From: Paralichthys olivaceus
Taxonomy: Eukaryota > Chordata > Actinopteri > Pleuronectiformes > Paralichthyidae
Reading direction: 5' to 3'
Assembly (NCBI RefSeq): GCF_024713975.1
Contig: NC_091093.1
Coordinates: 26,974,501 to 27,038,500, forward strand
DNA: 64,000 nt
Below are positions 1 through 64,000 of the stretch, piece after piece. The position numbers were made by a program, and so were the translations under genes. Every line of letters begins with the position of its first letter. The first letter of the stretch is position 1. Below the pieces are notes generated by a model. The model did not search any database. It saw nothing but the letters and a program-made list of their open reading frames with translations, and was not told the origin of the DNA.

Positions 1-3000
1 TTTTATCCTCGCTGTGTTTGTGCTGGTCTATATGCGTGTGTGTGTGTGTGTGTGTGTGTGTACACTGGCAGATCCAGGGCCCAGCAGGACTCCATCTTGT
101 TTTCTGTCCCATGCTGTGTCGAACGCTATGAGGGGATAAATATTTGAAAAGCAGAGGAAAGCCCTGTGTCCCCAGCTGCTGTGGCCTGAGGTGTGCCAGC
201 CCTACATTAGCTGCACCTTTTACCAGTGACTTACTTTTTCTCCTGCCTAAACATAGACCTCAGCTCTAAGCGTACCTTACTGTCCTGCCCTTTATTTTCC
301 GTGGAGCTCGGTGTTAAAGGTCGCCAACCTAAGTGCTGGCGCTGCTGAATTCGCCAAATGTAAAAAGCTCAGATGAATAAGTTATACCATCAGTGACATC
401 GAGTCTGGACACGACATTAGAGATGGTAAGTGCTCAGAGGGTTTTTCTTTTTTGATCAAGAGAAAAGTGGTGAAGGCTCTGCTGAGTTTTCATGCGAGTT
501 TTAGCAGGAAAACATTAATGATTTAAGATGGAGAGAAATGGAACAAGATGAAGCAGAGACTCAATCAGACTGTTCAAGGTGTTATTTTTGTTCACGTCTT
601 CTGAAAGCAGCCAACACCTCTGGTTCGGTGCAGAGAATATCACAGTGAGGAGAATGTTCTGCAGTCTGGAAAACTGTTCACACGGGTTTGGTTACTTTAG
701 ATCTGGGACTGTTTTTATGCTTTGGGTCCTTTGGTCTACATTAAGGGAAATCATACTGCTTCAGTGCATGATCATATTTTGGACAGTCATGCACTTTTAG
801 CTTAGGGGCGAGAGTTTGAAACCAGAAAAGTGAGGCTGTTACACCACCAAGAATCGTTTTGAAACAAGACCACATAGAGACGCAGTGTTTGTCCGTATAT
901 ATTTGGCCATCCAATGTATAATTTACCACGCTACCTTTACAAGTTTGAGCCAAGTGAACTAGTGCTCAGTAGTTTATTAACTCTGGTTTGATTGAGTTAC
1001 TACCTCCACCAAGGAAGTTATGTCCATTGTTTGGTTTGGTGGTTTATCTACATTTGGTGGTGTGGTGAGAACCCTTCAGGTTTTTCCCTGAACTGCTTTT
1101 GAATGTAAAAGCTGAATATTTTTAAGTTGGCCTGACTTGAAACTTCAAACATGACCCTGACTTCAAACATATCTAATTACAGAGTTAATGATAAAAATGT
1201 CTTTCTTAACCTATATGCATTTTATTTTACTATCGTACAACTAGAACCACAGGGCTCTCTGAAAAATGGACTTAACGTCCTCGATGGCTGAAGTTCTTTT
1301 TTCTTCCCCATCCTCTTCACACACAAACACTCTTCTCTCCCATTTCGTCCCCCACGACGCCACATCTCTCACGAGGCCGATGTGGATTGTCTGTAGCGAG
1401 CCATCAATCACTGCGGTAACGACAGCTCCATAAACAGAAGGGCAGCCTACCTACTGGTCTCTGCTTGGCGTGATAGCATTCACATCATCCTGCAGCACTT
1501 CCCTTCCTTCCTGCTGACCTCTGCGCAGTTTCAGTGGCAAGGACGGGGCTCTGCTTATCGCCACTCGCTGAATTTAGACCCACGATGGTCGAGGTAGAAA
1601 CACCCAGGTGTCAACGGGGATGTAGTGTCGTAAATAAAACGATGGGCAAACTGTGACCTCTATTCTCTGATCAGTGTCAAGCAAACAACCAACAATAGAG
1701 ACAAAACTCTTATGTTATATTTAGAAGAACGTATTTTACAGAAGATGGCTTAAAGGCGACTGTAAAGCTACAACTAACAATTCATAAATTTCCATTATTG
1801 AGTAATCTTTTTCTGTCAATTTCCAGATACATTAAAATAGTGAAATTGCCATTCCCAATTCCCTAGTGCTTATTATGATGATGTCTTTAAATATTGTGTT
1901 TAATAAGAAAAGTTGAAGATCCTCATTTTGCCCCCTAAAAGAACAGCCTTTCATATTAACTCTGCATTCTGTTGTTTTTTTTTGTGTGTGTGTTTCAGAC
2001 TCCTGAGCTTCTTTTGTACAGACTGCCCTGTGCAGCCTTGTGCGTTTTGTTTTGTCCGTGTTCCGGCTCTTTATATACAAATCCATGAGACTAACAATGC
2101 CAGTTTGTGTGCTTTCCTGTGCCTATTGTTGCCACAGCGTCTTTGGGCCCTCGCTAACATCCACTCGTTGTAAGGTCCAGACAATAACCACGAACAGAGT
2201 GCCACAGCTCTGCACTGGCTTGACCCCCATGGCTCTTCCTGTTGCCTTTCAAAACCCCTCCTCGTCCTCCCCTCCCTTGACCCCTGACCTCTGCAGTAAA
2301 GACTGGTCGGGCTGTCATGTCAGGACAAGGCAGGGTGTGCTCCCGGCCTTTTGAGAGCGCTATGTGAGAACCTGCTGCTTTGTCTCTAATAATCCTCAGG
2401 AGGGGAGTAATTCCACTCTGCAGGACAATCACCAATATAATCAAAGCATTACTGTCATTTAACAGCTTGCAGTGCGCTCTAATAATGATTTTTTTCGTTT
2501 TCTCTTCATCTGACTGTGCTGAAGAAAGAAACCAAAGCCACAATGAAAGACCATTTTGCTAATAACATAAAAACCTTTAAAATAATAGTTTTTTTATTGA
2601 TGCCTGAAACTTAAATTACCATCTCAAAGTTCAGCCTCATTACTCACCTCTTTTTACATGTACGCTGGAATATAAAGTATCAACATGCCATACCTGACCC
2701 TCAGTGAATTTATGTTTAAAACAGTGATGTTAAATCTGAAAACTTCCCTGTGTCAGATTAAAACCTGAAATTATTCAGGAAAGATTGAATTCATGCATTG
2801 TGTCAGAGGCAGGTTTGTTGAAAATGCATCACTTTATAACAGAATGCTTAAAGGTTGAGGTATCAACAACCCGTTGTGAGCTGCGGTCACATATCTGAAA
2901 CTGTATTAACACACGTTTCTTTAATCTTTTTTGTTCAGCAGTTATGGAAAAATGAATTTTAACACTGTGGAATTGTTAGATTTACTGAATTTATTGGCCT

Positions 3001-5549
3001 TAAAACACGATCGTAACAAACAATTAGATTCTTTTGTGTATTTATTGAATTCATCCATTGAACGTTGGCACTGCTGATGGATAGAGTAAGTGAAGTGCTG
3101 GATTCAAAAACTCGTTCAGGAGGAGTTTTCGGACTAGGCCACTCCAAAAGGCAGTTTTTCTTTGCTTGAAGTTGTTCTGTTGTAGATCTACTTAAACATT
3201 AAGAGCCATAGTCCTGCTACGTCACTGAACATCTACAATGCTCCAGCTGGCAGACAGTTATCCTTTAAGATACCTCCATAAACTCGTTCTCGCTCCGATG
3301 ATGATGAACTGTCGAGACACGGGGAAGCAAGGCATCTTCATTTGATGATGCTCCCTCCAAAATTCCTCACTGCTGGGGTGATGATGTTTTCAAGTTGGTA
3401 TGCGGAGCCCTTTTTAACCCGTAACTTTTTAACTCCATGTAGTGTTATAGATTTTTAACAAACTTTAAGTCTCTGTAATATTTGTTTTGGAGAGAGGAGG
3501 CTCCGTCCTGCCACGGACCCGGCACTGCTGGGTGAAACGTCTTCCATATTTACAGTGGCCACTACAACACACCCTAACCTCCAACTCAACTGTCACTGGT
3601 CAACTTGTGTCGGCTCCTTTGACTCTTCTTGTCAAAGTGTCCTCGGAAGAGAAAAGTCTAAATAAATGCATACAATCCAATTTACAACTGCGACACGCGT
3701 AAAACTGGTGGATTGTGTATTTAATAGTGAATAATTTCAGACATTATCTGAATTTTCATGAAAGTAACGAGGATTGTAAGATTGTCTCTGGGCTAATTCA
3801 TAAAGTGAAGCCGCCTCCGTTTGTTGTTTCTATTCTTTCTTTCTCTTGGTTCTGTTTGTGCCTGAAGAGCCGCAGACCTTCAGCGTTTGGGTCTGAATTG
3901 GCACAATGACTGGCTGAGGCCAAATCACAATGGTCCTTTTTGATAATTTCCTTTCATACCTCATCCGCTCTCAGTATTGTGTGTACTAAATTCAGAGTTT
4001 GACACACTCGCAGCTTTTTCATTTCATTTCATTTTTCCATTCTTTTCAATTAACTTGCGGACGTGAGAGTGTCGTCTTTGTGCTGTAGAAGAGAAGCAGT
4101 GGGAGGGAACAGCTTTTGAAAAGGTCTAGAAGTTGCACCTGTGCAACCAAGTGCCTTCTTACCATTTCCAGATCACCTTGTTCCATTTAGAATACATAGA
4201 AAATGGGATGCAGTCCCGGTCCTTGGAGCGGAGCTGAAAAATGAAACCTTGCGTCAGTTATTGTCACTGAGAATCGCCTCCCCCCCATGCCTCCCTACGC
4301 TCCTTTCTTCCCCCTGTGTACATTGTTCTCCAGGATCAAGTTCATGGAGGTTGAGGCTGTGTGTCAGGGCCCCTGCCCCCAGCCCCTATACAGGCTCTGT
4401 GAATAGCTCCCAGATCCCCCTTCTGTTTATTAGTCTGCGCTCCAGTTTCTCCAGACCTGCTTCCTGACAGATCCATATTTCAAAGTGTTTCAATTCTGTG
4501 TTCACATGTGGACGTATCCGTGTTCCTGTAACACCTCGCTGCTGCTCCTCCTCAACCACACCTGCCACATTGGTGCCACTACAACTTCTACACTTAACAC
4601 ACCTACATTTATTAGTTCACAGGCGTCCAGGTGATACTGGAGGCTGATGCCCTGTTAAGATATTAGTCTTTTATTAATTTTTAATATAATAAATATCATA
4701 TAATATAGTCCCTCAAAAATAGTCAACGAAGAGTAATGGCAAAGATATTGTGTGCAAGGTAGGTTATACTTATAAAACAAGCAGAAAACTAAACGGCACA
4801 TTTGAGTGAAAAGGGGTTATTTATAATAAAAACATCTAAAAACAACTAAATAAAGCTGAAATGATTAGTTGATTGAAAGAAAAGTAATTAGCAACTGTTT
4901 TGAATCATCAACTAATTTTTTAGTTTATAAATATTAGATTTTTCTTTTTGAATGAGAGGATTTTTTGAATTTCTACATTTTATATGAAAGCAAATTGAAT
5001 ATCTTTGGGTTTGTCTAAAGCGACATGAGGTCACTTGGGGCTCCAGGAAACTATGCAGGATATTTTCACTTTCTTCTCACATTTGTAAGTGGAAATGTTA
5101 ATCAATCAATCGGAGAACACAATCAGCTAATGCATTTGTAAAGGGAATAATTAACTGCTGCCAGTAAAGTACATTTTCCCAAAAGAAAATAAACATTTTG
5201 TCATTTGGTTCATCTGTTTTACCATAAAAATAACACTGAGACTTCACATGCTGGGTGCTTTTAGCCACCAGCCGAGATTTTCAATTTCCCCATGTTATAT
5301 TGCTCCGTGCGGTATCAGGACTAGTGCTGCTAAAACAGAAATGGTGGCAGACTACAAGCCAGTAAAGCACCGATATCTGGGCTCTGAATATCTAGTAAAA
5401 TGCAAAGGTGCTCATGAAGGATAAAGGTGCAAATATTTGGTGCTAATGTTCCAGTTAAACTTGTTATTTCTCTCACAATCTTTTCTTTGCTGTGGTTGCT
5501 CGCAAATCGTTGGCAGTGTGTTGACAGTCGTCTGCCCACTCTGACACAC

Positions 5550-5585
<36 letters not shown>

Positions 5586-5817
5586 ACAGGTTTTATTGTA
5601 GTTGTGGTTTGCTTTGATGCCTAAGCTAATCTTGTGTATCTCGTGTGAGTGTGTGTTAGAGAGAGAGAGGGAGAGTGTGTGTGTGTTTGCAGAAGAGCTC
5701 TCTGAGATGTAATGATGGCAGGGGATATGCACTCCATCCTCTATTCTCTCATTTGGTTTCCTGCTACATATTGGGTACTTGCCCTTTTCTCTTCCCCTCT
5801 CATGGTTTGTCTGTCTG

Positions 5818-5819
<2 letters not shown>

Positions 5820-5904
<85 letters not shown>
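5820..5904. repeat. (AC)n microsatellite
   Basis: About 85 bases of AC, the longest of several in the mpped2 intron. Others are at about 5542-5583, 6290-6328, 6480-6533 and 8863-8882. Confidence 0.97.
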
Positions 5905-5910
<6 letters not shown>

Positions 5911-6294
5911 ACTCACACTCTGACCTGTATGTAGTGAAGTGCTGGGAGCTGCTGGGTCGTCGAGAGCAGCTGTGTTTGCTGTGAAGCATCTGCTGGCTGA
6001 TGCAGCGGTTGTTTTACATTAGCAGCCTGCAGGTCAAACTGCAGCTGGCTGCATCTTAGTGTGAGGACAAACCCTAGGGATGGAGTGTGTATGTCTCTGT
6101 GTGAGTGTGTGTTTGTGTGTACATGCACCAACCCGTCCCCATGGTTGTAGCCTTTCCTAAGCGGGCTAAGTCCGGTGGCTAACCCTTAGCGCCTCGGCAT
6201 TTGGCAGCATGACTGCAGCGAGATTAATCCATTCCACACTCCATCAGTCACTAGGCACAGGTTATTAGTGCGGGGGCAGAGCAGAGCACAGACA

Positions 6295-6332
<38 letters not shown>

Positions 6333-6477
6333 TTCACGGCCCCTTCACCCTTGTGACTTCGCCTTCTACCTCGTCCCCAAAGTTTGCAAAGGTGGCCTTG
6401 GCGTTGAGAGGCCATTTGTCAAAACCCAGCCAGAGTCTCCACTTGGCTCCTTTTAATAAGGCTACCTGGGCTCTGGG

Positions 6478-6536
<59 letters not shown>

Positions 6537-7931
6537 TATGTACTCTGCTTTGGCACATACTCATACAGCTTTGAGTGTCAGGTGGTACGTCCCGCGGGGC
6601 TTATAAAAGTCCCATTAACATGGCCTTCCTCATTGGTTCTGACAGGTTGATCAATTAGACCCCTCCCCCCGCTGATCCCAGGGCCACTCTGACTCAGAGG
6701 TCAGACACGATGGATCGCTGGACCTGCACACACTCACTCACCCCCCACACACCTCCCCTCTCTCTCTGCTTTTATCTGCAGGCTGGTTACAGTGCAGTTT
6801 ATTTGTCTGATATCCCAGGGTGCAGCCCTTGTCCGGCTTTAAGGTGGTGGTTCCCACTTTACACGTTTTCGATCTTATCTCTGCTCTCGCTACGACACAT
6901 TCACATACATGCTGCTCTGTCTCACCCTGCAGAGGGTTGTGTGTTTGTGCATCCATGTGTGTGCGTTTGCTCTTTTGCAGAACAAATGTGTGCATGGGAA
7001 CGAGGGATTTCCTCTGATGTGAAGGTTTCCCAGTTCTCACTTTATTAAAGGTTTAAGCAGGTCTTTTCTGTAACGTTCCCATACAACAATCCAACATTCA
7101 CACCCACTTCACACCACGATGGGGCAGCTGTATGGAGGTTTTTGTTACACAACAACTGGTGCTTCTCATGTGAACCGAGGGCAACACTGTGAAAGACTTC
7201 CTGGAGAACGATACTACTTCTCCCTCTCCTCTTGGAGTGTGGCCATTCAGAAGGAATATTAACACAGACGACGACATCTTACAAACCAGCCGTGTGAGCG
7301 ATACACTGAAAATCGTTTTCTTCAGTATCTTTTGGAATGTTGCCCTCTGCCATGGTCGTCTGGTCATTCTACCTCTGACACTGTGAGCTGGCACAAGTCT
7401 TTATCATTCAGGGAAAGTCAGATCTTTTCAGGTTTTTGTGGGAGAGGGGAAAATCTTCACTGAGTTTTCAGGCTCAAGAAATATATGAAGTCAGTCTCTA
7501 CAGGTGTAACGATACAATGTGAGTGTGTGTAGTTCAGGAACAGGATAAAAGAAACAAAGAATAAAGTCTTTACAGGACCAACAACTGAATAAACAGCAGG
7601 TTTGTCAAAGAAGAAAGGATGTTATTGGAAACGTGTAACCCCAGAGACTCAACACTGTATTATTCATCAGAATATATCTGGTGTTATGTATGAGACTGGA
7701 TGACACAGTCAAGCAGTCGATGAATGCTAAAGAAACACATATAACAGTATCCTGTGGTGTCAAAGGTTTATAGACATCGGCCTTAATCTGACAGACTTCA
7801 AATTGTAAAGTTTTTACATTTACAACTGGAAAATTACACGACTGTGATGGAGTATTGAGCTAAAACCATCATTAGCCAAGAAGAGCGAGATGACCAGGAA
7901 GCATTAGAAATAATATGGAACTCATGGAAGT

Positions 7932-7965
<34 letters not shown>

Positions 7966-8306
7966 GGAGGAGAGGGAGGAGTCAGATTAAAAAGTGTAAT
8001 GAGAGGAGTGAAGCGTTTATTGTGTGTGGGGGGGGGTATTCGGGGGATATCATAGCCTGTCTTGGGACCCAGAGAGCGCCGCCCGGGGAGCAGAGGGGTT
8101 AAGAACAGTGTCACGTCCAGAGAGACGCAGCGCTGCCATACTAATGATGTCCAGCGGCCTAATTGAATATTGACGTCCTGCACACGAGGGCTGAGTGGCC
8201 TCTGTCTGTTTCACCTCCACTGCCGTCCTGCACTGCTGATTTTTAACCCGCTTCAACCATTTAATTACTGGGGGGGGGGGGGTTCCTTCAATCCTTAAAT
8301 GCCCCT

Positions 8307-8320
8307 GTTACCATGGTTAC
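8307..8320. promoter_or_regulatory. RFX X-box-like palindrome
   Basis: GTTACCATGGTTAC matches the X-box GTTRCCATGGYAAC at all but one or two positions. It lies in the mpped2 intron, just after a poly-G run. Confidence 0.35.
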
Positions 8321-9021
8321 CAGCTTTTCATCCCTTTTGACGCAGCGTTTCACTTTGTCGTCCAGAGCTAATGTTAACTGTCAAATTCAATTTTTCTGGT
8401 CGAGGGTTTTCCTCCTCAGTAAGTTTTCTTTTTTTTGCAAACATTTGTTTCCTGGCGTCAGCAGCTGTACCGTAGACCTGAACATCTGGGGGGGGGGGGG
8501 GGTGAAGTCTCTGTCTTATAGTTCCACATCCTCCCTCGCTCCTTTCTGCTTTCTCTCTCTCGTTCTTTTCTCTGGTGTCACCTCCTTTTCTTTTTCTATT
8601 TCTGTGTCTGTGTTTTACTTCCCACTGTGCCTGCCTCCAGAAGCTTCCCCTTTGTTGCCACGGCGACGTGCTCCAGATGGCGAGTGTCAAGCCAAGACTG
8701 GGCTCTGAATGTAGTATGATAGCCGCACACACACACACACACTGGTCCAGATATATACACTCTGAGAACAGACTGAGACACTAGCACCGAACATTCTGTT
8801 CAACACTCACATCCTACTCAGAAGCTGGTGGACCTGCCCTACACGCACACAGACCTACACACCCACACACACACACACACACAATCAGTACAGTATAATA
8901 AAACCTGTGTTGCAGCCACACAGGAAACAATCTCTCCTTTATGTGACCGGGATGTCATTAATCTTGGCGGAGGTTAACAAATGCACTTGCATGGAAGGTA
9001 TATTTCATAGGCAGACAGCCG

Positions 9022-9037
9022 ACAATGGGGCCATTGT
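9022..9037. promoter_or_regulatory. Palindromic paired SOX-type site
   Basis: ACAATGGGGCCATTGT is an inverted pair of ACAATGG, a perfect 16 bp palindrome, inside a balanced-composition block of the mpped2 intron. Confidence 0.35.
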
Positions 9038-11129
9038 GGCGTCGAGCCGCAGCGCCCCGCTCTGCATTCAGTCAGGACCTTTTGCTTGGCTCTGGATCCT
9101 CGGCTCATGTCAGGGGTTATGTTTCATCTCCCAGACGAATGTGTTTATGCAGGAGAAAACATGTGAAACATGGAGCGGAATCAACGCTACAGCTGTTTAT
9201 TTATTTTCGCTGCATGAAACCTCCATTTGTTTTTATGAACGGAGGGAAAATAAATGCGTTCAGCCATTTTTCAAAGTTTGGCCTTGTTGCTATTACTCAA
9301 AAACCAGAGCCAGATAAATACCCAGGCCCAGGTTCCTCCACAGCTCCAGCAGCAGCGGTTGTGCTTTCACCATCCGAGAAGTGGCGAGTCGTCCCAGTAA
9401 TCCATTAGACTTCCATTAGCTCCGATTTGTGTGATTAGTTGTAATTAATCAGTTCAGTCTGTGGCCTTCACTCCCCTGTGCGCTCCTCACATTTCATTTT
9501 TAACCTCATTTCTCAGCTCTCCACCGAGCGAGAGAACGAGGCAACGACTGAGCGAGCAAATCAAAGAGCGCAGGCATCAGGTCTGCCGCCGCCGCCGCCT
9601 TCTTGTCCGAGAGCACTCGATACTGCTCAACCACCAGATCCGAATGGGTTGATCCGGCGCTTGGACGGCATCATAGCGCTTTCTCTGGCCAGGCTGAAGT
9701 AATGAATGTTTCTCATGTCTTGTTTGATGCCGTATGAGCCTGGTTGTGTTTTAAAATGATCCGTGAGGGATTGTGATCTCATGTTTTACACATCTTCAGT
9801 CTGCTCCGGCTCTGGTTAGCCCCACTCGGCACCTCCCATGGAGCAGCGAGTATTGATTAGCGCGTGGCGCGTCCATCCTTCACTGTAGCAAAGCTTATTG
9901 ATGTTTGTGGAGCCATGATTTCCCCTCGGTCAGATACCAGACGCAGCACCAGCGCTAAGTGCCTGGAAGCTGCTCTGAACTTTGCGGCCCGCCCCAAAGT
10001 AACCTGGGAGTAACGGCGGAAGAATCCTCTTTTCATCAGCAACTCTCTGCTGCAAACCTCCAAGTGAAATTAAAAGATTTTTTTCCGGGGGTGCAGGAGC
10101 CAGTCAGTTTATAAACTGAGGTATCATGTGATGATAATCTATCTTCCTTTCCTCTGTTGTCAGCCTTCTTCTGCCATTACTACTATTGTGATAAATGAAG
10201 GCTCAATTTATCAACTGGCCTGTGCTCGATTTCTTTTTCTCTCCTCTGTTCCCCCCACCCCCGCTCCAACATATAACCTCTGCACGCTTCGCTTTATTTC
10301 TTCATCTGTTTTCAACCCCTTGCATCCACCCATCCATCCACCCGTCTATCCATCCCTCATTCCCACTCAGCCGGATCGAGTCTTTCTTTGTGTGTGTGGG
10401 GGGGGGGCTGAGATGCTGCCTGTCACCCCGGAGCTGTAGACTCCCATCCAGCTGCTGGAGGTGGCCGGGCTGCTGTCAGTCAATCTGTAACTGGGAAGCA
10501 GAGGAGATGTTGACACGTGATGTTTAAAATTATTCTTCTTTTAGTAGAAGCTGCACATTCAGTCGCTCGGTTTTTGGCTTCTGAGGTTAATATCAGTCTG
10601 GCTCATACCGTAAATAATAAGGTGAAAATAGTGGATATCAAAGTTGTGTTAACAGACACGTTTGTTCTTTGACTTTTGCCCTGATTCTCCAAACTGTTCC
10701 AAAAATCAGAATCTGTCTTTTGAAAGTGTAAAAGGTGTATGAACCTGCCTGCAGCACTTTGTGTTACAGCGTTTAATTTACTGGTTTATTATTTTTATAT
10801 TAAAGTCTGTTAGATCCTGAACATGCATCACTGTCAGTCATGTGGACACTTTGGTTTTGTTTGTGGTTATTTGGATCAAAACACAGATTATGGATGAAGC
10901 TATGAATAAATAATATATGTGAAGTGAATTTATTAAAGAGCATTAAATCAAAACCTTGGCACCACTGCAGGTTTTAGAAATTAAAAAAAAATGTCTGGCT
11001 GAAGAAAAGCTGTATAAATGTGATAATAACCACTGCTTCCTGGTAACGATTTTATATTTTTGCCATAATCACGGTTGACTTGGTCTCCTGAGCGTCGTTA
11101 ATGTGATCTCCCTCCCTCCATCTCCGCAG

Positions 11130-13429
11130 GACTCCGTGGTTTAACGGCTGGGGGTTCAACCTGCCTCGGGGTCAGTCTCTGTTGGATAAATGGAACCTCG
11201 TCCCTGAAGGCATCGACATCCTGATGACCCACGGACCTCCGCTCGGTGAGTCCAATTAACCAATCACAGTCCCCCTCATTACCATATCCAACGAGGTTGT
11301 GCCTCATTATTCATAGTCTCTATGGAATCGCTGGGGGTTGTCGCAGCAGGGTGTGTGTGTGTGTGTCTCTGTGTGTGTGTGTCTGTGTGTGTGTGTGTGT
11401 GTGTGCCCTGTGATTCAATATTTGTTTGACTTTATGAAATAGAAAACACATTTTTTGCTGCTTCAGTTTTCCTTCTAGCTGTTGTGTTTTTTGTCCCATT
11501 TTGTTTTTTGTTTTTTTCTTCCCGCTCTCCATCTGGCTTTATTGAGTGATTTCCTTCCCTCTCGCCTACGGAGCGGTGCCTCCACCGCTGCCGCTGCGGC
11601 AGCCGCTGTGGCCGTTTGATTGCATGGAAACTCGATTTTGCAGCAGAGTGACAGACGCTGCAAACGATTGGAGAGAGACCATGGGAAAGGAGAGCAGGGA
11701 GAGGGGGGAGGTGGGAGCTGTTGAAGATGTAGACACTAAATGGAAAAAAAGAATCTGTGGAAGAAATATCAAGAACGGGTTTCATTCACTGTTCACTGAG
11801 ATTTGCACTGATTCACAGGGTTCCGAATGAAAGAGCTGGTTCTGAAGTTGAAATAAGGAATCTGTTTTTGAGTTTGTAAATTTAGATTTGCTTTTAATCA
11901 AAGTTTGTTTTCTTTTCTCAAACTTAACAATATGACCAGAATCCGAGCAAGGCACCTACATCGAATAGTTCTAAAAGTAAAAGCATGTTCTTCAAACTTA
12001 AGTTGACTTCATGTGTTACAGTTCAGTGAATCCATGTCAGGTCAGGACTGTGGAGGGATCCGAGTATTAACTGAAAACCGTGTGTGTCCGTGCAGGTTTC
12101 AGAGACTGGGTTCCTAAAGAGCTGCAGCGAGTCGGCTGCGTGGAGCTGCTCAACACGGTCCAGAAGAGGGTGCGACCCAAACTTCACGCCTTCGGAGGCA
12201 TCCACGAAGGTACGGGGGGGCGGGCTGGTCCCAGACTTTTGAACCTCTCTGTTTATACATCGTTACTGTAGAGAACTGTATCGGACAGATGTGTTTCTAA
12301 TGAATGCAGAAGCAGGAGAATGGGTCCTCACCTCCTAACTGAGTGTGGACGAAACAGCATCAGAGATTTTTCACGCAGAAACAAAAGCCTCATTCATAAA
12401 AACATTGAAGTGATTTCAAAGGTAACACAACGTTGTGTTTTGCAGCTAAACCTCACATTATATGCACAGATAGAAATCGTGAGGTAAATGATCGATGAGG
12501 ATTTAGTGTCAGCACCAGATGCATCACAGACACTGAGCAGATGTTTTACCGTCACCAGATCTGAGCTGTCCTTGCAAGAGGTGCATCATGGGCCTACAAA
12601 GTAAAGCTGGCCACATTCCTTCAGATTAAAAGTTTCTCTAGTGAACACGTGTATCTAAACCATTGTTGTGTCTCCTCCGCCTCTTCTTTGTACCTTCCAC
12701 AAGTCGCTATCTGTTTGTCCTCCTAACTAAACCTTGAGTCCAAAAGAGAAACTTCATTTTACAACAATAATATTGTGGGTGAACTTCATCATCTTCTGAC
12801 TTTACTCCATGTACTTTGTCATTTTAACCTCCGCTCATAGATATCAGTTCCCAAAACATGTTTTTTTTCTCCATGAATTATTCTGTGAGAAACTGGTGAA
12901 AACCTTAAAAAAAATAAATAAATTAACGCCCTGTCTTACATTTTTAAGTCCGGTGGCTCTGACTCGGACATTTGCGTTCACACGTGCACGTCCTCTGGAG
13001 AAAAACCTACGAGAAATCTCTGGAGTTCAGTGAACGTCTGAAAGCAGCTGTGGAAATATTTTCAGAACAAACTGAGAGAGAGGGTTGAAAACAAAGTGAA
13101 AGAGAATAAAGCTAAAATTCATACAAACCATAAAATCCATAAATTGAAGTTTAATTAAACTCAAGCTGTTTGTATTGATTCATGCTGAGACAAGGAAATA
13201 GAAGGAAGGATAATACGTTTTAAGAGTTATAAGAGTTATAAGTATAAAAGTCTTCCTCCAAGATGTTGACGGTTCTTCATGTTACTGACTCTTGTGTCCT
13301 CCGTCCTCAGGCTACGGGATCATGACAGACGGTTTCACGACGTTCATCAACGCGTCGACCTGCACTGTCAGTTTCCAGCCCACCAACCCCCCCATCGTGT
13401 TCGACCTGCCCAACCCCTCCTCCTCCTGA
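11130..13429 (+). CDS. mpped2: Metallophosphoesterase domain-containing protein 2 (C-terminal exons)
   Basis: Three coding exons, 11130-11245, 12096-12209 and 13311-13429 (stop TGA 13427-13429), encode the last 115 residues or so of a class III cyclic-nucleotide metallophosphodiesterase. Human MPPED2 has 294 residues, so about 60 percent lies upstream of the window. Visible family motifs are TPWFNGWGFNLPRG, DILMTHGPPLG, FRDWVPKELQRVGC and FGGIHEGYG, ending in PIVFDLPNPSSS. The FGGIHEGYG segment has Gly where bacterial relatives have the GHxH histidine. That known MPPED substitution lowers activity and favours AMP/GMP binding. All introns are GT-AG and split codons after the first base. Residues PEGIDILMTHG and FQPTNPP favour MPPED2 over MPPED1, but a fish paralogue is possible. 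The family is expressed mainly in brain; that is established knowledge, not seen here. Confidence 0.86.
11350..11405. repeat. (GT)n microsatellite between mpped2 exons
   Basis: Interrupted GT tract with TCT spacers, about 100 bases after the donor at 11246. Confidence 0.95.
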
Positions 13430-15275
13430 GACCAGAGGACACAGGGCGGGGGGGTGGATGGGTGGGGAGGGTCTCGGGCAGGTTAAGCTAGTTTTTTTCT
13501 ATAAATATGTCGAGTTTAAAAAAAACAAACAAAAAACTTCTAAGTGTTTCTTTGCAAACTTTTGTTCGTCTCGACACTGTTGTTGGGACGGAGAAGATTT
13601 GGAGGTGTGTGTGTGTGTGTGTGGGGGCGGGGTTAAAGGAGAATATCGGTGTTTTTTATTTTTTAAAAGTTTGTGCCAACGATTCTGGTTTCCCTCAGAT
13701 TTCTTTTTTTCTTTCTCAGGAAGAGCGAGAATGTTTTTCAGTGTTTAACAGGAAAAACTATTTTCACAAACAAGAGCGTGAAACTTCCACAAAACAAGAT
13801 AATCCGCGCGTTGAACGTTTTCACGTCCGCGCGATGTCTGCTTCCTGCCAATCGTCCGACAGCCATAGGAAGAAATGGAAACCTCATCCTGAAAATAATC
13901 CTTCAAACATTTTGTTGCTTTAGAGCCGAAACTTTTATTTCTTGATCGTGTTTTTGACACTTTTTCAACTTGTGTTTATTTCTTCAGATCACGAAACAAT
14001 AAATGTTGGACAGAAAGAAAAAAACAGTTTCATTGTCCCAAATAAAAACTTTTGTGATTGCAGGAAAACAAAAAACACCTTTGTCCTCTCTGGCTTTCCA
14101 TATCTTATCGAGTCACTTTTGCATGTCTTCTCTTGGGTGTCTTTTGGTTTGATTACAGTTGATTTGGTTTAAAGTTTCTATTTAAAAACACAAAAAAAAA
14201 CAACAAAAAATACTTGTTGAAGTCTCAGTAGTTGCAGCATGCGTTTCAACGTCAATTTGGAGGGAATGTAAAGTGTGAATGACGCCGGTATTCTCCTTTT
14301 CCGAGGGATTTTGTGGTTAAACAATCTTGCTCTTGATAAATATTGGTCAGATCTGTAAAATAAATGATGCTTTGTGAATTTGTACAATTTCTTTTTGTTT
14401 GGTTTGCATTGGCCGGACAATGGATGCCGTTGTTTTATGTTGTATCATCAGATATTTTGCGATTGGGTTGTCTTTATTGTTTTTTTTCCGTCAGTTCCTC
14501 TTTTCTTATTGGCTGACAGGGACGCTGCCTTAAACTAGCTTTAATGTTCTCAGCTAGAGCCCCACTCTCTGCAAGCTCAGAGAAAAGTCTTTATTTATTC
14601 CCCATCATCCCCGCAGAACAACACCTGACGAACGCAGGGACAGGAAGCTTTCGACCTACAGCCTGAAAAATTAACTTTGTAACGTCCCATCATGGATTTC
14701 TGATCTAATTTGGAAAATGTATGTATAAAATATATATATATTATATATTCATGTTGTAAAACATCTGTACTAAAAGTTGTGTTTGACGAAAAAAGAAAAT
14801 CTGGTGCATTTTTTTCCGTATGCACCCGTATGATTGACATGTTTCCCATCGGACGCTCTTCTCGTTTCTTTAATGTTTTTTGTATCGACTCTCCCTGTAG
14901 GGTAGACGCTCATTTTGGATGAGAGAGGAAAATTTGCCAGAGTCACAATCCAACAGGTGCCGGTTGTTCCCGACAACACGCCTGCCTAAACAATAAGTTG
15001 TCCTTTAAAGTGTAAATCTGATAGTATTTGTGTTTTATTGCTTTTTCTTTTTTCTAATTTTGCACTGTGTGTAAACGCAATCTTGCTAGCACAAAAAAAA
15101 ATGTTGCCAATAGTTGTCTCAACTTTGCCGCTGTAAATGCTCTTTTCGTGCTCTGTTCCTCTCTCGCTCTTTCTTCTGATTGTATCCCTCTTCATGGAAA
15201 TGTTAGTTCTCTCTTTCAGTTCATTGTGATATATTTAGCTGCCTTTATATGCAAATAAAATTGCAAGATTTTTAC
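13430..15275 (+). other. mpped2: 3' UTR of mpped2
   Basis: This is AT- and T-rich sequence after the TGA, with short homopolymers and no sustained reading frame. AATAAA signals occur at 13998, 14041, 14359 and 15254. The last is followed by a T/GT-rich stretch and is the best distal site. The extent is inferred from these signals, and shorter isoforms are possible. Confidence 0.6.
15254..15259 (+). terminator. Distal polyadenylation signal AATAAA of mpped2
   Basis: A canonical AATAAA followed within about 30 bases by a T-rich segment (ctcttgtcttgattttt). It closes a 1.8 kb AT-rich UTR. Confidence 0.6.
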
Positions 15276-16994
15276 TTATAACACTCTTGTCTTGATTTTT
15301 AATCTGAAGAATGTGTCCAGCCTTCAAATTTCATACCGTCAATAACAGAATATTGAATTACTCACTGGACTTCAGGTAACCTCTAAGTTTCCATTTTACT
15401 CGTTTTAAAAATGGTTGAAAGCTAAAATGATGGATTAGATGTGAAAGTGTAAAATGAAACCAAGAGCAAATGATGTGGGTCTGAAACTTTCCAGAGATCT
15501 GGTTTGAGCAGGAGCCACAACACAAGCTGAATGTTTCCAAACTGGAAACATGGAGTTGAACGTGTCTTCTTCTACGTCCTCAGATCAATTAGTGGTCGGC
15601 AACTAGGTCGGTTTGATTTTTGCTTATTTTATGTCGCCATCTGTGACTGAGACAGATATTCACAGGTTCTGATCTCGGTCATGACCACAACATTAATAGA
15701 ATCACTTCCTGTTCTGCAATTTGTCTTCAAAGTAAAAGCGAAATGTTTGTTTTTTGTGATCGTGTCGATGCTTAACAAAACTGAAAAAATAGCATATGTT
15801 CAGTAAATCATTCAAACTTGTATATAAACCACACTCATGAATAGTAACAAAGCAAATTCAGTGTAAAATCTTCAGTGCAGATAAACCAGGTAGGATGAAC
15901 ACAAAGATTTCTAACTTCACTCTGCACCATGTTTATAAAAAGCTCTGCACACTAACAATAAAAAAGTGACAGAATATTGTAGAAGTGTTTGCGGACAAGA
16001 GAACACAACATTACAATCACATGTTTACAACTCGTGTTTCAAATTACATTCAAAAGATCATTGAAAAAAACCTGACAGGTATTCATTACGTTCATCGAGC
16101 CACAAACAGAAGCTCAGTGAGATCAACAGTTGACTTGGCTCAGCGGGAGAGAATAAGATATGTCTCGTGTTTCTCCCACACTTGTTCCCTGAATATTCAC
16201 AGACCTGCGTCCGTTCTCATCGGTTTCATCAGGTTTCATTCCTTTTCACCACTTGCCAGCGCCCATCCCTCGCAGGCCAAAAATAAAATGGGCTGGAGTT
16301 TGTCTTTTCCCACCAACCCCCTTCTCTCAACGCCACGACATCAAAGCAGCCCAACCAATTAACCATTCCCTGAAACGAGCGAGGCACCAGATCCCCCTGC
16401 ACATTACCATAATCCAGTCTAATCATATTAACATAGGCCACAGATGAGCAGGAGGAGACACGGCTGCTCTGGCTCCGCTCGGTTCCAACAGACTCTCAGT
16501 GTGGGTGTGAACCGACACGTTAATGCTGCTCTGTGTGTGAAGGCACATGTTGTTCCTCAGACCTTTAATCTAACAGAGTCCCTTAAAATAACCTTATATA
16601 AATAAATGTTAAACCTTACGAGCTGAACGCTTCATCAATTAGTCGATCGACAGCGAAATCATCGTTTAAAACAATAATAAACATAAAACAAATAATTTGA
16701 GAGGTCATGAGGCACAGAAAAGATGATTTCCATTAATCCAAAGTATAGAAGTAGAACAAATAACTCCACAAACGCCAAACTGCCTCCTTTTCAAACGACA
16801 CTTCATTAAGATTTTTTTAGGATCTGCACCAAACTTCACTCGTAAATATCACTTGATTTTTCATCAAGATCTTTTAGTTATTATCTGAGAAATAAACAAT
16901 AAAAAACTCAGATCTCGTAATGTTAAAGAAATAAAAATACAGATCTCCATCCTCTGCAAAATTTCACAATGGTTTACACAGTGACGTGATGATG

Positions 16995-17125
16995 ATGTTT
17001 CCATGGAGACAAGAAGTTCCTCACTGTTAATCATTCGTTTTTAAGGTGGAGACATGTTTTAAGGTTCTTGAGGTTAAGTTAAGTAAAGTGGGAGTTTAAG
17101 GTCAGAATAAGTCTCCAGGGTGCGT
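16995..17125 (+). repeat. Dispersed repeat copy related to 51121-51275
   Basis: A collinear but degenerate match to the block in the csrp3 3' flank: both have ATGGAGACAA, TAATCATT, then AAGGTGxAGACxTGTTTTAAGGTT, then a GTTTAAGG/GGTCAG stretch and GAATAAGTC/GAGTAAGTC. It resembles an abundant teleost repeat with a 'tccccataac' core often found beside GT microsatellites. The family name is not asserted. Confidence 0.5.
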
Positions 17126-17126
17126 G

Positions 17127-17271
17127 TCAACAAATTATTAAACACAAGGACTCACTGACTCGTTAATTACTTTGTACATCAGCAGATTCATTGTAAACAT
17201 AAAGGTTTTCAAACCAGTTGTTCCAGAATTTATAGAAATATTCAATAACACAATTCAGTAATCAAAGGACG

Positions 17272-17333
<62 letters not shown>

Positions 17334-18331
17334 CTGGTGCCAGCTCTCTACATGCAGTGTTTATAAGGATTTAATTGCTCGCCAGGGGTATTATTATAAT
17401 CTGGAGCTCATTTGGCATGACCGGCATTACTATGAAATAATTCTCTGAATCACAGTCATACTTTCCATGCACTCATCTCTCCCATTAGTTAACATCTCTA
17501 GAATGAATATGTTTATGGTTTATATTTAGATTTAAAAAGGGCTTCTAAGAGCTTTAAAAAAAATCAATATTGACGCTGGATTCTCATGTTTTCTGTCAGA
17601 AATGTGAATAAACTGTGGGAAGTCATTAGCCCAGTTTTAATTTAGTCAGTTCCAAATGTAAAACTTGATTAAATTCAATAGAAAGTCCAACAGCTGATGA
17701 TGGAGCTTTTCTAATTATTTCTCTTTGTAATTATTTCTCCTGTTGGGTGGATTGGCGACGCCATGTCTCTTTACCTTCGGAGTCTTGACAGAATCCCTGA
17801 TTGAAGAGAGCTGACCCTCCAACCTCGCCAACAATGCACGATTATCACAAGTGGATCAGCCGAACGACGGGAGATGATTAGTCGCTCCACTCTTCCTTTA
17901 CATCGCAGCCGAGACAAAAGCTACATTTGCCCGATGGTATGCAATTTACCTCCTTCCTGATTCTCGCTCTTTTTCTTTCTGCCGTTTTGAAAGCACCTCC
18001 TTAATTACTTGTTGGGAAAATTACCGTAATAACAGTCGTTGGGTCCCATTGTCCCATTATTCACTAATCAAGAGCGTCGCTCGATGAACGATCACGACGC
18101 AAGACGACAGGATTCATCAGCAGAGCTTCTCCTCCGAAGGTTAAATCTCTACATCAACAAATTATTAAACACAAGGACTCACTGACTCGTTAATTACTTT
18201 GTACATCAGCAGATTAATTGTAAACATAAAGGTTTTCAAACCAGTTGCTCCAGAATTTACAGAAATATTAAATAACACAATTCGGTAATCAAAGGATGCT
18301 GTGTGTGTGTGTGTGTGTGTGTGCGTGTGTG
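17127..18331 (+). repeat. Direct duplication of a ~150 bp block, each copy ending in a GT tract
   Basis: The block starting TCAACAAATTATTAAAC at 17127 recurs at 18154, with 1027 bp between the starts. Each copy runs to a GT microsatellite (17273-17329 and 18300-18331). I count about six substitutions over roughly 148 bases, so the copies are about 96 percent identical. The intervening kilobase is single copy. Confidence 0.85.
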
Positions 18332-19589
18332 TTTGAATATTGGTCTCTAAATTACTTTTTATTTGTACGAACTAACAAACAAAAGAACTTGCTTTTAATT
18401 GCTTGAAGCTTTCTAAGCAATAGAACAGAATACAGTTACTTTATTGTAGTTGCAGAGCAAAACTAAATTAAAGTTATACAAAGAAATCAACAAGTATAAA
18501 TAAGTAACATTCAAAAATAAATAGAAATGAAATGTTTGGCTGTAACTTACAAAATCAGTGAAACAGCAGTAAAGATGTTTTGGTTTGAGAATATTCAGTA
18601 ACCTAACGCTCATCCGTCTTTCTGTGACGTACGTGAAGGAACGACTCTCCTCTTCAGCTCACTCAGACTTAAAAACACTTTGAAACCAAAACTATCCAAC
18701 ATTAAATCATAAACGTGGAGAACCTGAAAACAGACAGCCTTTAACTGAATCCACCATTCACCCCTCACGCTGAATCCAGTGAAACTTGATGTATTGGCAT
18801 TGAAATGTATTTTGTGTTTGTCTCATCGTGCAGAAAAATCCGCGGCAGCTTCAGAGTTTGTGTCAGTTTTGTCACAATCAGGAGATTCTCAACCATAAAA
18901 AAAGAAAACCCGGAGCAGCAGGTCGATACGACTGGAGAAGTAAACAGCGGCAGAGCAGAGGTCAATACTTCATTAATGTCTGATTAATGTCTTCAAGCTG
19001 ATTAATTCAATTGAGCCCTTTATTACACTGTGTGTATTCATAGAAGTGGAGGGGACCCTCAGCAGGAGACGGTGTCTGCCATATGGGGGAGCATTATGTC
19101 TGTCGGCTGGGAGGCTGCCGCCAGAAAACCCTCCGCGGCACGGGGAGGGTCAGGGGTCACGCTGGGAGGTTCTGGAGGTTTGGCAAAAGACCTGGTCTTT
19201 AAAAAAAAAGTATTTTTCCATGAACTGGGTCCACAGCCAAGCCCTGGCAGCTCACCCTGAATTAACCATGGAGCCCGAGGTGCACGCTCTGTATGACCAA
19301 CTTCTGGTCATGGCTCCGCTCGCAATGTGTTCTGGGAAAATACTGTAGAGATATAAGATAAACATTTTGAAGAAATTCAAATTCAAGATTCCTTCCTCAG
19401 AAAAGTCACTAAACAAACTGTGAAACTTCCCCGATATTTATTTTGTTGGGTTTTTTTCCACTAAAATTACTTTGTATAAAAAAAACTGTATTTTAGCATC
19501 AATATTTTTTAAGAGGCTTCAGCTCCACATCAGATTTACTTGAAGTGACGGATTCTGCCTTTTACTGCGATGACCATTGTTTGACGTTT

Positions 19590-19990
19590 GTTACCTTTAG
19601 CTCATATTTCCACACTTTTGTTTGTTTGTTCGTTGGTTTGTGAGGAAAATTGCGCAAAACCTAGCAAGACAGATTTCTAGGAAACTTTCTTTAACATTTT
19701 CATTTATTTCTCAGGGACTAAAAGAAGGTTAGATACTTTTTTTCTAACTTTACTTAGTTTTTATCACACTGATGTTTCTTCAAACGTTCACATTTCTGAT
19801 AAGTTTGGTTTTAAGTTAAGTTTTTAATTTGTTATCTGATGATAAGGAAAGAGGACCTTATGATTGACAGCTGAAACTGACTCCTGATTGGTCGAACACA
19901 TGTGTCGACGGGGCAAAATGAGACCAGTTCAAGATGGCTGCCCCCATATCCTGTATATTTTGGCTTCATTTCTGAATAGTGGGAGGACCT
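19590..19990 (+). repeat. Old dispersed repeat remnants
   Basis: The segment 19760-19840 (CACTGATGTTT, TTCAA, GTTCA, then ATAAGTTTgGTTT) matches 32105-32185 in order and spacing. Neighbouring sequence (TTTGTTTGTTTG, GGAAACTTTCTTTAACATTTTC, TTCAAGATGGCTGCC) resembles common teleost interspersed repeats from memory. No coding capacity is visible. Confidence 0.4.
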
Positions 19991-20707
19991 GAGGACAGGG
20001 GGGACGAAAAAGTTTTATTATAAAGATATCTTTTTACCCTTTGGTGGGTCCAGTCCTCGTATGTTGGGAACGACTGGACCTGATACTTCAAGTACATTTG
20101 GCAGCTAATACACATGTCCGTTAACCTAAAAGATAAAATGCAAGACTTTTGGAACTAGTACCAAAGTGTAGAAAATATTCCAGTAAAGTAAAATCTCACA
20201 GGCTACTTTTAATCAAGAACCTTTGTACATATTCTGGGAACCACTAAAAGTAAAAAAACAAGAGTCAAAAAGCTAAATGAACCTTTCAAAAGGAAATTTT
20301 GTGTTATTGATTTAAAAGGACAAGGTCAAGTAAAACCATTTCAGGACTTCTCTCTATTTATGAATTCCACGACTGTGTGAAAGAAAAAAACTATTCAACA
20401 AAGGATTTCGGAGACATTTTTAAGCTCAGCAAAGATCTTGAAGCTGTCCGCAAATATGCTTTCATGAGATGTGGAGAAGGACGGCGGCGGCTTAATCACA
20501 CACACGTAAACACAACACACATTTACAAAAATTCTTCACATCGCAAATCTTTTATTCACAGAAAAACAGCAGCAATGAAATCAGAAATCAAAGAGATTCA
20601 ACTGCGTGAGAGAATCCGATTTTTTAATCCTGTGGAATTTTTCCTTCTGTCCTGTAAAACACTCGGCGCCAGTGTTTCTTCCTCTATCCCGATGACGCAA
20701 ACCCCTG

Positions 20708-20708
<1 letters not shown>

Positions 20709-20757
<49 letters not shown>
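20709..20757. repeat. (AC)n microsatellite
   Basis: A pure CA tract of about 49 bases in the gene desert. Confidence 0.97.
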
Positions 20758-20758
<1 letters not shown>

Positions 20759-22677
20759 CCTCGACCAGACGCACTACAGCTGTTATAGTTGGCACACAGT
20801 GTCAACTGTGTTTGCCCTGCGAGTTAACAGCAGCCACTCGACACGAGGTGTCCCCTCGCCCTCGACTGCGTCGCCTTCACGTGACCAAATATCTGTTTCT
20901 GTCTCTCGGCGTCTTAATTGAATCCGATAACCTCGGTGTCACAGTTGTTTATCTGGGCCTCGCTCGGCTCTCCAGAATGTGAAAGTGTTTGATGTCTCCA
21001 TTAGGCGAATCAAGGAGTCGTTCGTCGAGCTGCTCTTTGATCTACAGCTGCACATGACGCACACGCACGAACCCGAGGGCCTGAGGGACGCACACGTTTC
21101 ATGAATATCTTCGCTTTAATAGCTGGACGTGTAAGTCAAGGTGTTGTTTGTAGAAATGGACAGACAGTGCACTACGTAGTTTCAAGTGTTCTTCGATACA
21201 GCTGATGTTCATTTTGCAGATTGAGATCCATCCTAATAGATCACCAAGCACCGTGTGCTTTGAGACGTGGATACAAACAAATGTTTCTGAAAACAAGTTC
21301 AGAATCAGAAAATCTCTCGACTCATTTCTGAACCAGATATCTGGATCTTTCTTTTTGGATGCTGCAGACAAACGAGTCCATCATGATCTTTCTCATCCAG
21401 CAGCAGTCTGGTCAGCTCTGTTGGCCATTTTTAAATAAGTAGAAAAAGTGTTTTTGGTTATGAGGAGCCTCTCAGGTGCTGATCGCAGTTTTCCTCTCCT
21501 CCCTCCTCTGTGTTTCAGCGCCGCGGCCTCCAGTCCAGGGTCGAATCATTTAATTAGCCAGGATTCAGGTTTTTTTTGTGACATGCATGTAGGTGCACGG
21601 CCTTCTTTAATTGAACGGCCTTCCGTGTAATTACTGTTTTTGTCTCCGCGAGGGAGATAGCATGAACAGCTCCCCCCCCCCCTCCTGTGAATCTCAGCAG
21701 AGATGAGGAAACGCTCAGAAACACCTGAAGGTGGTTTTATATTATTAATATTTGAGGCAAAAGGATCTGCTTCCTGTCAGTGTGATGTGCACAACCCTCC
21801 TGAACCTATGTGAGAAGGTCGAGCTGCTTTTGTTCCCTCACAAACTAAATCTCTTGTATTTATAGCTCGGCCGACGCTGTCAAAAATAGAGGAGGAGAGA
21901 TTTAGGAGAGGTGTGCATGTAAATACATGCAGACGACATTCAACACATATTTATAGAGCCGCCGGGTCATCGGGGGGGGGGGGGGGACGGTGTTATGACT
22001 GTGATTTGATCGGAGGTTGTTTGCTTTTTACGGCTCATTCACAACGTTCACCTCCGAGGTTCACGAGCAGCAGGAGCTCAAAGGGTTGAGGCAGCGTTCA
22101 TCTTTGTTCTTGTTGCTATGCAACTCACTAAGTAGCCTTCACGAGCTAACCTGGAGAAACAAAGGAGATCAGGATGTTGAATATAAAAATGGAAGAGAGG
22201 AAGTTAACTTATTGTTTTTTGTTTTTTTTTATTCCTCTGAGTTTCCTCTGACCCCAAACAACCAGAGGTGATGTGTTTTCTGCATCTAAAAATAGATTCA
22301 TGCCACAGACGCACAGATGTTTTAATGTTAGCAGTCTGAACTCTGAAAGTTTCTTAATTCCGAATCCTTTGTCATTTTACACCAATTAAACACAAAATAT
22401 CTGATATTGTCTCTTTTTTTATTTTGTCTCTTGTCTTTCACAGTTTCAACAGTTGCCTGATGAAACCACAATTGAATTAATTAAAACAAACTCCTCATAA
22501 GCTGCCGGAGGATCTCCTGATATTCTTCGGAGCAGCTGTTTGTGGGAACACAAATGTCTGAGTCAGTTGCTCCTGAGTTTCTCTGGAGTTTCTCCTGTCA
22601 GCTCCAAGTAAAACCTCTGCAGAATGTCCAAAAGAGCCGATGTTAGAAAACACTGGAACTGGAATATTCACAGCGAT

Positions 22678-22678
<1 letters not shown>

Positions 22679-22734
<56 letters not shown>
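22679..22734. repeat. (GT)n microsatellite
   Basis: A pure GT tract of about 55 bases in the gene desert. Confidence 0.97.
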
Positions 22735-22736
<2 letters not shown>

Positions 22737-25700
22737 ATGATGTTTCTAACATGCAAAGCCTTCTAACAGCTGCATCAGTCCCGTAAACAAGCCTGATTTT
22801 GTTTCATCAAGATCCATGAAATATTCTCTGAGAAAATAAACAAGTGTTGAATACATCCAGACTCACAAACTTTAATGACTTCTCTCCTGACCCACATCCT
22901 TCCACTAAATTTCCTGGAGCTCGGGTGTAGTTTTTGCCTAATTATGTTAATCAACATATAAACAAACCTCATATTGATGTGATCACACAATAATTTGTCT
23001 GTTTTAAAATAGGGTGTTTTTGTTTTTGTAAACTAATTTCAACGTTTCCTCCCCTGACCAGTTCCAGACCAGGAGGTATCGATTCCTCGCATCAACGTCA
23101 TGGTGACAAATACCCTTCAAGTATGAGACATCGGGCTGAATTCATCTTCATGTTTCAGTTAAACCTCTCAGGACAGTCCAGGGAGTCATCATCAGCTGAG
23201 GCCGACAGCGACATCGAGCCTGTGACGAATGAACGTGAGACATCGGGGGCGGAGATGAAAACCTCGGACAGACAGAGGAGTCAGGCGGCTACTTTCACTG
23301 CGGTCGGTTGCAGCTCAATCTCCGGTGGCAGAGACGAAAGACACGTCCTCAAAGATCCCTCCATCACACGGACGCTTCACTGAACTCCGCATGCTCGTCT
23401 TTTCTTTTATACTTTATTACATTTTGCATTAATGTCTTTGAAAACCTGCCAACCTGACGTTACTACGTGTGTAGCTGAAAAATCAGTTCTTACACAAGAA
23501 TGTTGGTTTTGAGCAACTTTGACAAACTTTGACAAAAAAAAGAAGAAACTCACAAGTTTATAATTCCAGTAACACGGCTTCAGCTCAGTGATCTCACACA
23601 ACATTTTTTGGCAGATGAAGTGAAGCCATTAGTGGACCTGACAAAAGGACAACGTAGAATTAAAACACACCAGTTTGTTGTCCTGCAGCCTCGTCCAAAG
23701 CGTTTACAGCTATTTCAAATGGCCACACTTGTAGGCGGTGTGAATATCATACAGAGATGCGAGACACTTTTATATAGTTTAACTTTGAAGACATTCGTGG
23801 CGTCGCACTTTTTTAATTTGACAACGTTTCGCACACGAAGGTGCAGACCAGTGTGAGCGTCAGTGCGAGGCCAGAACACACTTTACAACGTGAGGGATGC
23901 ACTCGGTTTCGTGCACGTGAAAAGTTGCAGGAGCGAAGCTGAGAGGTTCGAAACCCAGGAGGTGGGTTTGTAGTAGTTTGAATGTGAGATTGTCCGTTTG
24001 CTGGTTGTTTTAGACGCTGTCGGATGATCTAAGAGGCAGTTTGTGTAGAAAATACTGAAAACTTAGAGTCTGGTGATACTGGAGGAAGACGTAGTTCATA
24101 CAAAATGTCGTCCAAACATTAGTGTGATTGTTTCCATCTTGACCTCAGACGGATGTTTCTTGTTGCATCTGTATCCACACTAATACATTTGGATTTATAG
24201 TTCATCATGTTTGCTCTGTTTGACCACGTGTCCACACAACTCTGTGTTTTCAAGCCTCTAAACCTAAAGTTCAAAACTTCCGCTTTGAGTCTGGACGGAC
24301 AGAAACGATGGATGATTGAAAACGAGGACTCTGTCTGTGGACCAAAAAGAGAAATCTTACTTTTCATCATTGTTTCTTCTTGTTGCTCTCTCAGTTTTTT
24401 CTCCAATGAACCAGCTGTTGACGGTGTATGTGACTGTTAAGTGTTCTCACACGTGTTAGTGCTGAAACACGTGTGTGGGTGATCGTTTTAGTTTTAAAAT
24501 TATGTTTTAAAAGCAAAACACATTCGATGAATCGCTTCATCCGGAATCAGCAAAATACTCTCAAGGCTCATTTATTCTGTCTTACGTATGAAAACAGATA
24601 TTTGGATTTCAAACTGTGTAACCGTCACTGTGCACATTCCTCCATGTGACCTTTTCTTGATCAACACCCACTTAGCTCAGCACAAAGACTGGAAACGGGA
24701 TGGAGGCTCAGTCTGACTCTGTCCACTGGCAGTAAATCTGCTGCTGCAGCATCAGTTCTGTCACGTAACTCTCCATTAGGAATAAACTGACATTTTCCAG
24801 CGAGTCACATGTTTCCTTCAATCATCCACTTGTGCTTTGCTGTTGACTTTTATGCATGTCACCGTAAAACAAAAAAAAATCAATCTGCACCTCTGATGGC
24901 ACAGATGCAAATATGAGTGTGTCGGTCTTAACATGTGATGGGAATATAATAACAAAAACAAGAGCCATGAGGGATATTTGTGCAAGTGAGGAGTAATAAC
25001 CACCTACCCTTAAATCCATTCCAGGCTTTATATGTCATTAGGAATGAGGCTCAAATACCCAAGGCCACTCCGACCGCTCTGTGATTGGTTGATAGTCTTT
25101 GTTACCCGCAGCGGTCCTTTCCAAGGCCACGGAGGTCAGGCTTGAAAGCTCTCGTTGGAAACAACAAAAAAAAACTGGAATGATGAAAGAAGGACAACAG
25201 GGAGAAGGCACAGATTGATGGTCTCCACTATGCAGACAGAGGAGAGGGATTGTGTCCTCGGGGAGAAAGAGACAAATGTTGAAAGAGTTGTTTGTTGCAG
25301 CGATTGAAAGGAGTGCCGAGTTGACAGAACATTTGGTGCACGAGGTTTGCTTGCTGCCGCCTCTGCCGCCTGCAACTGGTTAATGGCTTTAATGTCCGCT
25401 TCCTCTGTGTATTGATTTAAATTATGTGCAAACACAGGAATATGCACGGACGCTGGCAAACACAGACACACACAGATATACACGGGCGCTCCTCTCCCCG
25501 AGTTTGACATGTGTTTTTATTAAAGTAAGCAGCTGCTCGATAGCGCTAAGGAGTAATGGGGATTGACTCTGGCATAATTATACAAACCCCTGCATGAATT
25601 CGGTCCTAATGGAAGCGGAACACTTAACCCAGACTAAATGCAGACGAGCAGATCAATGCTGAGGGGCTTTTTTTTCCTCACTTGAGCAGCAGCCAGCTGT

Positions 25701-28423
25701 CTCCAAAACAGGACATTTACATATGCAATGCATCTCCTTTAAGACAATCACAGCGAGGCAGGAGCTCCAGCGCCTCGGGACCAGTCAGATGGTGATATCG
25801 CACAGGGCTGTGGAAATGAAGATGCATGTATGAAAAAACCTCTTGTGATGGAGATATACTCAGAAACATGCAAACACACGCTCCTGCGTGCATGAAAAGA
25901 GTCCATTTCTACGGTAAAGACAATTGAAGTGACACATGACGAAGCCAGGAGCACAACAAGCGCTCTCGTGTTAAATGTGCGGGGACGCGGCCAGAATTTG
26001 TGGGCCTCCGACAACAGCTCACCACCCCCTACTCATCTTCAGCCAACAATCAATATCTTTAATCCCTGGCTTGACCCACATAACAGATACTGTGCTCCAG
26101 CCAAGGTGGATTTTATTCAGCTTTAGTTTTTTCAGATACAGGTTCTGTTGGTTTTCACTCGTACTTTTTTCTTCTTCGTCTTGAGTCGGTGTTGAGTTTG
26201 GAGAGACTGAGGTAAAGGTAAGATGAATACAATGATGCGTTTTAAGACTAAAACACATCAATGTGGATGATGATGATTTCACTCATGGTCGTCCATGATG
26301 CTTTCTGCTGTTTCCTGGAATTGTTTTCAGATGAATTTGAAAAAATCAAACTTTGCACACGGGCGAAAAACTCCACAAACGTCTCTACTGGTGGTGAGAT
26401 ATAAGTCAATCACCTTTTTTAGTGGGTTTACCCATATTTAGAAAAAAATACACAAATACACACAATTTGTGTTGTAGGGAGAAAATATAGGAATCGACTG
26501 ATTTTAGTAATAACTGGTATAGATGACAAACCACACATGCAGCACTTTTACTCACTTTGATTGTGCTCTAATAATAATGACAATAATACTATTTGTATGG
26601 ACTTTTAGCTTAAAAAGCAGTTCAAGGTGCTTCATATTAGAATTGAGTACATTATTAATAAAGGATATTAAAACAATAAAAAAAAAAGTAAGTAAAATAC
26701 CTAAAAAAGAAAAATATGTAAAGGTAGTTTGTTGCAAATCCCTGATGTGGAACTACAGAAAAATGTCTTTACCATATTTTCTGCAGTTTGTCTGAGGCTC
26801 ATTCAGTTTGAAACATACTGCAATAAACAATCTGAAAGAAAAGATGGTGACAGGCCTGTGGTCGTAAAAAATTATTTATCACACATGGTGTCTGTATAAT
26901 CATTGGTCATTTTCTTACTTTAGTTTTTTTTCTCTTGCACTTTGAATGTTTGTGTTGCAAACATAAAAACAATATATAGAAATATAATATATCTCCAGCA
27001 CTAACAGCGAGTGCAGCTGTTTGTATATTAACATTCTATTTACAGAAACCAGAGCTCCGGCACACAAAGCGTCTTTGTCAACACAGGAGCCACAAATTCA
27101 GTGTTACAGCCACTGTCTTCAGGACACGGGAGCGGCCACACTCTGCCTCTCTTTTGTCTGGCCCATTGACATGTAAATGTCCTCCTGCTATAAGGCATCA
27201 GCTCAGAGCAGTGAGAGAAAAAAACTCACTAAATTGAAATGTCAATAGTAATTTTTGGCATGCAGGGGACATCTGAGAGTCAGGGGCCGCCTCCCTGGAG
27301 AAATGTAGAAAGGAAGAGAGTGAGGGACGCACTGAGAATGTGGAGGGAGGACGGTGTGCGTGAGAGATGGAGAATTGGCAAGAGATGGAAGATGTAATAG
27401 AGGGGGAAGATAAAGTGGAAGACAGTGTGATGGAGGGGAGGAAGACGGGGGAGTAATAGCAGTCAGAAGGTGAGCTGTCAGAGGAGACGGAGGGCAGGGA
27501 CGTCCAGGAGGGAGGAGAAGGAGAGGACAGAGAGATAGACTCATGGAGGAAGGATGGCCGAGGCCCGGTGCTCCTCTGGGGAATCTCTCCCTCCTCCTCC
27601 TCCTCCTCCTCCTCCCCCTCCTCCTCCTACGCTGATGGACAGGCAGAAATACCACAGGAGCCACCTCCCGTAATGACTTGATGAATGAGCTTCTCCAACC
27701 GGCCCCGCCACCCCCACACCACCTTCACACCTCCTTCCTCCCCTCACACGCTCCCCTCCATCCCCCACCACACGCCTGCAAACCGACAGTATCTGCATTT
27801 ACACTAAAACATATTTACATGCGACGCTGCAGAAGTGTTGCACCTGTAATTCTGCTCAGTGAAGCTTCAGTGTCATTTACAAACGTGTAAGAGACGCCAC
27901 GAACGATCGCTCTGATATTTCTCGTATGTATCTGAATGAATTCATTAAAAACTGAAAGTCGCTCAAGACAAACTGTGTTTGCTTCTGTCTGATTTGATTC
28001 CTCTTGTGACTCTGCAGCAATAACACGGCGCTCCGTGCCCAGCAAAGTCATTAATAGTGGATTTTCTAATCAATGGCTCTGTCTCTGTCTTGTTTGTCGA
28101 ATCAATGTTATGCTCTGATGCTGCTTTTACTTTATCTGACATGTCTTCTGTGTCCCTCCGAGTCCCCTTCTGTCATTTTCTCCTCAAGGCAAAGAGAGAA
28201 CCTTTCTGAATTTCAACATTTTCACATTAGAAAAAACAATTTCTGCAAAAAATAAGTGTGAAATGTTGGGATAATGAAATAATTCTGGCGATATTGAAAA
28301 GCTTGAATAGATGCCCTGCGATGACCTTGAGCCTTCTCTCATGTCGGGAGTTGAAAAAGAAAAAGAACATATTTAAAAATCAGTTGAAAATTGTTCAGTT
28401 CACTGTGAAAATATGAAGCACAT

Positions 28424-29424
<1,001 letters not shown>

Positions 29425-29971
29425 AAGCATAAATTGTCAGTTTTTCATTTGTGGAGGTCAGGGAAAAGTTGAATCTGTTTTCATGTTCTTTCTTATTTAA
29501 ATGTGTTTAAAATTTGTCAATTTAGTTAAATGTTAATTATTTTCTCTGTCGTTCACAGGAAAAAGAAACAAGAAGAGAAAAAAGGTTTATAGATTCAATA
29601 TAAGTTTTCTTGACCCATGGTTGAACAGCAGCTAACTGCATTTATCTGGATGCCCTCAAGCAAACACACATAACCCATGTTAGCGGTTAATTCCCAGAGG
29701 AAAGTGGTAAAAGGTAAAAAAGTCCACCGGACAGGAGGACACACACATTATGTGCAGCAGCTGGTGCTCGGCCAGGCTGGGAAAAGGACGAAGATGAGTC
29801 TGAGAGGAAACGAAGGGAGCAGAGAAAAGAAAACCAGAGCAGACACCAAAGAAAAAAATTTGCAGCCGGGATGGAGGAGGCGCTTTAGTGAGAGGGAATT
29901 ACAGAAATAGATATGAATGGAGAGGAGAGGAGCGGAGGGGCGGCAGGAGGAGGTAAAGAAAAGGTGAGTGT

Positions 29972-30024
<53 letters not shown>

Positions 30025-32104
30025 CATGCTGTTATCTCCTGGTAAAGCAGATGTGCTTTATCTGCCAGGAAACAGGAGACCGCTTCTACAAAAGCCTCTT
30101 TTCACAGGTGAAGCCCGAGTCTTTACTTACAAGACTCTTACTGCCAGTTTGGCCCTTTTGAGATTGAACTTGAAACTGAGATTACACACACACACACACA
30201 CACATACACACACACACACACACTCGGAAGGCTACGTCCACACAGCTCCAGAGTTTTAGAGCCGCTAAAACTGAGAAGTTCAGAAACACTAATGGCCCTG
30301 TTTTGGTTTGAGAACTCCAGGGCTGCGTTTTAGTCTGGAGTAATCACAGCAGTGTGGATGTAGCCTGAACCTCATTTCGTGTCCAGCAGGGTTATTCCTG
30401 CACGCCGTCCCTACAGGCCGTTGATTTTGCTGCAGCTGAAAGCAGAGACTCTCTCCAGTGATGCAAGACTGGATATTTGTCATTTTAAAGCTTGGGTCAA
30501 ACGGCCTCTCTGGCTATTGATTGGATTGTCCTCCTCTATTACTCCTGTGTTATGTATTGCACCCTTTATCAGAGCTGCGACAGCCACAAACACATTAAGC
30601 CTGAGCAGCTTCGATCCGCCATAAAGTGCCACAGCGTGTCGGCTGGCGTGCCGCGCTGGGTGGAGATGAGGCACCGATCAAGGACGAGGCCGCGGTGCTA
30701 TCGCCGCTCTGTTTTCTGGAGTTACGACCCAAAGTCACAGAGTCGTGGGCAGACTGAGAATGTGCAGCTCCCCTGACTCCGCAGAGACTCACCTCATCAC
30801 ACAAGGTCGCTCACTCCTCTCCTCAAGAGAAACTGGCCGCACACGAGCGAGCTGACATGTCGTGGTGCCGCGCGGAGCACACGGATAGACACCTGCCACC
30901 AAATTATCTCATGACTTGACTCTGCAGCACAAAGGGTCGAGCATGAATGTGGAAGCAGGTTCAGGGTGACAAACAACAGGTGCCCTGATTTGTTTGTTTG
31001 GCCTGTGGTGATGCTGCTTCCAGTTTTCTTCCTGAAGCTGAAAAAGTGACCTGCTGGAAGAGCTGCTGCTGGACTTAGTGCAGAAGCTGTGGCTCGACTT
31101 TTACAGACTAAGAGCTGCTCCCCTCTTTATTCCGAGTTCAGGGAACCTCCACTCAGGACATTGGACCCACAACTGGAGAATCGGTTGTCGTTGTGAACAC
31201 ACAGTTGTTTTAATCGTCCGTCAATGTCATTGAGTCCCAGCTGAAGTTGGAACATTGGTTAGATAAGATGAGATAAGAGAGATAAGATAAATATATATTT
31301 TCATATAGAAATGTACTTGAGTTAAGATCAGTGGCTCAGGATGACTACACAGGGATGAGAATAAGGAGATGTTGAAATATCCATATGTGCATATTATACG
31401 TATGGAGGCAAACTCATTCCCTGCAGCTGGGAACACTAATGTAAGAGACACAAGAAGGATGAAGAGTCTTATTTTTAAAATTGTTATGTTTAAAGCCGAG
31501 TTTTCTTTGAGTTGCCAAACCAGAGCCTCCATGTTTTTGTGGGCGAGCGAATCCCTCGAAGACGGAAAACGTCCACTTGTGAAATCGTTGGTTTTCATGT
31601 GAGAAATCTGAATAAATCACTGAGCTGCATCGGCGCGCTGCGTTTGTGGCTGCGAGCAGATGGCCACAGCGACAGAGTTCACACGAGCAGATTAAACACA
31701 ACTTGAACGCCGTCCAGTGAAGACGGTTGCCAAACCTTTGCTCAGATCCCTGAGCTACGAAATTCCTTTATCTCGCAGTGGGCGTTTAAACGCCTCGAGT
31801 TAAGCTCACCTCACACGCCACAGAGAATTTACATATCCACAAAAAAGTGATCTTATTAAAGCAGTTGTGACAGCGAGCCGGCGCTATGACAACAGTTTCA
31901 TGTGGTGAACGTGTTACCTGTGAAGCTCATATGTCGGCGGCTTCATGTGCTGATGTCTTTGCTTTACCCAGTAAGTTCCTGTCCTTCAGGTTTGAGCTGA
32001 AGGATTCAACTGATTTATTTAAACCCTGACTCCTCCATGTTAACAGACGGGACGTGGACAAGTACGTTGAATTTTTTTTTGCAGTGATGGTTTCTGTCAT
32101 TTTA

Positions 32105-32185
32105 GGTTGTTCTCATCCCACTGATGTTTGTTCAAGTGTTCATGTTTCTAATAAGTTTAGTTTGAATTAGTTATTTGATTTGTTG
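32105..32185 (+). repeat. Second copy of the dispersed repeat at 19760
   Basis: It shares CACTGATGTTTGTTCAA or a close variant, then GTTCATGTTTCTAATAAGTTT, with the copy near 19768-19810. Short and diverged. Confidence 0.4.
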
Positions 32186-33995
32186 TGAAACGTTCGGCGT
32201 TTATTACGTCTCAAAATCCACAAACGTAAAAAACCACGTCTGAGCATCTTGACCCCCTTTATTTTTCTGTAAACTGCTGTTGACACATAAAACCCACGTT
32301 AAGTGTTGTTAATATATTATTTACTTGTGTTTAGGGTGTTACAGAAGCTAAACAGAGAGAGGCTGTGGACTGGAGAGCTGAAATCTTCATGCACGCCCTG
32401 GAGGGCACCCGAGAACTGAACTGTATTCTTTATATCTACATGGCATCGGGACGTGAAGAAGATTTTAACAAATAGATTAAAAGTCTTTCAGAAAAGATTT
32501 AATAACCCTACAAGTAATGTTTAAACACTAATGAGTAAATGTTCTTTTTTTGAGAGAAGGCTAACTGGAGGTAAATGGAAGTGAAAGACAAAGCGAATCA
32601 ATATTTCTGCCCCCCCCCCCCCCCCGACTGACCCCGGTGTCGTGTCTGAGTGGGTCCCAGTCTGCGAGTGTTTACTGTCCAGACAGCACAGGGCCCGTTA
32701 CATAATACATGACCCCCAATGACACGACGGGCCGAGCTCTGCTGAATCAGCTGCAGAAAAATGCCGCGGCTGCTGCTCAGAAGCAAACGTTCGGTCCACA
32801 GCGGTGGCGGCTGGCTGAAGATCGGCAGCCCGGACCACCCTCCGCCCCTGAGAGGAGCACTCGATCACCCAAGTAACCTTTTGCATGAGTGCACTCAATC
32901 TGCCACTCACCAGAGAGCCACTGCAGACATGGGGCAGACAGGGGGCATTAGGTGGGATTATCACCCCCGCTGCCCTTTGTTGTTTGTTGCCGTCTCTCTC
33001 TCTCTCTCTCTCTCTCTGGCTCACCCCAGCAGCCCCTTCCCCTCTCAACTCCTCACCCGCCTGTTCAGCTCTGGCACTGCTACAGAAAACCTGCCCTTAG
33101 TATCACAAGCAAACTCAAACTCACACGAACATCTAATCAAACGCTCACATGGACTGAACACAACAATAGTTCTCAGCTTTCTCTGTTTAATGATAAAATG
33201 AATCCAGATTAAAGTCATTATTGTCCTTTGATGGAAAATGTAATCACAGATATTCATGAAAAAAAAAGGCGAAGAAGCGTTGAGTCAGATATTTAGTTTT
33301 TCAGTTTGCAAGATTGCATGTTCGCAATGTCGATTTTTCTGGTTTCCCAAAAAATCAGTAAAGTGAAAAAAGTTCTGGACGTAGCAGAAGATATATCAGA
33401 AATATAACTGAGAGGAAGACGTAGCACGGCTCCAACCTCCACCAGCGCTGACCAAAAACACCAAAACACACCATCGCTTTTATTTTGAGATTAGATTATC
33501 TTTGAGAAATCCTGCTGCTGGAGAGACAAACAAAACAGTTTCTTCATTAGTAGAATGATAAGATGAGAAATGGATTAACTTCAACATTTTAAGTCATAAT
33601 CAGTTCTGAAACGTAAACAGAAATATGAATGGAATCTTCTTTACGCAACCAGTAAAACTTCTTGGAAAATCAACACCATCAACACATCGTCATGTAAACA
33701 GCATCTTCTTATTAACGTCTAAGAATAAGTATGAATTAGATTAAGACATGTGGAGTATTCTGACCTTGGTCATATGTTATCATGTACACGTCTGAATCAC
33801 ATGTAGAATTTTCCGCTTGCTTGACAAAAGTGTAAACAAGACGTCGGACATAATGTTGACGTGTGTCATGATTGGACTATTCTCTGCAACATGTTAATGA
33901 ACATTTCTAATAACCACTCATGTAAACATCATGATTAGAGTCTCTTTCACAATAAGGTCAAGAGTCGGCAATTTAGTTTTATATTAGTGTTTGTC

Positions 33996-34185
33996 ATCTT
34001 ATCAACCACTCAAACTGCTTCACAAGTATAATTCCCACTGCACCGTTCTGTACCCGTCACACGCTGTCGGTACAGCCATCAAGGTTCAGTGTCTTGCCCA
34101 AGGACACATTTGGACAGTAGGAGCTGAGGATCGAACCACGACCTTCTGGTTAGCGGACGACCCGAGCCTCAGCTGCCCTCAGTGA
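33996..34185 (-). mobile_element. tRNA-derived SINE-like element
   Basis: On the minus strand the copy has a Pol III B-box-like GGTTCGATC (34129-34137), preceded by a tRNA-like head with GTCGTCCGCTAACC. It is followed by a GTGTCCTTGGGCAAGACACTG core, a body typical of abundant teleost tRNA-SINEs as I remember them. Target-site duplications were not resolved. It has no coding capacity. Confidence 0.6.
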
Positions 34186-36055
34186 CTCAGTATGTGTCCA
34201 CTGATCACCTCCTGTGACGTGGGATGGAAAGCTTCTAAATGGACCTTGTGTTGAGATTGTTTTCTCCGCTGCTGTTTTTTTTCCTCGTATGTTTCCACGG
34301 TTGACTTTAGCTGTGACATGTGTATTTGCACCGGGGTTGAGGATCAGCCGCCCGTTAAACAGGATTACATAATGCACTGCTCTTTTATTTGTTGCACCGT
34401 ATTAACCTCTGCTAACATGCTGCAGCGATTCTGAGCCTCTGTTGACTGTCGCTCCCTGACCCGTCTGCTCCCTGGGTATCCATCGTTAAATGCTGCTGCT
34501 TGACTCCGTCCCTGAACTCCGAGAGCAAAACGACAAAACAAACCTCTCATCTACCCTGAACTCTGACCGACGCGTACGGCGTCGGCCTTAAGTGTCTTGA
34601 TTTTCCAGTGTCTTAAATCTTTCATTCCACAAAGACATAACTGTCAATATTCTCACTGATTTACTCCTGCGCGTCTGTAAGCGTCTTTTAAAACAGACTC
34701 ATTTCAAACATTACACTCCCCCAGCTCCCGCCAGCCCTTTAATAGTACTACCACGCAGAGCACTAAAGAGGTCAAGCGGGGTTTGAGTTTGTGACCCTCG
34801 CTGTTAGAGGCGGCTGCGTTTGGGGTCGACCTTTAACCCTGAATTCCACCGGTCCTCTGGTTCAAATGCAGACCGTGACCCTGCCGTTGAACTCCCGAAA
34901 GGGGGAGTGACAGCGAGGGGAGTGACAGTGAGGGGAGGCGATATGAGAGGAACAGACTCGAGGACATGGTTCTCATTTTTTTTAGGTGTGGTTTAATTCT
35001 CCAGGGAGTAGTTGTAATATTCAGTATGTGTATTTGCAGGATCACAAAGAAGTTGTGGCAGATGAAGTGCTCCGATAAAGATAAACCTCAGTGACTCACG
35101 GAGTCTGACCTGCATCGTTTTGGTTCAGTGGAGCAAAGTTTTTAAGATTTCTCTGATGGCTCAGTCTTCCACCATCTTCTTATTCTCTTATTACCTGGTT
35201 CATGTGAACACAGCTCCTCCCCCTCTGTTGTTTAAAGAAGGAATCCGCAGAGAATCCAACAGTCAGAGCTGCAGCTCTCAGTCCCACCGGCAGCCACACA
35301 CTTTATTACCATAATTAACTTCCTGAGCTGAGGTCGTCTCACTTTCATATCTGCAAGTATCTCAGGAGGGTCAGAGCAAAGCATGCTGGGAATGCAGAAG
35401 GTTGCTCAGCATATTACTCACTTATTCATTCTGGTTATGATGAGACGGCCGGGTGTCGTGTTCAGGAAGAGTTCTCCTGCAACACTGATCCTTCCGTTGG
35501 GACGTTTCTCTTCTTTAAGCCGCAATACTCAATATTTTTCACTTTAAAGTTGAACCCAATCATGTCGTCTCTCAAAAGCCTCATTTCCAGCTGCAGCCGA
35601 GACAAATCTCTGATAAAACCACTTTACTTCCTACGTGACGATGATGTTTCTCTGTTTGCTCCGGACAAACTGCTGCATCAGCTGTTGTGTCTCAGCTTAT
35701 TTCTCCTCTGTTCATCTACAATGATGATATTCTTATAGTATGTGATGATCTTACCTCAACTGTAAAGTAATATGATGAGCAGCAGTAATAATAATATCAA
35801 AACCAGAGTTATGGTGCTTCTGAACTGTATATCACACAATATAGATGCTGAGATATAAAGAAAAGAAAAATTATAAGAAAATCATCCATGAAACTCAAAA
35901 GATTTTGAGACATGAGGGGGATAAAAAGGACATTTTACTGAATATTACATTATAAAATATTCTGCAAATGTCAGTCTGTAAATGTGGATTCTTGAAAGCT
36001 TTTTAAAATGATGCAGTGACGGTTTTTGTTCCAAAGTTCTGGAGCTGAAACATTT

Positions 36056-36440
36056 AAAGGTCCAGTGTGTAAGATTTAGGTGAAAGGGAACTATTGGCAG
36101 AAATTTAATGTAGAATAATCCTCAGGAAGTTTTCACTAGTTCATTTCATCTAAATTGTGTCAATTGTAGTTTTCTTTACTCCAGAAAGACTCTTTATATT
36201 TAAATACTTTATATTTAAATACTTTATATTGACATCGAGGGGACCCTCTATACTGAGGCCGCCATGTTTTTGACATTAGTCCAGACTGGACAAACTAAAC
36301 ACCTTTTGAGTTTTTATGACAATTAAAGGCTACCACAGTTTCTTTTTCATGTTTGGTAGGGGAGGGTGAGGTGAGGGGTGTTCAGCTGCAACATGCAACT
36401 TCAACACTAGATATCACAAAATTCTACACACTGTACCTTC
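36056..36440. mobile_element. MITE-like element with terminal inverted repeats
   Basis: The left end AAGGTCCAGTGTGTAAGAT (36057) is the inverse, with about three mismatches, of the right end ATTCTACACACTGTACCTT (36421-36439). The ~384 bp body has no ORF. It includes a small internal tandem (TTTATATTTAAATAC) and a GGCCGCCATGTTTTT segment, and it strongly resembles a high-copy non-autonomous DNA transposon in percomorph fish. Target duplication is unclear. Confidence 0.7.
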
Positions 36441-39075
36441 AAAGCAGGATCTCCCTTTGTTTTAAGACCATGAGATGATCAGAAAATTCAGTTGTTTGGG
36501 AGCTAAATACGTTTTTCTTCTTGTGTTTGTTCTTATCTTTTCGGAGAAGTTTTTCAGAGGCCGGCACAAACACCTCAAACACCTCCGACTTAGGTAACGA
36601 GGTTTCCACACAACATCAGCATTGTTACGTTTAGACTTTAATGAGACCAAAGTCCGTCTGCTGCAGAATTATCAGCATCAGAAACACACATCCTCATGTT
36701 TTCATTGGACGGCCGAGCTTCCTTAATCACCTGCTTTAAATCAACAATTCAACACGTCAGTGACAATGTGCGATCCTCATTTCCTTTCATAAAAACACTG
36801 TAAGTCCTCTTCAGTTTGCTTCAGCTCCCATTCAAACCAGAGTGATCTCGACCTTTAGTCCTTTTCACTGTTATGACTTCCTCCCGACAGCTCAATTACT
36901 TCAGCTCGGGCTTCGCCAGCACAGATTTGTCTCAGACTATGCTCATGTATCCAAGGTGAATGCGTTTGAATGTATTTCATGTATTCTAGTTTGTTATTCT
37001 ACTAAATTAAATCAAAAGAAATCAAACTTTTTTTAATCTGAAAATTAAATCAAATAATTTCTAACAAATGATTTTGTCAAGTTTATTTATAGAGCACATT
37101 TTATGGAACAAGCGTAGACTTAATTTGTTTTGAGATAAAAAGCAAAGATACACGACAAATGCACGACATGAGTGAACACATGGATTGAAAATATATAAAA
37201 ATAAGAAGATATTAAAAATGTGCTAAAATATAATATAAAAAATACAGTAAGATTAAAAATTGTGATGAAAAATAATAATATTCAAAGTGACTGAGAAGAA
37301 CAAGAAAATAGTTTGTAATTGTCAAAGTCTGAAGTTTATTCCAACAAGAAATTCATGTAATAGAAACACTGACAATGATTAACAGGCAGAAAAACTTTAT
37401 TTTAAATTTAGTTTATCTGATTACATTTACTTCTTTATCAAGACTTTACACATGAGGAAATATAAATTCATGGAGCCTTTAAGCTACAGTTTGTATTTGT
37501 CATTTCTCAGGTGTGAACACGTGTGTTATTTATGGTCTTTAATTTAATGCTCATTAAACCTGTGTCAGGAAAAATCTCTTTTAATGTGTAATGTTACCTG
37601 TTTCTCACTCACACTTCATTCTCACTCGTTTCACACGTTTCGTTTGAGGCAGAAGTTTGTTGACATGTAGAATATGAAGGTTTAAGGGTTAGGGATAATT
37701 CAGACTTTTCACAGAAATGGAGAGATTGTTAATTTGTTATAATTAATAATTTGCACATAATTAAATCTGCATAGAAAAAAGAAAACCCTGCACATGGAAA
37801 ACAAATGAACTTGTTTCCAGCAGGAGGACACGGATCCCTCTTGATCCTGAGTTGAGTGGTGGGGCCATCTACTGCTTTTCTGCTGGAAGTGCAAGCTCAC
37901 TTTATTTTTGTGCCACATCAGCCTGATTATTTGGAGATTTGTTGGAGAATCAGGTTTAAGGTTTTATTTACTTGAACTGAATATAATGGGAATTAAAATT
38001 TGACCATTTATGGTTTCTGTGTTAACTCTTCTTCAGACTTTGTATCTGAACTGATCAAAAAAGAAGTGGTTGGCATAAAACTCTTTTTTTAAGTTTTGGT
38101 TTTACACATTTGACTCATGGTACATGGTTCAGTGCTGTGTTAAATATTCCAGTCTATTACTGTAGGACTGTGTCACGTTAAGTATGTGAGTTATGTGGAT
38201 TGTTTTTCGAGTTTGAGAGGCAGAAAATCCAGTATCATGTCAGTTTCAGTCGTCTTCATAACCACGAATATTATTTGTGTTCCCTTCACAGTTTGAGTTT
38301 CTCAGCTCTAAACTGGAGCTCAGACGACCGCGGGGAGTTTTCTCCAGTTGTTGCATTGCCTGTTTTTCAACATTTCTCTCGGGCCTGAATACCTCAGAGG
38401 GATTACATGTAGAGTTTGCTTCACTCATCAGGCGTCTTTGTTTAATATCTCACATCTCATCTCATTTTGAGATGTGCTGCAGTGTGTTTTATCATGTGTC
38501 TCTATGCTATTTATGTTTTTTAAGGTCTGTGTCTCAGGGACTGCAGGTGAAAACTAGTCTGCATTGATAAATCTGAAACATTTATATGTTAATTGATTGT
38601 GCATTATCCCTTTTAAATGTATAAACTAAATTATAAATTATGTATTGAGTTTTAGATTCAACTCATCAAACTGCAGACCTGTGGGCGGGAGGAAAACAAA
38701 ACTGTCCAATCACAGATGAATCTAAAGGACGAAGCGGAAGGAAAATGAGTCAAGGTAAAAGGAATAACCAGAAAGAATGTTTCCTGTTAGAATCTTTAGG
38801 AATTAAAATAGAATATAAATGTTTTGATAGAACACAAATAGGTGCACTGGATAAATTAAATAATTCTACAGCAACCAGGGTAATGCAACGAAATGGGAAG
38901 ACATTCAGTTCAACTTGTATCGTCCCAACTTCACTTACCACATGAAATCTCATTTTGAAACCAGTGGCATTAATCTTTCTCTAATCCATTGATCACAAAG
39001 ATAATTTAGAAAATTTTAGAGCTAAATGTTATATATCAATATATTATATTGTGTTTTTAATGTGTTTCATGTTCA

Positions 39076-39119
<44 letters not shown>

Positions 39120-39242
39120 ATGGTAGAGATAGTGTTGTTAGTAGTAGTCGTAGTAGTATTGTAATTGCTAATATAAGTAATAATAATTAGTAGTAGTAGT
39201 AGTAGCAGTAGTTATTGTATTAGTAGTTTTTGTTTTGAAAAG

Positions 39243-39312
39243 CAAGCAGCGGAAGTTGCACGTTGATTGTGGCCCGTGTGGCAGCAGGAACTTTAGACTT
39301 TGGTTCCTCCTC
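39243..39312 (+). promoter_or_regulatory. zdhhc13: Proximal promoter / 5' UTR of zdhhc13
   Basis: An ETS-type site CGGAAGT lies at 39250-39256, about 60 bases upstream of the first ATG (39313). No TATA box is evident, as is usual for a housekeeping-type promoter. The start site is not determined. Confidence 0.4.
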
Positions 39313-42300
39313 ATGAAGATGGACTGGCCCGGGAGCAGCACCGTGAGTCTCCTCTTGTTTACTAGCAGCTGCTGATGTCTGGTTAGCGGCGTTGACTACT
39401 TAACCCGGTTCAGACGCTGAGTTAAAACCCGGGTTTAAGCATTAACCTGCTAACTCGCGGTCAATCTCGACGGTAAATTGCTGAAAACGCGGAACTAACC
39501 TGCGGAGTCGCCCCAGCTGTCAGCTCGTCTCTGGCGGATGTAGGTGTTGCTAACGTGCTCGCTAGTTACCTGTGGTTAACCAGCGTGAACTAACTTACTA
39601 ACTAACAACTGACTTGGGTTAACTCAGTCCTGATTAACTAGCTCACAAGCTAACTCCTCTCGTGTAGAAGCATCGTCCACGTTCTGGGAAGATTCGTCAC
39701 GATGATGAAAACGTTTCCTCCATTAAAGGATTCATTCAAGTTTGAAAGTCTGAGGTTCTCGTGCAGACGTGATAACAGGTTCTTCCTGTTTTTACAGACC
39801 ACTACAACATGTACTTTTACCATAGTGGTAATAAAAGCAATGCAAAACTAACTCTGATTATGTACAAATACTGATATACTACTCATATATATTCAAATAC
39901 ACCGAGTTTATTAGATCCACTGATCTTCCAACGTCGGTTTCAATTTCCTGTTTCACCACATCGTGTTTCCTGTTGAGCTGCAGCAGGAAGACAGACCCAC
40001 TTCACGATGAGGTCTTTAAATTCATCCTTCATCTAAAATCCTCTAGAAATCTTGGATATGAAAGAAGATTAAAGCAGCTTGCAACACAAGAGATGATGTA
40101 TAAAATAATTTAACTTGTAAAATATCACTTGTGAAAATACTTAAATAAAAACTGGGAGATTTAAACAATATTGAATTCAATTATAGAAAATAGTAGGAGT
40201 GTTAAGTCCAGCGTCAGAAGTGTAGTAAGTAAATACAACTTAGGACTTAACTAGTTAAAGTACAAGAACCTCATTATTGTACTAAATTACTCCAGCTTGA
40301 GTAAAAGTACTTAGTTAATTTCCACTCCTGCTGCATGTTTTCATCCAAATCCACGTATCTGTGTGTTTCACAGCCAGGCAGTTTATCTTCTGCCAAATAT
40401 TGTTTTAGATCAACATTTGTGTGGATCATGGCAGCAAGCGTGTGTGACCATCAACTTCAACATCTGGGCGGACTGAAAGAGCAACCAGCTGCTCCGTCAC
40501 AGGATATAAATAAACCGGTGCAGATGTGGTGAAGCTGTTGTTCACGCCACAGGACACAAATCTTTTTCACAATCTAATGAAGTTTGCAGAACCATCAAAC
40601 ACATCATTTCCACCTTGTGGTTTATCACAGTCATGCAGCTCATCATCAGTGTGGGTGAAAAGGATCAGATTCTCTGTCGCTGTGTGTAGTTAACTTTTCT
40701 AAGCAGCATGAACAATATCATGATGTCTTCTCACTGCTTGTTTTGTCTTCTCACTGCTTGTTTTGTCCAACTTGATAGAAGCAGGTTGACCTAACATTTG
40801 AGGCTGGAACCTGACAAAACTACCGTATATGAACTATGACCATTTTATTTGTTTGCTGATGAAAATCAGTCAATATGAGCCTTTCACAAAAATTAGATAA
40901 TAATTCTAGTTTCCATTTTACTTATAAAGGGTTTAATAATGACATCTTAGGGATCATTACCAATTTCTCTCTATTTTTTATCATTATACATTGGCTGATA
41001 TGCCAGTATTTGGAATTTCTTACTTCCTCATATTGGCATCAGCCCCTAAAACCCATCGTCTGTCAAATTACAGATGATCATACATTTGTGTTCTGCCTGT
41101 TCGGTGTGTTTTGCCTGTTCTGTGTTTACGTGTGCACACTGTGACTGAGCCTAATGAGTCATACTACTGTAATCTGCCAGGCTGATGTTTCCACATGAAC
41201 CATTCTGGACCAAACCCGTGTTTTTTCCTTGTGTGTTATTGTGACAGGATCACAGCCAGATGCATGACGGCTGTCACCACGGACATGCAGGTCATTCTCA
41301 CAGCCACGGGCCGAGAGCGGCAGCGTTCGGCAGCATGGCTCATCCCTTTGCGCCGGCTTTTCACGGGCCGTTTGGCAAAAGCGCAGATCAGATGATGGAC
41401 CTCACTCAGCAGCCAAAGAAACGCTCACACATGGACGACAGCAGCAGCTGGGACATCATTAAGGCAACGCAGTAAGTGGTGGATTATGACAAATCTGTCT
41501 TTTCCATTTCATGTCAACATCGCTTGAGAAAATATTACTTATGTATGACATTAAATCACCTAAAGTTCCAGATTGAAAGGATGGACCAAACCACACACGT
41601 TGTTTTTAATGGGTGATCATTAATGATGTTTTAATAATTTTTATATTCATTAGCATCAAAGCCTCTTCCGTTCATGTTTGATTACATCATTACTTAGTGC
41701 TCTATTACATTTAAGTTCGGCAACTGCTTTGTCCAGCATGTTTCTTCTCTTTATAGGTTTGCTGTTGCACCAATAAAACCTTCACATAATATTTTTTTTT
41801 TTCAGGATCAAATATTCCTTTGGATTTTCTGCAGGATGTGTACAAACAATTTGTTTTAATCACACACAGGAAGGTTTGTGACAAACCTTGAATTTTTTTG
41901 CTGTAGTTCCCGAGTTTAAAAACATGTCAACATGTTCATTTTTGGGAGGGAAAAAACTAAACACACATCAAAAGGTGCAAGGCGGTCCGAAGTGATTCAA
42001 CAAAAACAAATAAGAGCCTGCATACTTATGCATAAGTGTTCAGGCTCTTTTCTGTTTTTCTTTTGAGAGTTTTTCCTCAGATGTTTTGTCAGATGAACAT
42101 CAAAAACAAAAAAAAGAGCCTGAACACCTATGCATGAGTCCTCAGAGTGATTTCACAACAGATCCAAGATTCGAGTATGTCAAACCTGTAGCACTGAGGT
42201 AAACACACCTTGTCTCATTGATGAACAAATATTTAATCAGTGGATTTCCCAGGAGTTTTACAACTAAACTGAAGGAACGTAGAGCTCTGTGTTTAATTAG

Positions 42301-45300
42301 CAGTCAGAAGGGGATGATTCATTTTTTTGGCGGGATTGAAAGTTATCTAGAAAGAAAACCCCGCCCAAAGAAATAAAGGCTTCACAAACCACGTGGGATT
42401 GAGTTGAGATTAAAACTTTCTAACTGATCAGTGAGCTGAGATGCAGAAGATCAAAGGTCACTGCTTGTAAGAAAAAGAAAAGAGCCACTCCTTCTTTTTA
42501 TCTCATTATCTGTTAGCTTAGTGGAAACTATGTGCAAATGTATTTCAAATAGACTGAAACTGATCAACTGAACCTGTTTCTCTACTTTCAGGCAGAGTTG
42601 ACAATTTATTATATTGTCACATTGAAAATGTAATATACATTTTGTATTTAATTTACTTGTTGTGTTTAAATATAAATAATTATATAAAGTGCAACTTTAA
42701 ACGTTAGTCTGGATGTTACCTCTGTCAAGGAGGTTGTGTTTTCATCCCTGTTCATTTGTTTGTTTGTCAGCTGGATTATGCAAAAAGAAACTTGGTGGAA
42801 GGATGAGACACGGGCCGAGAAGGAACTCATTAAATTTTAGCTTGGAATCAGACAAAGGGACGGATCCAGGTTTACTTTCTACAACTGTGTGAGATAGAGC
42901 GTTGAGCTCTACTGAGTGACAGTCTACTTATTGGTGTGTTTTGCTTTGTGTGATCCTCTCAGGTTCGGAATCCTGGAGCGCTGTAAAGAGCTGGTGGAGG
43001 CCGGATACGACGTCAGGCAGCCGGACAAAGAGAACGTGACTCTGCTGCACTGGGCAGCCATCAACAACCGCTCCGAGCTGGTCAAGTAAGACATCTTCCC
43101 AAAGAGAGACAAGAGGAACCTGTTGTTTAGATTGAGAAACAGTCCACTGCAGGTTACCACCTCACCCGACATGTCAATCAGTAGCTCAGTTATTTTCCTC
43201 TGGACCTTTCGCACACACTTCACTGGGTTAAGGATACTCGAGACTGCTGCAGGAAGAATTGAGAGCTGTGTTAGCATTTCAGGAGATTATTCACAGGCTC
43301 ATGAAGTTTCACTCTTATCTACAATCATTCTTTGGTTTTTGTTCCTTAATTTCAGGGAAATCATGCAAAATGTTGAAGTATAAACATTATTCTCGGGTAA
43401 ACAAGATATTTTCTGTCCTTAAGTTTATCATGAATTTAATTTAGAATAATTTAAAATAAAGCTAACCATAAATAGCTCGGTGTTGCTGTGGTCTTTTAAA
43501 TATCACATAAAGAAGCCGGTGTTACCTCAGGGTATTTCACGATCAGAAGAATCTGCTGAGTCATCTTGCTTAATTGCAATAATTAAGAGTTTCTCAAAAA
43601 CGTCCAGAGACAACTGTTCTGAAATAGAAAGAAATTCCAACACGAAATGTTCTGAACTGTTCTGACGTTTTCTCACAGGTATTTCATTTCTAATGGGGCG
43701 ATAGTCGACCAGCTCGGAGGAGACCTGAACTCCACTCCTCTTCACTGGGCCATCAGGTGACCGTTTGACCTTGAATGTTTTGGTAGCTATGGTCAGCAGA
43801 TTAAAAACACTGGAATCATGTGTCTAAAGTTGTTTCATTTGTCTTTCTTAATTTTAATTTGTTTTGTTTGGTTAAAAAATTTAATCACACTGATCATGGA
43901 TATTATGATATGATAATGATTCGTGAATGTTCTTCAGGAATTAATAAATAGATTAAAATAGTACATTTCTAAAGGACCTCAGCTTTTATAAATGTAAAAT
44001 AACCTTTTTACAAAGTTACAAAATTCATTTATTTTGAAACCCCCCCCCCCCGAACAGGCAGGGCCACCTCCCCATGGTGATCCAGCTGATGAGATACGGA
44101 GCAGATCCCTCCATCGCTGACGGAGAAGGTTACCGCGCTCTCCACCTCGCCATCCTCTTCCAGCACATGGCTATAGCGGCTTATCTAATGGCTAAAGGAC
44201 AGGTCGGCACCCTCAAGACAGTTTATTGTTTCTTTTCCTTTATTTTCCCGGCTGTTAATCCATCTTTGCCTCTTGATCTGCAGGAAGTCGATGGGCCTGA
44301 CTGCAACGGACAGACGCCACTGATGTTGGCAGCTCAGAAGATTATTGGGTAAGCTCGCTGCTCCTTCACAAATACACTTTAAACCCCTCTAGTGTTAAGT
44401 AATTGTGTAAATGGCTAAATAAGACTTAATACCGACTCTAAATGAGACCATGTCTGTGATTCATTTTTTCAGATGTTCAGATTTTGCTTCTCCTGAGATA
44501 GATTGTTTGATTTCTTCTTGTTCTGCTGTTAATTCCAAAACACGTTGTTCTGTCCCAGGCCTGAACCCACTAACTTCTTAATCAAGAATAATGCGTCTGT
44601 GAGCGCCGTGGACAAAGTGAACAGGAACACTCCGTTGCACTGCGCCGTGCTCGCAGGAAATGTAGACGCTGCCCACATACTGCTGGAGGCTGGGGCCAGT
44701 GTGGACGCAGACAATATCAATGTGAGCTTCACAAAATTTCATACCAGAATTTATAAAAAAATCTTTGTGGTGAATGTTTCAGTGTGTGAGCAAATCTGTT
44801 TCCCAAAGACAGTCGTGGCTCAGACTAACTACAACTTCACTTAGTGCGACGTGGAAACTTTGATCCTGTGCACATAAGGAGACGTCTTGTAGTATTTTTT
44901 GAAATTAAAAATTTAAATATATTACAAAAGTCTGGATTTTTCGGAGAGGGAGTATTATTACTTCTGATTACTTTTTCTTGTTGAAAAAACAACAAATCAC
45001 ATGAAATTATAATTGAAATTTTATGGTTTAAAACAAATCTTCAATTAGCAGCTTGTGGCTAAACAGCACTGAGCTGAGCTTAAAAACGTTATTAATTTTA
45101 TTGATGTCCTTCTTCATGTTTGTGTTATCACTGCGTCTTCTTCAGGGTCACACGCCCATTGACTTGGCGCACCAGGTGCACAGCCCGCTGCTCATTCACA
45201 TGCTCAACCACGTCAAACAGGAAAGGATTCGCTCCAACTCACGCTGCCTGCGGATTGTCAACAGATACAGGGTACACGCACACACGCACACACACACACA

Positions 45301-48300
45301 CACACTCCGATTGTAAACATTTTCCCTTCCTCTAACATCCTCCTGTCTGCACGTATTGCAGGTGATTCTGCAGTTTCTGCTCTGCACGTCCGTGTTCGGG
45401 TGTGTGGGTGCAATAGTTGATATGAACTCAGACTCCTGGTTGCTCAAAGGGATCCTGCTGGTCTGTGTGATAGGTGGGGTCAATCTGTTCTCAAGGTGAG
45501 GAGTTTTAAAACTGAAAGTAATTTACACTGTTTGCATATTTAACACAACTGGTTTATTTAATTTTATAATGAATATATATTTGCGTCTTAACAGGAATTT
45601 CCCGAGTTCATCCTTTCAGTCTCTCCTCCCGGCTGCGTCTCTCATGGCTTCGTTCTTCTGGATGCTCGTCACCTGGTTCCTCTGGTTCCTGCCAGATATC
45701 CTGTATGTGAAGAAAAACATCAGTTAACCAATTAAGTGACCATTATTTGTGTCTCTGCAAATCAGGGTTTGATCCCTGAGACACGTGAGCAGTAAACTCT
45801 GCAGATGCATTCGCTTGATTTTGAATTCCTGTTTTAATATTTTAGCCTTTTGATGAAACAAATGAACAAAGAGTTTCTTAACATTAAACCCCACATGGAC
45901 CGAGCGCCACAGTTCAGGTTCTGTTCACCCTGAATGCCACTGCTCTGCTCTACTACTACCTCCGCACCTGCAGGACCGACCCTGGCTTCGTCAGGGCAAC
46001 CGAGGAGGAGAAGAAAATGGTGGGATGGATGTTAAAAGGATGTCTTACATGTTAATGTCTCTGCCAAGCTGAGCTAAGTTTTTCTTCTGGTGTTGTCAGA
46101 ATGTGTTGGTGTTGGCTGAAGCCGGCTGTCTGGACCCCAGGATACTCTGCACCTCCTGCATGGTGAAGCTCTGAGCACAAACCCTTCACTTTTTTTTTAC
46201 AATACTGTCATTAACACAGCGACACGACAACCCCTTCTGTTCTACGTTGCTTTGTCTGCAGATAAAGAAACCAGTGAGAGCGCAGCATTGCTACAGCTGT
46301 GACGCCTGTGTGGCGAAGCAGGACCACCACTCCGTCTGGACCAACAGCTGCATCGGTGCGAACATCATGACAAAACCTCCACTGAACAATCTGAAGATAT
46401 TTACATTAAAACTCAAATTTTAACCAAACTTCATGGGAATATTACCTGGGAGGGTATTTCCAGATTATTCACCTTTGGAGCTGATTTGTTGTAGGACGTG
46501 GGCTCCGAGGATCGTAAAAACTTAATGGATAATTTAAATTACACACAGCTCACACAGTAACATCACAAAACACTAACTCTTTATATGGTATGTTGTTAAA
46601 ATTCATATTACGAACCAGTGGTGGAACGAATATAGAATATATCGTGTATATATAGGATGGTATGTACAACTTGCGTGAGGTGTAGGTTACATTCCGCCGA
46701 TAAGTTAGATTCATTAACAAACAAAACTTCTAAGTAATTTTCTTTTACATTTACATATCTATTTAACAATGTTTTAAAAACCTGTGGTCATATTAGAATT
46801 GAATGATGGATGGATGGATGGATGGACGGATGGATAGATAGATAGAAAGAGAGATAGAAAGATAGATAGATAGAGAGATAAGTTCAGTAATTCATTGACC
46901 GTCTGTCACTAACCTCTAAGACTTTGTAGTAAGTTGAAGACAACGTGTCACATTCCACACGTCTTCTTCTTTTCCAGGTGCGAGGAACCATCACTACTTC
47001 ATCCTCTTCCTGTTTTCCCTGGTGCTGATGGGAGCCTGGATGTTCTACGGTTCTCTTGTGTGTGAGTGACTCGACGTACAGTGTGATCGAGGCGTCTGAC
47101 CCGGTTTTTGCGTCGACTCTGGAGAGACTCATCCTGCGTGCTGTGTTTGTTATTTCAGACTGGTCCATTCACTGTGTGCTGCATTACGAGGAGCAGGGCC
47201 TGTGGGGCGTGGTCTCTGCCCTGGTCGGCTGCTCTCCCTGGGTGCTCAGCATCTTCCTGCTGGCCTTCTACCACACCTGCTGGTCCAGCCTGATCCTGCT
47301 GCTGCAGCTCTACCAGGTAACTGGCTGTGAAGTGTGTTACAGAGCGTCCGAGGCTCCCAAACTTCTTATGAGTCATCCTCTCTGTCTCAAAAACCCTCCT
47401 CTGAATTACTTGTTTTAATAAGGTGAATTAACTGTTATAACATTTCCTCTCGTGTAAAATAACGAGGTGGGTGTGTGTTCCTCCCCTAATAAGAGGAGGT
47501 GGTTGGTTTGATTGCCAACTACTTTAATCCACATGCTAAAGTTTCCTTTGGCAGAACACTGAACCTGTGAATGCTGTGCTGTCAGTGTGTGAATGTGACG
47601 TATGAGTTGTTTATAAATAGAATTATAGAGGCACTGTTTGAATATGTGTGAATCTTTGAATTTGACTCATCGTGTAGAGAATTTAATATAATAACTTAAT
47701 GTTTCCATTAGAGCATAGCAATGAAATCAGAACTGTAATAAAAAAAAAATTAAACTAAAATGAACAATAATTATAAAAAACTTTTGATATGTTTTATTTC
47801 ATACTAGAAAAATGAGGAACATAAAAATACTAAGAGTCGTCAAAGGATTTGTAACGTTGTTGTGGGAGTTCGTTCCTCATCTTTGCTGCATCGTGAAAGA
47901 AAGTAGCTCCGCCGTGTTGTTTGACTGTGTCACGTCCAGTGAGCCAGTACTGAGTGACGTCAGCGAGCAGATGGGAACATAATCACAGTCTAAAAGATAA
48001 GATGGTGACGGGACATTTTAGTGGACACTGGCAAACAGCGAAGTGATGCTCATGCTGGTGTGATGTGTTCTTTTTCTCTGGCTTTGGTTCTAGCTGCAGA
48101 ATCTTCAACAAGTTGCAGATGATCAGTGTTTTTTAATCAAATGTAAAATAGTATTTTCACTTAATTGGACTCATATTTGCTTGAAACCTTCGACATTGTG
48201 TTTGTTGTTTTTCTCGTAGCTGAGAACTGGCTCCTTATCCCTTTTATAGTCATTATAATATATTTTACTGCATCTGTGGAAGGTTTTGACAAAGTCTTGG

Positions 48301-48819
48301 AGAATTAGGTTCAGGTTGGACGTGGTGAAGAAGCCAAACCTGACGCACGAAGTCTCTGTTACAGTCTAATGACCTGCTGTGTTTACACATGCGTCTCCTC
48401 TGCTCTTGGGGTGATTGATGTTTCTGTTTGTGTGGGAGCAGATTGCCTTTCTTGGACTGACCACAAGCGAGCGGACAACTCTGTCACTTAACCAGATGAA
48501 GCAGCGGCAGCCGGTCTCCCTGAGACAGAATCCATACAAGTGAGTTTCAGTGCAGCGCTGTGACGTACGGATCACAATAAATTCCCGTTTCCTGCGTTCC
48601 GTGAATAAAAGTTCCATATGTGATCTAATCTGTGAACATAATTAATCGGTCCTGAATCTTCTCCTCTTGTCCTCCTGCAGTTTGGGAGTGGTGCGGAACC
48701 TCGCCTCCTTTTTCCAGCTGCGTTGCTGCGGCCTCTTCAAACCGGCCGTGGTCGACTGGACGCAGCAGTTCCTGCCTGGCCGTGAGCAGCACGTGTTCGG
48801 ACAGGCCGACATGGTCTGA
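39313..48819 (+). CDS. zdhhc13: Ankyrin-repeat DHHC-type palmitoyltransferase 13 (active-site motif DHHS)
   Basis: Seventeen exons: 39313-39342, 41248-41471, 42963-43085, 43679-43756, 44058-44202, 44284-44348, 44559-44721, 45146-45271, 45362-45495, 45595-45702, 45905-46019, 46100-46162, 46262-46355, 46978-47061, 47159-47316, 48442-48539, 48681-48819. Phases agree throughout and give 648 residues (human 622). A His-rich N-terminus leads to WDIIKATQ, then ankyrin repeats (about 85-318; [34 protein letters not shown]). Two membrane segments follow (about 320-398), then a third, a DHHC cysteine-rich domain (454-502) and further membrane segments. It ends with [10 protein letters not shown]. The family are Golgi proteins that S-acylate clients such as huntingtin. 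Here the catalytic Cys is Ser482. The start ATG is the first in exon 1. Gene order with csrp3 and e2f8 separates it from zdhhc17. Confidence 0.94.
40724..40763 (+). repeat. 20 bp perfect tandem duplication
   Basis: TGTCTTCTCACTGCTTGTTT occurs twice head to tail in zdhhc13 intron 1. Likely recent slippage or repair. Confidence 0.9.
42012..42147 (+). repeat. 38 nt inverted-repeat hairpin and a nearby inverted partial copy
   Basis: AAGAGCCTG (42012-42020) pairs with CAGGCTCTT (42041-42049) around a perfect 14 bp palindrome ACTTATGCATAAGT (42024-42037). A second block at 42114-42147 (AAGAGCCTGAACACCTATGC and on) matches the reverse complement of the first for its first 26 bases or so. It lies in zdhhc13 intron 2, so it would be transcribed. 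Confidence 0.8.
42716..42910 (+). repeat. Dispersed repeat copy in zdhhc13 intron 2
   Basis: It starts ACCTCTGTCAAGGAGGTTGT, continues TTTGTTTGTTTGTCAGCTGG, AAACTTGGTGGAAGGATGAG and GGGACGGATCCAGG. I recognise this as an abundant teleost interspersed repeat. A short related start (ACCTCCACCAAGGAAGTTAT) is at 1003-1022. Confidence 0.55.
46262..46355 (+). other. zdhhc13: zdhhc13 exon 13: cysteine-rich domain with DHHS
   Basis: The exon reads [20 protein letters not shown], then DHHS, then VWTNSCIG. Together with CTSC at the end of exon 12, the zinc-ligand Cys/His pattern is complete. Only the catalytic Cys position is changed: codon TCC at 46331-46333 encodes Ser. Human ZDHHC13 has DQHC here. 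The exon has a clean GT donor and AG acceptor. Confidence 0.9.
46802..46876. repeat. GATG/GATA microsatellite in zdhhc13 intron 13
   Basis: A run of GGAT units passing into GATA units with GAAA/GAGA interruptions. Confidence 0.9.
47470..47670 (+). mobile_element. Degenerate tRNA-derived SINE-like copy in zdhhc13 intron 15
   Basis: A B-box-like GGTTTGATTGCC at 47505-47516 is followed by GCAGAACACTGAACC and GTCAGTGTGTGAATGTGA. These match the order of the common teleost SINE body also seen in the minus-strand copy at 33996-34185. Ends are diffuse. Confidence 0.5.
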
Positions 48820-49235
48820 CCTCCCCGCTGCCACTCGCTCAGGGTCAAGGGTCGAACTTCTACAGTGGTTATGGACCAAAAGCACAGATTCTATTTATTT
48901 ATTTTTTTATGTGTGAGCTCTTTGTAAAGAAAGGGAACGATGGCAAAAGCAACATGCAGATAGGGATTCAGTTGCTCTTTGTACAGACTGCTGCTGCCTT
49001 ATACCCGACCAGTGTACGTGACATTTTCATTTGGTTGAACTGAACCTTTAAAGGCCTAAATTGTAATTGAAGTTTTTTTATAAACACGTTGGGTCTATTT
49101 TTTATCATCTGTTAAATGAAAAAAAAAAAAAAACTCTTTGTACATGTAAACGGTTTCTGAATTTTGTAAGAGTTGCATGTGTTTAATAATGAATGACCAC
49201 TATATCACTTCAATAAAGAAAAGCTGTGCCTGTCT
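48820..49235 (+). other. zdhhc13: 3' UTR of zdhhc13
   Basis: AT-rich sequence after TGA 48817-48819, ending soon after AATAAA at 49212-49217. Confidence 0.7.
49212..49217 (+). terminator. Polyadenylation signal AATAAA of zdhhc13
   Basis: A canonical hexamer 393 bases after the stop codon, followed by a GT/CT-rich stretch (gtgcctgtctcttctcatgtg). Confidence 0.75.
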
Positions 49236-50776
49236 CTTCTCATGTGGACTGAAATATGAGGAGGTGAACACATGAGTACGATGTGTTTTGATTTAAATAT
49301 GGGAAGAAATGATTATATATCATTTTCTCCATTAATTGATCAGTTATACTAGTTCAAGGTGACGTCTTAAAATGTGTGGTTAAATATACAAACATTCTTT
49401 CTGCTCATTGACATAACACATTATTTTTCTGTTGATTGTCTCTTGCAGCTATTTTTATGGCAGCCAGTGGAGACATGTTTTCAGTTTGTCTGTTCGTCCC
49501 ATTCTTGTAAACACAATACTTCATGAACGCTTTGTGGGAATTTCTACAAATGTACAAACTTTCATTCGGACCGACAGATAATCTGATGAGATGAAGGTGG
49601 TCGGACGTCAAAGTTTGCTGTTACCTTCAAAAACATGTTTTTGTTCTTGTGAACTCAACATCTCAGGAACGCCTTGAGGACGTTTCTTTAAATTGGGTAC
49701 AAACGTTCACTTGGAGTCAAAGATGAACTGATTAGATTTTGGTGGTCGAACGTTAAGGTTACTGTGAATTCATGTTCGTGTGAATGTGATGTATCAGTGA
49801 CAACTTGAGGGAATTTCAATACATCGGACACAAACACTCACTGAGACTCAAGGACCAAGTGATTTGAATTTAGAAGTCGAAGATCATGGTGACCTCACAA
49901 AACTCTTTTTGCCTTGTGAGCGTGTTATCGTAAGAACGCTGTCAGAGAATCTTTTTAATTTTGACACGTGTGTTTACATCAACTCGCAGATTAATTGATT
50001 CGATTTTAATGATCACAGTTTACAAAACATGATTTTGAAACATATCTCAAATCTGCCTTAAGGGAATTTCATTTAGTTGATAGAGCACCGGTTGGTGGGC
50101 CCATCGGCTCAGTTTGTTCATTGTGTCACGTCCCCCGGTTGAGACATCAAACCATTGTTCACCACAGGAAGTCGTGTTCAATCAGGTTCAATTAGGTCAC
50201 AGTGTCATGGTTGGATGCTTCTCATCCAAACTGCTTCAGACAAAGAATGAAATGAAAATAGTTCTGACTCTCCTGTGTTTTATCAGCTCTAATTTAATAA
50301 GACGAGATAACAGCTCTAATTTTAGTCACACGTGTAATCTGGTGCTGCTCTGCTCGGCTGCTCACGCTTTATTGTTGGGGACAGAAGCTCCACTTTCCCC
50401 TTGTTAATCACTTGTTGCCGTAATTATTCTAATTAAATATTGCACTGAATTATGTATGAATGTAAATGAGGTTATAAATAATTAACTTTGACAAGAGGAG
50501 GCTCTGCCTATTGCCTTTTCACAGCTGGAGGTAACAGTGGTAGAAACTCGTTGACTTATAAACGGGGTCAGGAGTCGTTTTTGCGGTTGTGTTGCAAACA
50601 AAATGATTATATAAAAGCGATAATTTATTCTAAGCATGAGAATTTCAGCTGAGTGAGATATAGAAGATGATGTGACGATATTTATTATTTTTGAAAACAG
50701 TAAGTGAAATGAAATGACGTTTATTATTTAGAAATAACGTCAGTCATCAAGATGCATTTTAAAATATCAAAATGTG
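49236..50776. other. Convergent intergenic region between zdhhc13 and csrp3
   Basis: No gene. It contains the degenerate tandem repeat at 49525-49970. The block at about 50280-50500 is AT-balanced with AATTA/TAATTA clusters and may be a conserved non-coding element. Both flanking genes end toward this region. Confidence 0.6.
49525..49970 (+). repeat. Degenerate ~130-142 bp tandem repeat (three units and a partial fourth)
   Basis: Units start near GAACGC at 49525, 49667, about 49797 and 49934. Each unit has in order a GGGAATTTC-like, a CAAACxTTCA-like, a GATxxxxTGATTxGA-like and a GGTGGTCGAACGTxAA-like segment, then TTTTTGTTC or TTTTTGCCTTGTGA. Identity between units is low, so the array is old. 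Confidence 0.65.
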
Positions 50777-50782
50777 TTTATT
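50777..50782 (-). terminator. Polyadenylation signal AATAAA of csrp3
   Basis: TTTATT on the plus strand, so AATAAA on the coding strand, about 150 bases after the csrp3 stop codon. Confidence 0.65.
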
Positions 50783-50929
50783 TTGGAATCAATCATCATC
50801 TGACATTGATCCAATCGTTCTGCTGTGAAAGTAAGATCATGTTTCACAGTTGCACAGAATCTTAAATTCTCATCACAAAGTATCACTGACTGTAAATAAC
50901 AGAGTAACAGACGATAACATTCACTGTCG

Positions 50930-54003
<3,074 letters not shown>

Positions 54004-54035
54004 CTTGAATCAAAGTCTGAATGCTTCAGTCCTGT
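54004..54035 (-). other. csrp3: Non-coding first exon of csrp3
   Basis: On the minus strand the sequence ending GACTTTGATTCAAG is followed by a strong GTAAGG donor. It lies about 25-30 bases downstream of a TATA box. The transcription start (about 54030-54035) is inferred from TATA spacing. Confidence 0.6.
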
Positions 54036-54057
54036 GGCAGGGAACAAACCCGGGTGG

Positions 54058-54065
54058 TTTATATA
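54058..54065 (-). promoter_or_regulatory. csrp3: TATA box of csrp3
   Basis: TATATAAA on the coding strand, about 1.0 kb upstream of the ATG and just upstream of the candidate non-coding exon. CAGCTG E-boxes at 54224-54229 and 54350-54355 lie 160-290 bases further upstream. That fits control by MyoD-family factors in a muscle gene. Confidence 0.6.
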
Positions 54066-54998
54066 TCCTCCATCGCCACAGTCCACCGGTGACACTGGAG
54101 TGAAAGCATCCTCCCAAAATAACCTGTGACAGAGCGGAGGCCTCTGACCCTTCGTCACGGCCCCAGAGACGCCTGAATGTCACAGACGTTTGTTCCTGGG
54201 TCCACACACACAGGAAACCGTGACAGCTGCACACATGGAGGCATCGATGCAGGATTATCAACATAAACGACGGGAACTCAAAGCATGTAAATGACAACTG
54301 CAGACGCACCAGTGACGTGGTGCTGCTCGGGACACACCGGGAAACCAAACAGCTGGGTGGACAGACGGAGAATGCAGAGAATTTATTGAGATGTTTGGTC
54401 TGAAGGTAGCTACAATGAAGAGGTTGTGTTTTTTGACTTTATAAAATGTATTTATCATCTGTATTGAGGTGATTTTTAAACCTCTGGAGTCTATACGTGA
54501 TGTGTCTTCCGTGTTTTTGGTTCCAATATGTTGAAAAATTCAATTTCTGGTCCGATAGATGATGTTGTGCTAAAACAAAAGATGCCAAACATCAGCAAGG
54601 TGAAACTGTATTTAATGTGGATTTTAAAACTGGCCGAGGACTCTAAAGGGTTCAGACATGTTCGAGTTAAATCATAGAAATGGTTAATTTGCAGTTAAAC
54701 GATGGACACAACTGAATTCAGATGTCTGATCCAGGAAGCAGATTTCTGATTTATTCAAAGAGGAAGAATGAGGTGAAAGAAAATGAGAAATCGTTTTAAT
54801 TATAACGGAGAATTGAGGAGCTAACAAATTTAAAAATGAAGTTTAATGAGGAAGAAGGCAAATATATATGAATCAAACTAGATTGAACTAAAATAATTCA
54901 ATCAAGCTCAATGGACATGCAGCATATGGAGATATTCCTCTGGAGAAGAAAAGAAAAAACAGACATGACGTGCTGTTCTTAGAAAAAACAGATTAAAA
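54066..54998. other. Intergenic region between the csrp3 promoter and the e2f8 3' end
   Basis: It contains the csrp3 upstream region with two CAGCTG E-boxes. A block at about 54540-54660 could be a conserved element. No gene seen. Confidence 0.55.
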
Positions 54999-55004
54999 TT
55001 TATT
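54999..55004 (-). terminator. Polyadenylation signal AATAAA of e2f8
   Basis: TTTATT on the plus strand at 54999-55004. An alternative, closer signal is at 55455-55460. The 3' UTR is therefore about 0.2 to 0.65 kb. Confidence 0.5.
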
Positions 55005-55633
55005 TAGCATTTTACATTTCGCAGGACATCAAAAACAATTTGTCATTTGCTTATAAATTAAACTCATCAAAACTTTTGATTAGTCTCAAGTATTCACATA
55101 TTCTTGACAATTCCATTTTTTAAAAAGGGGGCGACAGTTAACATGTACATATGTGCAAAAGTAAATTCATCTTATTAAAATTATCAGTCAACAATGTTTC
55201 CAATCAAACTCGTCTCTTCAGTTCAAAACATCCGTCCGAGCTGCGTGTGGCGCTATTTATAGATTTTACTTTTACTACTCGTGGTAATTAGAAGAAAAAG
55301 ATTTGATACAACAAAAATAAACAAAAATTATAATTCTGTTCCTTTAGTTTATGTAAATTTCACCCTGGCATCACAATGACAACAGTGTTGCCGGTGAAGT
55401 TGGTTTGAAATCTCCGTTCCGTGTGTCCACTGGGCCACAGTCCCAGTCTGGCAGTTTATTTTTAGAACCGACTGGGATGAGAACCGACGCTGTTGTGAAA
55501 TACTCCGAGGTAATGAATACTGTAACATGCTAAACAGACCAAATGAAACAAAAAACACCAACCCGAGCAACTGACCACCACACAGACGCAGCACTCACAC
55601 ACATAATCAACACAGACACCAGAGGGTTTCCCT

Positions 55634-58600
55634 TCACGACTCCTCGGAGGCCACGTCCAGCTTCCTCTGAGGGATGTAAACTGTTTGGGAGGCCGCGTGT
55701 CCGCCCGTGGTTACCATGGCGGCCAGAGGCGACAGGGGGCCGGGCGTGTGGAAGAAGCTGTGCTGGGGGAGCACGGTCCCTTTGGGGGTGGTCATCAGAG
55801 GCTGGACAACGGACAGAGTTCAGTTAGTGAGACGGATCATGTTTCACAGAACGAAGAGCAGTTTCTGCGTCTTTACAAAATCTACAAACCTAAAGATTTT
55901 ATCGGAACATTGTTTTTGTATTTAATTGTCAGTACCAGTGATAAGATCAAATGGATGTTATTGAGTTTTTGTGAGAATCAAAGTCTGTGATGTATTAACA
56001 TCTTAATTTGTTAATCAGCAGGTCCAGAGTCAGGTTGTGTTTGTGTGTGTGTGTGTGTTTTTGTATTTTCACCTGTTGTACACTGATCAGCGTCACTGGG
56101 TGTGCAGGAACAGACTGGTGAACAGGCACAGGGGACACGGGTTTGATGAAGACCATGCCTCTCTGCTGCAGAGACAGCGGGGCCGGCAGTGGGCTGGACA
56201 GGGTGTTGGTGCGCTCTGGGGTCTGAGGGGTAGCGAAGGCGTTTCCTGGGCTGGAGATCAGGCCCAGGTTCTGCAGGGTGAAGTTGAGGATGGCCGGACT
56301 GGGGTTGTGGAGGTGGTGAGCCTGCTGCGAGGGGCGCGGAGAGTCTGCAGCAGTGGGTCTGTGGAGGCGAAGGCTGGTGGGTGTGATCTCCTGGGCCAGG
56401 GCAGGTCTGGAGCCTGTCGACGAGGAAATAATAAAACTGTCTGATCTCCTCTCATGATCTATGATACGTATTAGTCCATTCATCAAGTAGAAGATAAATT
56501 AGCTGTTCAAGACTTTTAAAAACAGACTCTGGTCTCTGGTATATTTCTGTAAATGTAATATTTTTGATATTCTACCATTGATCAAACAAATCGATTATTG
56601 ATTATCTGATTATCATCAGCTGAAAAGTGATTAATTTAAATAGTTAAATCCCAGTACAGTGTAGTGAAACATTAGCAAACGTCACATTCTCTGTGGTCTT
56701 TACCTGCGGTTGGTGTTTGGTAAATGTACGTGGGGGTTGAGGTCTTGTTGCTTTCTCCGCCTGAAGCTTTATTTTCCCTGTAGCTGATGAGGGACTGCTG
56801 GGAGATTGGGATCAGGTATCCGGCCGGTACTAAAGTCTGGACGGGCAGAAAAATAAATGTCACGTATGCAGCTAAAAAAACAAGAAACTTTCAAAATCCT
56901 TCCTTGAAAAACAGGAAGCACAGAAAGCGTTGCTCATTATTTACCTCTGTGTGGAGTTGTCCGGGTGTGAGGGGCACAGCTCTGACCGGAGTCAATCCCG
57001 CCTCACTGTCAGAGTTGACAGTCTTGTCCTCTGTGTCCAGGAGAGTCTCCAAACTCTGTTCTAGCGTCTGATTGGCCACAGCACCAGTGGGGGTGTTGAC
57101 AAACTCAGGGTCCAGGTGGAGGACGCGGGGCGAGGGCCGGCTGGAGAGCTGGTCGCCACGACGGGCTTTCAGACGGGCCTGCAGGATCTCACACAGCTTC
57201 GGAGAGGTGTCCTACAGGGGGCAGAATTCAGGGGGTGATTTTGTTGGACGTAAATGTCCCAGAATGCATTTTGTGTTGCCCTGTTGCTGTGTCATACATT
57301 GTGTAAATTTGTCATTTAAAAGTTAACATAGCAAAAAGGCTGTGGGCATTTTCTCACCTTAAAGTTTGGGTCGGTCCTCTTGACTTTGGACGGGCTGCTC
57401 TCCAAAGCTGGATCTGGATGCAGCCGTTTGAGCGCCACGGGGCTGGAGTCTGATGCCATGCTGGCAGGCGGCGCATGTGGGCTCTGTCCGCTTTTTTCCT
57501 CAAAGGTCATGGAGCGCACGGCGAGGCTGGTCGGCTGCGGCCTGGCCAGAGGGTTTGACCTGAGGGAAGACGGTTGGAGATACACAGCGTAGGGCCCGCT
57601 CCCCCGCTGCTGAGGAAACAGGACCGGGATCAGGGGCGAGCACTGTGTGGGGATGTAGGAGAAGGAGCCTGCGGACTGTAATGCCAGTGGGTGATGGGGG
57701 GTTAGGTGGACTGTAGTGTTGACTCCAGGCTCCTGGGTTGACGTTTGTAACTGTGCTTGAGGCGGTTCCATTGAATGAGACGAGGCTGGCTCGAGCCTCG
57801 CGGCGGCTGCGTCTGCCTGAGCAGCAGCAGGTTTGAGGTTTTTACCTCCAGACCTGGAACAGAAGCAAAACTCATTCAACAATCCAGAGGATTTCACTTC
57901 CTTTAACATGGTGAGATCGAGCATTGGCACCGGGTTGGTAGTTTAGATTCCAAACAGATAACTGCTCCAAATTCGATTGGAAGGACTCAACCTGGAAAAA
58001 ATCGAATAAGGGACCAAACTTACACAGACTCCTGGTCGAGCTGGATCTTACAGATCGCAGCAAGTTGGGCCATTTTGTTCGGGATGTCTGTGTTTGATGA
58101 ATCACCTTAAGACAAGAGCAGATACATGTGTCATCACACCATTACCAAACACAGAAAACCTGCAGAAACATCTGAACTCTACTCACTGGTCTTGACGGGA
58201 CTGGTGGGGGCCGAGTTGATCTTGCGTCGGTCGTCCTGGATGCTCTTTACCAGCTTTATGAGGGAGGGGTGCCGGGTGAAACTGCGTTTAGCCCCGGGTG
58301 ACGAAAAGAGTTTTTTGGCACAGTTGTCCACAGACGCACGTGATTCCAGAACATTTTTCTTCTTGGCTGGACATTCAGTCGCAGAGCTCTCCAAGTCTGA
58401 AACAAGAGTTTAGAGTTTGTTGCCTATAGAATATGTGTTTACATACCACAACATACTTTAAATGTGGAGCCATAATTAAAAAATAGCAAATAAGAACCGA
58501 GGTCTTGCGATACCTTTGACTTGTGGGAATTCTACGGGGCCGACCCATTCGAAGGCAGGTTTCCTCCCCCGCTCTTCTGTCACGTGGACCTTCTCGATGA

Positions 58601-60235
58601 GCTTCAGGCTACGCAGCACATTAGCTATATCATAGAGCCGCCGCACTTTGGCTGCAAACACATAAGCAAACAGTGAAATTATTTATGGTCACGCAGAGAC
58701 AGAGAGTAATAAACCCTTTATCCGTCAGACTCTGTGCTCACTCTTGAACTTGTTCTTGTCTTGATCTGCGCCTTGGTCCTCTCCGATCAGGATCTTCGCA
58801 GCCACGTCCAGACTGACCACACGAGGATAAGACACCAGGAAGAGCATGACAAACTTCTGGCTCATCACCCGCAGAGATTTGTCCTTCCGGCTGTTGACAG
58901 AGGCTGGACGGGACAAACAGCGAGTCAGGAAGAGGACATTTTGTATAAATATGAATCACTCTAATAGCAGGTTCTTGTCATTTTCTCTCGGATGTTTAAT
59001 TCTAAGACAAACGTTGTGTGTGTGGTGTATCCACAGTTTCAGAAACATTCGAAGAGGTCTGGAGAGTTTGTGGTGGTTAGAGCTGATAATGGTGTCAGGG
59101 TGATGTAAACATGATCACGTGATCTCCGCAGCAGAGTTAATATGTCACTTCCTGTCTCTGTCTGCTGCACACAGGGGTTTGATGCTGTTGTGAACGCGTC
59201 TTTGCAGAAAACCTGCTGTGTTGTGCATTTGTGAAGGGAAAACTCTGGGAAAACTCCAAATCCAATTTTCCAAACTTTAAGACAATTAAGAAATGATGAA
59301 GACTCTCCAGCTTCTCACCTGCTTTGAACTCTACTCCCGGAAGCTCCACGAAGAAGAGCTCCTTCTGTCCCTGCTCGGTGCTCTCCAACTCCACCACCTC
59401 CTCGTTCTCCTTCTCTTCCAGGAGACGCTGCCGGATCTGCTGCATCTGCTGACCGTACTGCTGCTCCTCGCCCACCCGCTTCAGAATGGCCAGGGTCTGA
59501 GCCAGCTTGGAGCGGCCGTGCCACGTGTAGCGGTTCTTGGCCGAGCGGCTCACCATGTGCAGGCTCTCCAACACGTTCATGATGTCGTAGATGCGCCGGC
59601 GCTCCACATCTGTACAGACAAAAAAGGGGAAAAGACGCTGAAGCAACTCTCAGAACAAAGTAGCACAACATAAGTTACTGGTGAAAAAGAAAGGATGACA
59701 ACGACAGAGAGGACGTACTGAGCTCAGTGGCCACGTCGTCCAGACAGATGTCATTGTTGAGGGCGGGGTTTGGGTAATTTGGGTAGCGGGCGAGGAACTT
59801 GTGACAAAGCAAACCCAAACTCTTTTCTTTTCTGCTGATCATTCTCTCAGACTCTTCTGCGTTTTCAGCGTCCTAAAAAAAATAACACAAACAAGAGCAG
59901 GAAATATATAATTTAACAGCTTGACTCAACAGAGAGAATCTGTCATGTGTTAATGCTCGGAGTTGTTTTAATACCTGTGCAGAGTCGAGACCTTCCCGTC
60001 CCTCAGGGTCCATGCACAGCTCCTTCTCCCGGTTCCTGATGTCAGGACTAGCAGCACTGATGAGCATTTTAAGGTTGGAGGTCGGTGTCCAGGGGTCAAC
60101 AGAACCTCCCTCTCTTCCTTTTTTAGGCGTAGCGAGGGGACCCATGGTTCGCTGGTTCTCCTCCGACACTGCACACGTGTCAAATGATCTCTTTGAGGTA
60201 TTTACAGGAACCTGAGGTTTTATAAGGTCATCACT
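55634..60235 (-). CDS. e2f8: Atypical E2F transcription factor E2F8
   Basis: Twelve coding exons on the minus strand: 60235-59975, 59872-59719, 59609-59319, 58903-58742, 58651-58514, 58396-58187, 58105-58024, 57853-57358, 57211-56945, 56836-56704, 56413-56073, 55801-55634 (TGA). Phases agree. From the first in-frame ATG (60145, good Kozak context ACCATGG) the protein has 870 residues (human 867). The frame is open 30 codons further up to the exon's acceptor, and this part resembles the human N-terminus, so an upstream start exon may be missing. DNA-binding domain 1 is at about 75-143 ([18 protein letters not shown]) and domain 2 at about 213-297 ([21 protein letters not shown]). No dimerisation or Rb-binding region is evident, as known for E2F7/8. 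It represses cell-cycle genes and supports endocycles. The position beside csrp3 favours E2F8 over E2F7. Confidence 0.94.
58514..58903 (-). other. e2f8: e2f8 exons for the second DNA-binding domain
   Basis: Exon 58903-58742 carries [19 protein letters not shown] and the [14 protein letters not shown] helix. Exon 58651-58514 carries [20 protein letters not shown] and the conserved [14 protein letters not shown]. Both are intact, so the two-domain, DP-independent architecture is complete. Confidence 0.9.
59319..59872 (-). other. e2f8: e2f8 exons for the first winged-helix DNA-binding domain
   Basis: Exon 59872-59719 carries [20 protein letters not shown] and the LDDVATEL helix. Exon 59609-59319 carries [16 protein letters not shown] and NRYTWHG. 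The RRxYDI motif that contacts TTTSSCGC DNA is intact. A Glu/Gln-rich linker (about 150-195) follows. Confidence 0.9.
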
Positions 60236-61078
60236 CTGGTCAGGAGAAAGAAATCAAAAACAAGGAATGAATGAGTGAGATATGATTTAAATCATTCCAA
60301 CGTGGTTGTTTTTCCACTTTGATTCCTCTGCACTTTCTGACCTTTAAACACAATTTTAGATTAGATTTCGAAATGTATTGCTGTATTTGACATTTTCCAA
60401 TGTTTTAGCTAGGCATTAATGTAGAGATACATTCAGCTAAAGGTTGGGACATAATTTGATGAATTATTATCTTTAATAATCAAGTGATTCCAGTGTATGA
60501 AATATTCTAATTGTGAAAATAAACATTTTAGTTTTTCAATGACAGTCTAACCTTATAAAGTGCCTTATAATAAGCTGCTATAACTTTACTGAACCCTTTA
60601 AAACTCATACAGAAAGGAATGGAATAGATTTTAATTACTACCTATGACAATTACTCTCTAATAATCTTTTTTCAGTGAATAAAATAATAATAACTTAGTT
60701 TAAATATAAACTTTCATATTAGATGTTATTAAAGTGCTTCACAAAGAGGATAAATAAAAGCATCAATCATGTATAATGGGACTGTACACTAGGGAATAAA
60801 ATAAATATCATTATTAACGAGTAAGACAATTACTATCTAATAATCAATATATTTCCAGTGAATATAATCTCACAACAATAATAATATCTTTACACCAGCT
60901 TATATTGACTTTACAAACTTAAGAACAAACTCATCGATATCACAATAATGATAATAACTTAGTTTACACTAACTAACGTGAGCTCCACTCTACAGACGTT
61001 AAAACAAACTCAACTGGGTTTTGTTTTTTTAATTGAAACGAGACTTTAAGTGAATAAACATGATTATTTCAGTTTTAC
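60236..61078 (-). other. e2f8: First intron of e2f8
   Basis: Lies between the acceptor at 60236-60237 (CCAG then AGTGATG) and a donor-like site (GCG then GTAAAA) at 61077-61078. AT-rich with simple AATAAT stretches. A short coding first exon may hide here, but none could be supported. Confidence 0.5.
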
Positions 61079-61410
61079 CGCTTTCACGACGCAACGTGTT
61101 CGTCTGTTATCAACTTCTTCGCGGCAGCGCGACGACGTCGAGCGAGATAAAAGCGAGTGATTGAACGATCTTCCTGCTGTGGAGGGTAAACGACGAGAGA
61201 TAAATAAAATAAAACCAGTTTAAATCTCACTCGTACGTCTCATCCGTGTTTGGCGGTAACTGACGTGCCATCCGTCGAATCCCCGCAGCGGTCCCGCCCT
61301 TTTTCTGTTAAAGGCGGCCAATGGGAGCTCGGCAAGAGGCGGCGTACCGGAAGTGAAGGCTGTCCCGCGCAGGTGAAGTGTTTTTGAAAAATCCTTGGCG
61401 CGGAACGTGT
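61079..61410 (-). promoter_or_regulatory. e2f8: CpG-rich promoter and 5' UTR of e2f8
   Basis: High CpG density. On the plus strand it has TTTGGCGG (61249-61256), TCCCGCCC (61292-61299), CCAAT (61318-61322) and TTGGCGCGG (61395-61403). E2F-type sites with a CCAAT box fit known E2F1-driven, G1/S-induced control of E2F7/8. The 5' UTR exon likely ends at 61079 with a GTAAAA donor. The start site is not fixed. Confidence 0.6.
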
Positions 61411-63620
61411 GTACGGGAAACACCGGCGGATCCGCTTTAAACCTTTTAACGCGTCAATGTCTGGTTTGACGTTAACGTGACGGCGAAAGGGACAAAGTTG
61501 GAGAAGTGCGTCGGTTTGACGGGAATGGTTCGGGTTCGTGTTTGTGGTCGCGGAGCCGGAGACGAGCGCCCGACGTCCGGTTTGGTTCAGAGGGGAAAAC
61601 ACGTTAAATCAGAAGAAAAGAAAGAAAAAAAAAACCGGACGATCCGGTTACTTCACAAACAGACACAGTTTAATTCGACAGATTCAAAAACGCGACGGAG
61701 AATTACGTTAAGCTTACGCAGCCTGTGCGTGAATCCAGCAGTCGGTAACCACAGCGACACCAAAAACCACAGATTCAACCGAGCCAAACTTTCTTTTATT
61801 TCTCGAAAGCCAAGAAACGACGCTCAGATGTTTCCAGACTTACCTTCAATCCACGGAACGATCATGTGCTCAGAAGAATCCTCTCATCGTCTCAGTTTGT
61901 GCGTCACAGTGTCCAGATGTGAGCTTTAAAACACGAGATCTCAAACTTCTGGGTTTTTAGAAATAAGCGCAGAACTCCAACGTGAAACAGTGAAATGTGT
62001 TCGAGGCTCTGAGCTTTCTGTGTTTTCATCCCAGTGTTGGTCAAACTTTTACAGCCGAGGAGAAAAGTTCAGTCCCGTGTGTGTGTGTGTGTGTGTGTGT
62101 CCAGCAGCGTTTGGCCCCGCCCAGTGTATACATGCTGCCAACGTCACCAAACACCAGCCCCTGCACTTCCGCCATGTCCTCCTCCTCCTCCTCCTCCTCC
62201 TCCTCCTCCTCCTCCTCCTCCTCCTCCTCCTCCTCCTCCTCCTCCTCCTCCTCCTCCTCCTCCTCCTCCTCCTCCTCCTCCTCCTCCTCCTCCTCCATGT
62301 TTGTAGTCCAGAGTCAGTGAGGCAATTATATTTACAATAGATTGCGCATGCACTTTGTTAATTGTTTTGAGAAAGGGCTTCACTGTGGCGTGTGTCTAAA
62401 TTAATTTGATTATTTGTCATCATCAGATTTTTATATTATATTTGCTGTGCATTGCAACCAGATGTTTTAATGTATCGAACTTCATTTACTTGCTATGACC
62501 TTTTTTTCAAAGTACTCTAAGGATTTATAGGAAATGTGAAGACGATTCAGGCCTGTTGGATTTTTACAAGCCTCTGTGTCTATTTGCAGTAAAACAGAGT
62601 GAAACATGCTCTGCGCTCTTTTAGCAGCAGTGGAAAACGTGCCTGGAAACAAATATGTGGCTGTTTGGTTTAAAACAGCTGTGAATCGTGCATCACATTC
62701 ACGTGCACAGATGCACAAGGTAACCACACGACAGTAAATAACCGAATTAACATAGTTGTTTGATGGAAGCATTCGCACGGTTTGCAGTAAACTTAGGTTT
62801 ACGTGATTTAATTAACAGGCAAAGATGTTTGGCTGCCCACAGGAAACATTTTAGCAACTGTCCAGGTAATATGATCATTTACCTCACGGTCCCTAAAAGC
62901 CCCTGGTTATCAGAACGTCACTGGACTTTGGTAACTTGATGAATTGGGAATTTGCACCTCTGAAATATCAAACAAGTCAGGTCTTGCATTATTAATTATA
63001 TTTTGTCCTGCTCTGTAGATGGAGCCTGTGTCAAAATCTAGCTTGGTGCCGGGGCCATGTAGACTGAGCTATTATTCCAGTACAGAAAAGGTTTCTGGGT
63101 AAATAATGTAGCTGCCGTGTACAAATAGCCTTTTGTGTTTACCGGTGACAGGGCACATAAATAATTCACAGGGAGCTGTCGGTGTGTGAGGTGGAGGTGC
63201 AGCAGCTAATGTTTACCCTAAACCCCCCTGATCTGCTCAAGCTGCCCACAGTGTCGTAAATTCAGGCCCAGTCTCATTTTTAAATGTCGACTACTGAGTT
63301 GCGGAGAAAGACTGTTTCCAATAGACCACAGCGCATGACTTCATTATTGCACTTGTCATTTAAATAAATCAGACCATGTTCTTGCATGTGAATAAAGTCC
63401 AGTTAAATACGTGGCCCATTCCTGTTTGGGATTACAAGACACCCATGATTTTGAAAAACATGCATCACACCATCTTCTGGTAAAATAAAAACAAGGAAGA
63501 AAAAGAGAAAACGTATTACATGCAGAACTATAACAAGTCAAAATGTCTCTTGTTGCAGGTTTTCCTCAAGAAAACATGCGTAACATATTTTATCCAAGTA
63601 GTCGCTGACGTGTCTCTGTC
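61411..63620. other. Region upstream of e2f8 without a supported gene
   Basis: 61.4-61.6 kb continues the CpG-rich promoter flank. A 150-codon open frame there is not protein-like and is not supported. After the (TCC)n tract, 62860-63330 is of balanced composition with possible conserved character. No exon was recognised. Confidence 0.5.
62177..62296. repeat. (TCC)40 / (GGA)40 trinucleotide tract
   Basis: About 120 bases of pure TCC on the plus strand (GGA on the minus). It opens poly-Ser, poly-Pro, poly-Leu, poly-Glu and poly-Gly frames that are artefacts. It lies about 0.8-0.9 kb upstream of the e2f8 promoter. Confidence 0.97.
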
Positions 63621-63639
63621 TTGACGCTAGGTGGCGCTA
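63621..63639 (+). promoter_or_regulatory. CTCF-like motif
   Basis: TTGACGCTAGGTGGCGCTA keeps the AGGxGGCGCTA core and agrees with about 14 of 19 positions of the vertebrate CTCF consensus as I recall it. Confidence 0.4.
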
Positions 63640-63737
63640 CAGCCCTCCTCACTGGTACATCACCATGGAAACCGACGGGGACCTTCAAGGATGTTGGGAG
63701 AAAACACTTTCGAGCTCGAAGCATCCAGTGACGTAAT

Positions 63738-63861
63738 GTTACCGGTGTGAGAACGAGGACCCTGATGCTGCCTTCACGTACTGCTCGTCAATTTGACCTA
63801 GCCTCTCCAACTGGGTGAGTACAGCACCTTGCAGGGCTTTGATGAGTTTGTCTGCACATGA
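63738..63861 (-). CDS. Possible terminal exon of an unrecognised minus-strand gene
   Basis: After a good acceptor (TTTCTTCATGTGCAG, ending at 63862) the minus strand reads about 40 codons, including KLIKALQGAVLTQLERLGQI, then a TAA. The segment looks like an amphipathic helix or coiled coil, with Leu/Ile/Val spaced as in heptads. A possible 28 nt preceding exon lies near 63950-63977 with a GTGAGT donor. I do not recognise the protein. Against it, an open frame of this length is common by chance, and the plus strand has a strong GTGAGTAC donor inside the same segment. Confidence 0.3.
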
Positions 63862-64000
63862 AGAAACAATGAGTAACAGTGGTGAATATGTCTGAGAATA
63901 CTGAACATTAATACTTTTTTCGATGGAGAAAAATGTCCCTCACTCACAAAGTTTTTCAAAGTGATGACACAAATTCTGTTTTAATCAAAACATTACCAAA

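Follow-up and report, generated by a model that had tools for sequence, protein, structure and literature searches.

The window, by which we mean the whole stretch of 64,000 bases that was analysed, carries on its plus strand a gene that reads as zdhhc13, the features of which are collected in Table 1. The gene model joins 16 coding exons into 635 codons and a terminal TGA (a coding model of 1,908 bases) without an internal stop, and AG precedes all 16 exons while GT follows the first 15. The exon ends were picked by eye from the AG/GT borders, the reading frame and the likeness to ZDHHC13 and ZDHHC17, and were joined by a script; the stop-free frame is therefore partly a product of this construction. 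The open reading frame and consistent splicing described in the initial annotation were supported by this model with its hand-picked exon ends. Taken alone, the exon with the DHHS motif has AG and GT at its borders and no stop in the DHHS frame. On a generic matrix the donor sites, 15 in number, scored between -2.0 and 7.2, that of the DHHS exon (0.0) being weak. Donor scans upstream gave no convincing candidate for exon 1 with the start codon. The hexamer GTGCGA opens the intron after the DHHS exon (46356-46361) and also the next exon (46978-46983), forming a six-base repeat at the splice.

Table 1. Features of the zdhhc13 locus, in window positions.
Feature	Position	Strand	Basis and remarks
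zdhhc13 gene with 16 located coding exons; first exon, bearing the start codon, not located	41248..48819	+	TGA at 48817-48819; Pfam DHHC and ankyrin families
Ankyrin-repeat domain exons	42963..45271	+	Gene model, Pfam, ZDHHC17 chain alignment; equivalents of E89, N100, D122 and W130 kept, that of Y67 is Phe
DPG motif codons	45978..45986	+	Gene model; motif named in PMC8059564
Exon with the first two zinc-ligand cysteines (CTSC), preceding the DHHS exon	46100..46162	+	Gene model
DHHS exon, holding the cysteine-rich domain core (HCYSCDAC...DHHS...SCIG)	46262..46355	+	AG before, GT after, frame kept; donor score 0.0
Asp-His-His-Ser codons, Ser469 replacing the acyl-accepting Cys	46322..46333	+	Direct reading, frame of the gene model
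Exon after the DHHS exon, in which the next transmembrane helix probably starts	46978..47061	+	Gene model; helix inferred
TTxE motif codons (Thr-Thr-Ser-Glu)	48460..48471	+	Gene model; motif named in PMC8059564
Asn-Pro-Tyr-Asn of the C-terminal PaCCT region, divided between two exons	48529..48681	+	Gene model; PaCCT named in PMC8059564

The identity of the gene was assessed from its domains, from matches to solved structures and from human sequences. The single model protein matched Pfam DHHC (6e-31) and Ank_2 (2.3e-34), with five ankyrin families matched, and the arrangement of ankyrin repeats ahead of a DHHC-type cysteine-rich domain (CRD) is the architecture of ZDHHC13 (HIP14L). Searches of the PDB matched the ankyrin part to solved ZDHHC17 chains at 5.7e-95 and a 226-residue piece bearing the CRD to eight sequences, including ZDHHC9, ZDHHC5, ZDHHC20 and Erf2 (five of them displayed with an alignment); a 21-residue query had no match in the PDB. 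The identity to human ZDHHC13 was 54.7% over 603 aligned residues and that to human ZDHHC17 was 50.9%, both human sequences being approximate, and the name zdhhc13 is therefore partly provisional. The ankyrin domain was the best-conserved part, with 66.2% and 63.9% identity to the same approximate ZDHHC13 and ZDHHC17 sequences, respectively.

Domains of putative further genes lie downstream on the minus strand. A LIM domain was found at 52380-53153 (Pfam LIM, 23.6 bits against a cut-off of 22.9), together with a second stretch at 20.3 bits, under the cut-off, and E2F_TDP was matched in 59137-59649 (9e-13). No Pfam domain was found in the minus-strand intervals 51692-51973, 52800-53041 and 59873-60253. 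The LIM-domain exon or exons, at 51692-53153, are csrp3-like, the first being closely followed by a low-complexity stretch rich in serine, and the E2F-family exon is probably e2f8. The two may thus be csrp3 and e2f8, the human order being ZDHHC13-CSRP3-E2F8. For a cichlid, zdhhc13 and csrp3 stand next to each other in a list of 24 genes from ten selected regions (PMC13284802). A teleost source for the window is plausible. Elsewhere in the window, an ATCT array of about 1 kb (roughly 250 units, 91% matches) occupies 28427-29423, and 40 perfect TCC units lie at 62177-62296, close to the right end.

Read directly on the plus strand, bases 46322-46333 are GACCACCACTCC. In the frame of the zdhhc13-like gene model these codons, GAC CAC CAC TCC, encode Asp-His-His-Ser, which agrees with the motif first annotated here. 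Residue 469 of the model, encoded by TCC at 46331-46333, is therefore a serine at the position where an active DHHC S-acyltransferase carries its acyl-accepting cysteine. Across all 64,000 bases and both strands, a codon pattern for Asp, His or Gln, His, and then Cys or Ser (the latter as TCT or TCC) had a single match, the DHHS site itself, and no alternative exon with unsplit codons for Asp, His or Gln, His and Cys was found. In six frames of 40000-49300, the peptides HCxxCxxC and D[HQY][HY][CSAR]xW matched in the DHHS exon alone. Both scans are blind to motifs divided by a splice junction; a Cys-bearing alternative exon was ruled out by them for unsplit motif codons.

To place this serine in its domain, 49 CRD residues were compared with four wild-type PDB chains, namely ZDHHC9, ZDHHC5, ZDHHC20 (6bml) and Erf2. 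The ZDHHC20 entry 7khm was excluded, since its motif is DHHS, against DHHC for the same protein in 6bml; its existence shows that a DHHS protein can be produced and structurally solved. Of 22 columns invariant in the four chains, the window copy agreed at 17 and differed at five (Ser to Tyr, Cys to Ser at the DHHS site, Val to Thr, Asn to Ser and Tyr to His). The Asp-His pair was kept, as were the six cysteines and two histidines that serve as zinc ligands and that an active DHHC S-acyltransferase would have. The retention of all zinc ligands, claimed at the outset, was confirmed in the gene model by this alignment. Among the 49 residues there was no further cysteine able to substitute for the missing one. 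The DPG (TDPG), TTxE (TTSE) and PaCCT (NPYN) motifs were all present. An AlphaFold2 model of 114 residues, made without an alignment, had a mean pLDDT of 58.1 and was left out of the argument.

Human ZDHHC13 differs at two of these motifs, reading DQHC (PMC9800311, PMC8059564) and TSxE (PMC7586229). At the DHHC and TTxE motifs the window copy thus reads as nearer to the family consensus than human ZDHHC13, the missing cysteine aside. The initial annotation had held that the family already drifts at this site, and this stood in part: human ZDHHC13 has indeed lost the first histidine of the motif, but it keeps the cysteine, whereas the window copy keeps the histidine and loses the cysteine. The loss in the window copy is a different and more drastic change than the human DQHC.

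Client docking by ZDHHC17 involves residues Y67, E89, N100, D122 and W130 of its ankyrin domain (PMC9800311). Their equivalents were located by eye on the alignment with the ZDHHC17 chain, where every one of the five residue types agrees with the spacing. Identical residues stood at four of the five (E89, N100, D122 and W130), and the equivalent of Y67 was Phe. In ZDHHC17 the change Y67A causes a five-fold loss of affinity for SNAP25, and the equivalent Tyr59 of human ZDHHC13 is phosphorylated (PMC7586229); given the Phe, phosphorylation at this position is impossible in the window copy. ZDHHC13 binds SNAP25 and CSP without acylating either (PMC9800311), and zebrafish zDHHC13 is stated to work through Smad6 with no need of transferase activity (introduction of PMC11167447, citing Chen 2014). 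The proposal that the protein acts as an ankyrin scaffold was strengthened by the four retained docking residues and by the zebrafish statement. By its residues, the window copy has probably kept docking while losing the first chemical step.

That step is the autoacylation of the DHHC cysteine, from which the acyl group is then transferred (PMC7586229). In human ZDHHC13, C456S significantly compromises the palmitoylation of CTNND1 (PMC12646662), and in zDHHC5, C134S eliminates self-labelling with NBD-palmitoyl (PMC11870023). By analogy with C456S, the transferase activity of the window copy may well have been lost, as was initially suggested. How much activity ZDHHC13 has in the first place is disputed. 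Wild-type zDHHC13 was one of four enzymes that remained unlabelled in the NBD-palmitoyl assay (PMC11870023), its autopalmitoylation is reduced relative to that of ZDHHC17 (PMC8059564), ZDHHC17 was the more active for every interacting protein tested (PMC5655499), and the activity of ZDHHC13 was termed still doubtful in 2017 (PMC5359973). Since ZDHHC13 is reportedly the weaker enzyme of the ZDHHC13/17 pair, a loss of its activity may have been tolerable. Acylation clients have nevertheless been reported, namely huntingtin and ClipR-59 (PMC8059564), MT1-MMP (PMC3956893), CTNND1 (PMC12646662) and MC1R (PMC7586229), and in mouse liver lacking ZDHHC13 about 400 palmitoylation sites were lowered (PMC8059564). 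With several mammalian clients and so many liver sites, losing this activity would matter.

In a normal DHHC enzyme the motif cysteine is first acylated from acyl-CoA, and the acyl group then moves on to a cysteine of the client. A serine at the site should make the first step fail, as it does in the engineered serine mutants of relatives. The sequence keeps the residues that bind zinc and the greater part of the ankyrin pocket for zDABM-type clients, and the protein would most likely still be seated in the membrane and dock clients, serving as their scaffold or as a holding partner. It would perhaps compete with or complement zdhhc17, and acyl-CoA may still bind without being passed on. The explanation we favour, with moderate confidence, is a genuine zdhhc13 gene that encodes a natural pseudoenzyme: an ankyrin protein of the membrane, able to dock clients and unable to form the acyl-enzyme. 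The kept catalysis-linked motifs, odd for a long-dead enzyme, make the case harder; they would fit if the loss is recent, if the motifs have structural roles or if some function remains. Also counting against it are the single-base difference between the serine and cysteine codons, the change of Y67 to Phe, and a statement that all 22 LczDHHCs of the croaker have a highly conserved DHHC domain (PMC11167447). In that source, croaker zDHHC13 is singled out as the sole member with two or more beta-hairpins absent from its modelled DHHC domain. A further point against the pseudoenzyme is that yeast Swf1 and Pfa4 stay partly active after Cys-to-Arg changes (PMC8107437, citing Gonzalez Montoro 2015).

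The strongest competing account, which we nonetheless consider unlikely, is that the serine reflects a wrong base call, a misassembly or a loss-of-function allele that is private or rare, in a species that normally has the cysteine and an active enzyme. TCC is one base from TGC, and the other catalytic motifs are kept, as this account would have it. The coding model, however, is free of frameshifts and stops, which informs on indels and not on substitutions, and homopolymers in the 14 bases around the Ser469 codon do not exceed two bases, though CAC CAC directly precedes it. We also judge a substitution error at this very codon to be rarer, a priori, than a natural loss in a weak enzyme.

It is improbable, in our assessment, that the enzyme is active without its cysteine, either through direct attack of the client on bound palmitoyl-CoA in a pocket that zinc, Asp and His hold in order, or with Ser469 carrying the acyl group as an ester. 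The partial activity of the yeast mutants speaks for such chemistry, as does the Asp-His pair, which is intact beside the serine here and altered in mammalian ZDHHC13 (DQHC); in a plant modelling legend, the serine of a modelled DHHS forms a hydrogen bond with the neighbouring His (PMC11722789). Against this stand the compromised human C456S and the unlabelled zDHHC5 C134S described above, and among the literature matches listed, in the parts available, no DHHC enzyme operating through serine is described, the Drosophila legend discussed below giving no activity data. A gene early in decay, its activity lost neutrally and its scaffold role not kept by selection, is the least probable account: differences at five of the 22 otherwise invariant CRD columns and the exon 1 missing after upstream donor scans would suit it, but 635 codons without a stop or frameshift and an ankyrin domain that is the best-conserved part of the protein argue against it.

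More tentatively, ZDHHC13 may have been turned by one codon, in a fish lineage and perhaps in many fishes, into a client-docking and possibly acyl-CoA-holding natural pseudoenzyme. It would then bind clients of the ZDHHC17 type without acylating them and so act as a built-in brake or scaffold, mammals having gone by another route (DQHC, weaker activity). That the serine may be common in fish zdhhc13 is a suspicion. Whether ZDHHC13 is chiefly an enzyme or a docking protein is contested, with SNAP25 and CSP bound but not acylated and activity doubted on the one side and several reported clients on the other. An orthologue in which the nucleophile has been replaced naturally would part the two roles without engineering, and whatever function the gene retains in that animal would run without the canonical acyl-enzyme.

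Among the literature matches listed, a scope outside which most subscription journals fall, the available passages report no natural DHHS ZDHHC13, and those of PMC4571948 contain nothing on the motif. In the legend to a Drosophila figure a 'DHHC/DHHS site' is named (PMC9374236), and natural DHHS may on this ground occur elsewhere in the family. Scans of IMG/VR gave no relatives, either with the model protein (eight stretches matching a pattern) or with CRD alignment A1 (31 stretches), and tblastn against phage records gave no match. Genome contigs scanned with A1 yielded 30 stretches and one relative, a bacterial MAG contig. This contig, binned as Verrucomicrobiaceae (L001, 1501-1641), encodes a typical eukaryote-like DHHC domain that has the cysteine, and it is probably a contaminant, stray eukaryote DNA.

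Compared with known systems, the window copy is probably closest to mammalian ZDHHC13 (HIP14L), with which it shares the ankyrin repeats, the DHHC-type CRD and the identity given above for the approximate human sequence; in human the cysteine stays and the first histidine goes, and in the window copy the reverse is found. The motif of ZDHHC17 (HIP14) has the cysteine. ZDHHC17 resembles the window copy in architecture, in the close match of its ankyrin chains and in four of five docking residues, and differs in its lower full-length identity (again to an approximate sequence). The yeast Swf1 and Pfa4 mutants are, like it, DHHC proteins without the cysteine; they retain partial activity. For the Drosophila DHHC proteins, the legend implies DHHS in at least one, natural or engineered (PMC9374236). 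Parallels at the catalytic site are ZDHHC13 C456S, zDHHC5 C134S and the ZDHHC20 of 7khm, which carry the same Cys-to-Ser change. These are laboratory mutants (7khm by comparison with the DHHC of 6bml), whereas the window copy is genomic sequence as assembled, and it would be the natural form of the serine mutant that is used as a dead control.
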